DNA of 64,000 bases. Origin: Cyanobium usitatum str. Tous. GTDB lineage: Bacteria > Cyanobacteriota > Cyanobacteriia > PCC-6307 > Cyanobiaceae. Both the position numbers and the translations under genes were made by a program. Of this stretch, positions 1 to 64,000 are shown in pieces. Position 1 is the stretch's first letter; each line of letters opens with the position of its first letter. The stretch covers positions 1 through 64,000 of the forward strand of contig NZ_PXXO01000006.1 of assembly GCF_003011885.1 (NCBI RefSeq), in the 5' to 3' direction. The notes under the pieces were generated by a model, which saw only the letters and a program-made list of their open reading frames with translations, made no database searches and was not told the origin of the DNA.

Positions 1-1184
1 GAAGGCAACCAGCAGGCAACGGACGACCTCGGGAAAGCTGCAGATGGGCCAGAGGATAAGAACTGGGGAACGCTAAGTATACATGCATCGTGCAAGACAG
101 CCGACATCACCTATCCGACTGATCTCAAGTTGCTTAATGAGGCGAGGGCCTCAACCGAGCAGATCATTGATGATCTGTACAGCCAACACTCAAAACTTCA
201 CATACACAAGCCCAGATATGATCGTGGTAGGGCACGTGCTGCTTTTCTGAATGTAGCCAAATCGAAAAAGCCACGGCGACGCAAAATAAAAGCCGCCATT
301 CGCCGTCAGCTTGACTATCTGCAGCGGAATCTTGATGCCATCGACGCCCTGATCACATCTGGTGCAATGCTTTCGGGCTTGAAGACCCATTGGTGGCACA
401 AGCTTCTTGTGATCAGCGAGCTGCACCGCCAGCAAAGCATCCTGTTGCACTCCAAGACGCGCAGCATGCCCGATCGCATTGTGAACTTGGTTCGGAGACA
501 CGTACGGCCCATTGTTCGAGGCAATGCGAGAGCTGCTGTTGAGTTTGGCACCAAGATTAGTGTGTCTGTGCGAAACGGCTTTGCTTTCCTGCACAGGATT
601 AGCTGGGATCCATACAATGAGGCTGAAGACTTAATCCCACAAGCCAAGAAATATAAGCAAGAGTATGGATGCTACCCCGAGCGAATCTGCTCAGATCGCA
701 TCTACATCAATACCAAGAGCCGAACTTCTGCACGCGGAACGATATGCGGCTATCTGGTAAGCGATTGGGGAGGCCGCCGAAGAATGCAGAGATCAGTGCT
801 GCACAAAAGCAGCAGCTAAGCGCAGACCAGCGAAGGCGAAACGAAGTGGAAGGATGCTTTGGATCAGGAATGAGAAAGTATTCACTAGATTTGATTATGG
901 CTCGGCTGAGCAAAGGTGCAGAAAACTCGATTTCCATGGCCTTTGTGGTGATGTGCGCAGAGAAGATCCGGAGGCTCCTCCGCCTCTTTTTATCACTATT
1001 TTTGCCTGGTTATGCAACTGGAAATGGCCAGGTTGTCTCTGGATGGGACTCAGGAACATTTGGCAGTTTGAAACACACAAATCACTGGCCACTGGATAAC
1101 CGTGAGTTTGGGCTGCCTACACCCTGCTATTTGGCTGCAATCGAATCCAGCGTGCGGTTCGCCTTTTCAGGAGTCCCCAATTAG
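1..1184 (+). pseudogene. IS5-type DDE transposase, 5'-truncated by window edge and frameshifted
   Basis: The reading frame is already open at base 1, so the N-terminal part lies outside the window. The first frame runs to 819 and carries the PTDLKLLNEAR segment typical of IS5-type (IS1182/ISNCY-like) DDE transposases. Around 715-723 the homology moves to another frame, which continues with NFCTRNDMRLSGKRLGRPPK and then RRRNEVEGCFG, where the last catalytic Glu is expected, and stays open to 1184. One missing base in AGCCGAAC would restore a single frame. The copy is therefore probably inactive unless programmed -1 frameshifting is used. No clear terminal inverted repeat could be placed between 1185 and 1262. 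The region is more A/T-rich than the flanking genes, as expected for a mobile element. Confidence 0.8.
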
Positions 1185-1262
1185 CAGGAGCCCAGTACCG
1201 ACGCAAAGCAAGCGATTTAGCGTGATTGCGATGGCCATGCCCAGACCAGGTCCAACACCAAC

Positions 1263-2270
1263 CTATGGGCTGATTTGGTCGCTGCCAACCCCGGCGTAGT
1301 GGCTATTGCCGTTGGGCATCCAGTAACTGAGGTCGTTGTGCCAGAACAGGCGGCCAGGAAGCTGCTGGGTGCTCAGTTTGGTGCTGGCCATCGCAGAGAT
1401 CAGCTGGCCCATCTCCACTGGCGAAAGATCGGTTTTGATGTCTTCGCCGGCGACTTTCAGCAGTTCCGGTAGCTGGGCTAGGGTGGAGGGATGGGCTAGT
1501 TTGGAAAAAACCTTTGCCAGCACTAGTTTCTGGCGCTCCATCCGGCCTAGATCGCCCATTTCGTCATGGCGGAAGCGCAGGAAGCCCTCCAATTGCTCCC
1601 CTTTCAGCACCTGCACTCCTGGATAGAGGTCGATGTATAGGTTCTGGGCATTATCTACGTAATACATCCGCTTAGGCACATCAACTTCCACGCCGCCAAT
1701 GGCATCGGCTAGGTGCTCCACAGCGCGCATATTCACCCGCACATAGCGATCCACTGGAGCATTCAGCAGGCTGGTGAGCTCCTGTTTAAGGGCACCCATG
1801 CCGCCAAATGCATAGAGGGCATTGGCTTTAATTACGCCGAACTCGGCCGATTCCACGAAGGTGTCGCGCGGCACCTGGGTGAGCTTGGTGACACCGTCTT
1901 TGAGCTGCACCGTGAACATCACATCGGTGTTTTCGCCCACCTTGTCTGTGCCAATCACAAGAACGCGCCGGTTGCTGCCCCCGAATGGGTTGATCAGGCT
2001 GCTGAGCTGGCTGGGTCCGTGCAACATGGCTGCCCAAACCCCTGAGGCCATTTGCGGCAGGGGCCCGGCAAGTCCATAGCCCAGGCCGATACCTAGTAAG
2101 AAGGCCAGAACTGGCGGTTTGCGTCGTCGAGGATTTGGAGCTGTTTGGGGTTTGATGTTGGTGGTTGGCGCTGCTTGACGCAGCTCGCGACGGTTGCGCA
2201 GGTCGGTGACCACAGCCCCGCGGCTGCTTTCGCGTCGGCTGCGACGCGGGCGGGGCTGGGCCTGGCTCAT
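1263..2270 (-). CDS. LytR-CpsA-Psr (LCP) family cell-envelope glycopolymer transferase
   Basis: LCP proteins move lipid-linked glycopolymers onto peptidoglycan or other envelope acceptors outside the membrane. The 335-residue protein has a basic, probably cytoplasmic tail, one membrane segment at about residues 52-75, and then the LCP domain from RVLVIGTD onward. Family hallmarks are the Arg of VPRDT and the FRHDEMGDLGRMERQ segment, whose Arg and Asp residues bind the pyrophosphate of the donor lipid. The gene stands alone, 67 bases downstream of purT on the same strand. The family is clear; the polymer it moves is not known. Confidence 0.88.
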   Translation of the reverse strand: MSQAQPRPRRSRRESSRGAVVTDLRNRRELRQAAPTTNIKPQTAPNPRRRKPPVLAFLLGIGLGYGLAGPLPQMASGVWAAMLHGPSQLSSLINPFGGSNRRVLVIGTDKVGENTDVMFTVQLKDGVTKLTQVPRDTFVESAEFGVIKANALYAFGGMGALKQELTSLLNAPVDRYVRVNMRAVEHLADAIGGVEVDVPKRMYYVDNAQNLYIDLYPGVQVLKGEQLEGFLRFRHDEMGDLGRMERQKLVLAKVFSKLAHPSTLAQLPELLKVAGEDIKTDLSPVEMGQLISAMASTKLSTQQLPGRLFWHNDLSYWMPNGNSHYAGVGSDQISP

Positions 2271-2337
2271 ATCGGCTCCTATTCAGCGCACCTTAAGGGC
2301 CGGATCCCTGCTGCACCAGGGGGTGAGCGCCGCTTGT

Positions 2338-3555
2338 TCAGCTGGAGGCCCGCACCTGGATGTGGGCTGCGGCCGTGTCTGCTTTGCGGCGGGCCTCCTC
2401 CTCACTGCTGCCGCGGGCCAGGGCTACGCCCATGCGCCGCTGGGGCCGGGCGTGTTGCTTGCCGAAAAGCAGCACCTCCGTATCGGTTTCGCTGAGGGCC
2501 TGCGCTACGCCGCTATAGGAGACCTCGGCTCCGTCGCTGTTGGCCAGAATTACCCGGCTGGCAGCTGCTCCCAGGCTTTGGATCGACGGGATCGGCAGGC
2601 CCAGCACCGCCCGCAGGTGTAGTTCGAATTCGCTCAGGTTCTGGCCAACCATCGTCACCAGGCCGGTGTCATGGGGGCGCGGTGAGAGCTCGGAGAAAAC
2701 CACCTCAAGTTCATCTGGCTGACCGGCGCTGCTGCTGGACTTTTTGCATAGGAAAAATTCAACGCCAAACAGGCCGGCGCCGCCCAGGTTGTCGGTGAGG
2801 CCGCGGGCCATGACCTGGGCTGCCTCTAGAGCGGCGGCTGGCATCTGGGCTGGCTGCCAGCTGCACTGGTAGTCGCCCCGCTCCTGGATGTGGCCGATCG
2901 GCGGGCAGAAGAGCGTTGGCCCTTGCCATTGCTTCACGGTGAGCAGGGTTATTTCGAGCTCGAAGTGCAGGAACTCCTCCACGATCACCAGCTCCCCGGC
3001 ACCTCGGGCACCCGCCATCGCGTTCTCCCAGGCGGCGGCAATTTCTTCTGGACCCCGCACCACGCTTTGGCCCTTACCCGAGGAGCTCATCACCGGTTTG
3101 ACCACCACGGGCCAGCCCAGGCCGGCAGCGGCGCTTGCCAGATCACTGGCGTTGCCGGCGTAGGCAAAGCGGGCTGTGCGCAGCCCCAGCTCAGTGGTTG
3201 CCAGGTCGCGGATGCGGTCGCGATTCATGGTCACGGCCGTGGCCCGGGCTGTGGGAATCACGCAGATGCCTTCCGCCTCCAGCTGCGCGAGGGCATCAAC
3301 CGCAAGAGCTTCTATCTCTGGAATCACCAGATCGGGCCGGTGCTGGCGCACCACCGCCTTGAGGGCTTCTGGGTCGGTCATGGCGACCACCTCAGCGACA
3401 TCAGCCACCTGCATGGCCGGGGCGTTGGCGTAGCGATCCACTGCGATCACCCGGCAGCCAAGCCGCTGGGCTGCGATGGCCACCTCCTTACCAAGCTCAC
3501 CGCTGCCGAGCAGCATCAAGGTGGCCGGAAGAGTGGCAGGGGTGGGAAAGGTCAT
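2338..3555 (-). CDS. purT: Formate-dependent phosphoribosylglycinamide formyltransferase (GAR transformylase 2)
   Basis: PurT uses ATP and formate to formylate glycinamide ribonucleotide, the folate-independent version of step three of purine synthesis. It is an ATP-grasp enzyme. The N-terminal LMLLGSGELGKEVAIAAQRLG segment is the pre-ATP-grasp nucleotide-like fold, VVVKPVMSSSGKGQSVV is the ATP-grasp lysine/glycine loop, and FSELSPRPHDTGLVT holds the metal-binding Glu and substrate-contact residues. The frame opens at 3609, but the ATG at 3555 begins MTFPTPATLP and gives about 405 residues, close to the usual 390-400. A purU gene about 10 kb downstream can supply the formate. Confidence 0.95.
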   Translation of the reverse strand: MTFPTPATLPATLMLLGSGELGKEVAIAAQRLGCRVIAVDRYANAPAMQVADVAEVVAMTDPEALKAVVRQHRPDLVIPEIEALAVDALAQLEAEGICVIPTARATAVTMNRDRIRDLATTELGLRTARFAYAGNASDLASAAAGLGWPVVVKPVMSSSGKGQSVVRGPEEIAAAWENAMAGARGAGELVIVEEFLHFELEITLLTVKQWQGPTLFCPPIGHIQERGDYQCSWQPAQMPAAALEAAQVMARGLTDNLGGAGLFGVEFFLCKKSSSSAGQPDELEVVFSELSPRPHDTGLVTMVGQNLSEFELHLRAVLGLPIPSIQSLGAAASRVILANSDGAEVSYSGVAQALSETDTEVLLFGKQHARPQRRMGVALARGSSEEEARRKADTAAAHIQVRASS

Positions 3556-3623
3556 GGTGGTCGCCCGGATCGCGGGCAGGACAGCAAGATGGAACTGATC
3601 TTTTTGCACACCGGGGCGCGTTG

Positions 3624-3797
3624 ATGGCTTGGCTGTTGGGATTGCCCTTGGGTTTCAGTACGGCTGGGGACGCTGCCAACGGCCTGTTATTTGGCTGGGA
3701 CATCGCCACCTTGCAGAAATGGGCCCTGATCTACCTAGGTCTTTCATCCCTGGCTTTTGTGGTGGTGTGGCTGGTGGGCTATTTGCGTCGAAACTGA
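3624..3797 (+). CDS. Small single-span membrane protein, unknown function
   Basis: A 57-codon frame starts at ATG 3624 (preceded in frame by a TTG) and ends with TGA at 3795-3797. It begins MAWLLGLPLGFSTAGDAANG. Residues about 32-52 (WALIYLGLSSLAFVVVWLVGY) form a convincing membrane helix, followed by the basic tail LRRN, which predicts a cytoplasmic C-terminus. It is divergent from purT, with 68 bases between the two starts, and its stop abuts the stop of the convergent 78-residue gene at 3798. Such short membrane proteins are often missed in annotation. I do not recognise a family, and support rests on the ordered hydrophobicity pattern and snug fit between neighbours. Confidence 0.55.
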   Translation: MAWLLGLPLGFSTAGDAANGLLFGWDIATLQKWALIYLGLSSLAFVVVWLVGYLRRN

Positions 3798-4034
3798 TTA
3801 GTTCAGCAACGTCAGCTGTCGCACCGGCGATTCCTCGTTGATGAAGCCATAGGCCTCAAATACGTTTGGATCGGGGTGGGTGATGTGCTGGCCATCGCTG
3901 TGGCGCTCCAGCTGAAAGCCCTCGCTGGCCATGCGGCGCATCAGGGCAGCGGCCTCCTCGAAGCGGGCAGCCATGGCGGCCAGGCTGGCGCAGTCGGAGC
4001 TGAGGCCGGTTTCCTTCCAGGTGAAGTAAGCCAT
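3798..4034 (-). CDS. Conserved hypothetical protein, 78 residues
   Basis: The protein reads as a complete soluble polypeptide beginning MAYFTWKETGLSSDC, with an Ala/Met/Glu-rich helical middle (AARFEEAAALMRRMASEGFQLE) and a polar C-terminal half containing THPDPNVFEAYGFINEES. It lies 22 bases upstream of the mraY stop region on the same strand; mraY (4057-5127) is upstream in transcription, so the two could share a transcript. I do not recognise a characterised domain, and no catalytic motif is visible. It resembles the short proteins of unknown function scattered through picocyanobacterial genomes. Confidence 0.65.
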   Translation of the reverse strand: MAYFTWKETGLSSDCASLAAMAARFEEAAALMRRMASEGFQLERHSDGQHITHPDPNVFEAYGFINEESPVRQLTLLN

Positions 4035-4056
4035 GGGTGATAAGCGAGGGCAGGGC

Positions 4057-5127
4057 TTAGGGCAACAGCACTAAACCCAATCCCACCAGTAGCAGGCTGG
4101 CGAGCCAAAAGCGGATTACGACCACTTGTTCGTTGAGCCCACCAAGCTCGAAGTGGTGGTGCAGCGGCGCCATCTTGAACAGGCGCCGGCCCTGGCCCGT
4201 GGCTGGGTCTTTGGTGGCCTTGAACACCCACACCTGCAGGATCACCGACAGCGATTCCGCTAGGAAGACGCCGCCCATCAGCAGCAGGGGCCAGAGGCTA
4301 TTGGAGAGCAAGGCGACGGCGCTGAGGGCTGCGCCCATGGCCAGCGAGCCGGTGTCGCCCATGAACACTCGAGCCGGGTGGCGGTTGTGGACGAGAAAGC
4401 CCAGCCAGCAGCCAGCCAGCGCGGCGCAGAAACCGGCCATAGCCGCATCGCCTTCATGGCCGCGCAGCATCAGCTGCAGCCCCATGCCTGTGAACACCAC
4501 GGCGCCGCAGCCTGCGGCCAGGCCGTCGAGGCCATCGGTGAGGTTGGTGGCGTTGCTTTCGGCCATAAACACAAACAACCCCAGCGGCCAGATCAGCAAA
4601 CCGATCGGCAGCACCCAGCCCAGGGGCAGGGCGATGTCGCCGGGAGAGGCCCCACCCAGCCACTGGCCCGCTGCGGCCCAGATCAGAAACAACAGGGCCG
4701 CGCCGGCCTGGAGCAGCAATTTTCCCCGGGGCGTGAGGCCCGTGTTGGTGCGGCGGGTGAGGCTGCGCCAGTCATCGATGGCCCCGATCGCCATGTAGGC
4801 CAGGGTTACGGCGGCAACAGCAAGCAGGCGGGGATCGCTTGGGCTCAGCAGGCCGCCCACCAGCACCCCCACGGGCACCGCCAGCAGTCCGCCCATGGTG
4901 GGTGTGCCTGCCTTGCTGAGGTGGCCCTGGGGCCCCTCTGCGCGAATCACCTGACCGAGCTTGAGCTGCCGCAGTCGCGGCACCCCCCAACCGGTGACTC
5001 CAGCGCTGATCAGGCCGGCAACTAGCAGCGGCAAGGTGAGCTGGGGCGCGCCGCTAAGCCAGTCGCACAGCAGACAGGCCAGCAACAACAAACTGCTGAG
5101 TAGGGCAGCCGGGGTCGAAACAACCAA
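4057..5127 (-). CDS. mraY: Phospho-N-acetylmuramoyl-pentapeptide transferase
   Basis: MraY transfers phospho-MurNAc-pentapeptide from UDP to undecaprenyl phosphate, making lipid I, the first membrane step of peptidoglycan synthesis. The 356-residue protein has about ten hydrophobic segments. It has the family motifs GTPTMGG, the DDW(RSL) aspartates that coordinate magnesium, [13 protein letters not shown], the FMGDTGSLA catalytic Asp loop, and the C-terminal APLHHHFE histidine cluster. Length is normal (about 350-370). It sits outside any mur/fts cluster here, as is common in cyanobacteria. The next gene upstream on the same strand is a DUF3134 protein 40 bases away. Confidence 0.97.
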
Positions 5128-5167
5128 GGGAAAGGGACGGCGACCGCCCCAGTTTCCCCTGCGGAAC

Positions 5168-5443
5168 TCAGTCTTCCCAGTCTTCGTCCTGTTGTTCGTC
5201 GTCCTTGTTGTAGTCCTCCTTCTCGCCCATCAGGGCGGAAAGCTCCTCCTCTTCCACCGTGCTCACTTCGGTGCTGGCGGTTTCTTCATCCGCCACCAGG
5301 CGGCCACTGCTCTCAAGCCAGCTCAGCAGATCGGGCTCATCGCGCAGGGGCAGCACCGGAGCTGGATCGCTGCGCCGGTAGCGGGTCAGCGAGGGATTGA
5401 TTGTGTCGAGTCGACTGCTGTCACTGGTCGCGAGTGTGCTCAT
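5168..5443 (-). CDS. DUF3134-type acidic small protein
   Basis: This 91-residue protein has the layout I associate with the cyanobacterial DUF3134 family. An N-terminal Ser/Thr-rich stretch is followed by a central block [22 protein letters not shown] with the Leu-Leu-x-Trp-Leu-Glu signature. The tail is strongly acidic ([28 protein letters not shown]). No enzyme motif is visible and the function is unknown. The acidic tail suggests a binding partner or a disordered segment. The ATG at 5443 is the only good start. It is divergent from the small membrane gene at 5534, with a 90-base intergenic region. Confidence 0.75.
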
Positions 5444-5533
5444 GCGTGCGCCTACCGGTAGCTAGGTCTGGGGCTAGGCCCATACAGACCAATCAGTCAC
5501 CATAGCTGCAAAGCAAATGCAGCCCTCGAGCCC

Positions 5534-5767
5534 ATGCCCACCAGCAGCCAAAAGGCCAGCCCCCTTGCCGGGGTGCTGAGGGTCTGGGCCCTGGCCCTGG
5601 CCATCAGTGCCGCGCTGGCCGCAGCGGGCGAGCGTTGGCCCCAGCCGTTGCCCCTGCAGCAGGGGGTGGTGTGGTTGCTGGTGGGCCTGCCGCCCCTGCT
5701 AGTGGGGTTGTGGTTGCTGACCCACTGGTCCCTGCCACACCCCGACAGGGGAGAATCGAGCAACTAA
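5534..5767 (+). CDS. Small two-helix membrane protein upstream of argG
   Basis: The 77-residue product has two hydrophobic segments, about residues 13-32 (VLRVWALALAISAALAAAGE) and 45-65 (VVWLLVGLPPLLVGLWLL), joined by a short WPQPLPLQQG loop. The tail SLPHPDRGESSN is polar. No motif points to an activity. The stop at 5767 lies 18 bases before the argG ATG on the same strand, so the two are probably co-transcribed. Functional linkage to arginine synthesis is not implied by anything in the protein itself. Confidence 0.6.
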   Translation: MPTSSQKASPLAGVLRVWALALAISAALAAAGERWPQPLPLQQGVVWLLVGLPPLLVGLWLLTHWSLPHPDRGESSN

Positions 5768-5785
5768 ACGCATGGAGAGGCGTTG

Positions 5786-6994
5786 ATGGGTCGGGCGAAG
5801 AAGGCGGTGCTGGCCTATTCCGGCGGCGTAGACACCAGTGTCTGCATTCCCTACCTGAAGCAGGAGTGGGGCGTGGAGGAGGTGATCACCTTCGCCGCCG
5901 ACCTGGGCCAGGGCGACGAGCTGGAGCCGATTCGCCAGAAGGCGCTCGATTCAGGGGCCAGCCAGTCGATCGTGGGTGACCTGATCGAGCCCTTCATCAC
6001 CGAATTCGCCTTCCCGGCTATTCGGGCTAACGCCCTTTATGAAGGCCGCTATCCCCTCTCCACAGCCCTGGCCCGGCCCCTGATCGCCCGGCGACTGGTG
6101 GAGATTGCCCGCGAGGTGGGCGCCGATGCGGTGGCCCACGGCTGCACGGGCAAGGGCAACGATCAGGTGCGCTTCGATGTGGCCATCGGCGCCCTCGCCC
6201 CCGACCTCAAGGTGCTCACCCCGGCGCGGGAGTGGGGCATGAGCCGCGAGCAAACCATCGCCTACGGCGAGCGCTGTGGCATTCCCTCGCCGGTGAGCAA
6301 GAAATCGCCCTATTCGATCGACCTCAACCTGCTGGGCCGCTCGATCGAAGCCGGCCCCCTCGAGGATCCCAACGTGGAGCCGCCCGAGGAGATCTACGCC
6401 ATGACCGTGTCAGTGGCTGCGGCGCCGGATCAGGCCCAGACCATTGAGATCGGCTTTGAGCAGGGCAACCCGGTGAGCATCGACGGCCTGCGCCTCGATC
6501 CGGTGAGCATGATCCGCCAGGCAAATGCCCTGGCCGGCAGCCACGGCTTCGGCCGCCTCGACATGGTCGAAAACCGGGTGGTAGGTATCAAAAGCAGGGA
6601 GATCTATGAAACCCCTGGCCTGCTGCTGTTGATTAAGGCCCACCAGGAGCTGGAGAGCCTCACCCTGGCGGCCGATGTGCTGCGCACTAAGCGCCAGCTT
6701 GAGCAGCAGTGGGCGGATCTGGTGTATCAGGGCCTTTGGTATGGCCCGCTCAAGGATGCGCTTGATGGCTTCATGGAGCGCACCCAGCAAACCGTGAACG
6801 GCACGGTGCGGCTGAAGTTGCACAAGGGCAATGCCACCGTGGTTGGCCGTAGCAGTGCCAGCCACAGCCTCTATGATCCCGATATGGCCACCTACGGCGC
6901 CGAAGATCAATTCGACCACAAGGCTGCCGAGGGCTTTATCTACGTGTGGGGTCTGCCCACCCGCCTCTGGGCGGCCAATCAGCGCCGGCGCTAG
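5786..6994 (+). CDS. argG: Argininosuccinate synthase
   Basis: ArgG condenses citrulline and aspartate with ATP to argininosuccinate, the penultimate step of arginine synthesis. It belongs to the N-type ATP pyrophosphatase family. The PP-loop is [11 protein letters not shown] near the N-terminus. Further matches are [35 protein letters not shown] (the conserved GKGNDQVRF loop) and [20 protein letters not shown]. The reading frame has a TTG at 5783 directly before the ATG at 5786; the ATG gives 402 residues, the usual length. The preceding GGAGAGG at 5773-5779 is a plausible ribosome binding site. Its end overlaps the convergent coiled-coil gene by four bases. Confidence 0.97.
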
Positions 6995-7377
6995 GGCTCC
7001 TGGTTCGGGCTGAAGCCGAAGGCATGGAGTAGGGCTTGGCGCAGTCGTGGTCTGGCAGGCTTCTGCTGGGGCAGCAGCAGACGCTGGGTACTCGTATCGC
7101 TGCCAGGCTGTAACTGCAGCAGGTGCTGGCTCAGGTTGGCGTTGTCGCTGAGCAGCCGCTGTTGCTGGTCGAGCATCGGCTGCAATCGCTGCTGAAATTT
7201 GTCTTCAAAGAGGCCGGGTAGGTCTTCGAGCAGGGCCTGCATGGCCAGAAGCTCTTCCCGAGTTTTGGCAAGTTCCTGTTCCAGCTCGTTTTGGCGCTCT
7301 TGCTGCTGCTGCCACGAAAAAACCGAAGTGACAGACGGCTGCCACTTCGGTGCTGGTGGTATGGCGTCAGGCTCCAT
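6991..7377 (-). CDS. Coiled-coil protein of unknown function
   Basis: The 128-residue product has a central region from about residue 22 to 85 dominated by Gln, Glu and Leu heptads ([40 protein letters not shown]). This predicts a coiled coil and probable oligomerisation. The C-terminal part is basic ([18 protein letters not shown]). No catalytic motif or membrane segment is visible. Its stop overlaps the argG stop by four bases on the opposite strand, and it is the gene immediately downstream of rpsF, 111 bases away. Confidence 0.65.
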
Positions 7378-7488
7378 CGGCGGAGATTACGAGCGGGCCC
7401 AATTTTTTACAAGCCAGGCCTGTATTAGCTCCGCACCTATCTGGATTCCCAAAGTTAAACTGAATACTCAGGTCAAACTGGGTCCCGG

Positions 7489-7851
7489 TCAGACGGTGGC
7501 TGGTTCCATGGGAGCGGCTTCAGTGCTGGCGCCGGGCAGGGTGCGTGGTGCCGGCATCGGGCCGTCTTGCTTGACGGTGAGATAGCGAATCACATCTTCC
7601 GAAAGACGCATGGCCCGCTCCAGCGGACCTACCTGCTGGCCGTCGCCGTTGTGGTTGAGCTGCACATAGATGCCCTCGCGGTGCTTGGCGATGGAATAGG
7701 CCAGGCGGCGCTTGCCGCGCATCTGGCAATCCAGCACTTCACCACCGGATTCGGTGACCAGATCGCGGTACTTGGCGACATGGGTTTCCACCTCTTCCTC
7801 CGGAATATCCGGACGAAGGATGTACATGGTCTCGTAGTAGGGCTGCGTCAT
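7489..7851 (-). CDS. rpsF: 30S ribosomal protein S6
   Basis: bS6 binds 16S rRNA together with bS18 in the small-subunit platform. The protein opens with [16 protein letters not shown], the typical first beta strand. It continues with the family core [36 protein letters not shown] and [18 protein letters not shown]. The 120 residues include a C-terminal extension ([21 protein letters not shown]) beyond the core, as is common in cyanobacteria. It stands alone, without rpsR or rplI next to it. The ATG at 7851 aligns with the usual start. Confidence 0.95.
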
Positions 7852-7929
7852 GGTCGCTTCGGGGTTGTCGCCTCAGGAATTGGGGCAGCGGCCGGCGGGC
7901 TGATGCCCACCAGCGACGGATCAAACACC

Positions 7930-8391
7930 TTACAGCTGCATCCGAACGGCTTCCGAGAGGCTGGGAATATCGGCTTCCTTACCCCGCAGGTTTTGCACTA
8001 CAGCAAACAGCACCAGCACCAAAATGCCGATAAAAACTGTGTTGCTGAGGGTTCTGCCGACGAAGTCCAGGGCGCCGAGCTGCAGCACCTGGAAGGCCAG
8101 GCTCACCAGCACCACCACGATGTCGATCAGGATCGCCTGCAGCACGTTGAAGCGGATCACGTAGGGCACCTTGTTGTTGCGCACCACCGCCAGGAACAGC
8201 ACTAGGAAAAGCACCAGCCCGCCAAAGGGCACCGCCTGCTCCAGCAGGGCGATCGGCAGGATCGGCACCCCAAGCCACTGCAGCGCCGGGAACAGGCCGA
8301 ACAGCCCCCGACCGAAGGAGAAGGCGTCGCTCCAGGGCAACAGGTAGGCCAGGGCCGCCAGCACTCGCTGCCAGATCGGGGGATCCTGCAT
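7930..8391 (-). CDS. Tic20 family membrane protein
   Basis: This 153-residue protein, started at the ATG at 8391 (MQDPPIWQRVLAALAYLLPW), matches the cyanobacterial homologues of the plastid import protein Tic20 (Ycf60). It has four predicted membrane helices, with the typical PLL/PW motif in the first, a charged RNNKVPYVIRFNVLQAILIDIV segment before the third, and a short acidic-basic tail after the fourth. The open frame extends upstream to 8535, but that part overlaps aroE and looks like a shadow. The role in cyanobacteria is not established. It starts 28 bases downstream of the aroE stop, so the two may be co-transcribed. Confidence 0.85.
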   Translation of the reverse strand: MQDPPIWQRVLAALAYLLPWSDAFSFGRGLFGLFPALQWLGVPILPIALLEQAVPFGGLVLFLVLFLAVVRNNKVPYVIRFNVLQAILIDIVVVLVSLAFQVLQLGALDFVGRTLSNTVFIGILVLVLFAVVQNLRGKEADIPSLSEAVRMQL

Positions 8392-8419
8392 GGATGGAGA
8401 AACTTCCAGGGCCTTCAGG

Positions 8420-9316
8420 CTAGGGGCCCAGCTGGGCCAGGGCTGCCGCGCGCATCGCTGCCACCGGCACTTGCTCAAGTCCGCTCCAGCGCCGCAGGGA
8501 GGCGGCCCCCTGCTGCACCAGCATCTCCAGGCCATCTAGGCCCCGGCAGCCCCGCTGGCTCGCCGCCAGCAGCAGGGCCGTGGGTCTGGGTGTGTAGATC
8601 AGGTCGTACACGGTGGAGCCCGGTTGCAGGGCTTCCAGTTCGCCGGGGCTGAGGGGGCAGTGCCGGGCCGCATCTGGATTGCCGGCAGCAGCCATGCCCA
8701 CGGGTGTGGTGTTGACCACTAGGTCTGCCAGGGCCAGGGCCTCGGCTAGGGCCGCGCTGCCCTCAGCCCATTCCAGCCCCCGCAGTTGGGGCGCCCAGCT
8801 GTGGCAGGTGGCCAGCAGGGCCGCGAGGCGATCGCTGCTGCGGCCTGCCATGGCGATCGAGCTGCAGCCCAGTTCCACCAGGGCTGCCACCACAGCCCGG
8901 GCACTGCCGCCACAGCCCAGCACCACCGCTCGCCGCCCCTGCCAGTTCTGCTCAGTGCTGCGTAGGGGAGCCAAGAAGCCCTCCACATCTGTGTTTTCCC
9001 CCAGCCAGCCCCCCTGCTGGTGCCGCACCAAGGTGTTCACCGCACCCACCCGTTGCGCCAGGGGCGAGAGGCTGCGGCAGAGGCCAGCCACGGCCTGCTT
9101 GTGGGGCAGGGTCACGTTGAGACCGCGGCAGTCAATGGCCTCCAGCCCTTGCACCACCACCGCCAGCTGGTCTGCCCTGGTGGGCATGGCCAAGTACACC
9201 CAGTTGAGCCCCAGCTCCGCCAGGGCGGCGTTGTGCATTGCCGGCGATAGGGAGTGGCGCACCGGATCCCCGAGAACCCCAGCAAGGGCAGTGCTTCCGG
9301 AGATCGGCTGGGGCAT
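8420..9316 (-). CDS. aroE: Shikimate dehydrogenase (NADP+)
   Basis: AroE reduces 3-dehydroshikimate to shikimate in aromatic amino acid synthesis. The shikimate-binding motif HSLSPAMHNAAL is near the N-terminus, followed by NVTLPHKQAV with the catalytic Lys, then GENTDVEGF, the dinucleotide loop VLGCGGSARAVVAAL, and NTTPVGM. I chose the ATG at 9316 (MPQPISGSTALAG), giving 298 residues. A GTG at 9409 in the same frame would add 31 residues with no homology. The start region faces dnaK on the opposite strand, with 112 bases between the two. Confidence 0.94.
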   Translation of the reverse strand: MPQPISGSTALAGVLGDPVRHSLSPAMHNAALAELGLNWVYLAMPTRADQLAVVVQGLEAIDCRGLNVTLPHKQAVAGLCRSLSPLAQRVGAVNTLVRHQQGGWLGENTDVEGFLAPLRSTEQNWQGRRAVVLGCGGSARAVVAALVELGCSSIAMAGRSSDRLAALLATCHSWAPQLRGLEWAEGSAALAEALALADLVVNTTPVGMAAAGNPDAARHCPLSPGELEALQPGSTVYDLIYTPRPTALLLAASQRGCRGLDGLEMLVQQGAASLRRWSGLEQVPVAAMRAAALAQLGP

Positions 9317-9428
9317 GAAGGTGGGCTGGCTGGCTGGACCTGTTCGGGAACCACCCCTCGCCTGGGATGGCCCCAGCTGCTGAAGATGCTCCCAGTCAGA
9401 TCCACTCACCGTAAGGAGTTAGTAACCC

Positions 9429-11342
<1,914 letters not shown>

Positions 11343-11378
11343 TCAGAATCACTGAGCGCATTTAGGTGATCTTTATTT

Positions 11379-11403
11379 AGCCCTCCGTAAGGGGGGCTTT
11401 TTG
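11379..11403 (+). terminator. Rho-independent terminator after dnaK
   Basis: AGCCCTCC, a GTAA loop and GGGGGGCT form an eight-pair stem with one G-T wobble. A run of T residues follows at once. It lies 36 bases after the dnaK stop and before the stop of the convergent oxidoreductase gene, so it fits as the dnaK terminator. Confidence 0.85.
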
Positions 11404-11429
11404 CTGGACTCAGGGGCCTGGCTGGTTTG

Positions 11430-12554
11430 TCAGCCTTGCTCCAGCTGGTCGGCCACCCATTCCGCTGTTGCCGGTGCCAGCAGCACGCCATTGCGGTAGT
11501 GGCCGCTGGCCAGCACCAGGCCTGGCTCCAGTTGCTCGAGCAGGGGCGCAGGGCGGCCGATCGGATGGGGCCTGTGGCCCTGCCACTGGCGCACCACTTT
11601 GGCCTGTTGCAGCCACTCTGGCGCGGCACCACCTAGCTGTTGCAGGTTGGCGAGGGCGGCCGGATCGGCTTGATCGCCAGGCTCCAGGGTGGCCCCAAGC
11701 CAAAGCTTGCCGCTGGCACGGGGCACCAGGTTGAGTCGCTGCCATACCACTGCCCCAGGCCAGGAGAGTGCCCCAGGCCAGGGTCTGGCGCCGTTCCAGT
11801 TTGTGGGGAGTGGCAACTCCAGTTCCAGGGCCTGGCCTAACACCGGCTCCATGGGCACCTGGTGGCCTATGTCCGCCAGCAGAGCGGTACTGGCCCCCCC
11901 GGCGCTCAGCGCCAAAGCATCCACCTTCAGAAGCTCGCCGCGGCGAGTGTGCACGCTCCAGCCACCGGGGCGTTGCTCGAGGCGCTCAACCCAATCGCAG
12001 CAGGTCTGCAGACCCAGCCGCAGGCCATCGGCTAGCAGGGCTGCGAGGGCGGGCCCGGGATCCAGCTGCCCGTCGGCCGGGGAGTAGAGCCCGCCCAGGG
12101 CTCCGATCGGCAGGGCTGGAGCCAGGGCGTCAAGCCGGGGCTGGTCCCAGAGCTCCAAGGCAAATCCCTGCTGCCGCCGGCTTGCCACCAACTGGCGCTG
12201 GCGCTCCAGTTCCTCAGGCGTGCTGGCCAGCAGCAGCAAGCCGGGCCGCCAGGGCAGCTCCCAGCCCTGGCCCTGCAACTGCTGACGCCATTGGCCCCAG
12301 AGCTCCAGGCTGCGTTGACGCAACCGCCAGGCTCGGCCGCTGTTGCGGTGAAACACCTGGGCCATGAGCACCCCCAGGGCCGCCTCGCTGCCTGAGCTGG
12401 GGTCGCGCTGGCCGTCCAGGCCAGGATCAATCAGCAAAACTCGGTGGCCACGCTGCAGCAGTAGCCAGGCGCAGGCCCGGCCCACTAAGCCGGCGCCGAT
12501 TACAGCGATCGAAAGGCGCCTAACGGCTGATCCGACGGGATGGGTCTGCTTAAT
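11430..12554 (-). CDS. FAD-dependent amine/amino-acid oxidoreductase (DadA/ThiO-like)
   Basis: A DAO-family flavoenzyme, likely oxidising glycine, sarcosine or D-amino acids; the substrate cannot be told. The FAD Rossmann motif is read as SIAVIGAGLVGRACAWLL, followed by RVLLIDPG. The middle shows ALALSAGGAS and the C-terminus GLVLASGHYRNGVLLAPATAEW, the FAD-closing segment of the family. The first standard start codon (GTG 12485) falls inside the GAGLVG motif, so the true start must lie upstream. The frame is open there, but I find only ATT (12554) or CTG (12557), right at the psbQ stop. The end given is therefore tentative. Confidence 0.8.
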   Translation of the reverse strand: MKQTHPVGSAVRRLSIAVIGAGLVGRACAWLLLQRGHRVLLIDPGLDGQRDPSSGSEAALGVLMAQVFHRNSGRAWRLRQRSLELWGQWRQQLQGQGWELPWRPGLLLLASTPEELERQRQLVASRRQQGFALELWDQPRLDALAPALPIGALGGLYSPADGQLDPGPALAALLADGLRLGLQTCCDWVERLEQRPGGWSVHTRRGELLKVDALALSAGGASTALLADIGHQVPMEPVLGQALELELPLPTNWNGARPWPGALSWPGAVVWQRLNLVPRASGKLWLGATLEPGDQADPAALANLQQLGGAAPEWLQQAKVVRQWQGHRPHPIGRPAPLLEQLEPGLVLASGHYRNGVLLAPATAEWVADQLEQG

Positions 12555-13108
12555 CAGATCTGCTTGAGGTCTTCCTGCACTTGGGTGGGCAACACCTGGG
12601 CATAGAGACCAAAACCGCTCGCCACCTTGATGTAACCCTTACGCAGCTTGTCGCCGTCTTGAAGGCGGGCCGCCTCATCGAGCTGGGCTAGGGCCGTTTT
12701 CAGGGCGGTGGCAAGCTTCTCGGCCTCGGGGCGGTCGGCGGGCAGCAGCCTTTGGTTGATGTAGCTCATTTCCCGGCCCACTTCCTGCATGGGGCCGTGG
12801 ATCAAGTTGGCGGTGAATACCCAGTTGCGTTCATTTACGAGGGCGGCCAACTCGGGCAGGCGGTTGCGGGCTGCCAGGAAGCCCTCGGCTTGGCGCTCGA
12901 TCAGGGCCATGTCCTCTGGGCTGATGGTCGGCGGCTTCTTGCCCTGGCTGCCGTCACAGGCGCTCAGGCCGAGGCAGAGCACGGTGGCAAGGCAGAGCAC
13001 CACTAAACGGCGCAGCTGCTGGCCGAAAGCGGTTTGGGTGAAAGCAGTTTTACTGAAAGCAGTTTGGCTGAAAGCAGTGAAAACCGCAGGAATCCGCGCA
13101 GAAGCCAT
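12554..13108 (-). CDS. psbQ: Photosystem II extrinsic lipoprotein PsbQ (CyanoQ)
   Basis: CyanoQ binds the lumenal face of photosystem II and stabilises the oxygen-evolving complex. With the ATG at 13108 the protein has 184 residues: a basic and repetitive leader, a hydrophobic segment LVVLCLATVLCLGL and the lipobox LSAC at about residues 48-51. A four-helix-bundle domain follows, containing NRLPELAALVNERNWVFTANL and HGPMQEVGREMSYINQRLLP, typical of PsbQ. The leader encodes tandem TAFSQ/TAFSK/TAFTQ units from a 15-base DNA repeat, which is unusual. The open frame upstream to 13480 overlaps purU and is disregarded. Confidence 0.92.
   Translation of the reverse strand: MASARIPAVFTAFSQTAFSKTAFTQTAFGQQLRRLVVLCLATVLCLGLSACDGSQGKKPPTISPEDMALIERQAEGFLAARNRLPELAALVNERNWVFTANLIHGPMQEVGREMSYINQRLLPADRPEAEKLATALKTALAQLDEAARLQDGDKLRKGYIKVASGFGLYAQVLPTQVQEDLKQI
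13025..13084. repeat. Four-copy 15-base tandem repeat inside the psbQ leader
   Basis: On the plus strand the copies begin GAAAGCGGTTTGGGT, GAAAGCAGTTTTACT, GAAAGCAGTTTGGCT and a diverged GAAAGCAGTGAAAAC. In psbQ they encode consecutive five-residue units of the TAF-S/T-Q/K type ahead of the signal peptide. Because the unit is a multiple of three, gain or loss of copies would keep the reading frame. Confidence 0.85.
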
Positions 13109-13237
13109 CAGCAGGTACCAATACCTTTTCGTGGGCGTGAGTTTATCGGGGCGAGCTGGCTCTTCCGGCCTGTCTGTTGCCCCTCGCAACCTGGCCCTAC
13201 ATGCCGCCGAGGTGCTACCTCTGAACTGACGTTGACC

Positions 13238-14116
13238 ATGGCCATGACTACCGCCACTGCCATCCTGCAGATGATCTGCCCGGATAAACCCGGACTGGTG
13301 CGGGAATTGTCTGGCTGGGTGGCGGCTAACGGCGGCAACATCGTGCACGCCGACCACCACAGCGATCAAGGCGCCGGCTTGTTTTTGAGCCGAATCGAGT
13401 GGCAGCTTGAGGGTTTCGGGCTGCCGCGGGAGGCGATCTGTCCCACGGCCAGCGCCCTGGCGGAGCGCCTGGGAGGCCAATACAAGGTGAACTTCTCAGA
13501 TGTGCGCCCGCCGGTGGCGATCTTCGTGAGCAAGCAGGACCACTGCCTGCTGGATTTGCTGTGGCGCACGCGCACGGGCGAGTTGCCGATGCAGGTGCCG
13601 CTTGTGATCTCCAACCATCCCGACCTTGGCGCCCTGGCCGAGGAATTTGGGGCCCGCTTTGCCCATGTGCCCATCTCGGCCGCCAACCGGGAGGAGGCTG
13701 AGGCACGGCACTTGGAGCTGCTTGCCGAGCACGGCATCGAGCTAGTGATCCTGGCCAAGTACATGCAGGTGCTGACGCCGGCATTTTTGGACAGCTTTGA
13801 TCCACCGGATGCTTTCCATCGAGTGATCAACATCCACCACTCTTTCCTGCCTGCCTTCCAGGGCGCCCAGCCCTATCACCGGGCCTGGGAGCGGGGCGTG
13901 AAGCTGATCGGTGCCACCGGTCACTACGTGACCGAGCAGCTGGATGGGGGGCCGATCATTGCCCAATCCACCGTGCCCGTGGGCCACCGCGATGAGGTCC
14001 CCGACCTGATCCGCCTCGGCCGCGACTGCGAACGCCTGGCCCTAGCCCGGGCCGTGCGCTTGCACCTCAAGCGCCAGGTGATGGTTTACCGGGGGCGGAC
14101 GGCGGTGTTTGCTTGA
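13238..14116 (+). CDS. purU: Formyltetrahydrofolate deformylase
   Basis: PurU hydrolyses 10-formyl-tetrahydrofolate to tetrahydrofolate and formate, balancing one-carbon pools and providing formate for PurT. The 292-residue protein has an N-terminal ACT domain (ILQMICPDKPGLVRELSGWV). The formyltransferase-type catalytic domain contains VLAKYMQVLTPAFLD, INIHHSFLPAFQGAQPYHRA (catalytic His region) and GATGHYVTEQLDGGPII with the catalytic Asp. The ATG at 13238 (MAMTTATAI) is preferred over the upstream open frame, which overlaps psbQ. It is divergent from psbQ, with 129 bases between the starts, and its stop lies 3 bases from the stop of the radical SAM gene. Confidence 0.95.
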   Translation: MAMTTATAILQMICPDKPGLVRELSGWVAANGGNIVHADHHSDQGAGLFLSRIEWQLEGFGLPREAICPTASALAERLGGQYKVNFSDVRPPVAIFVSKQDHCLLDLLWRTRTGELPMQVPLVISNHPDLGALAEEFGARFAHVPISAANREEAEARHLELLAEHGIELVILAKYMQVLTPAFLDSFDPPDAFHRVINIHHSFLPAFQGAQPYHRAWERGVKLIGATGHYVTEQLDGGPIIAQSTVPVGHRDEVPDLIRLGRDCERLALARAVRLHLKRQVMVYRGRTAVFA

Positions 14117-14119
14117 GGT

Positions 14120-15673
14120 TCAGGCAGCTTCGCCGAGCGCATCAAGCCTGTGTTTGGCGAGAGTTGCCGCAGGCAGCGGTCCCTCCAGGTGCGCCCAGGG
14201 CAGCACCCGCTCGCTGTTCCAGGTGGCGTGGATTACTTCCTCCCAGGCTGGTGGGCTCTCGGGGCCTGAGGTTTGCTCCCGCACCGCCCGATATGCCTGC
14301 TTCCAGCCCCCCAGGCTCTCGTGTTTGCCGCGGGCGGCGGCGATCACCGGTGCTAGGCGCCGGTCGCTGCGCGACAGCAGGGCCTGGATCACGCTCCAGC
14401 CATAGCTTTCGGGGCGCAGCTCGATGCCCTTGGGCTTGAGCCGCTTGGCCAGCAGCTTGAGTCGCTTGTCGGCTTCGGGCCGCACCCCCTGCCACTGGAA
14501 CGGGGTGTGGGCCTTGGGCACGAAGCTGCTCACTCCCAGGGTGAGCCTCAGTCCGGGAGTGGCTTTTTTCAGAGCTAGCAGCAGCTCGGCGGTTGCTTCC
14601 ACATCGGTGTCTTCTTCCGTAGGCAGGCCCACCATTCCGTAGAGCTTCAGGCCCGTGAGCCCGCCCTCCTTGGCGTAGCGGGCTGCTGAGTAGATCTCCT
14701 CGCTGCTGAGCTTCTTGTTCACCACCTGGCGCATGCGCTCGCTGCCGCTCTCGATGGCGATCGTGAGCGATTTGCTGCCCCGTTTGGCCAGAATTCGGCC
14801 CAGCTCGGCGGTCACGGTGGCGGCCCGCACCGAGCTGACGCTCACCCGCGTGCCTTCAAAGCGGTCCTGGTCGAGCCAGGCCAGCAGGTCGGCGAATTGG
14901 GGGTGCTGGGTTACTGAGGCCCCCAGCAATCCAAGGCGTTGGGTGGCGACCAAACCCTTCTCTACCGCTGGGATCAGGCCGTCTTCCAGGCTGGGGGTGC
15001 GAAACGGCAGGGTGAGGTAGCTGGCCAGACAGAAGCGGCACAGCTCCGGACAGCTGCGCACCACTTCCACCATGTGGATCGAGGGCCAGGCCGCCTCCGG
15101 GGTGATCACAGCCGAGTGGCTCAAGGTGTTGCCGCGCCAGGTCTGCTTGGCCACCGTGGCCGGGATACCCGCTTCTGTTGGCTCCACCGCGAGCAGATCG
15201 CCTTCGGGGCTGTAGCGGGGGGCATAGAGGCTGGGCACATAGACGCCGGGTACGGCCGCCAGCTGCCTGAGCCGTTCGGCCCGGGGAGCGTCCCGGCCGG
15301 CTTGCAGGGCATCGATGAAGGCTGGCAGCAACAGCTCGCCATCGCCCAGCAACACCACATCAAAAAATGGTGCCAGGGGCTCGGGGTTGGCGGTGAGTAC
15401 CGGCCCACCGCCGAAAACGATCGGATCGTCGTCGCCGCGCTCGGCCGCCCAGATTGGGATGCGCTGCTGCTCCAGCAGATCCAGCAGCACCGGCCCATCC
15501 AGCTCCCAGCTCAGCGACAGGCCAAACAGGTCGCAGTGGCGGTGCGCTGGATCGCCCTGGTCGGTGAATAGGCGGCGTACATCCACATCGGCCCGTTGGG
15601 CCAGGGTGGCCCACACCACCTGATACCCCAGGCTGGTGATGCCCACCGTGTAAGTGCTGGGAAAGGCCAGCAC
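14120..15673 (-). CDS. B12-binding-domain radical SAM protein
   Basis: A two-domain radical SAM protein. The N-terminal half is a cobalamin-binding-like fold (FGLSLSWELDGPVLLDLLEQ, DDPIVFGGGPVLTANPEPL). The core has the cluster motif CPELCRFC (Cys-x3-Cys-x2-Cys), VSVSSVRAATV, TIAIESGSERMRQVVNK and GLKLYGMVGLPTEEDTD. The reaction is unknown; relatives in cyanobacteria are annotated only as radical SAM. The first standard start in frame is the GTG at 15673. Homologous-looking sequence (ILLFEPAPAEAGALRA) continues upstream in frame to an in-frame TGA at 15764-15766, without ATG, GTG or TTG, so the true start is uncertain and may be longer. Confidence 0.85.
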   Translation of the reverse strand: MLAFPSTYTVGITSLGYQVVWATLAQRADVDVRRLFTDQGDPAHRHCDLFGLSLSWELDGPVLLDLLEQQRIPIWAAERGDDDPIVFGGGPVLTANPEPLAPFFDVVLLGDGELLLPAFIDALQAGRDAPRAERLRQLAAVPGVYVPSLYAPRYSPEGDLLAVEPTEAGIPATVAKQTWRGNTLSHSAVITPEAAWPSIHMVEVVRSCPELCRFCLASYLTLPFRTPSLEDGLIPAVEKGLVATQRLGLLGASVTQHPQFADLLAWLDQDRFEGTRVSVSSVRAATVTAELGRILAKRGSKSLTIAIESGSERMRQVVNKKLSSEEIYSAARYAKEGGLTGLKLYGMVGLPTEEDTDVEATAELLLALKKATPGLRLTLGVSSFVPKAHTPFQWQGVRPEADKRLKLLAKRLKPKGIELRPESYGWSVIQALLSRSDRRLAPVIAAARGKHESLGGWKQAYRAVREQTSGPESPPAWEEVIHATWNSERVLPWAHLEGPLPAATLAKHRLDALGEAA

Positions 15674-15782
15674 GGCACGCAGGGCACCGGCTTCAGCTGG
15701 GGCGGGTTCGAACAGCAGGATTTCCTGGTTCAGATGAGACGACGGCTGTAGGCATCCAGCGTCTCACCACGGCAGGCACGAC

Positions 15783-16205
15783 TTACTTACCGGCTAGGGC
15801 GGAAAGGGGGCCAAGCAGGCCACTGATGGCGGTGTTGGCATCGGCAGCTGATGGAGTGCCCTTGCTGAAGGTGCCGCTTAAGCCTTGGGCAGCGCTTTCG
15901 ATGGAGGCCCACTTATCCCCGGCCAGGGGCTTAACCACTGGTGCGGCCTTCTCCCAGATGGCCTGGAAGCCGCCCATGGAGGCTGCGGCACCGGCTAGAT
16001 CGCCGGAGGCCACCTTGCTTTGGCCCTGCTTGAGCAGGTCGAGCACCGGGGTCACGGCCGGCCCTAGGGCCGGCTGGGCGGCACCCGTGGCAGCGGAGGT
16101 GGCGGCGTCCTTGGCGCTCTGGGTGACCTGGTTACAGCCGGTGAGGCTTAGGCCACCCGCGAGGGCTAGGGCGATGCCGCCGGCGAGCAGAGAAATGCGA
16201 CGCAT
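15783..16205 (-). CDS. Small predicted lipoprotein, unknown function
   Basis: From the ATG at 16205 the product is 140 residues. It has a basic start (MRRIS), a hydrophobic segment (LLAGGIALALAGGLSL) and a lipobox LTGC, so it should be lipid-anchored. The mature part is Ala/Ser/Gly-rich and helical, with repeated amphipathic segments (VTPVLDLLKQGQSKVASGDLAGAAASMGGFQ). Six in-frame codons lie upstream (start at 16223), but the arginines fit better directly ahead of the hydrophobic stretch. No enzyme motif is visible. It lies between acnB and the radical SAM gene on the same strand, 125 bases downstream of acnB. Confidence 0.75.
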   Translation of the reverse strand: MRRISLLAGGIALALAGGLSLTGCNQVTQSAKDAATSAATGAAQPALGPAVTPVLDLLKQGQSKVASGDLAGAAASMGGFQAIWEKAAPVVKPLAGDKWASIESAAQGLSGTFSKGTPSAADANTAISGLLGPLSALAGK

Positions 16206-16330
16206 GGGGATGCTGATCAGCAAGCCTCTGGACCCTAGGGACGTCAGTTAGGCCAGCTGATTTCTCTGGTTCGTTGTACGGGTTGATACCAAACTGCGCC
16301 AGGTTGTGCAGTGGACGCAGCCCTATTCCC

Positions 16331-18946
16331 TCACACCCCCGCCAGCACCTTCGCCTCGTCCTCGGCGCTAAGCACGCGGCCGCTGTCTTCAAAGCCTTCG
16401 ATCTGGTCGAAGTTGAGGTAGCGGTAGAGCTCAGCGCCGAAGGGATCGATCTTTTCGGCGGCGACTTTCAGGTATTCGTTTCTGGAGGGAATGCGGCCCA
16501 GCTGGGCGCACACCGCCGCTAGTTCGGCGCTGCCCAGGTACACCTGGGCTCCGTTGCCGAGGCGGTTGTTGAAGTTGCGGGTGCTGGTGGAAAACACCGT
16601 GGTGTTGTCGTCCACGCGGGCCTGGTTGCCCATGCACAACGAGCAGCCCGGCATCTCCATGCGCGAGCCGGCCGCTTCGAAGGTTGCGTAGTAGCCCTCC
16701 TGCTTCAGCATCTCCTCGTCCATGCGGGTGGGCGGGCACACCCAGAGGCGGGCGGAGTTCTGCCCCTGGCCTTCGAGCACGTTGGCCGCGGCGCGGTAGT
16801 GGCCGATGTTGGTCATGCAGCTGCCGATGAACACCTCATCGATAGGTGCGCCGGCTACTTCGGAGAGGGTTTTGACGTTGTCGGGGTCGTTGGGGCAGGC
16901 CAGGATCGGCTCTGTGATCTGATCGAGATCGATTTCGATCACGGCGGCGTACTCAGCATCTGCATCGGCTTCCAGCAGCTCCGGGTTGGCCAGCCAGGCC
17001 TCCATCGCCTTGATGCGGCGGGCCATGGTGCGGGCATCGCCGTAACCGCGGGCGATCATGTTTTTCAGCAGTGCCACGTTGCTGCTTAGGTATTCGCTCA
17101 CCGTTTCGGCGCTGAGCTTGATGGTGCTGCCGGCACAGGAGCGCTCCGCAGTTGCGTCTGTAAGTTCAAAGGCCTGCTCAAGCTTGAGATCGGGTAGGCC
17201 TTCGATCTCCATGATCCGGCCGTTGAATACATTTTTCTTGCCTTCTTTGGCCACCGTGAGCAGGCCCTGCTGGATCGCCACGTAGGGAATCGCATTCACC
17301 ACATCGCGCAGGGTCACACCTGGCTGCAGGGAGCCTGAAAATTTCACCAGCACCGATTCGGGCATATCGAGGGGCATGGCGCCGATGGCCGCGGCGAAGG
17401 CCACCAGGCCCGAGCCGGCCGGGAAGGAGATGCCGAGCGGGAAGCGGGTGTGGCTGTCGCCGCCGGTGCCCACGGTGTCTGGCAGGAGCATGCGGTTTAG
17501 CCAGCTGTGGATGATGCCGTCGCCGGGGCGCAGGGCCACGCCGCCGCGCGACGCCATGAAATCCGGCAGCTCGGCGTGGGTTTTGAGATCCACCGGCTTC
17601 GGATAGGCGGCGGTGTGGCAGAAGCTCTGCATCACCAGATCGGCGCTGAAGCCCAGGCAGGCCAGCTCCTTCATCTCATCGCGGGTCATGGGCCCGGTGG
17701 TGTCCTGGGAGCCCACGGTGGTCATCAGCGGCTCGCAACTGCTGCCGGGGCGCACGCCCGCCAGGCCGCAGGCCTTGCCCACCATCTTCTGGGCCAGGGT
17801 GTAGCCCTTGCCGGTGTCGGCCGGGGCCACCGGGCGGATGAACAGCTCGCTGGCGGCCAGCCCCAGCTGGGCGCGCAACTTATCGGTGAGCGAGCGGCCA
17901 ATCAACAGGGGGATGCGGCCGCCGGCGCGCACCTCATCGGTGATCGTGCTGGGCTTGAGCTCGAAGCGGGCCACGATCTCGCCGGCATTCGCTTCGCCGC
18001 TCGCCCGCTCGATCGTGCCGGCGTAGGGGCGGATCGTGATCACATCGCCGGAGTTGAGCGCGGACACGTCGCACTCGATCGGCAGGGCGCCGGAATCCTC
18101 GGCGGTGTTGAAGAAGATTGGTGCGATCTTGCCGCCCAGGATTACCCCGCCGCCGCGTTTGTTGGGCACGTGGGGGATGTCGCTGCCGGTGTGCCAGAGC
18201 ACGGAATTGATCGCGGATTTGCGCGAGCTGCCGGTGCCCACCACATCACCCACGTAGGCCACCGGGTGACCTTTGGTTTTGAGCTGGCTGATCAGCTCCA
18301 GGCCGCCAGGCATGCGGGTTTCCAGCATCGCCATGGCGTGCAGGGGGATGTCGGGACGGGTGGTGGCGTGGGTGGCGGGGGAGAGATCGTCGGTGTTGGT
18401 TTCACCCTCCACCTTGAACACGGTCACGGTGATCTCGGCGGGCAGCTCGGCTTTGGCGGTGAACCACTCGGCGGCGGTCCAGCTGTCGATCACCTGCTGG
18501 GCATAGGGGTTGCTGGAGGCCAGCTCCAGCACCTCGTTGTAGGCGTCGTAGACGAGCAGCGTGGTGCTCAGCCCTTCGACGGCGGCACTGGCGATGGCCG
18601 GATCGGAGTTGCTGAGCAGCTCGATCAAGGCGCTGACGTTGTAGCCGCCGATCATCGTGGCCAGAAGCTTCACTGCCGTCACTGGGTTCACCAGGGGGCT
18701 AGTAGCCGTGCCCTGGGCCACAGCCGCGAGCCAGTCGGCCTTCACGTAGGCCGCCTCGTCCACTCCCGGCGGGATGCGCTCACTTAGTAAGTGCAGCAGG
18801 AAGTTTTCTTCGCCGGCGGGCGGTGCGCTCAGCAGCTCCGTGAGTGCACTGGCTTGTGTGGCGCTCAGGGGCAGGGCCGGCACCCCCAGGGCTTCGCGCT
18901 CGGCCGCAGCGGCGCGGTAGCTGGGGAGGAAGGTGGCTGCAGACAT
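16331..18946 (-). CDS. acnB: Aconitate hydratase B (bifunctional aconitase / 2-methylisocitrate dehydratase)
   Basis: AcnB interconverts citrate and isocitrate through cis-aconitate with a [4Fe-4S] cluster. With the ATG at 18946 ([21 protein letters not shown]) the protein has 871 residues, the usual AcnB length. The N-terminal HEAT-like domain is followed by the swivel domain ([38 protein letters not shown]). The catalytic domains carry [12 protein letters not shown], the single cluster cysteine of [13 protein letters not shown], and the paired cysteines of [14 protein letters not shown]. The frame opens at 19078, but that part overlaps the divergent DAHP synthase start. A 118-base promoter region separates the two chosen starts. 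Confidence 0.97.
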
Positions 18947-19064
18947 GCCCGGTCGCGTCGATCTACACCCCATTGTTCTTGGCAGCCGGCCCCTTGGTGG
19001 TCGCAATCGCTGCTGACTAGGGTGGAAGGCGACTCCGCGTCGCCGTTCTGACGGCCTCTGGCCC

Positions 19065-20111
19065 ATGACCACCACCACCTCCGATTTGCATGTGGTGGAA
19101 ACCCGGCCGCTGGTGCCTCCGGCGCTGTTGCACCGCGAACTGCCGATCAGCGATCGTTCAACGGCAACGGTCCAGCAAGCCAGGGAACGTATTAAGGCGA
19201 TCCTGCATGGCCGCGATTCCCGCCTGCTGGTGATCGTGGGGCCCTGCTCGGTGCACGATGTGGCCGCGGCCCACGAATACGCCGCGGCAATTGCCGAGGC
19301 CCATGAGCGTTATAAAGACGCGCTCGAGATCGTGATGCGGGTTTATTTCGAGAAGCCCCGCACCACCGTGGGCTGGAAGGGCCTGATCAATGACCCCCAC
19401 CTCGATGGCAGCTACGACATCAATACGGGACTGCGGGTGGCTCGCGGCCTTTTGCTGCATTTAGCCGAGATGGGCCTGCCGGCGGCTACCGAGCTGCTCG
19501 ATCCGGTAGTGCCCCAATACATCGCCGATCTGATCAGCTGGACGGCCATCGGCGCCCGCACCACCGAAAGCCAGACCCACCGGGAGATGGCTTCGGGTTT
19601 GTCGATGCCGATCGGCTTCAAAAATGGCACCGACGGCAGTGCCATTACCGCTATCAATGCCATGGAAGCGGCGGCAAAGACCCACCATTTCCTGGGCATC
19701 AACCACGACGGTCACGCCGCCATCGTGACCACCACGGGCAATCCCGATGGCCATCTGGTCTTGCGGGGTGGCAAGCGCGGCACTAACTACCACCCAGAGG
19801 CGGTGCAGGAAGCCGCTGCTGAGCTGGCTAAAGCCGGTCTGCCGCCTCGGGTGATGGTGGATTGCAGCCATGGCAACTCCAACAAGGACTATCGCCGCCA
19901 GGGCGAGGTGGCAGCCCAGGTGGCCGCACAGCTGCGCGCCGGCTCTGGCCACGTGATGGGCGTGATGCTGGAGAGCCATCTGGTGGCTGGTTGCCAGAAG
20001 ATTCCGTCAGACCTAAGCCAGCTCACCTACGGCCAGAGCATCACCGATGCCTGCATCGATCTGGCTACCACCGCGGAGGTGCTCGAAACTCTGGCTGAGG
20101 CGGTGCGCTAG
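19065..20111 (+). CDS. 3-Deoxy-7-phosphoheptulonate synthase (DAHP synthase, class I)
   Basis: This enzyme condenses phosphoenolpyruvate and erythrose-4-phosphate into DAHP, the entry to the shikimate pathway. The 348-residue length fits the AroF/G/H group. Motifs are [69 protein letters not shown] and the metal-binding [11 protein letters not shown] near the C-terminus. Which isozyme (and which feedback inhibitor) cannot be read from the sequence. It is divergent from acnB. The shikimate gene aroE lies about 10 kb away, so there is no operon link. Confidence 0.96.
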
Positions 20112-20782
20112 CTCAGCCGTTGCCAGAGCCAGCCGGCCGCCAGCGGCACGGTGAAGTTGTCGAGGCCCCCCACCGCCACCTGCTCCAGCACCACTGCAGT
20201 GGCGCTAATGGCCAGCAGGGCGGGCAGCTCTGGGTGGGGCAGGCCAGCCGCGATCGCCAGCTGGCGAACCAGCAGCAGCATGGCCAGGCTGCCAGCGGCC
20301 ATGGCGCCGGTGCCAACTACGGATTTGCGCTGGCCCCACACCAGCCAGCAAGGGGAGCTCACCAGGGGACCCAGCAGTCCGGCGAGGCCATCACCCACGG
20401 CCATCACCAGCACGCCAGCGGCTACGGCAGCGGGTTGCTGTGGCCAAAACTGCAGCAGCAGCAGGGTGATTGAGGCTCCATAGGCGATGGTGCCGTAGCT
20501 GGCCCTACCCACATCTTCGATGGCTGGCAGCAGGCGGAAGCGATGGTTCATTGCCGCCAGCAGCGTGATCAGGCCGGCGGCGGGGATGGCGATCAGGCGA
20601 TCGATGCCGCTGGCCCAGGCGATCGGCACGACGGCGCCGGTGCCGATGTGCACCAACTTGCGACTCCATTCCCGTTGACCATTCCAGCGCCGCCGCACCT
20701 GCAGCGCCCCTAGCGCCAACAGGGCCAGCCAGCCAGCAACGGCCGCCACTCCCAGCAGCTGCTGCGACCATCCAGCGGCCAT
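20108..20782 (-). CDS. Phytol/dolichol-kinase-like CTP-dependent membrane kinase
   Basis: The 224-residue membrane protein resembles the phytol kinase (VTE5) and dolichol kinase group, which phosphorylate isoprenoid alcohols with CTP. In cyanobacteria such enzymes recycle phytol from chlorophyll breakdown toward tocopherol or chlorophyll. The evidence is the SRKLVHIGTGAVVPIAW segment in the first third, VMAVGDGLAGLLGPLV, and QRKSVVGTGAMAAGSLAMLLL, in the order seen in the family, among about six membrane helices. Its stop overlaps the DAHP synthase stop by four bases. The upstream sigma gene ends four bases before its start, so the two are probably co-transcribed. Confidence 0.82.
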   Translation of the reverse strand: MAAGWSQQLLGVAAVAGWLALLALGALQVRRRWNGQREWSRKLVHIGTGAVVPIAWASGIDRLIAIPAAGLITLLAAMNHRFRLLPAIEDVGRASYGTIAYGASITLLLLQFWPQQPAAVAAGVLVMAVGDGLAGLLGPLVSSPCWLVWGQRKSVVGTGAMAAGSLAMLLLVRQLAIAAGLPHPELPALLAISATAVVLEQVAVGGLDNFTVPLAAGWLWQRLS

Positions 20783-20786
20783 GGGC

Positions 20787-21854
20787 TCAAGCGGCCTGCT
20801 GGTAGTTGCTCATCAGGCGCAGCTTCATGATTGCCTTTGCCTCCAGTTGCCGCACCCGCTCCCGAGACACATTGATCAGCCGGCCAATCTCCGCGAGGGT
20901 GAGAGGTTCGGCCCCTTCCAGGCCGAAGCGCAGCTTGAGGATTTGCTGTTCCCGGTCGTTTAGCTGGGAGAGCCAGGTGCCCAGGTGCTCCTTTTGGATG
21001 TGCCGGTCCATCGAGTCCAGGTGCTCGTTGCTGGCCGGATCGGCGATCAGTTCGCCCAGGGTGCTGCGATCTTCTTCGCCGCGGGCGTGGGCATCGAGGG
21101 AGGCGCAGGGAGCGCTTTGGGCCATCAGCTCTTCGAGGTCCCGCGGGGCTATGTCCATGGCATGGGCAAGCTCGAGGCGATTCGGCTGGCGGCCGAGGCG
21201 ATGGGAAAGCTCCCGGCTGATCCGCCGCATCTTCGACAGCTTTTCGCTGATGTGAATCGGCAGACGAATCGTGCGGGCGCTGTTGTCGATGGCCCGGGTC
21301 ATCCCCTGACGGATCCACCAATAGGCGTAGGTCGAAAATTTGTAGCCCATTGCTGGGTCGAACTTGTCAACGGCTCGCTCTAGGCCGATCGCCCCTTCTT
21401 GCACCAGATCCAGCAGCTCAAGCCCCTGGTTTTGATACTTTTTGGCAACGCTCACCACCAGGCGCAGGTTGGCGGCCATCATGCGATCACGGGCTCGCTG
21501 GGCCATGCGCAGCTGGCGCTTGTGCTTGGGGGTGTGCTCCCCTGCAGGCAGCTCAAGCAAGCGTTTGCCAGCCTGCACGTGGTGGGCCAGCTCAATTTCT
21601 TCGGCGGCCGTGAGCAGGGGCACCCGGCCAATGGTGCCTAAATACCAGCCGATTGAATCGGCACTAAGCCGGCCCCCGGCTTTAGGGCCTGTGGCGGCGC
21701 GTCCCTTTGCCGAGGCAGATTTGCTAGCTGCAGCATTTGGCGCCATCAATGATGGCGCCTGCTTCGAGACGCTGTTGTCAACAGCGTCTGAAGCGGATTG
21801 CAAAGGCGTCCCCACACCCAAGCCTCCGTATTGAATTTGGCCGAAATGTAGCAC
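20787..21854 (-). CDS. Group 2 RNA polymerase sigma-70 factor (RpoD/SigA-like)
   Basis: A non-essential-type (group 2) sigma factor of 355 residues. It lacks the long region 1.1 of the primary factor but keeps region 1.2 (DSIGWYLGTIGRVPLLTAAEE), regions 2.1-2.4 (NLRLVVSVAKKYQ, LLDLVQEGAIGLERAVDKFD, KFSTYAYWWIRQGMTRAI), region 3 and the region 4 helix-turn-helix (LTLAEIGRLINVSRERVRQLE). It should recognise promoters close to the primary consensus and act under stress or in stationary phase. The start is uncertain: GTG at 21854 or a codon inside the poorly conserved first 40 residues. Which cyanobacterial Sig subgroup it belongs to was not resolved. Confidence 0.93.
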   Translation of the reverse strand: MLHFGQIQYGGLGVGTPLQSASDAVDNSVSKQAPSLMAPNAAASKSASAKGRAATGPKAGGRLSADSIGWYLGTIGRVPLLTAAEEIELAHHVQAGKRLLELPAGEHTPKHKRQLRMAQRARDRMMAANLRLVVSVAKKYQNQGLELLDLVQEGAIGLERAVDKFDPAMGYKFSTYAYWWIRQGMTRAIDNSARTIRLPIHISEKLSKMRRISRELSHRLGRQPNRLELAHAMDIAPRDLEELMAQSAPCASLDAHARGEEDRSTLGELIADPASNEHLDSMDRHIQKEHLGTWLSQLNDREQQILKLRFGLEGAEPLTLAEIGRLINVSRERVRQLEAKAIMKLRLMSNYQQAA

Positions 21855-21911
21855 TGTTGCGTTGGTTGTGACTCCTTGATTTGGAAGATTTCCTGTATGG
21901 AATGCTGCAGA

Positions 21912-24050
21912 TCAAGCCATCAAACCACCGCGCCAGCGACGCATCATCTCCCGCTGAACCAGATGTTGTTCGCCTTCGAGCTGTCGTTGACTGAACTTTC
22001 CTTGATTGTCCATGTGCCAGGCACTGGTGTCATTCAGGTAGAGATCGATGACCTGCTCAAGCTGATGGCGCAGTTTTGGATCTTCGACCGGGGCTACCGC
22101 TTCCACTCGTCTGTCCAGGTTGCGAGGCATCCAGTCGGCGCTGCCGAAGAAAAGTTCGGGTTCGCCGCCATTACCAAACCAAAACAGCCGCGAGTGTTCC
22201 AGGAAGCGACCGATCACACTCACAACTTGGATGTTGTCGCTGATGCCCTCTAGTTGGGGTCGCAGGCTGCACATGCCACGCACCACCAGCTCGATCATGA
22301 CGCCGGCCTGAGAGGCCTCGTAGAGCAGGGCGATGATCGACGGATCCACTAGGGAGTTCATCTTTGCCCGGATATGGCCGCCCCTGCCGGCTTGGGCATG
22401 CTCGATTTCGCGGCGGATCAAGCCTTCCATGCGGCTGCGCAGCGTCACTGGAGCCACCAGTAAGCGGCGGAAGCTTTGCTGTTTTGAGAAACCGGTGAGG
22501 TAGTTGAACAACTCCACTAAGTCTGCACCGAATTCCGGCCTGGCCGTGAGTAGGCCGATATCGGTGTAGAGGCTGGAGGTTTTGGAGTTGTAGTTGCCTG
22601 TGCCTATGTGCACGTAGCTGTTAAGGCGCTCTTTTTCTTTGCGTACTACCAGCAGGATCTTGGTGTGGGTTTTAAGGCCCAGCACGCCGTAGACGACGTG
22701 CACTCCAGATGCCTCCAACTGCTTGGCCCACTGGATGTTGTTGTCTTCATCGAAGCGGGCTTTTAATTCAACAAGGGCCATCACCTGCTTGCCGTTTTCG
22801 GCGGCCCGGATCAGTGCTGCCACCACCGCTGAATCCTTAGAGGTGCGGTAGAGGGTCATTTTGATGGCCAATACCGAGGGGTCATCGGCGGCCTGGTTGA
22901 GGAATTCCTCTACCGATGTGGAAAACAGGTCGTAGGGGTGATGCAGCAGCACATCACCTCGGCGGATCACCGAGAAGATGCTTTCAAACTCCTCCGCCTT
23001 GATCGAGCCGTCTTCCAGCTGGCTCTTCTGGGTGCGGGCCAGGGCTGGTGTGGTGCGGCCCTTGTGGGGCTTCTCCTTTAGTTGGGGTAAGGGAATGGCC
23101 AGCAGGCTCATCAGATCGTCAAGGCCTAGGGGCCCATTGATCCGGTATACGTCTTCGGCCTCGACGGCGGTGCCCTCCATCAGTAGCTGCACCACCGCTT
23201 CCGGCATTTCATCGGCCACCTCCAGCCGCACCACCTCACCGCCGCGGCGACGTTTGCGCAGGCCCTCCTCAAGGGCCTCCATCAGATCGTCGGCCTCTAG
23301 GTCGCGCAATTCCAGGTCTGCGTCACGGGTGACGCGGAAGAAGTAGTGACCCTCCACGTGCATGCCTGGGAACAGCAGGCCGAGGTTGAAGGCCACCACC
23401 TGCTCCAGAGGCACGGCCGTATAAACGGCTTCGGGTTGCTTGCCGCTCAGATGGGGGGGGATCTGGACGAAGCGGGGCAGGTTTTTCTGCGGCACCTTCA
23501 CCCGGGCGAATTCCTGTTGACCCGTATCGGGGTCGCGCACCAGGGCGGCCACGTTGAGGCTCAGGTTGCTGATGAAGGGAAAGGGGTGGGAGGGATCCAC
23601 CGCCAGGGGGGTGAGTACCGGGAAAATGGCGCTCTGGAAGTAGGCGTTGAGCCAATCGCGCTGGGGACCGTTGAGATTGGCGTAGTCGGTGAGGTGAACG
23701 CCGTAGTCGGAGAGATGGCTCTTAAGGGAGTGGCGGTAGTGCTGCTGCTGCATTTCCAGCAGGGGGCGCAGCTTGGAGCGGATCGCCTGAAGCTGTTGCT
23801 GGGCGGTGAGTCCGTCATCGCTGAGACTGCTCACCCCGGCATCGATCTGGGACTTCAGCGAGGCCACCCTCACCATGAAGAACTCATCGAGGTTGTTGCT
23901 GAAGATGGCGCTGAACTTCGCCTGTTCAAGTAGCGGTGTGTGCTCGTCTAGGGCTTGTGCCAGCACCCGGTAGTTGAATTCCAGCCAGCTAAGTTCACGG
24001 TTTAAATAAAGCTCGGGTGCGAGCTGGGTTTCAGCCGTTGATTCCGCCAT
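21912..24050 (-). CDS. ppk1: Polyphosphate kinase 1
   Basis: PPK1 builds inorganic polyphosphate from the gamma phosphate of ATP, a phosphate and energy store in cyanobacteria. The 712-residue protein has the N-terminal domain (YLNRELSWLEFNYRVLAQA), a central head domain, and the two phospholipase-D-like C-terminal domains. The autophosphorylated His sits in GLKTHTKILLV and the second conserved histidine in SYVHIGTGNYNSKTSSLYTD. VLLHHPYDLFSTSVEEFL is the ATP-contact region. Length and domain order are normal. The stop of the MFS gene (24089-25360), upstream on the same strand, is 38 bases before its start. Confidence 0.97.
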   Translation of the reverse strand: MAESTAETQLAPELYLNRELSWLEFNYRVLAQALDEHTPLLEQAKFSAIFSNNLDEFFMVRVASLKSQIDAGVSSLSDDGLTAQQQLQAIRSKLRPLLEMQQQHYRHSLKSHLSDYGVHLTDYANLNGPQRDWLNAYFQSAIFPVLTPLAVDPSHPFPFISNLSLNVAALVRDPDTGQQEFARVKVPQKNLPRFVQIPPHLSGKQPEAVYTAVPLEQVVAFNLGLLFPGMHVEGHYFFRVTRDADLELRDLEADDLMEALEEGLRKRRRGGEVVRLEVADEMPEAVVQLLMEGTAVEAEDVYRINGPLGLDDLMSLLAIPLPQLKEKPHKGRTTPALARTQKSQLEDGSIKAEEFESIFSVIRRGDVLLHHPYDLFSTSVEEFLNQAADDPSVLAIKMTLYRTSKDSAVVAALIRAAENGKQVMALVELKARFDEDNNIQWAKQLEASGVHVVYGVLGLKTHTKILLVVRKEKERLNSYVHIGTGNYNSKTSSLYTDIGLLTARPEFGADLVELFNYLTGFSKQQSFRRLLVAPVTLRSRMEGLIRREIEHAQAGRGGHIRAKMNSLVDPSIIALLYEASQAGVMIELVVRGMCSLRPQLEGISDNIQVVSVIGRFLEHSRLFWFGNGGEPELFFGSADWMPRNLDRRVEAVAPVEDPKLRHQLEQVIDLYLNDTSAWHMDNQGKFSQRQLEGEQHLVQREMMRRWRGGLMA

Positions 24051-24088
24051 GCCGCATCCTGACTGTGATTAGCGGCAAGGTAGCAATC

Positions 24089-25360
24089 TCAACTGTCAGA
24101 TCCGTGTAGTCCTGCTGTCATCGCTGAATTTCGGCCAGGTAGGCCACCGGCCACCAGCAGGGCCACGCCCACAAGCAAGGCGATGCCAAGCCAGAAGGGG
24201 CTCTGGCGCCCGGTGGTTTCGTAGGCCAGGCCCGCCAGCGGTGGGCCAACGAAGCTTCCCAGGCTCTGCAGCCCCTGGAGGCTGCCTAGGGCTGCGCCCT
24301 GGCCTTCGCTGTCGAGGCGGCGGGAGACCAGGCTTCGCAGGCAGGGGGTGACCAGGCCGGTGCCCAGGGCCAGGATCGCCACGGCGCTGAATACCACTGG
24401 TTGGGCGTTGGCCCGGGTGGCCAGGGGAATCAACAGGCAGCCGGCGATCACAAAGCCCAATCCAGCGAGGGTGAGGCGCCATTCGCCGAAGCGTTTCACC
24501 AGCGGGCCGATCAGGCCGCCCTGCACCACCGTGGCCACCACCCCCACCACCAGAAAAGCTGAGGCCGCGAGGCCGGGGCCCCAGTTGAAGGCCTGCTTGA
24601 AATAGAGCACCAGCACGGCGGTGAAGCCGTTGAAGGCCAGGAAGAAAAGGAAGAAGGCCACGCATAGCCGCCGCACCTGGGGGTTGGTGAACACCCGTTG
24701 CAAGGCGGCAAATGGGTTGAGATCCCGTTTGCGCGGCATGGCCCGGCGGGCATCTGGCGGGTGGGTTTCTGGCAGCACGGTGAGCACCAGCACCAGGTTG
24801 AGCATGGCTATGGCTACGGCAACCAGCAGCGGCAGGGTGACGTTGATCTGGCCGAGCAGCCCGCCCAGGGCCGGACCAAGAATGAAGCCAAGACCAAAGG
24901 CCACCCCGATCAGGCCGAAGGCCTTAGCCCGTTTTTCCGGCGGCGAGATGTCGGCCAGCACGGCGCTGGCTGTGGCGGCGGTGCCGCCGCTCACTCCATC
25001 TATCAACCGAGCCCCGAACAGCAGGGCCAGGGGCAACCCGGCGGCCTGGGCGGCGGGCCAGAGGCTGGCCCAGGGCAGGCTGATCGTGAGAGCAAACAGG
25101 GCCAGGCCCAGCACCGAGCCCGCCACGCAGACGCTGATTACCGGTTTGCGGCCGTAGTGGTCGCTGAGGGCGCCAATGAGGGGCGTGAAGGCGAACTGAG
25201 CCACCGCATAACTACCCGCCAGTAGCCCCAGCACCCGGCCATCGCTGGTGAAGCCCGCCAGCAAAAAGGGCAGCAGCGGAAACACGATGCTTTCCCCCAG
25301 CCGGTCGTTTAGCAGGGTGAGGAAGGCGCAGAAGAAGGTGGAGGGGCGGGGTAATGACAA
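24089..25360 (-). CDS. Major facilitator superfamily exporter (TetA-like drug:H+ antiporter type)
   Basis: A 423-residue membrane protein with about twelve hydrophobic helices in two halves. The first cytoplasmic loop carries the MFS motif A, GALSDHYGRKP, and helix 5 has motif-C-like GPALGGLLG (residues near GLGFILGPALGGLL). The layout, with MSLPRPSTFFCAFLTLLNDRLGE at the start, resembles the tetracycline/multidrug efflux branch. Substrate cannot be inferred, and a resistance role is not shown. It follows the duplicated-domain secreted protein gene at 25370 by nine bases on the same strand. Confidence 0.85.
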   Translation of the reverse strand: MSLPRPSTFFCAFLTLLNDRLGESIVFPLLPFLLAGFTSDGRVLGLLAGSYAVAQFAFTPLIGALSDHYGRKPVISVCVAGSVLGLALFALTISLPWASLWPAAQAAGLPLALLFGARLIDGVSGGTAATASAVLADISPPEKRAKAFGLIGVAFGLGFILGPALGGLLGQINVTLPLLVAVAIAMLNLVLVLTVLPETHPPDARRAMPRKRDLNPFAALQRVFTNPQVRRLCVAFFLFFLAFNGFTAVLVLYFKQAFNWGPGLAASAFLVVGVVATVVQGGLIGPLVKRFGEWRLTLAGLGFVIAGCLLIPLATRANAQPVVFSAVAILALGTGLVTPCLRSLVSRRLDSEGQGAALGSLQGLQSLGSFVGPPLAGLAYETTGRQSPFWLGIALLVGVALLVAGGLPGRNSAMTAGLHGSDS

Positions 25361-25369
25361 GGGGGGCGC

Positions 25370-25840
25370 TCAGGGCTTGGGCAAGTTGGGGCAGGGGTTG
25401 GGGCCGAACATGCCGCTTAGTTTCTGGCTGCCCATCGCATAGATCTGCTGGGCCTGGGCCGGGTTGCCCTGGGCGCCCTGCAGCTTGCTCGCAAACTCCT
25501 GGCAGGCCTGAGCCTGCTGGGGATTGGCGGGCTTGGCGGTGACTGGTGCGGTGACTGGTGCAGGTGCCGGGGTAGCTGGAGCAGCTGCGGTGGGTGCAGG
25601 GATGTCGCCACAGGGGTTTTCGCCGAAGGTTTCAACCAGCTTCAGCACTCCCTGCTGGTACACCAGTTGGGCCTGCTGGGGATTGGCGGATGCGGTCTGG
25701 AGTTTGACGGCGAATTCCTGGCAGGCCTTGCGTTCCTGGGCGCGGCGCAGCAGCGGGCCGGCCTGGGCGTTGGGTGGCGCCAGGGGTGCGAGGCCGGCGG
25801 CCAGGAGCAGCAGGACCGGGATGGTGCGGCGAGCGGTCAT
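25370..25840 (-). CDS. Secreted protein with two copies of a ~42-residue Cys-containing module
   Basis: From the ATG at 25840 (a GTG lies directly before it) the 156-residue product begins with a signal peptide ([27 protein letters not shown], probable cleavage after AQA). Two homologous modules follow: [20 protein letters not shown]...[10 protein letters not shown] and [20 protein letters not shown]...[10 protein letters not shown]. Each has a Cys near the start and end, so each may hold one disulfide. They are joined by a linker rich in Ala, Pro, Thr and Val. I do not recognise the module. It sits just upstream of the MFS gene on the same strand and is divergent from moaC. Confidence 0.75.
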
Positions 25841-25939
25841 CACGAGGGGGAATCGACCCTCACGTTATGGGGGAAGGTGAGGACTTTTGGCGTCGGGCAA
25901 TCCATGCTTGGGCCTGGCGCTCGGTTTGAGGACGAGGAG

Positions 25940-26425
25940 ATGTCTGCACCCCAGTTGAGCCACCTCAATGCCGCCGGCGAGGTGCACATGGTGGAGGTGG
26001 GCGATCGGCCTGCCACTGCCCGTGAGGCGCAGGCCGAGGGCTTTATCAGCATGGAACCGGTCACTCTGGCCCTGGTGCTGGAGGGCCGGGCCCCCAAGGG
26101 CGATGTGCTGGCGGTGGCGCGGGTGGCGGCGATCCAGGCTGCCAAACGCACCTGGGAACTGATTCCGCTCTGCCACCCGATCGCACTCAGCGGCGTGAGC
26201 GTGGAGCTGGAGCCCGCCGCCGATGGCTTCGGCCTGCGGCTGCTCGCCACCGCCCGCACCATCGGTCCCACCGGGGTGGAGATGGAGGCGCTCACGGCCG
26301 TGCAGGTGGGCTTGCTCACCCTCTACGACATGCTCAAGGCCGTGGATCCAGCGATGACGATCGGTCCGGTTCGCCTGCTGCGCAAAAGTGGCGGCCGCAG
26401 CGGGGATTGGCAACGGCATGACTGA
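25940..26425 (+). CDS. moaC: Cyclic pyranopterin monophosphate synthase
   Basis: MoaC converts the MoaA product 3',8-cyclo-7,8-dihydro-GTP to cyclic pyranopterin monophosphate, the first stable molybdenum-cofactor intermediate. The 161-residue protein shows [21 protein letters not shown] at the start, the [14 protein letters not shown] active-site segment, and the C-terminal [20 protein letters not shown]...KAVD block with the conserved Glu and Lys. The ATG at 25940 has GAGGAG just upstream. The frame is open from 25667, but that part overlaps the divergent secreted-protein gene. Its stop overlaps the start of moeA by eight bases, a clear coupled pair. Confidence 0.96.
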
Positions 26426-27665
26426 ACCCTTCGGCCCGGAGGGCCTGCCGTTGGAGCTGGCCCGAGAGCGGATTCTGGAGCAGCTGCAGCCCCTGGGGCT
26501 GGTGGAACAGCTGCCGTTGGCGGCCTGTCTGGGCCGCATCACCGCTGAACCGGTGCTGGCGGCGGCAGCCGTGCCGGGTTTCCGGGCTTCGATCATGGAT
26601 GGCTACGCCATCGCCGGATCCGAGCAGCCGCTGGTGGGTGCCCGCTGGCGCCTGCGGGGCACTTCGGCCGCCGGTGCCCCCTATGGCGCGGCCGTGGCAG
26701 CGGCTGAGGCGGTGCGGATCCTCACCGGTGCCGTGGTGCCCGCGGGCAGTGGTTGGGTGCTGCCCCAGGAGTTGGTGCAACCGCGCGAGCTGCCCCAAGG
26801 TCCCGGCCTGGAGCTGGTGCGCCCGGCCGGTCCTAACCCCTGGATCCGCGGGCCAGAGGAGGAGGCCGGGGCCGGGCAGGAGTTGGTAGCGGCGGGCTGC
26901 CGGCTGGGTGCTGCCGAGCTGGGGAGGCTGGCCAGTTGCGGGGTGACCCAGTTGATGGTGACCCAGCGGCCGCGGCTGGGTTTGCTGATCAGTGGTGATG
27001 AGTTGTTGCCGCCAGGGAGGCAGCGGGCCCCGGGCCAGATCTGGGAGAGCAATTCGGTCCTGCTTGCCGCTTTGCTGGAGCAGCTGGGTTATGGGGTGAC
27101 GCAGCAGCGGGTGGTGGCCGATCAGCCCGAGCCCCTGCGCCAGGCCCTGCGGGAGCTCGCCGGCTGCTGCGACGTGGTGGTGAGTACTGGTGGCGTCTCC
27201 GCTGGCGACAGCGACTGGATTCGCCAATTGGTGGGGGAGTTGGGGGAGGTGAGCTTCTGGAAGCTGTTCCTCAAGCCGGGGCGGCCCTTTGCCTGGGGAG
27301 AGGTGGCCGGGGTGCCATTTTTTGGTTTGCCGGGTAATCCGGTGGCGGCGGCGATCACGGCCCTGCAGTTGCTCTGGCCGGCGCTGCAGCGGTTAGAGGG
27401 CGGCGCGATCCAGGTGCTCCCCCGTCTGCGGGTGCGGCTGGAGCAGGGGCTGCGGCGCGGGGCGGGGCGGCCGGAACTGGCACGCGCCCGGTTGGTGGTG
27501 GCGGCTGATGGGGGCTTGCTGGCCCGGGTGGAGGGTTCCCAGGCCTCCTCCCGCATCGGCTCGCTGCAGGGGGCCGATCTGCTGCTGGAGATCCCGGCGG
27601 AGCTGGGCAATCTTGAGGCGGGATCGCAGCTCTGGGCCCAGCTGCTGCGGTTGCCGATCTTCTGA
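26418..27665 (+). CDS. moeA: Molybdopterin molybdenumtransferase
   Basis: MoeA inserts molybdate into adenylated molybdopterin, giving active Mo-molybdopterin. The 415-residue protein starts at ATG 26418 ([20 protein letters not shown]). It contains [26 protein letters not shown], the core [27 protein letters not shown] and [16 protein letters not shown], followed by the C-terminal domain IV. Translation is probably coupled to moaC through the eight-base overlap. The gene serves the nitrate reductase NarB and the FdhF-like protein encoded further downstream in the window. Confidence 0.96.
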
Positions 27666-27693
27666 GCCGCGCGCCGGCCGCGGCCCCAACTGC

Positions 27694-27981
27694 TCAGCTG
27701 GCAGGCAGCACGGAGTAGTGATCCACCACCAGCCCCTTGCGTTGTTCCGGGCGACCTTCCATGCCCCCTGGAAGATCGATCTGGGGCAGGAGGGTGGCTT
27801 CAGCCCAGCTCTCGTATTGCGCCTGCCCTTCCCAAAGGGACACGATCATCAGACCCCCTTCCACCTCCGCCACCGTGCGCAGCAGTTGGGCCTGAGGTTG
27901 CTCCTTGCCCTCCAGTTGGGCCAGTTCCACTTGGAATTGCTCCAGAGTCGCCCCGGGCCAAAAATTCGCCACCATGTGCAT
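27694..27981 (-). CDS. Small ABM-like (dimeric alpha/beta barrel) protein, tentative
   Basis: With the ATG at 27981 (MHMVANFWPGATLEQFQVEL) the product is 95 residues. The pattern of a short strand, a helix (EQFQVELAQLEGKEQ), a strand (GGLMIVSLWEGQAQYESWAE) and a tail resembles antibiotic-biosynthesis-monooxygenase-like barrels, where an SLW-x-s-x2-a-x3-W segment is common. That assignment is only by pattern and could be wrong. It is convergent with moeA, 29 bases from its stop, and lies downstream of moaE on the same strand. No link to cofactor synthesis is visible in the protein. Confidence 0.5.
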   Translation of the reverse strand: MHMVANFWPGATLEQFQVELAQLEGKEQPQAQLLRTVAEVEGGLMIVSLWEGQAQYESWAEATLLPQIDLPGGMEGRPEQRKGLVVDHYSVLPAS

Positions 27982-28068
27982 GGCTAGCTCTCCAAGTTTT
28001 TGTGCCCATGAATGTGGCACAGACAGCTGGGGTCTGCTGAGTCGCGTACTTCTTCCTGGGCCCGAGCT

Positions 28069-28515
28069 TCATAGGGGCGTATTGCCCGTGATCCAGCTGC
28101 CCACCCCCTGGCTCCACTCCCGTTTCCAGAAGGGGGCTTCGTGCTTGAGGGCCTCCAGCAGCTCCTGGCAGCAGCGCTGGGCCGGGCCGCGGCGATCGGC
28201 CGCTACAGCCACCAGCACGATTGCGTCTCCCGGCAACACCAGACCGATCCGATGTATCACCAGCACTGCAGTCGCTCCGTGCTGGCCTGCGGCGGCGGCC
28301 GCCAGGGAGGCGATGCAGGCCTCGGTCATGCCGGGGTAGTGCTCCAGCTCCAGAGCTGTGAGGGGCGCGTCGTTGGCGCCGCTGGGGCGCACTCGGCCCA
28401 CGAAATGACTCTCGGCCGCTGGCCGTATTCCCAGCCGTGCAGCCAGCAATTGATGCCACTCGGCCAGGGCCGACAGCGGCTCGAACTGCTCGGCTTCCAG
28501 CTGGATTGCCAACAT
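28069..28515 (-). CDS. moaE: Molybdopterin synthase catalytic subunit
   Basis: MoaE, with MoaD thiocarboxylate, adds the dithiolene sulfurs to cyclic pyranopterin monophosphate, forming molybdopterin. From ATG 28515 the protein has 148 residues. HFVGRVRPSGANDAPLTALELEHYPGM is the conserved early core, VIHRIGLVLPGDAIVLVAVAADRR the central strand pair, and LLEALKHEAPFWKREWSQG the C-terminal helix with active-site Lys residues. It starts four bases after moaD ends on the same strand, so the two subunits are made from one message. Confidence 0.95.
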   Translation of the reverse strand: MLAIQLEAEQFEPLSALAEWHQLLAARLGIRPAAESHFVGRVRPSGANDAPLTALELEHYPGMTEACIASLAAAAAGQHGATAVLVIHRIGLVLPGDAIVLVAVAADRRGPAQRCCQELLEALKHEAPFWKREWSQGVGSWITGNTPL

Positions 28516-28519
28516 CGCT

Positions 28520-28804
28520 TTAACCACCACTGATTGGCGGCAGGAAGGCCAGCTCATCGCCAGCGGCCAGGCTTGAGTCCCAGGTGGCGAACTGCTGATT
28601 GATTGCTACCCGCACGCCGGCGGGGGGATTGGTGGGCTGCAGGTTTAGCTGCCGCCAGAGCTGCTCAGGTGTTGGGCCAGCAGTGTTATTTCCCCCAGCG
28701 GCTGGGGCTAGCTCGACCAGTTGCTCGCTCCAGCCCATCGCTTCTCGCAAGCCGGCGAAGAGGCGCACCTGCACTTGCGATTCCGGATCGGTGGAGACGG
28801 CCAT
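28520..28804 (-). CDS. moaD: Molybdopterin synthase sulfur-carrier subunit
   Basis: MoaD is the ubiquitin-like sulfur carrier whose C-terminal Gly-Gly is thiocarboxylated. The 94-residue product begins near VQVRLFAGLREAMGWSEQLVEL and ends ELAFLPPISGG, with the required terminal GG. It is about 10-14 residues longer than most MoaD proteins because of a short unstructured insertion (PAAGGNNTAGPTPEQ) in the first third. It is the first gene of the moaD-moaE pair and is divergent from moaB, with 89 bases between the starts. Confidence 0.94.
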   Translation of the reverse strand: MAVSTDPESQVQVRLFAGLREAMGWSEQLVELAPAAGGNNTAGPTPEQLWRQLNLQPTNPPAGVRVAINQQFATWDSSLAAGDELAFLPPISGG

Positions 28805-28893
28805 GGCTTGCGGCAGCAGGGTTCGGGCTAAATGATCGCTAGGGAGCTCCTAGCTGCGCCACTCAGAATGCTCCAAACGCCTGAGCCCTGCCC

Positions 28894-29394
28894 GTGAGCC
28901 TCGCCATCGCCCTGCTCACGGTGTCGGACACGCGCACCTTGGCTGAGGACTGCAGTGGTGATGCCCTGCAGCAGCGCCTGGAGGCGGCCGGTCACCGGCT
29001 GGTGCAGCGCCTGCTGGTGCCAGACGATCGCTACCAGATCCGCTCCGAAGTGAGCCGCTGGATTGCCGATCCGGCCGTGCAGGTGGTGATCAGCAGTGGC
29101 GGCACCGGGCTCACCGGCCGGGATGGCACCCCGGAGGCGGTGGCACCCCTGCTCGATAAGACGATCGATGGTTTTGGTGAGTTGTTTCGGGTGCTCTCCT
29201 TTGAAACGATTGGCACCAGCAGCCTGCAGAGCCGCTGCCTGGCGGGGGTGGCTAATGGCACCGTGATTTTTGTGCTGCCGGGTTCCCTTGATGCGGTGCA
29301 GACAGCCTGGGACCGGCTGATTGCTGCCCAGTTGAATGCAGATACCCGCCCTTGCAATCTGGTGCAGCTGCTGCCGCGGTTGCGGGAGGTATGA
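28894..29394 (+). CDS. moaB: MoaB/MogA family molybdenum-cofactor protein (molybdopterin adenylyltransferase type)
   Basis: Members of this family adenylate molybdopterin before MoeA inserts molybdate. The 166-residue protein opens with LAIALLTVSDTRTLAEDCSGDAL and has VQVVISSGGTGLTGRDGTPEAVAPLLDK, the conserved SGGTG and GRD substrate loops. FGELFRVLSFETIGTSSLQSR and TVIFVLPGS follow. Size and motifs favour MoaB over MogA, though the names are used loosely. The start is GTG at 28894. It is transcribed toward the Nif11-like peptide gene. Confidence 0.92.
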   Translation: MSLAIALLTVSDTRTLAEDCSGDALQQRLEAAGHRLVQRLLVPDDRYQIRSEVSRWIADPAVQVVISSGGTGLTGRDGTPEAVAPLLDKTIDGFGELFRVLSFETIGTSSLQSRCLAGVANGTVIFVLPGSLDAVQTAWDRLIAAQLNADTRPCNLVQLLPRLREV

Positions 29395-29491
29395 GCCTTG
29401 TCCTTAGATGTCAGACAAGACGGGTGTTTTTACTCACCTCTGAACTCAATATGGCTCCTTAGCCTGAATACAGATAGTTGAGGAAAGTGAG

Positions 29492-29707
29492 ATGACTACC
29501 TTCCAAGCCCAATCCACCGTTGCTCTGCACGATCTCAAAGAGCTTGTGCGGCGCGATCCTGCGTTTACTGCCGCTTTGCTAGCCACCCGGTCTACCCAGG
29601 AGGCCGCTGAGTTGGCAGCCGCCAACCACATCTCCGTCACTCCGGAGGCGCTATGGCGCAATCGGGGCACCTTCATGGCTGGAGGTATGCCCACTTGGCG
29701 AGGCTGA
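29492..29707 (+). CDS. Nif11-like leader/precursor peptide
   Basis: The 71-residue product resembles Nif11-like leader domains: DLKELVRRDPAFTAALLATRS, TQEAAELAAANHISVTPEALW, followed by a short tail GTFMAGGMPTWRG. The helix-turn-helix layout with a conserved DP before the first helix core and an Ala-rich second helix is typical. In several cyanobacteria such leaders precede lanthipeptide or other RiPP cores. Here the tail has no Cys and no obvious core, and no modifying enzyme is next door, so it may be a stand-alone Nif11 domain. The start at ATG 29492 follows GAGGAAAG. It lies between moaB and the convergent moaA, away from any nif gene. Confidence 0.65.
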   Translation: MTTFQAQSTVALHDLKELVRRDPAFTAALLATRSTQEAAELAAANHISVTPEALWRNRGTFMAGGMPTWRG

Positions 29708-29725
29708 AGCTGTTTAGTTATCTAT

Positions 29726-30811
29726 TCAGCCTCCTAGGTAGGCCATTTCGGCGTGTTTGCTGTTGGCAGATTTTGTAGTGTTGCGCTCTTCGCTATAGCG
29801 GTCGCTTCGTTGATTCCAGAGGGCGGCTATGGCCAGCTTGAGTTCTGCGGCGCTTGACTCCTCCTTCAGCCATGGCTTGAGATCCAAGCCGCTGCCCGGG
29901 GCGGCAAAAAGGCAGGAGTACGCCACGCCATCTGCGGTAACCCGCAGCCGGTTGCAGTCCCCGCAGAAAGGAGCACTCACCGATGCCACTACGGCCAGGC
30001 TGCCTCGCCCATCCTGGTAGCGCCAGCGGCTAGCGGTGGCGTGGGCGGTGCGGCCCAGCGGCTCAAGCGGCCAGCTGCTGCCGATTTGTTCCAGCATCTC
30101 GGCGGCGCTCAGCACCGCCTCGGACTGCCAGCCGTTGCGGCTGCCCACGTCCATGAACTCGATCAGCCGTAGCTCCAGCCCCCGCTCCCGTGCCAGAGCC
30201 GCCAGGGGCAGCACCTGGTCATCGTTGGCGCCGCGATGAATCACAGCGTTGAGCTTGAGGGCGCCGCGGGCGGGATCAAACCCGGCGGCGCGGGCGTGCT
30301 CGATCGCCGCCAGCACCGCCGCCAAGGCCCGCTCGCCGGCGGCGGTATCGGCAAGGCCAGTCATGCGAGCAACCGACCCAGCCGTGGTGCCATCGAGGCT
30401 GAGGGTGATCCGGTCGAGGCCTGCGGCGCGTAGGAGCTGGGCTCGCTCAGCGGTTAGCAGTAGGCCATTGCTGGTGAGAGCGATCTCGCGCAAGCCGGGA
30501 CGTTCCGGGTGTGTGGCGCGCAGGGGCTGCACAGCGGCGATCAGCTCCTCCAAGCCCCCGTGCAGCAGCGGCTCTCCGCCGGTGAGCCGCAGGCTGCGGG
30601 CTCCCAGGTTCACCGCCGCCCCGATCACCCCTAGCCGTTGCTCCAGCGTCAGCAGGCCCGGTGGCTCCTTGCCATCCGGCAGACAGTATGGGCAGGCCAG
30701 GTTGCAGCGGGCCGTGAGCGACAGCCGCAGCACCCCAAGTGGCCGGCCCAGTCGGTCGTTTGGGCGGACGTGGCTGGCTACGGTTTTTGGATGGTTAGTG
30801 GCGCTGGCCAT
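29726..30811 (-). CDS. moaA: GTP 3',8-cyclase
   Basis: MoaA is the radical SAM enzyme that starts molybdenum-cofactor synthesis by rearranging GTP. The N-terminal cluster motif is RCNLACPYCLPDG (Cys-x3-Cys-x2-Cys). LRLTGGEPLLHGGLEELI and the SLDG segment follow. The C-terminal [4Fe-4S] site is APFCGDCNRLRV...SCLF (Cys-x2-Cys-x13-Cys). The 361-residue protein ends KHAEMAYLGG, keeping the terminal Gly-Gly that is needed in MoaA. The start at 30811 gives a 20-residue lead before the domain. It is divergent from the FdhF-like gene. Confidence 0.97.
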   Translation of the reverse strand: MASATNHPKTVASHVRPNDRLGRPLGVLRLSLTARCNLACPYCLPDGKEPPGLLTLEQRLGVIGAAVNLGARSLRLTGGEPLLHGGLEELIAAVQPLRATHPERPGLREIALTSNGLLLTAERAQLLRAAGLDRITLSLDGTTAGSVARMTGLADTAAGERALAAVLAAIEHARAAGFDPARGALKLNAVIHRGANDDQVLPLAALARERGLELRLIEFMDVGSRNGWQSEAVLSAAEMLEQIGSSWPLEPLGRTAHATASRWRYQDGRGSLAVVASVSAPFCGDCNRLRVTADGVAYSCLFAAPGSGLDLKPWLKEESSAAELKLAIAALWNQRSDRYSEERNTTKSANSKHAEMAYLGG

Positions 30812-30952
30812 GGCCGCAACGCTATAGCTCCAGCCCAGCCCCAGTTACCACTACGGGGCTTCGGGCGCTGCATGCTGCGCCGGCAGGGCTGCGATTTATA
30901 AAGAGCGACCTTGCCATACCCCTAGGCTCAGAAAACACCGGCAGTAGCAGCC

Positions 30953-33241
30953 ATGGCGCCTGAGCAATCTGGTTCGCCAGCCGCTTCCCAGTCAAAGGCA
31001 TCGTCTGAGCTACCGGCCCCAGAAGACGCCGATAGCGGTGGCGGCTGGCCCCTGATCGATGGCTGGGCCCGCGCCACCCTCTCACCCACGGGGTTGCGGC
31101 TTTGGCAGACCCTCAACCATAAAAGCGCCTGCCTGAGTTGCGCCTGGGGCACGGGCGGCCAGAGCGGCGGCTTTCGCGATGAACTGGGTGAGCGGCTGCA
31201 GCGCTGCCTGAAGAGTGTGGAGGCGATCGGAGCTGAACTGCAGTCCGCGGTGCCAGCGGAGGTGTTTGCAGGCCGCAGCCTGGCCGAGCTGCAGCAGCTC
31301 AGTTCCGCCGAATGCGACCAGCTGGGCCGGCTCGATCGACCCCTGATCCAGCGAGCCGGCAGCGACCACTACCAGCCGATCAGCTGGGAAGAAGTGCAAG
31401 ACATCAGCGCTGCGGCCTTCGCTAGGCCGTCGCCGGAGCGGGTTGCTTCCTACAGCTCTGGGCGCTCCTCCAATGAGGCCGCCTACCTGCTGCAACTGCT
31501 GCTGCGGGCCCTCGGCTCCAACAACCTGGCCGACTGCTCTGACCTCTGCCACGCCCCCTCCAGCATCGGGCTCAGCCGGGTGTTTGGCAGTGGCACCTCG
31601 ATGGTGAGCCTCGAGAGCCTCCAGCAAGCCGATGGTGTGGTGTTGGTGGGCTCCAATGCGCCGGCCAACCACCCGCGGCTGATGAACGAGCTGATCCGTC
31701 TGCGGGAGCGCGGCGGCACGGTGATCGTGATCAATCCGGTGCTGGAGGCGGGGCTGCTCAAGTTCGGCTCGCCCGCCTTCCCGATTCGCTCCATGCTCGG
31801 CGGCGGCAGCGAGATCGCCTCCCTGTTCCTGCAGCCGATTCCCGGCTCCGACACCGCCGTGTTTCTTGGGCTGCAGAAGGCCCTGCTGGACAGCGGGGCC
31901 ATCGACTGGGAGTTTGTGAAGGCCCATGCCGATGGTTGGCAGGCCCTGATCGAGCAGATCGAGACCACCAGCTGGGAGGCGATCACGGGCTGTTGCGGCC
32001 TTAGCCGCGAGGAGCTCGAGCACACCGCTGCCCGGCTGGCTGCGTGTAAGGCGGTGGTGTTCGCCTGGGCGATGGGCATCACCCACCACGCCAACGGCAC
32101 CGCCAACGTGCAGGCGATCGCCAACACGGCCGTGCTTACGGGCAACGTGGCCCGGCCGGGGGCGGGCACGATGCCGATCCGAGGCCACTCCAACGTGCAG
32201 GGGTTCGGCTCGATGGGGGTTACGGTGAATTTGCGCGAGCCGATGCGGCTGGCGCTCGAGCAGTTGCTCGGCCGGCCCCTTAGCCCCACCCGGGGCTACG
32301 ACACCCGCGCCCTGATCGAGGCGGCCGCTGCCGGCGCCGTCGATTCCCTGCTGTGTCTGGGCGGCAACCTGTACGGCGCCAACCCCGACAGCCGCCAGGC
32401 CCAGGCCGCCCTCGGCCGCATAGACACGATCATCTATCTGGCCACCAAGCCCAACACCGGCCACTTCCACGGCCTGGCGGCGCGCCAGACCCTGCTGCTG
32501 CCGGTGTTCAACCGTTTCGAGACGCCCCACCGCACGACAGTGGAATCGGGCAACAACTGGGTGCGCCTCAATGAGCCCGGCAGCACCCATCTGGGCAGCG
32601 GCCAGCTGATCAGCGAGGTGGAGTTCTTGGCCGAGCTGGCCCACCGCCTGCACGGCACCGAGCCGATCGACTGGCGGCGGCTGCAGGATCCCGTGTATGT
32701 GCGCGAGCTGATCGCCCGCACCGTGCCCGGTTACGCCGCGATCGCCGAGATCGACTCCAGTAAGAAGGAATTCGAGGTGGCCGGCCGGGTGTTCCAGGAG
32801 CCCTGTTTCGCCACCGCCACTGGCCGGGCCCAGCTGGCGGTCACGCCGCTGCCCGAGCTCGGATTGCCGAATGCGAATCATTTTGGCGGGCTGGCCGCCG
32901 GCGAGCAGGGACTGGTGCTGAACCTGATCACCGCCCGCAGTTACGGCCAGCACAACACGGTTGTCTACAAGCAGGGCGACAGCTATCGGGGCATGCCGCA
33001 CCGCCAGACGATCCTGGTCAACCCGGAGGATCTGGCTGCCTGTGGGCTGCGGGCCAACCAGCGGGTGACCGTGCAGGGCGAAGCGGGCCAGCTGGATGGG
33101 ATCGAGCTGATCCCCGGCTCGGTGCGGCCTGGTGCAGCGCTGATGTTCTACCCGGAGGCCAATGTGTTGATGCGGGCGGTGAGCGATCCCGAGAGCGGCA
33201 CGCCGGCCTTCAAGCGGGTGCCTGTGCTGGTGCGGGCCTGA
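30953..33241 (+). CDS. FdhF/YdeP family molybdopterin oxidoreductase (Cys-type formate-dehydrogenase-like)
   Basis: A 762-residue member of the DMSO reductase superfamily. The N-terminus has only a partial cluster motif: Cys-x2-Cys in SACLSCAWGTGG, with another Cys about 30 residues later in LQRCLKS. The active-site segment CSDLCHAPSSIGL aligns with the selenocysteine-His pair of E. coli FdhF (UHGPS), with Cys in place of Sec and the catalytic His kept. VLTGNVARPGAGTMPIRGHSNVQG is the bis-MGD-binding core, and NLITARSYGQHNT the C-terminal domain. It may be a formate dehydrogenase, but YdeP-type proteins are poorly characterised. It begins a same-strand run with the half-size TauE permease ten bases later. 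Confidence 0.85.
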   Translation: MAPEQSGSPAASQSKASSELPAPEDADSGGGWPLIDGWARATLSPTGLRLWQTLNHKSACLSCAWGTGGQSGGFRDELGERLQRCLKSVEAIGAELQSAVPAEVFAGRSLAELQQLSSAECDQLGRLDRPLIQRAGSDHYQPISWEEVQDISAAAFARPSPERVASYSSGRSSNEAAYLLQLLLRALGSNNLADCSDLCHAPSSIGLSRVFGSGTSMVSLESLQQADGVVLVGSNAPANHPRLMNELIRLRERGGTVIVINPVLEAGLLKFGSPAFPIRSMLGGGSEIASLFLQPIPGSDTAVFLGLQKALLDSGAIDWEFVKAHADGWQALIEQIETTSWEAITGCCGLSREELEHTAARLAACKAVVFAWAMGITHHANGTANVQAIANTAVLTGNVARPGAGTMPIRGHSNVQGFGSMGVTVNLREPMRLALEQLLGRPLSPTRGYDTRALIEAAAAGAVDSLLCLGGNLYGANPDSRQAQAALGRIDTIIYLATKPNTGHFHGLAARQTLLLPVFNRFETPHRTTVESGNNWVRLNEPGSTHLGSGQLISEVEFLAELAHRLHGTEPIDWRRLQDPVYVRELIARTVPGYAAIAEIDSSKKEFEVAGRVFQEPCFATATGRAQLAVTPLPELGLPNANHFGGLAAGEQGLVLNLITARSYGQHNTVVYKQGDSYRGMPHRQTILVNPEDLAACGLRANQRVTVQGEAGQLDGIELIPGSVRPGAALMFYPEANVLMRAVSDPESGTPAFKRVPVLVRA

Positions 33242-33250
33242 TCGGGATCC

Positions 33251-33685
33251 ATGCAGGGTTGGTGGCTGCTGGCTCTGGGCGCTGTGGCCTTCCTCTATGG
33301 CGCAGTGGGCCATGCTGGCGCCTCCGACTACATCGCCGTCCTGGCTCTGGCAGGTCTGCCGGCGGAGCAGATCAAGCCGCTTGCCCTGATCCTGAACACG
33401 GTGGTGGCGGCCCAGGGCCGCTGGCAGTTCGTGCGAGCCGGCCACCTGCGCTGGCGGCTGTTCTGGCCGGTGTTGCTGGTCGGCCTGCCGATGGCCTTTC
33501 TGGGGGGCTGGCTCGATCTGCCCACGCTCTGGTTTCAGCGGTTGGTCGCACTGGTGCTGCTGGCCGGCCTGATGCTGGCCCGCCAGCCATCTGGGGCCCT
33601 GCTGCCGTCCCTGCCGTCCCAGCTGGGCTGGATGGTGCTGCTGGTGCTGCTGGCCGCCTTGAAGCTCCTGGGTTTCGGGGGCTGA
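33251..33685 (+). CDS. Half-size TauE/SafE (TSUP) family permease
   Basis: The 144-residue product has about five hydrophobic segments and the family signature LYGAVGHAGASDYIAVLALAG in its first third. TSUP proteins export or import sulfite, sulfoacetate and related anions and are usually 240-270 residues with two repeats. Here only one repeat is present, and translation stops after ALKLLGFGG. No matching second half is visible downstream in another frame, so it may work as a dimer or be a remnant. Its start follows the FdhF-like stop by nine bases, suggesting one operon. Confidence 0.72.
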   Translation: MQGWWLLALGAVAFLYGAVGHAGASDYIAVLALAGLPAEQIKPLALILNTVVAAQGRWQFVRAGHLRWRLFWPVLLVGLPMAFLGGWLDLPTLWFQRLVALVLLAGLMLARQPSGALLPSLPSQLGWMVLLVLLAALKLLGFGG

Positions 33686-33706
33686 TGTTGGCGGTAGCGT
33701 TTCAGC

Positions 33707-34126
33707 ATGGTCGCCTCCGCTGCCGAGCGTTTCACGCCGCCCCCCATCCCCTGGCGCCATTCCCTGGCGCTGGAGCTGGCTCCTGAGCTGGGTCCGGGGT
33801 TGGATCCCCAGAGGTCTGGGGAAGCCTTGGTGCGTCTTTGCGCCGAACCCGATGTGCAGGCGGTGATCGCCTTTGGTTCGCGGGCCAGGGGTGAGGCGCG
33901 CCCAGACTCAGATCTGGATCTTGCAGTGATCGTGGGCCAGCCCCAGCTCACGCCGGCCGAGAAGCTGGCCTGCTGGAAGCGCTTCAACCGAGCGCTGGGT
34001 CGGCAGGGAGTACCTGTCGACCTAGTGGTGGCGGGCAGCGCTGATGCCGAGCGCCTGAGCGGCTCCCGTTGGCATGTGTTCGGCGATGTGGCTCGTGAGG
34101 GCCGGGTGTTGTATGTCGCCCGCTGA
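33707..34126 (+). CDS. MNT-type nucleotidyltransferase (putative antitoxin of a HEPN/MNT pair)
   Basis: A minimal nucleotidyltransferase of 139 residues. The signature FGSRARGEARPDSDLDLAV matches the GS-x10-D-x-D pattern of pol-beta-type enzymes, and VPVDLVV supplies the third acidic residue. In known pairs such as MntA-HepT, this protein neutralises a HEPN RNase, by AMPylation in the best studied case. The ATG at 33707 is preceded by a short gap after the TSUP gene. The C-terminus overlaps the HEPN gene start by 14 bases. The HEPN partner is frameshifted, so the pair may be decaying. Confidence 0.85.
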   Translation: MVASAAERFTPPPIPWRHSLALELAPELGPGLDPQRSGEALVRLCAEPDVQAVIAFGSRARGEARPDSDLDLAVIVGQPQLTPAEKLACWKRFNRALGRQGVPVDLVVAGSADAERLSGSRWHVFGDVAREGRVLYVAR

Positions 34127-34497
34127 AGACGCGCTGCTGCTCCTGGCGATTGTGCGCCGCCATCTGCGCAGCCTGGGGCTGACCCTTGACCCTGCCTATC
34201 CAGAAGAAGACTGGGGTTTCACCGCCCAGCAAGCGGTGCAAAAAACTACTCAAGGCCTGGATAGTGCTGGCCGACCGGCGGCCGCCCCGGGTCCATGACC
34301 TCGAAGATCTGGTCGCTCTGGCTGGTCAGCAGCTTGACCCCCTTCTGCTTGAGCTGCAGGTGTTTGCGGTGGAGGCCCGCTCCGAGGAGGGGCCCTTCCC
34401 GCTCCCCGCACCGAGGCAGGAGCTGTTGGCACTGGTCGAGGCGGAGCTGGAGCGTTGTGAGCGGATTGTGGCGGAGCAGGGCGAATCGGCTGCCTGA
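34113..34497 (+). pseudogene. HEPN-domain protein (putative RNase toxin), frameshifted at an A6 tract
   Basis: The frame starting at ATG 34113 reads MSPAEDALLLLAIVRRHLRS and continues to FTAQQAVQK, the typical early HEPN block. At 34240-34245 six A residues break the frame, and this reading stops at 34298. Shifting by +1 at the run gives LLKAWIVLADRRPPRVHDLEDL, with the HEPN R-x4-6-H motif, and the frame then runs to 34497. Five A residues instead of six would restore about 128 residues in one frame. The truncated product lacks the catalytic motif. It could be a real mutation, a sequencing error in a homopolymer or a slippage-controlled gene. Confidence 0.75.
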
Positions 34498-34503
34498 CTT
34501 GGC

Positions 34504-35106
34504 TTAGGCCATCTGACTTGGCTCGGGCCGGTTCACGTTGCGGATAGCCCGGGGATCCAGCGGCACAGCCTGGCAGGGCAGCGTCGCTAGCCAGCTCTGC
34601 AGGCGCCGTTCGCCCCGCTGTACCGCCGCGGCCAGGTGGGCGCGGATCGGTGGGCTGCTCGGATACAGGCCCAGCAATGGTTGCAGCCGCTCACCGTCGT
34701 GGGCCAGATGGAGCCTGGTCGGGCTCCCTGTTGCTGCGTCCGCCAGCAGGGTTTGCAGGGCGGCCAGGCTGAGATGCGGCATGTCCACTGGGCAGAGCAG
34801 TAGCTGCTCGTTTGGGTGTTGCTGCATCAGCCGGTGCAGGGCCAGCAGCGGCCCCTCCCAGGGTGGTGGTTCGGCCAGGGCCGTCATCGGCGAGCCCGGG
34901 GCCAGCTCGAGGGCCAGTTCTTCCGCCAGCTCTAGGTGCGCCCCATGCCGGCTCAGCAGGCTGATCGGCATCTCCAGCTGGGCCAGCATGCGCAAGCTGC
35001 GCTCCAGCCAGGTGCCGCCTTCCGGGTGGGGCAGCAGCGCCTTGTCGCCGCCCATGCGCCGGCTTTCGCCACCGCTGAGCAGGCAGGCGCGTAGGGGCAG
35101 GCTCAC
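34504..35106 (-). CDS. mobA: Molybdenum cofactor guanylyltransferase
   Basis: MobA attaches GMP to Mo-molybdopterin, making the MGD cofactor used by NarB-type enzymes. The 200-residue protein starts LRACLLSGGESRRMGGDKALLPHP, the family LxGGxSxRMGxDK nucleotide-binding loop. It has LLLCPVDMPHLSLAALQTLL, with the Asp that binds Mg-GTP, and ends IRNVNRPEPSQMA (the NVN/NTP C-terminal motif). It overlaps the narM stop by four bases (translational coupling). This order links cofactor maturation to NarB assembly. Confidence 0.95.
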   Translation of the reverse strand: MSLPLRACLLSGGESRRMGGDKALLPHPEGGTWLERSLRMLAQLEMPISLLSRHGAHLELAEELALELAPGSPMTALAEPPPWEGPLLALHRLMQQHPNEQLLLCPVDMPHLSLAALQTLLADAATGSPTRLHLAHDGERLQPLLGLYPSSPPIRAHLAAAVQRGERRLQSWLATLPCQAVPLDPRAIRNVNRPEPSQMA

Positions 35107-35600
35107 ACCAGTAGCCCGAACTCCGCCAGGGCCCGCGGCAGGTTGCGGTGCTCGTGGCCGGGGTGACTGAGCTTGACCAGGGCGAAGCGCTGCAGTTCGT
35201 CCAGCTCCGCCCAGCCGCCGCTGCGCAGCTCAAGGTCCAGCTGGGCGCAGGAGGAGGCGAGCACCGCGGGCAGTTGCTCGGCCTGCTGCCAGGGCTCCCC
35301 GCAGGGCCGCGGCAGCTCCTTGGCCTGGCCGGCGCTGAGGGCGGCGCTGCGCGCCAGCAGGTTCTCACGCAACACCTCGATGGCGGCGGCATCGTCGGCC
35401 CAGGCCAGCAGTTCGCCGCGCTCGGCCTCCCCCAGCTCGCTCCAGTGCTGCAGCTTCAGCTTCACGCCGGCCAGATCCAGCTTGCGCCGCACGGCCATCG
35501 GAATGCAGCGCAGGTCGGCGCTGAAGTCGGCCTCGAAGCCGAAGCAGGTGCTGGCCAGGAGAGAGCCCAGGGGAACTGCGGTAACAACTGCCACCATCAT
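35103..35600 (-). CDS. narM: Nitrate reductase associated protein NarM
   Basis: NarM is a cyanobacterial protein needed for nitrate reductase activity, thought to assist NarB maturation. The 165-residue protein has the family N-terminus FGFEADFSADLRCIPMAVRRKLDLAGVKLKL and a C-terminal region LDELQRFALVKLSHPGHEHRNLPRALAEF. Two ATGs are adjacent at 35600 and 35597; the first is used here. It is divergent from narB with only 29 bases between the starts. Its start codons touch the NtcA-like site at 35581-35594, so both directions may be controlled together. Confidence 0.9.
   Translation of the reverse strand: MMVAVVTAVPLGSLLASTCFGFEADFSADLRCIPMAVRRKLDLAGVKLKLQHWSELGEAERGELLAWADDAAAIEVLRENLLARSAALSAGQAKELPRPCGEPWQQAEQLPAVLASSCAQLDLELRSGGWAELDELQRFALVKLSHPGHEHRNLPRALAEFGLLV
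35581..35594 (+). promoter_or_regulatory. Candidate NtcA-like site upstream of narB
   Basis: GTAACAACTGCCAC fits the relaxed NtcA form GT-N10-AC but not the full GTA-N8-TAC. It matches 12 of 14 bases of the site upstream of nrtA (GTAGCAACTGCGAC). It ends 35 bases before the narB ATG and abuts the narM start codons. No good -10 hexamer is visible 22 bases downstream, so a conventional class II promoter is not proven. Confidence 0.45.
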
Positions 35601-35629
35601 GGGGCGCTCCGGCTTGATCCAATGGCCCC

Positions 35630-37768
35630 ATGGCCAGTGATCCCGCCAGCCCGGCCGCCAGTCCAGCTGCCCTAGCCCAGTGCCCCTACTGCGGCGTGGG
35701 CTGCGGTCTGGAGCTGAAGCCTCCAGATGAGTCCGGCGGCGCCTGGATCGCTCGCGGCGACCGCCACCATCCCTCGTCGCTGGGTCAGGTGTGCATCAAG
35801 GGCGCCACCGTGGGCGAAACCCTGCACCCCAACCGCCTCACCACGCCCCTGTGGCGTGCGCGCATCGACCAGCCCCTTGAGCCGATCAGCTGGCAGCGGG
35901 CCTTCACCATCTTGGTGGAGCGCATCCAGGCCACCTTGGCCACCAAGGGGCCGCAGGCGTTGGCGATCTACGGCTCTGGTCAGTTCCTATGTGAGGACTA
36001 CTACGCAGCCAACAAGCTGCTCAAGGGCGCCCTGGGCAGCAACAACTTCGACGCCAACTCGCGCCTCTGCATGAGTTCGGCGGTGGCCGGCTATGCCCGC
36101 AGCCTCGGCTCCGATGGCCCGCCCTGCTGCTACGACGACCTCGATCTGGCCGATCTGGTGCTGCTGATCGGCACCAACACGGCCGAGTGCCATCCGGTGC
36201 TGTTCCAGCGGCTGCTCAAGCGCCGGCGCAAGGGGAATGGGCTGCGCCTGGTGGTGGTGGATCCACGGGCCACCGCTACCAGCGATGCCGCCGACCTGCA
36301 CCTGGCGATCGCCCCCGGCAGCGACCTGGCCCTGCTCTGTGGCCTGGGTCACCTGCTGCTTGAGCATGGCGGTGTGGATCAGGCCTGCGTGGCAGCCCAC
36401 ACCGAGGGTTTCGCCGAGCTGGAGATCCTTTGGCGGGCCTGGCAGCCGGCGCGGGCGGCGGCGGTGTGCGGCATCGCCGAGGCCGACCTGCGCCAGCTGG
36501 CTGAGTGGTGGTGCCAAGCCACCGGCGCGCTCAGCCTTTGGTCGATGGGGGTGAACCAGAGCCGCGAGGGCAGCGCCACCGTGGCCGGGATTTGCAACCT
36601 GCACCTGGTGAGCGGCCAGATCGGTCGCCCCGGCGCCGGACCTTTCTCGCTTACCGGCCAGCCCAACGCCATGGGGGGCCGCGAGGTGGGCGGCTTGGCC
36701 CAGCTGTTGCCCGGTTACCGCGCCGTAGGTGATCCAGCGCACCGGGCCGAGGTGGAGAGCCACTGGGGTTTTGCTGCTGGCTCGATTTCGCCAGAGCCCG
36801 GTTTGGCGGTGTGGCAGCAGATCGAGGCGATGGAGCGCGGCGAGCTCGACCTCTGGTGGGTGGCGGGAACCAACCCGCTGGTAAGCCTGCCCAGCCTCGA
36901 TCGGGTGAGGGCGGCGGTGGCGAACTGCCCGCTGGTGGTGTTGAGCGAGGCCTATGCCGGCACGGAAACCGAGGCGCTGGCCCACCTGGTGCTGCCGGCG
37001 GCCCAGTGGAGTGAGAAGACTGGCGTAATGGTGAACTCCGAGCGCCGAGTCACCCTCTGCTCTGCCTTCCGCCAGCCCCCCGGCGAAGCCCGGGCCGACT
37101 GGGCGATCTTTGCGGAGTTGGGCCGGCGCCTTGGTTTTGTCGATCAGTTCAGCTACGCCTCCGCTGCGGAGGTGTATGCCGAATTCGTAGCACTCACGGC
37201 CGGCCGGCTCTGCGATAGCAGCGGTCTCAGCCACAGGCTCTTGGCCGAGCACGGCCCCCAGCAGTGGCCCTTCCCCGCCGGCACCGCCCCCGGCGTCGGC
37301 GCAGCGCGCCTCTATGTGGATCTGGCCTTCCCTACCCCTTCCGGCAAGGCACGCCTCTGGGCTGATCCGCCCCTGGGCTTGGCCGAACCCCCCTGTGACT
37401 CCTATCCACTGGTGCTCACGGTGGGGCGGGTGCTGGGCCATTGGCACACCATGACCCGCACGGCCCATGTGGCGCGGGCGCTCAAGGCCCACCCCGAGCC
37501 GCTGCTGGAGGTGCATCCAAGCGATGCGGCTCACGCCGGCTTGGTGGATGGGGCCCGGGCCCAGGTGTGGTCGCGCCGCGGTGCGGTGTCGGTGAAGGTG
37601 CAAATAACCGATCGCATTCGGCCCGGCACCGTGTTTTTGCCGATGCATTGGGGCGCCTCCCAAGGCGAGCTGGCTTGCGAGGCCAATCGACTGATGCATG
37701 AACTGGGCTGCCCGATTTCGATGCAACCGGAGCTCAAGGCAGCGGCGGTGGCGCTGACGCCGGCCTGA
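35630..37768 (+). CDS. narB: Ferredoxin-nitrate reductase
   Basis: NarB is the assimilatory molybdoenzyme that reduces nitrate to nitrite with reduced ferredoxin. The 712-residue protein has the N-terminal [4Fe-4S] motif CPYCGVGCGLELKP...GQVCIKG. The probable Mo-ligand Cys lies in ANSRLCMSSAVAGYARSLG, and DLVLLIGTNTAECHPVLF and VSGQIGRPGAGPFSLTGQPNAMGG bind MGD. The C-terminal domain contains TVGRVLGHWHTMTRTAHV and FLPMHWGASQG. The ATG at 35630 gives a short Ala/Ser/Pro leader before the cluster motif. The stop is adjacent to the stop of the convergent nrtD. The neighbours mobA, narM, moaA-E and moeA supply its cofactor. Confidence 0.97.
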   Translation: MASDPASPAASPAALAQCPYCGVGCGLELKPPDESGGAWIARGDRHHPSSLGQVCIKGATVGETLHPNRLTTPLWRARIDQPLEPISWQRAFTILVERIQATLATKGPQALAIYGSGQFLCEDYYAANKLLKGALGSNNFDANSRLCMSSAVAGYARSLGSDGPPCCYDDLDLADLVLLIGTNTAECHPVLFQRLLKRRRKGNGLRLVVVDPRATATSDAADLHLAIAPGSDLALLCGLGHLLLEHGGVDQACVAAHTEGFAELEILWRAWQPARAAAVCGIAEADLRQLAEWWCQATGALSLWSMGVNQSREGSATVAGICNLHLVSGQIGRPGAGPFSLTGQPNAMGGREVGGLAQLLPGYRAVGDPAHRAEVESHWGFAAGSISPEPGLAVWQQIEAMERGELDLWWVAGTNPLVSLPSLDRVRAAVANCPLVVLSEAYAGTETEALAHLVLPAAQWSEKTGVMVNSERRVTLCSAFRQPPGEARADWAIFAELGRRLGFVDQFSYASAAEVYAEFVALTAGRLCDSSGLSHRLLAEHGPQQWPFPAGTAPGVGAARLYVDLAFPTPSGKARLWADPPLGLAEPPCDSYPLVLTVGRVLGHWHTMTRTAHVARALKAHPEPLLEVHPSDAAHAGLVDGARAQVWSRRGAVSVKVQITDRIRPGTVFLPMHWGASQGELACEANRLMHELGCPISMQPELKAAAVALTPA

Positions 37769-37769
37769 C

Positions 37770-38612
37770 CTAATCCACGTCGTGGGCGAAGCGGCGATAG
37801 AGAAAATCGAGGGCGTGGTTGCGCAGTTGGCCGTAGCGGGGGTCGACCTGGATCGCTTCGTAGCGGCGCGGCCGCTCGAAGGGCACCTCAAGGATTTCGC
37901 CGATGCCGGCGGCAGGGCCGTTGGTCATCATCACGACCCGGTCGGCCAGAAATAGGGCCTCGTCGATGTCGTGGGTGATCATCAACACAGTGGGTTTCTG
38001 CTCGCGCCAGATCGCCAGCAGCTCTTCTTGGAGCTCCTCCTTGGTGATGGCATCGAGGGCGCCGAAGGGTTCATCCAGCACCAGCACCGCTGGTGACACG
38101 GCCAAGGCGCGGGCGATAGCCACCCGTTGCTTCATGCCTCCAGAGATTTGGCCGGGGCGCTGATCGGCTGCGTTGCTGAGGTGGACCATCTCCAAGTGAT
38201 GCTCCACCACCTGGCGGCTTGACGCCGGGTCCAGTTCGGGCCGTGCTGCCTTGACCGCGAGTTCCACGTTCTGGCGCACGGTCTTCCAGGGCAGCAGGGA
38301 ATAGTTTTGAAATACCACCATTCGATCGGGGCCTGGAGATTCAATGGCGGCCCCTTGCATCGTGACGCTTCCGCTTGTGGGATGTAGGAAGCCCGACACC
38401 ATATTGAGCAGGGTTGATTTGCCGCAGCCTGAATGGCCAATCACGCAAACGAATTCACCGCGGCTCACGGTTAGGTTGATGTTGCGTAGAGCCTCAAACC
38501 CACCTGAGCGGCTCTTAAAGACTTGCCCTACTCCTTCAAAATGGAGAAAGGGCTGGTCCTGTCCCGAAGAGAGTGGGCTGATGGGTGGTGGCAGTTGGCT
38601 AGTTTCTGGCAT
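37770..38612 (-). CDS. nrtD: Nitrate/nitrite ABC transporter ATP-binding subunit NrtD
   Basis: The 280-residue ATPase has Walker A VIGHSGCGKSTLLNMVSG, Q-loop region VFQNYSLLPWKTV, signature ISGGMKQRVAIARALA, Walker B VLVLDEPFGALDA and the switch His in VLMITHDIDEA. With NrtC it drives nitrate and nitrite uptake through NrtB. NrtD lacks the C-terminal sensor domain present in NrtC. It is the last gene of nrtABCD, nine bases after nrtC. Its stop lies one base from the narB stop on the opposite strand. CynD/CmpD paralogs would look similar; the neighbours decide for nitrate. Confidence 0.95.
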   Translation of the reverse strand: MPETSQLPPPISPLSSGQDQPFLHFEGVGQVFKSRSGGFEALRNINLTVSRGEFVCVIGHSGCGKSTLLNMVSGFLHPTSGSVTMQGAAIESPGPDRMVVFQNYSLLPWKTVRQNVELAVKAARPELDPASSRQVVEHHLEMVHLSNAADQRPGQISGGMKQRVAIARALAVSPAVLVLDEPFGALDAITKEELQEELLAIWREQKPTVLMITHDIDEALFLADRVVMMTNGPAAGIGEILEVPFERPRRYEAIQVDPRYGQLRNHALDFLYRRFAHDVD

Positions 38613-38621
38613 AGGTCTAGC

Positions 38622-40649
38622 TCAGGCAGTGGGAATCAATACGGGTTGTCTGGTGGACGCGGCTGGGAGCTCTGCATGTCCCATAGGTGGAGCCGATCCC
38701 TGAAGTTGGGTTTTCAGGTAGGGGATCGGCTCGTCCGCGTTGAAGGGGATGCCATCAGCCAGCGCAAAGGTGGAACGCGGAGCAGGCAAGGCTTGGAAGC
38801 CTGCTGCGACCAGGGCTTGATCACAAATATCTTGGCGGTAGGTCAGCGCGAGCAATTCTTGTCTGTTGGTTGGGAATGGGCACCAACCCCAACGGCTGAA
38901 CTGGGTGAGTAACCAGGTGCCTTCAGAACGATTAGGAATGTGGGCCCGATCGGCATGGAACTGGTTGAATCGCAGGAGTTCAGGGCTCGAATCCCCCAGG
39001 CCGGTTTTGAACTGCCGTGTCAGGGCAATGCCGGAACGGGTTCCGAGCCACTGGGGTTGGCTTAGAACGCGTGTCATTTCATCGCGATGATTGCTGTTGT
39101 CGCAGCGTGCAGCTGCCTGCATGAGGCCACTGCAGATGGCAACTAGGGCATCGGGATGGGCAGCGGCCCACGCTTCTGATGTGGTGAGCACTTTTTCAGG
39201 ATGCCCACTCCAGATGTCGAGGTCGGTGGCTAGGACATAGCCATGCCGATCTTCAACGGCTTCAGCAACCCGATAGCGGCCTGCACAAAACGCATCGATG
39301 GCCCCGGTTCGCAAAGCCCAAACCATGGCCATCGGTGACAGCATCGTGAACACAATGTGCTCTTCAACATTGAGCCCGCCAGCCGTTAACCAGTGACGTA
39401 GTAATAGCTCGGCGATGCCGTGATGTTGAGGGATGCCAATGGTGAAGGGCTTGTCCCTGTCTTGAATCCACTCCACCAAGCTTGCGCGATCCCCAATGCC
39501 CTGATCCATGAAATGGCGGGCAAGGCAGAGGGCGTTGCCATTACGGCTGACGGTCATCGGTGTGATGGCCGCCCAGGGAGTTCGCTTTTGACCGGGCCGG
39601 TTACCCAGTCCCAGGTTCAATTGCAAAGGGGTGGTGGCTGAGGTGATCGCCATGTCCAAGCCACCTTCTACCAAGCGATCCTCGAGTCGACGCCAGTCGG
39701 CGAAGGATTCGGGGATGAGTTGCACCACAGAGGAATCAAACAACTTGCTGTCGATCGCCATCGCCAGGGGAGCGATATCGAGTCCTGGTAAGTAACCCAA
39801 CCGCACAACTGTGGCTATGCGGCTTGGAGCGGCGGGTGTGGCTGCGGTCACTGCTGTGCGCCGTTCCCGCATCCGCCGTTGTTGCTGCAAAAAACCAATC
39901 AGTTCAATCCGTAACTGGTAATAATCGGGATGTTCCATTACCTCGAGCCGTTGCCGGGGCCGAGGTAGGTGTACGTTGAGAATTTGTCCAATTTCTGCTT
40001 CCGGTCCATTGGTGAGCATGACCACCCGATCGGAGAGAAGTAGCGCCTCGTCGACGTCGTGGGTCACCATCACGGTGGTGACACCCGCCTCCTGGCAGAT
40101 CTGCATCAACTGCTGTTGCAGGTTCCCGCGGGTTAGGGCATCCAGTGCTCCGAAGGGTTCATCGAGCAACAGCAGGCGTGGCTGGATGGCCAGTGCTCTG
40201 GCAATGGCGACCCGTTGCTTCATACCCCCAGACAATTCGCGGGGATACTTTTCGGCAGCGGTACTGAGGCCAACCGTCTTCAATTGCTTGTCAACTAGTT
40301 CTCTGCGTTCTTCCCTGGAGAGATGACGCAGTACGTTCGTTACAGCTAGCTCAATATTTTGTCGAACGGTTTGCCATGGCAGCAGAGAATAGTTCTGAAA
40401 CACCACCATCCTGTCGGGCCCAGGGGAGGTGACTTGACGGCCATCCATCAAGATCCCACCCTTTGTCGCTAAAGTGAGACCTGCTAGTAGATTGAGCAAG
40501 GTTGATTTGCCGCAACCAGAATGGCCGATAAGCGATACGAATTCCCCTTCCTTAATCTCAAGACTAATGTCTTTAAGCGCTACGTACTGACCTCCGTCTT
40601 GTAGGGCAAATGTTTGGGTAACATTGTCAATGGTGACCAGTGAAGTCAT
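38622..40649 (-). CDS. nrtC: Nitrate/nitrite ABC transporter ATPase with C-terminal substrate-sensing domain NrtC
   Basis: A 675-residue fusion. Residues about 1-250 form an ABC ATPase with Walker A LIGHSGCGKSTLLNLLAG, signature LSGGMKQRVAIARALA and Walker B LLLLDEPFGALDA. After a linker rich in Ala, Thr and Arg, residues about 295-660 form an NrtA-like binding domain (RLGYLPGLDIAPLAMAIDSKL, WAAITPMTVSRNGNALCLA, AFCAGRYRVAEAVEDRHGYV). In characterised NrtC this domain binds the nitrogen source and mediates inhibition by ammonium. The ATG at 40649 (MTSLVTIDNVTQTF) is chosen; the frame extends 18 codons into nrtB. It is one base after nrtB. Confidence 0.96.
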   Translation of the reverse strand: MTSLVTIDNVTQTFALQDGGQYVALKDISLEIKEGEFVSLIGHSGCGKSTLLNLLAGLTLATKGGILMDGRQVTSPGPDRMVVFQNYSLLPWQTVRQNIELAVTNVLRHLSREERRELVDKQLKTVGLSTAAEKYPRELSGGMKQRVAIARALAIQPRLLLLDEPFGALDALTRGNLQQQLMQICQEAGVTTVMVTHDVDEALLLSDRVVMLTNGPEAEIGQILNVHLPRPRQRLEVMEHPDYYQLRIELIGFLQQQRRMRERRTAVTAATPAAPSRIATVVRLGYLPGLDIAPLAMAIDSKLFDSSVVQLIPESFADWRRLEDRLVEGGLDMAITSATTPLQLNLGLGNRPGQKRTPWAAITPMTVSRNGNALCLARHFMDQGIGDRASLVEWIQDRDKPFTIGIPQHHGIAELLLRHWLTAGGLNVEEHIVFTMLSPMAMVWALRTGAIDAFCAGRYRVAEAVEDRHGYVLATDLDIWSGHPEKVLTTSEAWAAAHPDALVAICSGLMQAAARCDNSNHRDEMTRVLSQPQWLGTRSGIALTRQFKTGLGDSSPELLRFNQFHADRAHIPNRSEGTWLLTQFSRWGWCPFPTNRQELLALTYRQDICDQALVAAGFQALPAPRSTFALADGIPFNADEPIPYLKTQLQGSAPPMGHAELPAASTRQPVLIPTA

Positions 40650-40650
40650 C

Positions 40651-41493
40651 TCAGCGTCCACCACCACTAATGCGATCACCCACCATGCCCACCAGGCGAT
40701 CAAGGATCAGGCCAACAACACCCACATAGAAGATGGCCAGGATGATTTGACTTGTGCTGCTATCCCCACCGGCATTGTAGGCATCCCAGATGAAGAAGCC
40801 AATCCCGCCATCGGCCTTCAGCATCTCCGCAGCCACGATGGCAAGCCAAGCCAGACCCACAGAGATGCGCAGGCCAGTAAAAACGTAGGGGGCCGTAGCT
40901 GGCAGCAGGATGTCGCGCAGATAACTGCGCTTGCGCAACCTAAGAACCCGAGCCACATTGGTGTAGTCCTGGGGAATTTCGCGGATTCCCACAGCCGTGT
41001 TGATGATAATTGGCCAAATTGCTGTGATAAAGATCACGAAGATGGCTGCCGCATCAGCCTGCTGGAGTAGGAGAAGGGAGATCGGTAGCCAGGCCAGGGG
41101 CGGCACGGTGCGCAGGACCTGAATCAGGGGATCAAAGCCCCGCCGTAGAAATTCATTCAGGCCGATCGCAAGTCCAGCGGCGATGCCAACAATTGCCGCC
41201 ATGCTATAGCCAATGACGACCCGTTGAAGGGAGATCAGAATCTGTAGGCCCAATCCCTTTGCCGTGCCGCCATCGTCATAGAAGGGTTGGCTGATGTAGG
41301 GGGTCCAGGTTTGGGTTATCACTTGGATCGGCCCGGGGAAGCCATCCGGATTGGGAAGGCACATGAGCTGCCAGAGGGCCAAGGTAAGGCCGATGCAAAC
41401 CACCGGGGCTTTCAGCTGACGAGCCAAGGGCGAATGCAGCCAAGAGATTCTTGGTCGCCGTGGCTTGCGGCTTTTCGCGAGGGCGGGGGTCAT
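40651..41493 (-). CDS. nrtB: Nitrate/nitrite ABC transporter permease NrtB
   Basis: The 280-residue membrane protein belongs to the binding-protein-dependent permease family. The coupling (EAA) loop around LNEFLRRGFDPLIQVLRTVPPLAWLPISLLL lies in the middle, and about six membrane helices are seen. The C-terminal part has VARVLRLRKRSYLRDILLPATAPYVFTGLR, which contacts the ATPase, and FFIWDAYNAGGDSSTSQIILAIFYVG. It is the second nrt gene. Its ATG at 41493 lies 80 bases after the nrtA stop, a gap holding a strong hairpin. The basic N-terminal tail (KSRKPRRPRISWLH) is cytoplasmic. Confidence 0.95.
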   Translation of the reverse strand: MTPALAKSRKPRRPRISWLHSPLARQLKAPVVCIGLTLALWQLMCLPNPDGFPGPIQVITQTWTPYISQPFYDDGGTAKGLGLQILISLQRVVIGYSMAAIVGIAAGLAIGLNEFLRRGFDPLIQVLRTVPPLAWLPISLLLLQQADAAAIFVIFITAIWPIIINTAVGIREIPQDYTNVARVLRLRKRSYLRDILLPATAPYVFTGLRISVGLAWLAIVAAEMLKADGGIGFFIWDAYNAGGDSSTSQIILAIFYVGVVGLILDRLVGMVGDRISGGGR

Positions 41494-41523
41494 TAAAGGA
41501 GCGTGGTTTTAAAGGAAGTCAGA

Positions 41524-41547
41524 AAGGAGACCCGGCAGGGCCTCCTT
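41524..41547 (-). other. Intercistronic hairpin between nrtA and nrtB
   Basis: On the transcribed (minus) strand AAGGAGGCCC, a TGCC loop and GGGTCTCCTT form a ten-pair stem with one G-T wobble. There is no clean T-run behind it (TTCTGACTTCC follows), so it is not a textbook terminator. Hairpins of this kind between binding-protein and permease genes often stabilise the upstream message or attenuate the downstream part. Confidence 0.75.
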
Positions 41548-41573
41548 GGGATCAGGATCAGCGACCTGTCGGC

Positions 41574-42869
41574 TTACTTCATCGCCTTGATCTTTTGGCT
41601 GTTGAGGTAGGCCTTGGGATTATTGGGATCAAACTTGATCCCATCAAAGAAGGTTTCTACGCCCCTCGAATCGCTAGTGGGAACATCGGTGTAGCCGTTG
41701 GCCTTAGCTGCTGCACGCCAGAGGTCAGCTCGGTTTACTTTGTCGACGAGCGCCTTTATATTGGTGCTTGAGGGCAAATAACCCCAGCGGATATCTTCTG
41801 TGATGAACCAGGCGTCATGGCTCTTATAGGGGAAAGAGGCATTGCTGGCCCAGAACTTCATCTTGTAGCGGCTGTTTTTCACCACCTTGCCTCTGCCGTA
41901 GTCAATGGTGCCCTGGAGACGGGGGAGCAGATCATCAACGCTGGCCTTGACGTATTTGTCTTGGGCAAGCATTTTGGCCAACTCACTAGTGTTGGCTGGG
42001 TTGTCGGCCCATTTCTGGGCCTGCTGCACGGCCATCAATAGCCTGAGAGCAGCGTTGGGGTTTTTCTTCACCCAATCTGCCCGCATGGCAAAGGCTTTTT
42101 CAGGGTGGTCGCGCCAGAGCTCACCGGTGATGAGAGCCGTGTATCCCAGTTTCTTGTTTACAAGGCGCTCGTTCCATGGCTCACCCACGCAGAAGGTATC
42201 CATGGTTCCCGATTGCATGTTTGCAACCATTTGGGGCGGGGGAATCACCACAAGGTTGGCGTCTTTATTGGGGTTGACTCCATTGGCGGCCAGCCAATAG
42301 CGCATCCACAGATCATGGGTGCCACCCGGGAAAGTAACAGCAGCTTTGAACTTGTCTCCAGTGGCATTCTTCTTGGCCACGGTTTTGACTAAGACAGGGG
42401 CCTTAACGGTGAGCTTATCGCTCAAGAATTCTTTGGATACGGAGATGGCTTGCCCATTCAAATTAAGCCTGGCCAAGAGGTTCATTGGCACCGGCTTTTT
42501 GCTTTTGCTGATTGCCCCAGTGGTCAGCAGGTAGGCCATCGGGCTGAGCAGGTGTGCCCCATCAATCCCTCCTCCGGAGCTACCAAGCTCGAGGTTGTCG
42601 CGGGTGACCGCCCAGGAGGTTTGTTTTTTGAGCTCCACCCCGGTCATGCCTTGCTTTGCGAAGAAGCCCTTCTCTTTGGCAACAATCAGCGGAGCGGCAT
42701 CGGTGAGGGCAATAAAGCCCAGGGTTGCCGAGGTGGTTTCCGGCTTGCCCGGTGCAGCGTGGGCGGCGTTGGTGATTAGCAGGCTGGCAATTCCACCCAC
42801 CTGGAATGCAAGCACCGCTGTTGTGGTGGCTGTGCGAAGCAGAAATTGGCGGCGTGATGCGTTTGTCAT
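41574..42869 (-). CDS. nrtA: Nitrate/nitrite-binding protein NrtA
   Basis: NrtA captures nitrate or nitrite outside the membrane and hands it to NrtB. The 431-residue protein begins with a twin-arginine-type signal, MTNASRRQFLLRTATTTAVLAF, with probable cleavage near AHAAPGK. The binding domain includes LGFIALTDAAPLIVAKEKGFFAKQ, WAVTRDNLELGSSGGGIDGAHLL and VIPPPQMVANMQSGTMDTFCVGEPWNERLV, all typical of NrtA/CmpA. It is the first gene of nrtABCD. A GT-N10-AC sequence lies about 195 bases upstream on the same strand. Confidence 0.96.
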   Translation of the reverse strand: MTNASRRQFLLRTATTTAVLAFQVGGIASLLITNAAHAAPGKPETTSATLGFIALTDAAPLIVAKEKGFFAKQGMTGVELKKQTSWAVTRDNLELGSSGGGIDGAHLLSPMAYLLTTGAISKSKKPVPMNLLARLNLNGQAISVSKEFLSDKLTVKAPVLVKTVAKKNATGDKFKAAVTFPGGTHDLWMRYWLAANGVNPNKDANLVVIPPPQMVANMQSGTMDTFCVGEPWNERLVNKKLGYTALITGELWRDHPEKAFAMRADWVKKNPNAALRLLMAVQQAQKWADNPANTSELAKMLAQDKYVKASVDDLLPRLQGTIDYGRGKVVKNSRYKMKFWASNASFPYKSHDAWFITEDIRWGYLPSSTNIKALVDKVNRADLWRAAAKANGYTDVPTSDSRGVETFFDGIKFDPNNPKAYLNSQKIKAMK

Positions 42870-43062
42870 TGGTTAAAACTCCGGTTCGGGGCACGAAATA
42901 GCCGCCAATCCCTATTGGGTCAGCGGTGCGGAATTTGGGTTGCCTGTTTGATGCCAGCGCAATCACCGGTCACTGAGGGCCTTTTGATTCCCCTCAATGA
43001 AATGCGCTGGCGCGAAAGCTCACCAACTCGCTTAGAACAACACACGGCCCGAGCTCGCTCCC

Positions 43063-43076
43063 GTCGCAGTTGCTAC
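43063..43076 (-). promoter_or_regulatory. Candidate NtcA-like site upstream of nrtA
   Basis: Read on the minus strand this is GTAGCAACTGCGAC, a GT-N10-AC sequence with the first half-site GTA intact and GAC in place of TAC. It lies at the 3' end of the TrpD2-like gene, 194 bases before the nrtA ATG. The region between (42870-43062) holds no open frame I can support, so it would be a long 5' leader. A weak -10 candidate (TTGTTC) starts near 43040. Confidence 0.4.
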
Positions 43077-44158
43077 AGATCTGCCATTTGCTGCCGCAGC
43101 CGTTCGCCGCTGCGGGCCTGCAGCAGCGCCCGGCTTTGTTCCAGTGCCGCTGGTAGTGAGCTGCAGGCACCGGCCTGCCAAAGGTAGGCGGCTAGGTTCC
43201 AGGCCAGCCCTTCCGCCAAGGGCCCCTCGCCTGCTAATGCAGCCAGGGCCTGGTCCCTCCAAGTTTCAAGGCAGACCCAAGCCACTTCGTCTGCCTCAAT
43301 GCCGTGGTCGCGGGGGTGCATCAAGATCCGCTCGACCTCACCGTTTTGAACTCTGGCCGTAATTCCTGCCCGTGTGGTGGGGAGATCGGTGGATCCTTCC
43401 AGCCCTTTAATGGTGAGTACATCGGTTTCGCCAAAGGCGCTGAGGGCTTCCCAGGCCCTCTTTTCTGTGGGGGGGTGCACGAAACCGCTGATCAGCAGGT
43501 GTTCCCCTTGGTGTGGGGTCCACAGCAACTCCAAACTGGCCACGGGCGGTCGCTTGCCGATCGCGTCGCGAATGGGGAGAAGGGTTTCTGCCGCTGGAAA
43601 GTGATCGGGTTGGTGGGTGAGGGCAAGACCAAACCCGTCTAGCCGCTCTTGGATGGTTTCAAGACTGTGCCCAGACCAGCCAATGCCTATGGATCCAAAC
43701 AGCTCGGCAAGGGTGATTCCGTATTTCACGGGCATGGGTTTGCCTCCGTGAAGCACCACGGGCAGGCCGGAGGAGGCGAGTACGAGAGCCACAAGGGGAG
43801 CCAACGGAGCTGTTCGTGACCTGCCGTCGTATGGCACGCAAAAGCAGAGGGCTTTTTGGCCTTGGGTTTTCAGCTTCGGCCCATGGCGCCGATAGCTATC
43901 GAGCATCCCGGTGAGCTCAATCGGGGCGGGCCTGCGAATCCTGTGTGCGATCAGGAAGGCCCCCATTTGGGCATCACTCGCTTCCCCGCTGAGCATGAGG
44001 TCCATGGCCTCGCAGGCCTCGTCTCGGTCGAGGCCCGTACTCGTGTGTTCACCGCTGCCTACTTTGGCGATCAGTAGCCGAAATCGCTCCTGGGCCCCAC
44101 TGAGTTGGCTAGTAGGCCGTTGAACCAACCCTCCGGTAATTGGTAGTGATTGCGACAT
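43073..44158 (-). CDS. TrpD2-like (anthranilate phosphoribosyltransferase family) protein
   Basis: The 361-residue protein has the fold signals of the glycosyltransferase family 3 group: an N-terminal helical part (DRDEACEAMDLMLSGEASDAQMGAFLIAHRIRRPAPIELTGML) and a core with VVLHGGKPMPVKYGITLAELFGSIGI. The PRPP-binding GTGGD motif of true TrpD is not seen (FCVPYDGRSRTAPLAP occupies the place), which matches the TrpD2/YbiB group, reported to bind nucleic acid rather than make tryptophan. It sits between nrtA and nirA, divergent from nirA by 66 bases. A regulatory or accessory role in nitrate assimilation is an inference from position only. Confidence 0.8.
   Translation of the reverse strand: MSQSLPITGGLVQRPTSQLSGAQERFRLLIAKVGSGEHTSTGLDRDEACEAMDLMLSGEASDAQMGAFLIAHRIRRPAPIELTGMLDSYRRHGPKLKTQGQKALCFCVPYDGRSRTAPLAPLVALVLASSGLPVVLHGGKPMPVKYGITLAELFGSIGIGWSGHSLETIQERLDGFGLALTHQPDHFPAAETLLPIRDAIGKRPPVASLELLWTPHQGEHLLISGFVHPPTEKRAWEALSAFGETDVLTIKGLEGSTDLPTTRAGITARVQNGEVERILMHPRDHGIEADEVAWVCLETWRDQALAALAGEGPLAEGLAWNLAAYLWQAGACSSLPAALEQSRALLQARSGERLRQQMADL
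44143..44156 (+). promoter_or_regulatory. Candidate NtcA-like site upstream of nirA
   Basis: GTAGTGATTGCGAC fits GT-N10-AC and shares GTAG, the A at position 7 and TGCGAC with the site upstream of nrtA. It ends 68 bases before the nirA ATG and overlaps the first codons of the divergent TrpD2-like gene. TATCAC at 44182-44187 is a possible -10 element, 25 bases further on, close to the spacing of NtcA-activated promoters. Confidence 0.5.
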
Positions 44159-44224
44159 TGCGGAGGTTGGCGCTCCGGGACTATCACCTGATCTTCCTGT
44201 ACGGCCAGCTCAAGCCTTATAAAA

Positions 44225-45742
44225 ATGGACCCCCTGGCCAAGCCCAGCAAGATCGAACAGGCCAAGGCAGAGCTTTGTGGCCTGGATCTAGCTCCTCGCT
44301 TGGGTGATTTGGCGAGCCAGGGCTGGGAGTCGCTGGACGAGGCAACCCTCACCATCCGGCTGAAATGGCTGGGGATCTTCTTCCGTCCGGTGACCCCGGG
44401 GCGCTTCATGGTGCGGCTGCGGCTGCCCAATGGCGTGATCTCAGCCGACCAGCTGGAGCTGCTGGCTGAGGTGATCGATCGTTGTGGTGATCAGGGCAGT
44501 GCCGACATCACCACCCGCCAAAATCTCCAACTCCGAGGCCTGCTGCTGGAGGACATGGCGCCCCTTCTGCAGGCCCTGGAGGCTGGGGGTCTGACCAGCC
44601 GCCAATCGGGTCACGACAACCCTCGCAACATCACCGGCAACCCGCTGGCGGGCATTGACCCAGAGGAGATCGTCGACACCCGCCCCCTGGTGGAGGTGAT
44701 TCAGGCGAGGCTGCTGGGGCCGGCCGGTCCCCGCAACCTGCCACGCAAATTCAATGTGGCCGTGGGAGGCGCGCCAGATAGCTTCCTGCTGCACAACGAC
44801 CTGGCCTTCCTGCCGGCTGAGCACAACGGTCAGCTCGGTTTCACCGTGCTGGTGGGGGGCTTCTTCTCAGCCCAGCGGAACGAGTTGGCAGTGCCCCTGG
44901 GCCTGTGGCTGCGGCCTGAGCAGCTGGCCGACTTCACCCTGGCCTTGCTGTGCCATTTCGAGCGCCACGGCAACCGCCAGCAGCGCAATAAGAGCCGGCT
45001 GATGTATCTGATCGACCAGCTCGGGATCGACGCCTATCGGGAGGAGCTGGTTGAAGCCTTCGCCGAACCCGTGCACCCCCACGACGGCTCCCACTTGGTA
45101 AGTCGTGCCCCCCGCTCAGGACTGGGCGTCCATGCCCAGAAGCAGGAGGGGCTCCACTGGGTGGGTCTGCACGTGCCCATGGGCCGGCTGGACGCGGCTT
45201 CGATGCAGGAGCTTGCCGCTTTGGCGCGCACCTATGGCAGCGGCGAGCTGCGTCTCACCGAGGCCCAGAACGCCTTGATCGTTGATGTGCCCTGCGATCG
45301 CATCGAGGACCTGCTGGCCGAACCCCTGCTGCAGCGCTTGCGCCCCGACCCCTCGACCCTTCAGGCAGAAGCGGTGAGTTGCACCGGCAACGCCTACTGC
45401 AGCTTCGCTTTGATCCCCACCAAGGGCGTGGCCCAGCAGGTGCTCGAAGAGCTGGAGCAGCGCATCGAATTGCCCGAGGCGGTGCGCATGCACTGGACCG
45501 GCTGCCCCAATGCCTGCGGCCAGCCCTACATGGGTCAGATCGGGCTGATGGGGGCCAAGGCCCGTAAGGATGGTCAGATGGTGGAAGCGGCCAAGATCTT
45601 TCTTGGCGGCTCCATGGGCGCCGAGCCCAAGCTGGCCGAGCTGCATGAAAAAGGCGTACCCCTCAGTGATCTTGCCGATGTGCTGGAGCTGCTGCTGCTG
45701 GAGCAATTTGGAGCCCGGCGCCGCGAGCCAGCGGGCTTCTGA
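44225..45742 (+). CDS. nirA: Ferredoxin-nitrite reductase
   Basis: NirA reduces nitrite to ammonium with six electrons from ferredoxin, using siroheme and a [4Fe-4S] cluster. The 505-residue length is normal. The N-terminal half shows FMVRLRLPNGVISADQLELLAEV and DITTRQNLQLRGLLLEDM. The cluster/siroheme cysteines are in VSCTGNAYCSFALIPTKG and HWTGCPNACGQPYMGQIGLMG. No extra C-terminal ferredoxin domain is fused. It is followed 15 bases later by the chelatase fusion gene and then cobA, so enzyme and siroheme synthesis are probably on one transcript. Confidence 0.97.
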   Translation: MDPLAKPSKIEQAKAELCGLDLAPRLGDLASQGWESLDEATLTIRLKWLGIFFRPVTPGRFMVRLRLPNGVISADQLELLAEVIDRCGDQGSADITTRQNLQLRGLLLEDMAPLLQALEAGGLTSRQSGHDNPRNITGNPLAGIDPEEIVDTRPLVEVIQARLLGPAGPRNLPRKFNVAVGGAPDSFLLHNDLAFLPAEHNGQLGFTVLVGGFFSAQRNELAVPLGLWLRPEQLADFTLALLCHFERHGNRQQRNKSRLMYLIDQLGIDAYREELVEAFAEPVHPHDGSHLVSRAPRSGLGVHAQKQEGLHWVGLHVPMGRLDAASMQELAALARTYGSGELRLTEAQNALIVDVPCDRIEDLLAEPLLQRLRPDPSTLQAEAVSCTGNAYCSFALIPTKGVAQQVLEELEQRIELPEAVRMHWTGCPNACGQPYMGQIGLMGAKARKDGQMVEAAKIFLGGSMGAEPKLAELHEKGVPLSDLADVLELLLLEQFGARRREPAGF

Positions 45743-45757
45743 GCGCGGAGGGCGGCT

Positions 45758-47131
45758 TTGAGATCTGCCCTGCCCCAGTGGGAGCCGGCCCAGCTGCCGG
45801 CCTGCGGCTCCCCGGATCGCTGGGGCTGGCTGCAACAGCTGCGCAACCAGCCCGAGCTGGATCCTGAACCTTGGCTGCTGGCGCTGGAAAACGGCAGCCT
45901 CAGCATCGCCCCAGACCTGCTTGCCGTGCTGGCGGAGCGGCTGGATCCGCCGGCCCAGTTGCGCCTGCTGCGCTGGTGGCGCCAGCAGCCCGATCCGGAT
46001 CCAGGCTTGCCCAGCCAGGTACTGCGCCACCGCGATGGAGCTAGTGCCGCTTGGCTGCTGGAGCAATTGGCCCCGGGTCCGGTGGCCCTTGGCTTTGCTT
46101 TGCCCCTCTCGGCTTTGCCCCAAGTTGTGGCGGCAGCCCTGCTGCCCCTGTTGGGTCACCAGCGCCAGGTTGCGGCTTGGCCCGTGCTGCTGTGCTGGAT
46201 GCGGGCCCCAATCGCCACCCCATTGCGGCGCGCCGCTCTCGAAGGGGTAGCCCGTGGTTTGTCGGTGTGGCCCCGGTCCCAGTTGGTGGCTGGCCTCAGC
46301 GCCCTGGCCGGCGACCTCGATCCCCAGCTGGCTGCCCCGGCGGTGGATCTGCTGGCCCGCTTGCCAGGAGCCCGCCGCGCCTTGGTGCCCCTGCGGCGCT
46401 GCGGGCTCGATCCGCGGGTGGCCGAGCGCTTGGGGCGCCGCTTGGCTGCTACGCCGGCCCAACCCCTGCTGCTGGTGGTGCATGGCCGAGCGGGCGGCCA
46501 GCTGCCTGCCGAGTTGGTGGCGCTGGCCGCCGAGCTGGAGTGCCGCCGTGGTGCGCCCGTGCGGCTACAGGCCCTTTCGGCTGCGGCGCCGGCTGCGGTG
46601 CCGGCGGTGGCGAGCGAGCTGCTGCAGCCAGGTCAGGTCCTCGGCTTGGTGCCGCTACTGCTGCTGCCCGGCGGCCATGTGCGCCACGATTTGCCGGCGA
46701 TCGTGCGCCATTGGTCGGCTTTCGCCCGGGTGCAGCACTGGCCCTTCCTGGGGGCCTGGCCCCGCTGGCAGGCCGCCCTCGCTAGGGAGCTAGCCGAATT
46801 GGCGATGCAGGATTACAAGCCAGCGGCCCGGCCCCTGCTGCTGCATCACCCCCTGGAGGGCCCCCTGGCAGCCCGCTACCTCACCACTTTGGAGCGGCGC
46901 ACCGGCGCCCAGTGCGTCGCCACTCCATACAGTGCAGAACACCTCGCGGAGCTGAAGCTGACCCTTGCCGCTCCAGACCTTGCCGCTCCAGCCTTGGCCG
47001 CTCCAGCACTGCCTCTGGCTCTGGCCGCCAACCGGCTCACCGACCAGCTAGCCGAGCAGGTGGGTCCGCCGTTGCTGCAGCGGCCTGGCCTGCGGCAGCT
47101 GCTGCTGGCTGAACTCGAGGCCCTGCCATGA
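45758..47131 (+). CDS. HEAT-like repeat / CbiX-type sirohydrochlorin chelatase fusion
   Basis: A 457-residue two-part protein. Residues about 1-230 are Leu/Ala/Arg-rich helical repeats of HEAT type (e.g. AALEGVARGLSVWPRSQLVAGLSALAGDLDPQLAA). From about residue 237 the CbiX/SirB chelatase fold begins: PLLLVVHGRAGGQLPAELVALAAELECRRG with the HG metal-site start, then GLVPLLLLPGGHVRHDLPAIV with the second conserved His. It likely inserts iron into sirohydrochlorin for the NirA siroheme. The start is TTG at 45758 behind GCGGAGGG. It ends overlapping the cobA ATG by four bases. A 15-base tandem repeat near the 3' end encodes Ala-Pro-rich units. Confidence 0.8.
   Translation: MRSALPQWEPAQLPACGSPDRWGWLQQLRNQPELDPEPWLLALENGSLSIAPDLLAVLAERLDPPAQLRLLRWWRQQPDPDPGLPSQVLRHRDGASAAWLLEQLAPGPVALGFALPLSALPQVVAAALLPLLGHQRQVAAWPVLLCWMRAPIATPLRRAALEGVARGLSVWPRSQLVAGLSALAGDLDPQLAAPAVDLLARLPGARRALVPLRRCGLDPRVAERLGRRLAATPAQPLLLVVHGRAGGQLPAELVALAAELECRRGAPVRLQALSAAAPAAVPAVASELLQPGQVLGLVPLLLLPGGHVRHDLPAIVRHWSAFARVQHWPFLGAWPRWQAALARELAELAMQDYKPAARPLLLHHPLEGPLAARYLTTLERRTGAQCVATPYSAEHLAELKLTLAAPDLAAPALAAPALPLALAANRLTDQLAEQVGPPLLQRPGLRQLLLAELEALP
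46964..47008. repeat. Three-copy 15-base tandem repeat in the chelatase gene
   Basis: Units CTTGCCGCTCCAGAC, CTTGCCGCTCCAGCC and TTGGCCGCTCCAGCA follow each other. They encode successive LAAPD/LAAPA/LAAPA pentapeptides between the chelatase domain and the C-terminal helix, most likely a flexible linker. Confidence 0.85.
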
Positions 47132-47916
47132 GTGCCCCAGCCCAGCTCGGCACGGTTTACCTGGTGGGGGCGGGTCCCGGTGATCCGGAGCTGCTCACCC
47201 TCAAGGCCCACCGGCTGCTGCGGCAGTGCGATGCCCTTGTCTACGACTCCTTGGTGCCGCAGGCCGTGCTGAATCTGGTGCCCCAAGGCTGCGAGCTCCA
47301 CTTTGTCGGCAAGCGCCGCGGACACCATTCTGTGCCGCAGCCAAGCACCAACGCGGTGCTTGTGGAACTGGCCAGCCGCCATCGCCTGATCGTGCGGCTT
47401 AAGGGCGGTGATCCCTTTTTGTTTGGCCGCGGCGGCGAGGAGGCGGCCCACTTAGCCGCCAGGGGCGTGCCGGTGCAGGTGGTGCCTGGGGTAACGGCTG
47501 GCATCGCGGCTCCGGCCTATGCGGGCATTCCCGTTACCCACCGCCGCGCCGGCTCCAGTGTCACCTTCGTGACGGGCCATGAGGAGATCGACAAGGGCCG
47601 GCCCGGTGTGAACTGGCGCGGCCTGGCCCAGACCAGTGATGGCTTGGTGATCTACATGGGCCTGCACAACCTGCGCCGCATCGCCGAGGAGCTGATGGCG
47701 GGTGGCCTGGCGGCCGACACGCCCGCGGCCGTGATTCAGCAGGGCACCGTGCGGGGGCAGCGGCAGTTGATCAGCGTGCTGGGTGAGCTGGCCGACCGGG
47801 CTGAGGAGCAGGATTTTGCTTCGCCCTCAATCGTGGTGCTGGGCGAAGTGGTGGCCCAGCGGGTGCCGGTCTGTGCCCCCGAGCCGGCTGATGTGGAGAT
47901 GCCGATCCCCTTTTGA
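47128..47916 (+). CDS. cobA: Uroporphyrinogen-III C-methyltransferase
   Basis: This enzyme methylates uroporphyrinogen III twice with S-adenosylmethionine to give precorrin-2, the branch point to siroheme and cobalamin. The 262-residue protein has the SAM-dependent tetrapyrrole methylase motifs YLVGAGPGDPELLTLKAHRLL, VRLKGGDPFLFGRGGEEA and GVTAGIAAPAYAGIPVTHR, and the C-terminal GLVIYMGLHNLRRI. It has no fused uroporphyrinogen-III synthase or CysG dehydrogenase domain. The start overlaps the chelatase stop by four bases, so the two are translationally coupled. Confidence 0.95.
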   Translation: MSAPAQLGTVYLVGAGPGDPELLTLKAHRLLRQCDALVYDSLVPQAVLNLVPQGCELHFVGKRRGHHSVPQPSTNAVLVELASRHRLIVRLKGGDPFLFGRGGEEAAHLAARGVPVQVVPGVTAGIAAPAYAGIPVTHRRAGSSVTFVTGHEEIDKGRPGVNWRGLAQTSDGLVIYMGLHNLRRIAEELMAGGLAADTPAAVIQQGTVRGQRQLISVLGELADRAEEQDFASPSIVVLGEVVAQRVPVCAPEPADVEMPIPF

Positions 47917-48017
47917 GCCAAGCCAGATTCCTTGATGGGTAGTGGTTGCGACGGCCGGCCCCCCGGTGGTGAGTTTCATTAGGCCTTGATCTGGCAGCAC
48001 CCGCTGCTCTTACCCGA

Positions 48018-48536
48018 ATGTCTGCCCTTCCCCTGGCTGGCCCTTCCCGGTCTGCGCCGATGTTTGAGCTGATTCCCTACGAGAAGTTCCGCGATACCCC
48101 CGCTGTTCGTTTCTTTGATATCACCGTTGCCAGCTCCAATGCCCGCGATCTGGTGATCCATGCCGGTCCGGCGGTGAGCCCTCCGGATGAGGAGAAGACT
48201 GGTGCCTGGCAGTTTTATCTGCACCCCCACCAGGAAGATAATTTGTTGGCCCTGAACGGCGGTCGAACTTTTTACTTGGTCAATTTGGGTTGGAATTATC
48301 CGTATCACATTGTTCGCCTAGAAACAGGTGGCGACATCCTGCGCATTCCTCCGGGAACGTTTCACCGCTCCGTTTCTGATCACGATGGTTCGGTGGTGCT
48401 TAATCAGGCTGTGCGTGAGGAGGGTGCCAGCGTGGTGCGGGAGTTTCGGGTATACAACAGCCGCCTCATTCCCCGATTATTTGCTACAACTTTTAAAACG
48501 GCCCCCCTGCCTAAGTTGCATGGGGTTAGCTGGTAG
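48018..48536 (+). CDS. Cupin-fold protein, unknown function
   Basis: The 172-residue product shows both cupin signatures. FYLHPHQEDNLLALNGG is a good motif 1 (His-x-His...Glu) and GDILRIPPGTFHRSVSD a good motif 2, so a metal-binding double-psi barrel is likely. LPKLHGVSW closes the protein. The frame starts at 48018; a second ATG at 48060 (MFELIPYEKFRD) removes a low-complexity leader and may be the real start. It lies 101 bases after cobA on the same strand and is convergent with the EAL gene. Enzyme or sensor function cannot be told. Confidence 0.75.
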   Translation: MSALPLAGPSRSAPMFELIPYEKFRDTPAVRFFDITVASSNARDLVIHAGPAVSPPDEEKTGAWQFYLHPHQEDNLLALNGGRTFYLVNLGWNYPYHIVRLETGGDILRIPPGTFHRSVSDHDGSVVLNQAVREEGASVVREFRVYNSRLIPRLFATTFKTAPLPKLHGVSW

Positions 48537-48540
48537 GCCT

Positions 48541-49308
48541 TTAGTGAAACTCGGCTAAGTAGTGGGCCATAGCAGCCACCGACATCGGCCGGCTGAATAG
48601 GTTGCCCTGACCATGCTTATAGCCGTTCTGCACCAGCCAGGCGCGTTGAGAGTCGGTTTCGACCCCTTCAGCGGTACTTTCCAGTCCTAAATCGGCGCAG
48701 AGATTCTGGATTGTTTTTAGCAACTGGTTGCTGGGATTGCTACTGTCATCGATGCGCTCTACAAAGCTGCAATCAACCTTCACCGTGCGCACTGGATAGT
48801 TGTGGAGGCGGCTGAGCGAGGAATAACCCGTGCCGAAGTCGTCGATTGCGATGGCAACTCCCAGGCGGCGCAGGGAGTTGAGGAAGATTCCAAGTTCCGA
48901 GCCATTGTCATGTAAATAATCCTCGACCAGTTCTACTAGCAGCTGCCAATCTTTTGGCAAGGGGGTGGAGCGGATCAGTTGCAGCAACCGTTGGCGCTGG
49001 CCCTCACTTTCCAGCAGTAGGCCGGAGAGATTCACTGAGAGTTGCAGCGGCTGCCCTGGTGCAGCGCTTGCTAGTTCATGGCTGGCTTGGATTGCTTTCT
49101 GGATTATCTGAAGATCAAGTTCACCGCTGAGCCCGGCCAGGTGAGATATCGGCAAAAAATTATTGGGCAGCATCATTTCGCCGCTGTCGGTGCGCCAGCG
49201 CATCAGGCATTCCAGGCCTACAGGCTTGCCCGTGACGAGATCAACAATCGGTTGCAGGTAGGGGGTGATTTCGTTGCGTCGGATAGCGCGACGTAGATCG
49301 GTTTCCAC
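48541..49308 (-). CDS. EAL-domain c-di-GMP phosphodiesterase (3' part of a split GAF-GGDEF-EAL gene)
   Basis: An almost complete EAL domain of 255 residues. The EAL motif is altered to ECL (VGLECLMRW), but the catalytic and metal residues look intact: Asn of LSVNLSG, Glu of VELVED, Asp-Asp of IAIDDFGTGYSS, Lys of VKVDCSF, Glu of TAEGVET and Gln of GQGNLFSRPM. It should hydrolyse c-di-GMP. The GTG start at 49308 is internal to a longer reading frame. Upstream in frame are Q-H-Y-Q-V, the normal joint after a GGDEF domain, running back to a 7-A tract where the GAF/GGDEF frame is met. Separate translation of the EAL half is possible but not shown. Confidence 0.85.
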   Translation of the reverse strand: METDLRRAIRRNEITPYLQPIVDLVTGKPVGLECLMRWRTDSGEMMLPNNFLPISHLAGLSGELDLQIIQKAIQASHELASAAPGQPLQLSVNLSGLLLESEGQRQRLLQLIRSTPLPKDWQLLVELVEDYLHDNGSELGIFLNSLRRLGVAIAIDDFGTGYSSLSRLHNYPVRTVKVDCSFVERIDDSSNPSNQLLKTIQNLCADLGLESTAEGVETDSQRAWLVQNGYKHGQGNLFSRPMSVAAMAHYLAEFH

Positions 49309-49388
49309 TTGGTAGTGCTGCTGTGCCGCCAGTCGTGCGGGCAGATCGATGAAGTTGAAATTGCTGTTTTTGCTGCGATCGGTGATGG

Positions 49389-50399
49389 CTATGCGTTGGG
49401 CGATGCTGGCGTCAGAGAGTAGAGAATCAACATCGCTATAGTTTTTTTGAAGATTGCAATGCCCATGTTCATTCCCAGCTCTATGTCGCGGTCGTTTAGT
49501 TTTAATGGTGCCTCAAGGCTCGCCATGCATCTTTCTGCAACCGCTGTGATAGCACTTTCTTCTGAGAGTTGTGGTAGCACGATTGCTATCTCGTCATCTG
49601 AGAAGTAGGCGGTTGATGCTTGAGCAGGTAGACAGTCCCGTAGGCGCTCTAAGCCAGTTTGGATTAGGTTTTTCGCCGCAGCGCTCCCAATGGTGGCGCT
49701 GACGCGGGAATACTCCTTGAACTTGCAGCGCGCCAGTGCAAAGCAGGGTGGTTGATCTAGGCCTAGCAGCAGGCTCAGCATCTGCTGTAGCTGCTCCCGA
49801 TTCATTACTGGATTGATTTCACTAAGCAGCTGGATGCCTGGCTTGACCTGCCCATTTCCCCCTTGGGCCTGCAGTGCTAATTCGGCGGATTGCAGTAGGT
49901 GGGCTTCTCGCCGCAGTTCCATTTGGCTAACCACTTGGCGAGCCAGTCGCTCTAGGGAGGTGACCTGCTTAGGTGTAAGGGCCTTCGGTTCGATATCAAT
50001 GGCGCAAAGACTGCCCAATGCCATGCCGTTGGCGGCGATTAAGGGGAAGCCGGCATAAAAACGGATGCGAGGCTCACCTAATACAAGTGGATTATCGGCA
50101 AAGCGATCATCTTCAAGGGCGTCGTTTACAATTAAGGGCCGGCGCTGAACGATTGTGTGGCCGCAAAGCGAAATATTTCTGGGCGTTTCCTTGGGTGCGT
50201 CGTCGAGGCCAACGCAAGACTTAAACCACTGACGATTTTCGTCGATAAGGCTTATAACTCCTATTTTTGCGCCAGTAATATCTTGAACTAGGTGGGTGAT
50301 ATCGTCGAAGATTGCCTCAGATTGTGTATCAAGAACGCCGTAGCTATGCAGTTCCTTGAGGCGAGCCGAATCATCTTCGGGTATGGGCGCTTCTTGCAC
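49389..50399 (-). CDS. GAF domain protein with degenerate GGDEF (5' part of the split gene)
   Basis: Residues about 10-165 form a GAF domain (RLKELHSYGVLDTQSEAIFDDI...VISLIDENRQWFKSCVG...SLCGHTIVQRRPLIVNDA). After a linker, residues about 205-320 resemble a GGDEF domain, but the motif itself is lost: the region STAYFSDDEIAIVLPQ stands where RxGGDEF should be, so it is probably non-catalytic and may bind nucleotide or regulate. The frame reads GIAIFKK and, after the 7-A tract at 49442-49448, ends in an unrelated tail (TIAMLILYSLTPASPNA). The -1 frame instead continues as NYSDVDSLLSDASIAQRIAIT, a normal GGDEF C-terminus, into the EAL gene. Confidence 0.82.
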   Translation of the reverse strand: MQEAPIPEDDSARLKELHSYGVLDTQSEAIFDDITHLVQDITGAKIGVISLIDENRQWFKSCVGLDDAPKETPRNISLCGHTIVQRRPLIVNDALEDDRFADNPLVLGEPRIRFYAGFPLIAANGMALGSLCAIDIEPKALTPKQVTSLERLARQVVSQMELRREAHLLQSAELALQAQGGNGQVKPGIQLLSEINPVMNREQLQQMLSLLLGLDQPPCFALARCKFKEYSRVSATIGSAAAKNLIQTGLERLRDCLPAQASTAYFSDDEIAIVLPQLSEESAITAVAERCMASLEAPLKLNDRDIELGMNMGIAIFKKTIAMLILYSLTPASPNA

Positions 50400-50435
50400 G
50401 CGTGCTAGATGTTAAAACCTCACCACAACATTAAC

Positions 50436-52214
50436 TTAGCTGTTCGCATTTTGTCTAGCATGGCGTAGGTCCGCATCCGAGCGGGCTAGCAGGATATCGG
50501 GTTTGAGTTCATCCCCCTCCAGGCTGCTGATCCCAGTGGTGATGCTGGTGGGAACAAGTTCCTGCTTGCTTGCCAGCCTCAGCTGGCTTACAAGGGCTTG
50601 CAGCTCTTCAGCCATTTCATGGGCTGCAGCTCCATTGCAATCGGTGGCCACCACCACGAACTCATCCCCGCCGCTACGGAATAAGTGGTCGGTGATGCGC
50701 AGCCTTTGGCGTACCGCACTGGCCACTCGCTTCAGAACTAGGTCGCCGATTTCATGACCAAAGCGGTCGTTGATATCGGTGAGATTATCAATGTCGATGG
50801 TGATGCAGCTGAGGGCTTCGCCGGTGCGGCGGCAGCGTAGGCATTCCTCTTTTAGCCTTAAGAAGAGGACATTGCGATTGCCGCAGCCGGTGAGTATGTC
50901 GCTTGAGCTGACCTGTTCGAGTTCGTCGCGAGAGCGGCGTAGGGCCAGGTTTGTCTCTTGCAGATCAAAGGTCAGCAAACGCACTTGCTGGATTCTTTGG
51001 TTGATCAACAGCACCATTACGCGCAGTTCGTTGATCAGAGATGGGGCAAGAGTGCTCAGACCGTCTGGGCTAGTAAGCATCGGCTTCAGCAATTTATTGA
51101 TTTCGCGCTCAAACAATGCCCCAAGCGTCATGCTGGCGGCAGTGCCAAGCAATAGTGTGGTTAGAACGACAACCAGTAGCTGTGAGATTTGATCTTGCAT
51201 CCGTTTAACAAGTGTGCCTGCTGGCTGCACTACTTGAATCAATACGGATGGTTGACCTGGGCTGGCATGAAGTTGGCTGTAACTCCAGTAGCCATTTACC
51301 CATTTCCTCAGCCCGGCCATGGGTTGCTTGGAGATCAGCACCGCTAATTCGCGGGGATGCACATTGGCGCGTCCCCCATCGGTGTAGTCCTTGTCGAGCT
51401 GACTGAACAGTTCAGCATCGGAGCTGGTGCTGTTGCCATTGGCCTCGACACGTCGGTAGGCCACATCTCCGCCTGGTATTTCAGACCATGGTTTGGATGC
51501 GGCAACAGCCCGATTTACTACTTTTAGATTGTCAAGCTCCGCTTGCTGCATCGCCAGCACTAGCTGGTAGCCGGAGCTCATAGTGATGATTAGGGCTGGC
51601 ACGGTCATGGTGATCAGCACCAGTCCCACGATTAGCCCCCGCAATGAGATGCCATTGCCGTGCCCCTTGCGGTTTTGCAGCGCGCTGATCACCATGAACA
51701 GCACGAATGCAATTGTGGCGTTAAGGACCCCATTGACAACTTGTTTCAACGCGGTGACAGTCACGTTGCTGGGGTCTATTTGAAGTATTAGGCCATAAAA
51801 GATGGCTACCATGGGTGCTCCTAGCAGAAGCCAGTAGCTGATCGCCAGGGGGATAACTGCGCCAGTGCTTACTTGATCGTTGCGGCGGCTAAGGCGTTGT
51901 AGGCCGAGGGTTAGCCAGGTGATTTCGGCGCTGAAGATCACTACCGCCCAAGGATGGCCCCATGCTTTCCAGGTCACCAGGCTGGCGATGCAGCCCACCG
52001 GAATTACCCAGCCGGTGCGCCAGAGCAGCAAGGCCAGGATCGGCAGGATCGAGCCCAGTAGCACTTGGATGCCATAGAAGAGTGGCAGGGGCTGCAGGTT
52101 CAGCAGTACCGCCAGGCCTGCCGTAAGGGCCAGAACAAGTCCTTGCCTACGAGTTGGCGGCGCAAACAGCGCGCCCCACGGGGATGGGGCAGGGGAACCA
52201 GTTATCGATGCCAT
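50436..52214 (-). CDS. Membrane diguanylate cyclase (GGDEF)
   Basis: From ATG 52214 the product has 592 residues. The first third has several hydrophobic helices (LVLALTAGLAVLLNLQPLPLF, VLLGSILPILALLLWR), then a periplasmic-like stretch with GYWSYSQLHA. A membrane helix (LLVVVLTTLLLGTAASMTLGAL) and a HAMP-like linker lead to the GGDEF domain. The catalytic motif FRSGGDEFVVVATD is intact, and the inhibitory RxxD I-site (RITD) sits five residues before it. It should make c-di-GMP and be feedback-inhibited. It is divergent from the substrate-binding protein pair, with a 153-base intergenic region, and lies just upstream of the GAF gene. Confidence 0.9.
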   Translation of the reverse strand: MASITGSPAPSPWGALFAPPTRRQGLVLALTAGLAVLLNLQPLPLFYGIQVLLGSILPILALLLWRTGWVIPVGCIASLVTWKAWGHPWAVVIFSAEITWLTLGLQRLSRRNDQVSTGAVIPLAISYWLLLGAPMVAIFYGLILQIDPSNVTVTALKQVVNGVLNATIAFVLFMVISALQNRKGHGNGISLRGLIVGLVLITMTVPALIITMSSGYQLVLAMQQAELDNLKVVNRAVAASKPWSEIPGGDVAYRRVEANGNSTSSDAELFSQLDKDYTDGGRANVHPRELAVLISKQPMAGLRKWVNGYWSYSQLHASPGQPSVLIQVVQPAGTLVKRMQDQISQLLVVVLTTLLLGTAASMTLGALFEREINKLLKPMLTSPDGLSTLAPSLINELRVMVLLINQRIQQVRLLTFDLQETNLALRRSRDELEQVSSSDILTGCGNRNVLFLRLKEECLRCRRTGEALSCITIDIDNLTDINDRFGHEIGDLVLKRVASAVRQRLRITDHLFRSGGDEFVVVATDCNGAAAHEMAEELQALVSQLRLASKQELVPTSITTGISSLEGDELKPDILLARSDADLRHARQNANS

Positions 52215-52367
52215 TAGGTAAACGTAGTCGTAGTGTCTGTCAGGGTGCGAGATATGAAGTTTTTGGTAAGAAGCCAATCATTTCCTTAGACTCTCTTGGC
52301 GTTAAACCCCTTACTGGCTACCCCTTGGCCGGCATGAGTTTGTCGTTTCTTTCCTGGTTTTACGCCA

Positions 52368-53363
52368 ATGGGCATTTGCCTGTCTCCGGGCTTGGGTCGC
52401 CAGCTGTTCACTCTGGCTGCAACTGGCTTCGCCTGGGCGGCAGTTGCAGGCTGCGCCGCTAAGCCTGAGGAGGTCAATGTGCCCATATCCAGCTGGCCGG
52501 GATATGAGTATTTTTATTTGGCTGAGCGCCGTGGCCTGGCTGAGCGTTACGGCTTTAAATTAACGACATCCCAGTTTGCGGATCCCCAGGAAATTGTTCA
52601 TTCCTATCTGCGGGGTGAACTTAATGTGGCTCAGCTCACCACTGTGGAGCTTGTCGATATTTGTGAGAAGATTCCTGAACGCTGCCCTGTGGTGGTGCTG
52701 ATTCTGGATGAATCACGTGGTGGCGATATCATTGCAGCGCGCCATGGCGTAGATACTTTGCAGGACCTCGCTGGTAAGCGTATCGGTACAACCTTTTCAT
52801 CCCTCGGTCCCTATTTTGTTAGTCGGGCTCTGCAGCGTTCTGGGTTGAGCCTCGATCAGGTCGAGGTCCGTAATATGCCGTTGGCGGAGATGCCCGCTGC
52901 CCTGAAGCAGGGCAGCGTTGATGCAGTTGCCTTTTACCCACCGTTTAGTGACTACGCAGCCCGCGATGGCCATTCCAGGGTGCTATTTGACAGCCGGCAA
53001 ACCCCTGGGGAGATTTTTGATATATTGGTGATTGATCCTTCATATCTTCATAGTAATTCGGTTGTGCTGACTAAATTGGTTAAGGCCTGGCAAGACGCCC
53101 ACCAACTGGCTCAAGCTCACCCAAAGCAGTCGATAGGGCTAATGGCTGACCGGCAGAAAGTGAGCGCCAAAGAGTTTCAGCAGGCTGAAAACGGCTTGGT
53201 TTATTACGGGCTTGCTGAGCAGAAAGTAATGTTGGCTCCCGGCGGTGTGATGGAGCGTAATCTTAAGTCTGTCCAAAAGGTGCAACAGGAGCTGAAGCTG
53301 GTGCGGATTGGCGCCCAGCTGCCTTCAGTCACTAACCGCTTAGTGGAAGCTGCCCTGCGATGA
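52368..53363 (+). CDS. NMT1/SsuA-type substrate-binding lipoprotein (first of a tandem pair)
   Basis: The 331-residue protein has a signal peptide ending in a lipobox (AAVAGC) near residue 29. The binding domain is of the NrtA/SsuA/THI5 type, with SSWPGYEYFYLAERRGLAERYG at its start, LDESRGGDIIAARHGV in the middle and FYPPFSDYAAR near the hinge. No permease or ATPase gene follows. The next gene is a paralog, overlapping by four bases. It likely presents a small ligand to a membrane partner. The ligand is unknown; the SWPGYE motif is not the NrtA nitrate-site motif. Confidence 0.85.
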   Translation: MGICLSPGLGRQLFTLAATGFAWAAVAGCAAKPEEVNVPISSWPGYEYFYLAERRGLAERYGFKLTTSQFADPQEIVHSYLRGELNVAQLTTVELVDICEKIPERCPVVVLILDESRGGDIIAARHGVDTLQDLAGKRIGTTFSSLGPYFVSRALQRSGLSLDQVEVRNMPLAEMPAALKQGSVDAVAFYPPFSDYAARDGHSRVLFDSRQTPGEIFDILVIDPSYLHSNSVVLTKLVKAWQDAHQLAQAHPKQSIGLMADRQKVSAKEFQQAENGLVYYGLAEQKVMLAPGGVMERNLKSVQKVQQELKLVRIGAQLPSVTNRLVEAALR

Positions 53364-54370
53364 CAATTCAGCGACCTAGTCACCAGCGTCCCTGGGTTCG
53401 GAGTCCTTGGATATCGGGTTTGGTTGGTTTGGTTTCCCTGGCAGCTGTTTTGGCTGCCTGGCGAACCCTGAATTCCCAGTCACGGCTTTCTGTGGCGATT
53501 ACCAGTTGGCCTGGCTATGAGTATCTGTATTTGGCTGAGCAGCGGCGGCTGGGGCAGCGCTATGGGCTCGATTTGCGGGTGCGGCAATACAACTCCCTTG
53601 AGGACCAGCGCTTTGCGTACGGACGTGGAGAAGTTGAGGTTATTGCTACGACGCTTCCAGATGCTGTGGCTATTTGCCAGGAGGTGCCGAAGCGTTGTCC
53701 CGAGTTGTTTTTAGTGATTGACGAATCCCACGGTGCGGATGTGATTATCAGCAAGAGCGATATCGGACATGTACGTGGTTTGGTTGGTCAGACGGTGGGG
53801 CTGGAGCGCACTGTTCTTGCTGAATACCTGCTTTTGCGAGCTTTTGAAACCAAGCAAGTGCCATTTGACCAGGTGCGCTTCATGCACGAAGGGCCCATCG
53901 CCCTTGTTAGCGCGCTGAGTAAGGGCAAGGTTGCCGCGATTGTTACCTATCCTCCCCATGCAAACTCCCTGCGTGAGGATTCTCTCTACCGGGTTCTATT
54001 TAGTTCTGCTCAAATCCCCGGGGAGATTGTTAATGTCTTGGCTGTAAATCCTGTTTTTGCTAAGCGCCATCCGGGCATGATTAGGGCACTAGTGCGCACT
54101 TGGTGGGCGGCTCAGGCCCTGGCCAGGGCCGAACCAACTTCCTCCCTTGCCCTTATGGCCAAACGTGAGCAGGTAAGCCCGGCAGAGTTTGTCGCCTCAG
54201 AGCGCGGCATTCGTTATCTAGGACCAGCCGATCAGTCGGAAATGCTTGCCCCAACTGGCTCGGTAGCGCGCGTGCTTGCCCGCATGGCAGACCAAATGGT
54301 TTCGGCAGGGCGCCTTTCGGCCAAGGCGCCACTGCCCATGCCCACCCAGGCTTTTCTGCCAAAGCCTTAA
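53360..54370 (+). CDS. NMT1/SsuA-type substrate-binding protein, membrane-anchored (second of a tandem pair)
   Basis: The 336-residue product is clearly homologous to its upstream neighbour: ITSWPGYEYLYLAEQRRLGQRYG, VIDESHGADVIISKSD, TYPPHANSLRED and ALMAKREQVSPAEF all find counterparts. Instead of a lipobox it has an N-terminal membrane helix (SGLVGLVSLAAVLAAW), so it is probably anchored, with the binding domain outside the membrane. Its ATG overlaps the stop of the first gene. It is followed 84 bases later by a diguanylate cyclase in the same orientation. A sensory role is inferred. Confidence 0.83.
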   Translation: MTIQRPSHQRPWVRSPWISGLVGLVSLAAVLAAWRTLNSQSRLSVAITSWPGYEYLYLAEQRRLGQRYGLDLRVRQYNSLEDQRFAYGRGEVEVIATTLPDAVAICQEVPKRCPELFLVIDESHGADVIISKSDIGHVRGLVGQTVGLERTVLAEYLLLRAFETKQVPFDQVRFMHEGPIALVSALSKGKVAAIVTYPPHANSLREDSLYRVLFSSAQIPGEIVNVLAVNPVFAKRHPGMIRALVRTWWAAQALARAEPTSSLALMAKREQVSPAEFVASERGIRYLGPADQSEMLAPTGSVARVLARMADQMVSAGRLSAKAPLPMPTQAFLPKP

Positions 54371-54454
54371 AAAAGAATTACCTTTTTAATGAAATAGTCA
54401 AAATCCGCTGATTTTCCTTATAAGTTACGTCTATTGGCTTGGTCTGGAGAATAA

Positions 54455-55651
54455 TTGTCAGGAGTGTCTCTGCTCAAGGGCCGGATTAATCGACAGCTTT
54501 GGCTGTTGGTGGCTCTCACAGGGGCTGCTGGATCAGCATTAATGGCTCTTCTTGCGGGATCCTTGGTGCTCTCATACAACGCCAGGGAAATTGAGCGGAG
54601 TGCCACCAATTTGGAGCGGATCCTCAGCGCGAGCATGACTGGCTACCGCCCGTTGCACGATCTGCAGCGGGATTTGCAGCGAGCAGCTGTCAATCAGGGC
54701 CTAGAGAGCGCCCTAGTTGTAGATGCTCGCGGGGTTGTGTTGGTGGCCTCAAATAATGCCTTGGTGAACCTGCCCCTGCCCCATGTGTTGCAGCTGACCG
54801 GTGAGCAGCCTTTGAGGGCGTTATTCACCGATTGCCCTAGTAAAGACGGGGTGGTGAGCTGTCTCAACCAGGACCGGCGCGTTTTTGTAGGTCCCCTGCC
54901 CTGGCTTGGTGGCGATTTCTTAGTGACGATGCGGCAGTCACCGCTGGCTCTGGAGGGCCAGGGGGGTGGTTTTGGCGATCGAGCCACGCTGATCACCGTT
55001 GTCAACCTGGACGCTCAGCGTAATGAGGCGCTTACTTTTGTGCTGCTGGTGTTTATTGCTGGCACCTTGCCCCTGATCTTTGGCTCCCTGGGTTTGTTGT
55101 TGATGCTGCGGCGCCACTTACTGCCCCAGTTGCTCAATATGGCTCAGATTGATGCCCTTTCTGGCATCTTTAATCGCCGAACTTTTATGGAGACTGCTAG
55201 AGAAGTGCTCGCTAAGGCGCGGCAAGTGGGTGTGCCTTGCTCCATGGCTTTGATCGATGTGGATCACTTCAAAGCTATCAACGACAACAATGGTCATGAA
55301 GTGGGGGACCAGGTGATTCGCCACGTCTCTAAGTTTTTGGCTGAGGCAGGACGCAGCACAGACCTGGTGGGGAGATTAGGTGGAGATGAATTCATAATCC
55401 TGTTGCAAAATCCCCGCGACCGAGCTGTGCAGATGTTGGATCGCACTCGTCAGCAGTTGCAGGTGAGCCCGCTGCGCAAGCACGACGGCGGCGTGGTGGA
55501 GGTGGAGCTTTCCGTTGGAGTTGCCTCTACGGCAGGTGCCAGCGGCTTCGACTTGGAGTTGTTAATGGCCGCTGCCGATGCCGCGCTTTACGTGGCTAAG
55601 GATCGTGGCCGCCATCAGGTGGTTTGTCTGGAAATGGAGGACACCCAATAG
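54455..55651 (+). CDS. Membrane diguanylate cyclase (GGDEF) downstream of the binding-protein pair
   Basis: The 398-residue product has a membrane helix at about residues 10-35, an extracytoplasmic sensor region of about 140 residues containing DCPSKDGVVSCL (two Cys), a second membrane segment (FVLLVFIAGTLPLIFGSLGLLLML) and a C-terminal GGDEF domain. The motif is intact (GRLGGDEFIILLQ), with an RxxD I-site (RSTD) five residues ahead. The best start is TTG 54455, with GGAG seven bases before. The extracytoplasmic region could receive a signal from the binding proteins encoded just upstream. It is convergent with the transglutaminase gene. Confidence 0.9.
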   Translation: MSGVSLLKGRINRQLWLLVALTGAAGSALMALLAGSLVLSYNAREIERSATNLERILSASMTGYRPLHDLQRDLQRAAVNQGLESALVVDARGVVLVASNNALVNLPLPHVLQLTGEQPLRALFTDCPSKDGVVSCLNQDRRVFVGPLPWLGGDFLVTMRQSPLALEGQGGGFGDRATLITVVNLDAQRNEALTFVLLVFIAGTLPLIFGSLGLLLMLRRHLLPQLLNMAQIDALSGIFNRRTFMETAREVLAKARQVGVPCSMALIDVDHFKAINDNNGHEVGDQVIRHVSKFLAEAGRSTDLVGRLGGDEFIILLQNPRDRAVQMLDRTRQQLQVSPLRKHDGGVVEVELSVGVASTAGASGFDLELLMAAADAALYVAKDRGRHQVVCLEMEDTQ

Positions 55652-55665
55652 CAGGCACCTTATGC

Positions 55666-56547
55666 CTAGGCGGACTGCATGGTTGCGGCCGGCTCTTGGA
55701 TGTCTGCCTCAATGCTCCATTCCAGCAGGCTTTCGACGCCATTCGGCCCCGAAAAGCTGCCGGTGACTGCGGCGGTCAGCTCCGGTCTGGAGGAGGTGGC
55801 CAAGGTGATGTAGCGATCGTCGATCACGCCTATGCCGCTCGGATCAAAGCCCCGCCAGCCGGCACCTGGCAGATACACCTCGGCCCAGGCGTGCAGGTCG
55901 TAGCTGTCCGGCTTTGGTTCCACCAGGTGGTAGCCGCTCACGAAGCGGGCCGGTAAACCCACGCAGCGACAGGCTTCCACCATCAGCATGGCCAGATCGC
56001 GGCAGGATCCCACCCTTTCCTTGAGGGTGCGGCCGGCGGGCCAGGCCGGACCCACGTGTCGCTGGGTGTATTTGACCCGGTCTTGGATGATTTCTACCAG
56101 CTGTTGCAAAAACATCAGCGCCCTTTGATCGCTGCCCATCAGCGCTTCCTGGGCCATGTCCACCGCGGCTGGGTCGTGCTGGCCGTTGGGTAGCCAGCCC
56201 TCCAGGCTGCCGGCCAGGTCACCGTTCAGGTGGCCCACTGGGTAGGGCAGCATCGGTTCGTTGCCCTCCAGGCAAACCTGCAGCAGCGGTGCCGGTTCCG
56301 TTTCCACCAGGCTGCTGGCCCGCACTATGAACACATCTGTTGGCCCATTGAATCGGGCCCGCAGGATTTCATCGCCGCTGGCTGCCACCAAGGGGTAGAG
56401 CCGCCCAGGCTCCGGCGTCACTACCAGCTGGAAGTCCAGTAGCCGCTGAAAGCCGTGGCCCCGTGGCTTGAGGCAGAACCGGTGCGGACCCAGCAGCACC
56501 GGGGCGCTGTAGCGGTAGGTGAAGGTGTGGGTTACGCGGGCACGCAT
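55666..56547 (-). CDS. Transglutaminase-like (papain-fold) domain protein
   Basis: The 293-residue protein has the bacterial transglutaminase N-terminal region (VTHTFTYRYSAPVLLGPHRFCLKPRGHGFQRL) and the transglutaminase-like catalytic core. The catalytic Cys is in GSCRDLAMLMVEACRCVGLPARFVSGY, the His in DLHAWAEVYLPGAGWRGFDPSG. Such proteins act as peptidases or amide hydrolases or ligases. It overlaps the alpha-E gene by 16 bases and is the third member of the conserved trio with alpha-E and circularly permuted ATP-grasp. The substrate is unknown. Confidence 0.92.
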   Translation of the reverse strand: MRARVTHTFTYRYSAPVLLGPHRFCLKPRGHGFQRLLDFQLVVTPEPGRLYPLVAASGDEILRARFNGPTDVFIVRASSLVETEPAPLLQVCLEGNEPMLPYPVGHLNGDLAGSLEGWLPNGQHDPAAVDMAQEALMGSDQRALMFLQQLVEIIQDRVKYTQRHVGPAWPAGRTLKERVGSCRDLAMLMVEACRCVGLPARFVSGYHLVEPKPDSYDLHAWAEVYLPGAGWRGFDPSGIGVIDDRYITLATSSRPELTAAVTGSFSGPNGVESLLEWSIEADIQEPAATMQSA

Positions 56548-57491
56548 GCGTGGTCGGCGATGAAGTAGCGCTGTTCGATCAGATCATGGAGCCGGTTGAG
56601 GTCGCTTTGCAGGCCGTCGATCGACTCGTGCAAACCTCCCGCAATCAGTTCATCGATGCGGCTGTAGCTCCAGCGGGCCAGGGTGAGGCCGCTGAGGCAT
56701 TCGAGCTCGTCTGGAGCTCCTGGCACCGCCTGGCCTCGCACGATTCTCAAGGTTTCGTGGATGCGCTCCAGGCAGTAGCGCACCGAGCGCGGAAAGATCG
56801 GGTCGAGCAGCAGGAAGCTGGCCACCGCCTTGGGTTCGATCGCCTGCTGGCGCGATTGACGGAACATTTGATAGGCCCCAGCGCTGCGCAGCAGGGAGAT
56901 CCACTGCAGTTCATCGAGCACGCCGCCCACCTCATCAGGTGAAGGCAGCAGCAGGAAGTACTTCACATCGAGGATGCGGGTGGTTTTTTCAGCCCGCTCC
57001 AGCACCCGCCCCAGGCGGCTGAATTGCCAGGAGAGGTCGCGGCTGAGGGTGGCATCCGTGATGCCATAAAAAAGTTGGCAGGCCCGGCGGATGTCCCGAA
57101 GTTGCTCCTGGGGAGGCTGACCCCAGAACCACTTGTTGTCGAACAGGGTCCAATAGATGTCGTTGAGCTGCTCCCACATTTCGGTGGTGATTACATCGCG
57201 GATCTGGCGAGCGTTTTCGCGGGAGATGGCGATGCAGTTCACCACGCTGTTGGGATTGGCCTCGGCCCGCACCAGAAATTCCACCACCTGCTCCGGGCGT
57301 CCTTCTGGATAAAGACGGTCGAAGAGTTCCCGATCACCACTGGCATCAACCAGGGGCAGCCAGGGCTCGGCGCTGCCGGGCGGGCAGTCGAGGGCCATCG
57401 CTTCGCTCACCTCCACAAACCGGGAGATGTTTTCGGCCCGCTCCACATAGCGGTTGATCCAATAAAGGGAGTCGGCGACGCGGCTCAGCAT
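56532..57491 (-). CDS. Alpha-E domain protein (DUF403)
   Basis: The 319-residue protein is all-helical and starts MLSRVADSLYWINRYVERAENISR, the family hallmark. LSWQFSRLGRVLERAEKTTRILDVKYFLLL is repeated later in the same style. No catalytic motif is known for this family, which is found almost only beside the ATP-grasp and transglutaminase genes and is thought to be a partner or scaffold. It overlaps the upstream ATP-grasp gene by seven bases and the transglutaminase gene by 16, so the three are translationally linked. Confidence 0.92.
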   Translation of the reverse strand: MLSRVADSLYWINRYVERAENISRFVEVSEAMALDCPPGSAEPWLPLVDASGDRELFDRLYPEGRPEQVVEFLVRAEANPNSVVNCIAISRENARQIRDVITTEMWEQLNDIYWTLFDNKWFWGQPPQEQLRDIRRACQLFYGITDATLSRDLSWQFSRLGRVLERAEKTTRILDVKYFLLLPSPDEVGGVLDELQWISLLRSAGAYQMFRQSRQQAIEPKAVASFLLLDPIFPRSVRYCLERIHETLRIVRGQAVPGAPDELECLSGLTLARWSYSRIDELIAGGLHESIDGLQSDLNRLHDLIEQRYFIADHACVPA

Positions 57492-58924
57492 GGTTGTTCA
57501 CTCACGATCCAGGTGTCCTTGCAGCCGCCACCTTGGGAAGAGTTGACCACCAGGGAACCGCGGCGCAGGGCCACCCGGGTGAGACCGCCCGGGCTTACCC
57601 AGGCTCCCCTGCCGCGCAGCACATAGGGCCGTAGATCCACGTGACAGGGGAACAGTTCGCCCTCGCTCAGCGAGGGCACGGTGGAGAGCTCGAGGGTGGG
57701 CTGGGCTACGTAGTTGCGGGGATCGGCCTGGATCTTGACGGCAAACTCGGCGATCTCCTCGCTGCTTGCGTGGGGGCCGATGAGCATGCCGTAGCCACCG
57801 GCTTCGGCCACCGCTTTCACCACCAGCTCACTGAGGTGGGCCAGCACGTAGGCCCGGTCATCCTCCCTGGAGCAGAGGTAGGTGGGTACGTTTTCAATTA
57901 TTGGATCTTCGCCGAGGTAGTAGCGGACCATCTCCGGCAGGTAGGCGTAGATCAGCTTGTCGTCGGCTACGCCGGTGCCTGGTGCGTTGGCGATTGCCAC
58001 CCGGCCGGCCCGGTAAGCCGCCATCAGGCCCCGCACCCCCAGCATCGAATCGCTGCGGAATACGGCCGGGTCGAGGAAGTCGTCGTCGATGCGCCGGTAG
58101 ATCACATCCACCGCTTCGGGCCCGGCAGTGCTGCGCATCCACACCCGGTCGTCCTGGCAGATCAGGTCGCGGCCCTCCACCAGCTGGATGCCCATCTGCT
58201 GGGCCAGGTAGCTGTGCTCGAAGTAGGCGCTGTTGAACACCCCGGGGGTGAGCAGCACCACCTTGGGGGTATCGGTCCAGGGGGCCAGCTCCCGCAGGGT
58301 CTGCAGCAGGTGGGAGGGGTAATCGTCGATGGGTTGCACGGTGCGGCCGGCAAACAGGCTCGGGAACATCCGCTTCATCACCCGGCGGTTTTCCAGGAAG
58401 TAGGCCACGCCGGAGGGACAGCGCAGGTTGTCTTCCAGCACTCGCCAGGTGCCCTGGCCATCGCGCACCAGATCCAAACCGGAGATGTGGCACCAGCGGC
58501 CCAGGGGCGGCTGGAAGCCCTGCAGTTGGGGTCGCCAGCCCTGGGAGCTCTCCACGTCCTGCCGCGGAATTACGCCGTCGTTCAGGATTTTTTGGGGTCC
58601 ATAGACATCGGCCAGAAATAGGTCGATCGCCTCTAGCCGCTGGAACAGACCTGCCTCGAGGCGTTGCCAGTCCGCGCTACCGATCAGCCGCGGCAGGGGG
58701 TCGAAGGGAAGGATGCGCTCACTCCCCTGGCGGCCCGAGTCATTGAGGCGAAAGGTGGCCCCCAGCCGCCGCAGCAACACTCCAGCGGCCGCGTGATTAC
58801 GGTTCAGTTCATCGAGGCCCAGCTGGCCCAGGGAGGAGAGCAGGGGCCGCAGGGTGCTGCGGGGTTGGTCAGGTGCACTGAAGTATTCGTCGTAGCCCCG
58901 ATTTGGTCTGTATTCCCCAAACAT
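57485..58924 (-). CDS. Circularly permuted type 2 ATP-grasp protein
   Basis: The 479-residue protein begins MFGEYRPNRGYDEYFSAPDQPR and carries GQGTWRVLEDNLRCPSGVAYFLENRRVM, DVIYRRIDDDFLDPAVFRSDSMLG and YGMLIGPHASSEEIAEF, the signatures of the DUF404/DUF407 ATP-grasp group related to glutathionylspermidine synthase. It probably forms amide bonds between a carboxylate and an amine using ATP. The substrate has not been identified for the family. It is the first gene of the trio, with 144 bases before the divergent PilZ gene. Confidence 0.92.
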   Translation of the reverse strand: MFGEYRPNRGYDEYFSAPDQPRSTLRPLLSSLGQLGLDELNRNHAAAGVLLRRLGATFRLNDSGRQGSERILPFDPLPRLIGSADWQRLEAGLFQRLEAIDLFLADVYGPQKILNDGVIPRQDVESSQGWRPQLQGFQPPLGRWCHISGLDLVRDGQGTWRVLEDNLRCPSGVAYFLENRRVMKRMFPSLFAGRTVQPIDDYPSHLLQTLRELAPWTDTPKVVLLTPGVFNSAYFEHSYLAQQMGIQLVEGRDLICQDDRVWMRSTAGPEAVDVIYRRIDDDFLDPAVFRSDSMLGVRGLMAAYRAGRVAIANAPGTGVADDKLIYAYLPEMVRYYLGEDPIIENVPTYLCSREDDRAYVLAHLSELVVKAVAEAGGYGMLIGPHASSEEIAEFAVKIQADPRNYVAQPTLELSTVPSLSEGELFPCHVDLRPYVLRGRGAWVSPGGLTRVALRRGSLVVNSSQGGGCKDTWIVSEQPC

Positions 58925-59068
58925 GCTCCATCACCTGCCATGGGGGGATCATGTCCACCCGTTGGGTTGACGCCGGTGTGGGTTGATACGGAAGGCCAGC
59001 TCCGTCCATGGCCTCTATCTTCCTTCGCCAGTAGGGTGAAGTAATGGCAGCTCCCCGGCGCTTTTGTT

Positions 59069-59580
59069 ATGCCCAGCCATCTCCCTAATCCTGCTGGCGA
59101 TGCCTCCAGACGGCCTGGTGTCTCCTGGGTAGAACCCTTCGGTAAAGATCCAGGGGGCAATGAGGCCGAAACAATCCTTACTGGGGATGAACACCTAGAA
59201 ATCCTGGGTCCCGTCGATTGTCAGCGCCGCTATGAAAGGTTGGTGGCGCCTCCCTGTCCTCCGGTGCTGATTCAGCTGCCCAGCCCAGGCAGTGAAGCTC
59301 GCACCGAGTGGTTTTATGCCGACATCCTCGACATCAGTCTCGGTGGCTTGTGCCTGCTGATCTCCGGAAACCATGACTTACAGGTAGGTCAAACACTGCA
59401 GGTTGATTTCAATGTGCATCGGACCACCGACTTGCATCGGGTGGCGGGTTTTGTGCGTTGGTTTGTTCGCTCCGGCACCTTTACCACCATGGGGGTGGGC
59501 TTCAGCGAACCCCTGCCCCAGCTTCCCCAGCTGCTGCCGGAGCGGCGCAATAGCCCGCGCGAACCCAAAGTGGTGGCTGA

Positions 59581-59584
<4 letters not shown>
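59069..59584 (+). CDS. PilZ domain protein (c-di-GMP receptor type)
   Basis: The 171-residue protein carries both c-di-GMP-binding elements of PilZ domains: an R-x3-R (RRYERL, at about residue 53) and a D-x-S-x2-G ([15 protein letters not shown]). A C-terminal beta-barrel ([23 protein letters not shown]...[12 protein letters not shown]) follows. The first 45 residues are poorly ordered. The ATG at 59069 is the first start in frame. It lies between the ATP-grasp trio and urease, about 3.4 kb from the diguanylate cyclase cluster. Its target protein is unknown. Its stop overlaps the convergent ureC stop. Confidence 0.88.
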
Positions 59585-61305
<1,721 letters not shown>

Positions 61306-61316
61306 GTGGAAAAGGG

Positions 61317-61634
61317 TTAATCGAGCGGTCCGTTGACCAGGCCGTTGAAGCCGAAGACGCGGCGCTCGCCGGCGAAGGGCACCAGCTGCACCTCGCGGCT
61401 GTCGCCGGGCTCGAAGCGAATAGCCGTGCCGGCGGGGATGTCGAGCCGCAGGCCGCGGGCGGCGTCGCGGTCAAATTTGAGCGCGCTGTTGGCTTCGTGG
61501 AAATGGAAGTGGGAGCCCACCTGCACGGGCCGGTCGCCGCTGTTGGCCACAAGCAGCGTTGTCACGGGCCGGCCGGCGTTCAGCACGATCTCACCGGGTT
61601 CGGGCAGTAGTTCACCAGGGATCAGGGGGGGCAT
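61317..61634 (-). CDS. ureB: Urease subunit beta
   Basis: The 105-residue protein starts [21 protein letters not shown] and continues with [28 protein letters not shown], the highly conserved core of the small beta subunit. [29 protein letters not shown] closes it. It is a structural subunit of the alpha-beta-gamma trimer. It sits between ureA (12 bases upstream) and ureC (11 bases downstream), in the usual order. Confidence 0.97.
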
Positions 61635-61646
61635 GGTTTTCGGTGA

Positions 61647-61949
61647 TCAGCGGATCGGGTCGTGCAGGGTCACGAGCTTGGTGCCGTCGGGAAACATCGC
61701 TTCGATCTGCACTTCGCTTACCAGCTCCGGAATGCCCTCCATCACCTGTTCACGGCTCAGCCAGGTGCTGCCCTCGGCCATCAGGGCGGCAACGGTCTTG
61801 CCGTCCCGGGCGCCCTCGATCACCTGGAAGCTGAGCCAGGCAACGGCCTCGGGGTGATTCAGCTTGAGGCCGCGGTTGAGCCGCCGCTCCGCCAGCAGGG
61901 CGGCGGTGACGATCAGCAGCTTGTCCTTTTCCTGGGGGGTTAGGTGCAT
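61647..61949 (-). CDS. ureA: Urease subunit gamma
   Basis: The 100-residue gamma subunit starts [23 protein letters not shown] and has [32 protein letters not shown] and VPD-like [26 protein letters not shown] at the end, all standard for UreA. Length is the norm for separate gamma subunits. It lies 37 bases after the ureD stop on the same strand. Confidence 0.97.
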
Positions 61950-61986
61950 GGCCCAACTTTGGCAGCTTTAGGGCGCCTTGACCCGT

Positions 61987-62913
61987 TCAGCCTGAACCCA
62001 AGGGCTGTTCCTGGAAGGGCCATACCCGCGGCAGTTCTGGGGCGCTGAGGCCGCGTGCGGCCCGGATCCGGGCCCATACCCTGGTGAACCAAAACCGGGC
62101 TGCCTGACTGGAAGGGCCGCGGTAGCGGGCGATCAGGCCCTGATCCAGGGCTCCGCAGGCCAGGTCGCCCTCCAGCCCCTGGCGGTCACTGCGGCAGTTG
62201 GCCAGTAGCTGGGCTAGGGCAGCGGCCCCCAGGGGCTGCGGCGCTGCCCACACCAGCGATCCCAGTACCGGTTGGCCCGCCATGCCGTGTTCTGCAGCGA
62301 GGCTGGCGCCGCTGATTTCCAGGGGATCCACCAGCTCCCAGCGGCGACCTTCGGGGCCGCGGCGACAAACCTGCAGCCGTGAACGCCAGCAGCCCTGGCC
62401 CAGGGTTTCGCCGGCGGCGCTGCGGCCCAGCCGTACGACGTCCATGCCCAGCCAGCTGGCCCCCGCCGCCAGCTCCACCGTGAGGTTCTGCTCCAGCAGT
62501 CCGCCGGCAAACAGCACCAGCTCCTGGGGCAGCCATTCCAGGTCGCTGCCGGCTTCAAGGCTGAAGTGCAAACTTTGGCGGGCCCACTGGCCCTGCGGCA
62601 CCAAACGGGACCGCCCCACCGTGCCATACACTTTCTGGGCCGCCACGCTGGTGAGCAGGGCTTGGCTACCTGGGGCGAGGTGGGCCCGCAGGGTGAGTTG
62701 GTCGCCCCCCACCAGGCCGCCGGCGGTGTGCAGGAGGGGCAATTCGCAGCGGCCGTCTACCTGGGGGTAGGCCCGTTGCAATTTCAGAGGGGATGTAGCC
62801 CAGCCCTGATGCACCGTGACCGGCGGCTCTCCCGGACTGCCCTGCCGGGCCGTGAACTCCAGCTCAGCGGCGCCGTGCCAGCGGCCTGCCGCAATGGTGT
62901 TGGGATGATTCAC
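61987..62913 (-). CDS. ureD: Urease accessory protein UreD
   Basis: UreD (UreH) binds apo-urease and, with UreF and UreG, guides nickel insertion. The 308-residue protein has LPLLHTAGGLVGGDQLTLRAHL, TSVAAQKVYGTVGRSRLVPQGQW and LEWLPQELVLFAGGLLEQNLTVEL, which match the family. The last third is variable. The ATG at 62913 is chosen; it is only 21 bases from the divergent ureE ATG, so the promoter for one or both must overlap coding sequence. Confidence 0.95.
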   Translation of the reverse strand: MNHPNTIAAGRWHGAAELEFTARQGSPGEPPVTVHQGWATSPLKLQRAYPQVDGRCELPLLHTAGGLVGGDQLTLRAHLAPGSQALLTSVAAQKVYGTVGRSRLVPQGQWARQSLHFSLEAGSDLEWLPQELVLFAGGLLEQNLTVELAAGASWLGMDVVRLGRSAAGETLGQGCWRSRLQVCRRGPEGRRWELVDPLEISGASLAAEHGMAGQPVLGSLVWAAPQPLGAAALAQLLANCRSDRQGLEGDLACGALDQGLIARYRGPSSQAARFWFTRVWARIRAARGLSAPELPRVWPFQEQPLGSG

Positions 62914-62934
62914 CAGGCATGCTGTTTAGAGACC

Positions 62935-63441
62935 ATGGTGCACCCGGCGATGGCCAGCTCCGAGCCTGCTGACCGGCCTTTGGTGCTGCGTGAGCGCGGG
63001 CTGGCCGCCAGCCCGGGGGCCGTTCCTGCCTTGGTGCTTGCCCTTTCGGCGGTGGAGCGCACCCAGCTGCGGGGGTTGCGTTGCACAGCCTGTGGCAGGC
63101 AGGTGCTGCTGCAGCTGCCCCGGGGGGCAGCCCTGGAACCTGGTGAGTGGCTGGCCGCCACGGTTGCTGAACCGCTGGTCCAGGTGCGGGCGGCTGCGGA
63201 GGAGCTGTTGCAGGTGCGCAGCGCCGATCCCCTGGCCCTGCTCCAGGCCGCCTATCACCTTGGCAATCGCCACGTGGCCATGGAGATTAGGGCTGGTGAG
63301 TTGCGCCTGCTCGCCGATTCCGTGCTGGCCCACCTGCTGGAGCATCGCGGCCTGCAGGTGGGCCAGCTGCAAGCTCCCTTTCAGCCCGAGTCCGGTGCCT
63401 ACGGCCCCATCCACGGCCACAGCCATAGCCATGACCACTAG
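62935..63441 (+). CDS. ureE: Urease accessory protein UreE (nickel chaperone)
   Basis: UreE is the metallochaperone delivering nickel to the urease complex. The 168-residue protein (from ATG 62935; another in-frame ATG at 62950) has RGLRCTACGRQVLLQLPRGAALEPGEWL in its N-terminal domain and AYHLGNRHVAMEIRAGELRLLADSVLAHLLEHRG in the C-terminal domain. The latter holds the conserved nickel-binding His. A His-rich tail (HGHSHSHDH) binds further nickel. Its end overlaps ureF by eleven bases. Confidence 0.94.
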   Translation: MVHPAMASSEPADRPLVLRERGLAASPGAVPALVLALSAVERTQLRGLRCTACGRQVLLQLPRGAALEPGEWLAATVAEPLVQVRAAAEELLQVRSADPLALLQAAYHLGNRHVAMEIRAGELRLLADSVLAHLLEHRGLQVGQLQAPFQPESGAYGPIHGHSHSHDH

Positions 63442-64000
63442 CCGGTTGCGCTTGTTTCAGCTGATCAGCCCAGCGCTGCCGGTGGGGGCCTTCAGTTATT
63501 CGGAGGGCTTGGAGGTGCTGGTGCAGCGCGGGCTTTTGCTGGACGGGGCTGGGGTCAGGGCCTGGCTGGAGGCTGAGCTGCAGCGCGGCACCTTGGTGCT
63601 GGAGGCGGCCAGTTTGCCCGGTTTGCTGGTGGCTGAGGCAGCCGAATTGCGCGAGCGCGATAGCTGGTTGCTGGCCCTGCGGGAGGCGGCGGAGGTGCGC
63701 GCCCAGCAGCGCCAGATGGGCGCTTCGCTGCTTGGGCTACTAGCCGACCTCGGCTTCAATCCGCCCGCCTTGAACCTGGCCTGGCCGGCAGCCTTTGCCC
63801 TGGCGGGCCGCGCCTTGGAGGTTGGCGCCACCGAGCTGGTGGAGGCCTATTTATATGGCTGGGTGGCAAACCAGCTCAGTGCGGCGTTGCGGCTGGTGCC
63901 TCTTGGGCCTACCGAGGCCCAGCGCCTGCAGCTGGGTTTGGCGCCTTTGATTGCCAAGCGGGCCCTCGAACTGGCGGCTGCCGATCCCGATCAGCTCTGG
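63431..64000 (+). CDS. ureF: Urease accessory protein UreF (cut by the right edge)
   Basis: The reading frame from ATG 63431 starts MTTSRLRLFQLISPALPVGAF and continues SYSEGLEVLVQRGLL, the conserved UreF opening. It is still open after 190 codons at the window edge. RQMGASLLGLLADLGF, AWPAAFALAGRALEV and EAYLYGWVANQLSAALRLVPLGPTEAQRL match the all-helical family. It lies downstream of ureE and overlaps it; ureG is expected next, outside the window. Confidence 0.95.
   Translation, partial: MTTSRLRLFQLISPALPVGAFSYSEGLEVLVQRGLLLDGAGVRAWLEAELQRGTLVLEAASLPGLLVAEAAELRERDSWLLALREAAEVRAQQRQMGASLLGLLADLGFNPPALNLAWPAAFALAGRALEVGATELVEAYLYGWVANQLSAALRLVPLGPTEAQRLQLGLAPLIAKRALELAAADPDQLW

Follow-up and report, generated by a model that had tools for sequence, protein, structure and literature searches.

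In the GeneTack survey of disrupted open reading frames, programmed frameshifts require a conserved site, and singleton breaks that are validated by homologs are attributed to recent indels that make pseudogenes, or to sequencing errors (PMC3711429). Broken genes can also be rescued by slippage, e.g. tssM1 of Citrobacter rodentium, in which transcriptional slippage takes place on a poly-A tract of 11 residues and both products have been shown and are needed (PMC4256274). A ranking of the tetramers at which ribosomes are prone to shift, made in E. coli in the presence of a pseudoknot, has A_AAA as the weakest (PMC4066793).

The gene considered here lies in the first 64 kb (64,000 nucleotides, hereafter the window) of the 172-kb contig C22 of Cyanobium usitatum str. 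Tous (G000), whose assembly comprises 2.5 Mb in 25 contigs. Matches to the photosystem reaction-centre family PF00124 mark the genome as cyanobacterial; of 14 control genomes, only Synechococcus elongatus is hit by this family. Its closest counterparts are the fused GAF-GGDEF-EAL proteins of the same genus (PF01590, PF00990, PF00563), which it resembles in domain order and sequence, in a degenerate GGDEF motif, in intact EAL motifs and in having a GGDEF gene as its neighbour. Unlike these fused orthologs, the copy described here is split by the loss of one base at the GGDEF-EAL junction. The break is found in one genome, at a frame site that is not conserved, and is confirmed by homologs and Pfam, all of which it has in common with the GeneTack singletons (PMC3711429); there is no essential difference from them. 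The species is represented by one genome, and comparisons were made with genomes of the same genus and family. The features discussed are collected in Table 1.

Table 1. Features of the split gene, its surroundings and the other frame-broken genes of contig C22 (window numbering unless C22 is given).
Feature	Position	Strand	Description	Basis
5' fragment	49389..50399	-	GAF and truncated degenerate GGDEF (SDDEI replacing GGDEF), 336 aa, short off-frame tail	ORF reading, Pfam
A7 tract	49442..49448	-	point of frame change; A5-Y-AA-C in relatives	sequence, orthologs
3' fragment	48541..49449	-	-1 frame; linker and complete EAL domain, active-site motifs kept	Pfam, alignment
Stem GCGAUGUUG/CAGCAUCGC	49399..49436	-	starts 6 nt past the second AAA codon	folding energy
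Upstream neighbour	50436..52277	-	613 aa, intact GGDEF domain (SGGDEF)	Pfam
HEPN-domain gene	34062-34497	+	frame-broken at A6, ~34240; one open frame in two relatives	
Amino-acid permease	C22 70500-72015		lesions at ~70,990: one base deleted at each of two sites 19 nt apart, both outside homopolymers	
gcvP (glycine decarboxylase P-protein), loci L269 and L273	C22 136388-139300		two frames, split at T6 (~137,258); T7 in G005	

On the minus strand the site reads ...ATC TTC AAAAAAA C TAT AGC..., the tract appearing as T7 on the plus strand, where it is the only A/T run of at least seven in the window. The first frame runs from a GTG at 50399 to a TAG at 49389, with the unrelated tail ...FKKTIAMLILYSLTPASPNA beginning directly after the tract, as the initial annotation had correctly placed it in both coordinates and frame arithmetic. 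Past the tract the -1 frame reads KNYSDVDSLLSDASIAQRIA and then enters the EAL domain, ending at 48541. Pfam matches the first piece to GAF (28-157) and GGDEF (198-318, the match stopping at position 133 of the 161 in the model) and the second to EAL (50-288); the three domains thus follow in this order across two frames, with scores that exceed the curated cut-offs. All the EAL catalytic motifs (ECL, NLS, E, DDFG, KVD, AEG and GQG) are present in the alignment of the 3' fragment, and the degenerate GGDEF motif is common to all orthologs rather than peculiar to the split copy.

The uninterrupted reading frame that is absent here is present in orthologs from four same-genus genomes, in each of which a single open frame of 622-629 codons is found, with an EAL part 77-87% identical. 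It had been proposed that a -1 shift would join the two frames into one gene of normal domain order, and that orthologs should be compared for a fused gene; both Pfam and these four orthologs bear this out. Since the pieces match two halves of one such frame in four relatives, their match to one gene is far beyond chance. The ancestral gene encoded one GAF-degenerate GGDEF-EAL protein, probably a c-di-GMP phosphodiesterase. When genome contigs were searched with the EAL half, only distant EAL proteins were found among the matches listed, and a pattern scan across the junction in viral contigs gave no match.

All four same-genus orthologs read TTC AAA AAY AAC TAY at the site, i.e. A5-Y-AA-C, so the A7 was created by base loss and was not inherited as a slippery or contingency tract. 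The expectation that one more A would give the intact state is not borne out by the relatives, which carry a pyrimidine (A5-pyrimidine-AAC) and no longer A-tract. The family comparison covered ~38 homologs from 32 genomes; this copy alone has an EAL frame that opens at the tract, and the 30-odd more distant homologs have no A-run at the site. The options first listed for the break (an inactivating mutation, slippage, phase variation or a sequencing error) include the right answer, but the orthologs, being fused and lacking A7, speak against conserved slippage and against inheritance of a phase-variable tract. Instead of a built-in switch, the break is either a recent mutation of an ordinary kind or an error in base calling, and these two cannot be separated by sequence alone.

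We place the probability that this private one-base loss is a real, young inactivating lesion at roughly one half. One base would have been lost in this genome alone, turning A5-Y-AA-C into A7-C and shifting the EAL half into another frame. The most economical course would be for the pyrimidine to have been deleted recently in one step, although a two-step route (Y mutating to A, and one A then dropping out) may be envisaged; the residue at the lesion varies across the family at large (N, G, R, C, Q, H, D), so that a lysine-bearing intermediate would be tolerated there. Translation would now yield GAF and a truncated GGDEF, with no EAL activity save for trace non-programmed slippage. We infer that living cells truly lack the base and that the truncated protein has no activity.

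A real lesion is favoured by the fused same-genus orthologs with their AAA AAY AAC and by the private nature of the break, a single case against distant homologs without an A-run. It is also favoured by the accessory status of the gene, which is carried by 5/16 genomes of the genus, with other EAL and GGDEF genes remaining in this genome, and by true decay elsewhere in the genome, i.e. the permease deletions and a GGDEF copy with an in-frame TAG. A single event, real loss of the pyrimidine, separates this tract from that of the relatives, while a miscalled homopolymer would presuppose a change of Y to A. Photosystem reaction-centre genes (Photo_RC, PF00124, psbA/psbD family) are truncated by contig ends, as in short-read assemblies, some of which seldom miscount A7. 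Two observations point the other way: the gene shows no visible decay, and gcvP on the same contig is also split (T6 vs T7), which suggests homopolymer miscalls.

The first of these rests on private substitutions, counted separately for three close lineages. The split gene has 15 nonsynonymous and 42 synonymous private changes, a ratio below those of the intact relatives G001 (36.5/65.5) and G005 (39/80), and its 5' and 3' halves are alike in this pattern, both being still constrained as protein. No relaxation of constraint after the break is therefore seen, although a very recent event would not show any yet. With constraint kept in both halves and the EAL active site intact, the break would be recent, artefactual or tolerated. 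Regarded as a pseudogene formed by a recent inactivating indel, the locus has a private break with intact relatives, but not relaxed constraint.

The alternative that survives best is a base-calling or assembly error, by which the gene is whole in the organism and the assembled tract one base short. We consider it somewhat less probable than a real lesion, but homopolymer miscalls in this assembly must be treated as a serious rival, given the T6 of gcvP against T7. A survey of frame breaks was made over ~446 conserved genes against G005, using alignments with codon-position filters, from which antisense shadow frames and 5' extensions were removed by hand; contigs C22 and C1 supply most of the data behind the resulting rate of breaks. 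On C22, 4/~112 genes are broken mid-gene (the split EAL gene, the HEPN gene, the amino-acid permease and gcvP), versus none clearly so of ~286 non-mobile genes on C1. This excess has p ~0.006 by hand calculation, a post hoc value that is not to be leaned on. Three of the four broken C22 genes sit at A/T runs of 6-7, and the kept constraint and whole EAL site are likewise what an error would leave. The GeneTack survey, moreover, put most homolog-validated singleton frameshifts down to sequencing errors (PMC3711429).

The gcvP case matters because the gene is universal in the genus (16/16 genomes), yet the sole copy here is split; G001 has no indel relative to G005. Either the strain has lost glycine decarboxylase P-protein or the contig holds homopolymer miscalls. 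An error at the EAL tract is nonetheless made less probable by the ancestral A5-Y-AA, in which a homopolymer miscall requires an earlier substitution, and by the permease lesions, which lie outside homopolymers. The assembly is also not generally poor: 3/75 A/T runs of at least 6 in conserved genes coincide with a frame break (1/9 of those of 7), and of ~220 G/C runs of at least 6 none is truly frame-broken. The contig ends in photosystem genes suggest a short-read assembly but do not identify the platform.

The HEPN gene adjoins a nucleotidyltransferase gene (33707-34126). A transposase-like gene on C1 (163151-164002) has a one-base break relative to G005. Apparent splits in 535-aa and 175-aa frames of G005 proved to be shadow or upstream frames, and 5'-end shifts in spermidine synthase-, ndhH-, gcvH- and PfkB-like kinase genes (named by eye) precede the likely true starts.

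Recoding, in which ribosomal or transcriptional slippage at A7 would give a minor or regulated full-length protein beside the GAF-GGDEF fragment, is improbable. The tRNA-Lys on the second AAA can re-pair fully in the -1 frame (A_AAA tetramer), and both halves remain constrained. However, the zero frame is TTC_AAA_AAA_ACT, which has no X_XXZ_ZZN heptamer in phase, and A_AA.A is the weakest tetramer in the E. coli ranking (PMC4066793). The tract is missing from all relatives, where a programmed site is expected to be conserved (PMC3711429). A stem of 9 bp begins 6 nt downstream (z -2.2) and resembles a frameshift stimulator, but it is ordinary for the window; in relatives, inspection by eye shows it weaker or absent. 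In energy it ranks at the 19th percentile within the gene and at the 61st among other genes of the window, no stronger than typical coding sequence there. Broken genes are rescued by slippage elsewhere, as in Citrobacter tssM, and the likeness to tssM1 extends to a poly-A tract where the conserved C-terminal part leaves the frame (PMC4256274); seven A is short against the eleven there, and any full-length product of the split gene is hypothetical.

It is less probable still that the lineage tolerates one-base breaks in A/T runs generally (A7 in the EAL gene, T6 in gcvP, A6 in the HEPN gene) through frequent slippage of ribosome or RNA polymerase that yields full-length proteins. The zero frame of gcvP at its T6, U_UUU_UUG, is a canonical slippery heptamer in the right frame, and the three homopolymer breaks all fall on A/T runs and none on G/C runs.

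Phase variation, in which the length of the tract would toggle the EAL half within the population, is very improbable. A homopolymer does lie within a signalling gene, and G005 has another EAL gene split at G8, but the tract here is private and has just seven residues, and each of the close relatives has it interrupted (A5-Y-AA); no long simple repeat kept across relatives, of the kind expected of a contingency locus, was found at the site. That the two pieces are separate genes by design, with the EAL protein initiated independently, is the least credible reading: a GTG at 49308 lies just ahead of the Pfam EAL start, but it has no Shine-Dalgarno-like sequence, its codon is not a common start in 3/4 orthologs, no ATG, GTG or TTG occurs between it and the tract, and all homologs are fused.

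Were the lesion real, the strain would lack one probable c-di-GMP phosphodiesterase next to a cyclase that is intact, a small change in its signalling. In the case of an error, the record needs correcting, as does that of gcvP. Wider interest would attach to the locus only if cells bypass the three breaks in A/T runs.

The upstream neighbour is a diguanylate cyclase, and the C-terminal part of this GGDEF protein is found immediately upstream of the gene in 4/4 fused orthologs. Beyond the split gene and its neighbour, the rest of the genome holds three EAL genes and seven GGDEF genes or fragments. One of the GGDEF copies (L128, C1 279242-279544) is shortened, has an in-frame TAG and is probably a pseudogene. 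The EAL gene of G005 split at a G8 tract is a different GGDEF-EAL gene (contig C3 of that genome, 119401-121065), and its copy in the source genome, at C1 265000-266758, is intact.
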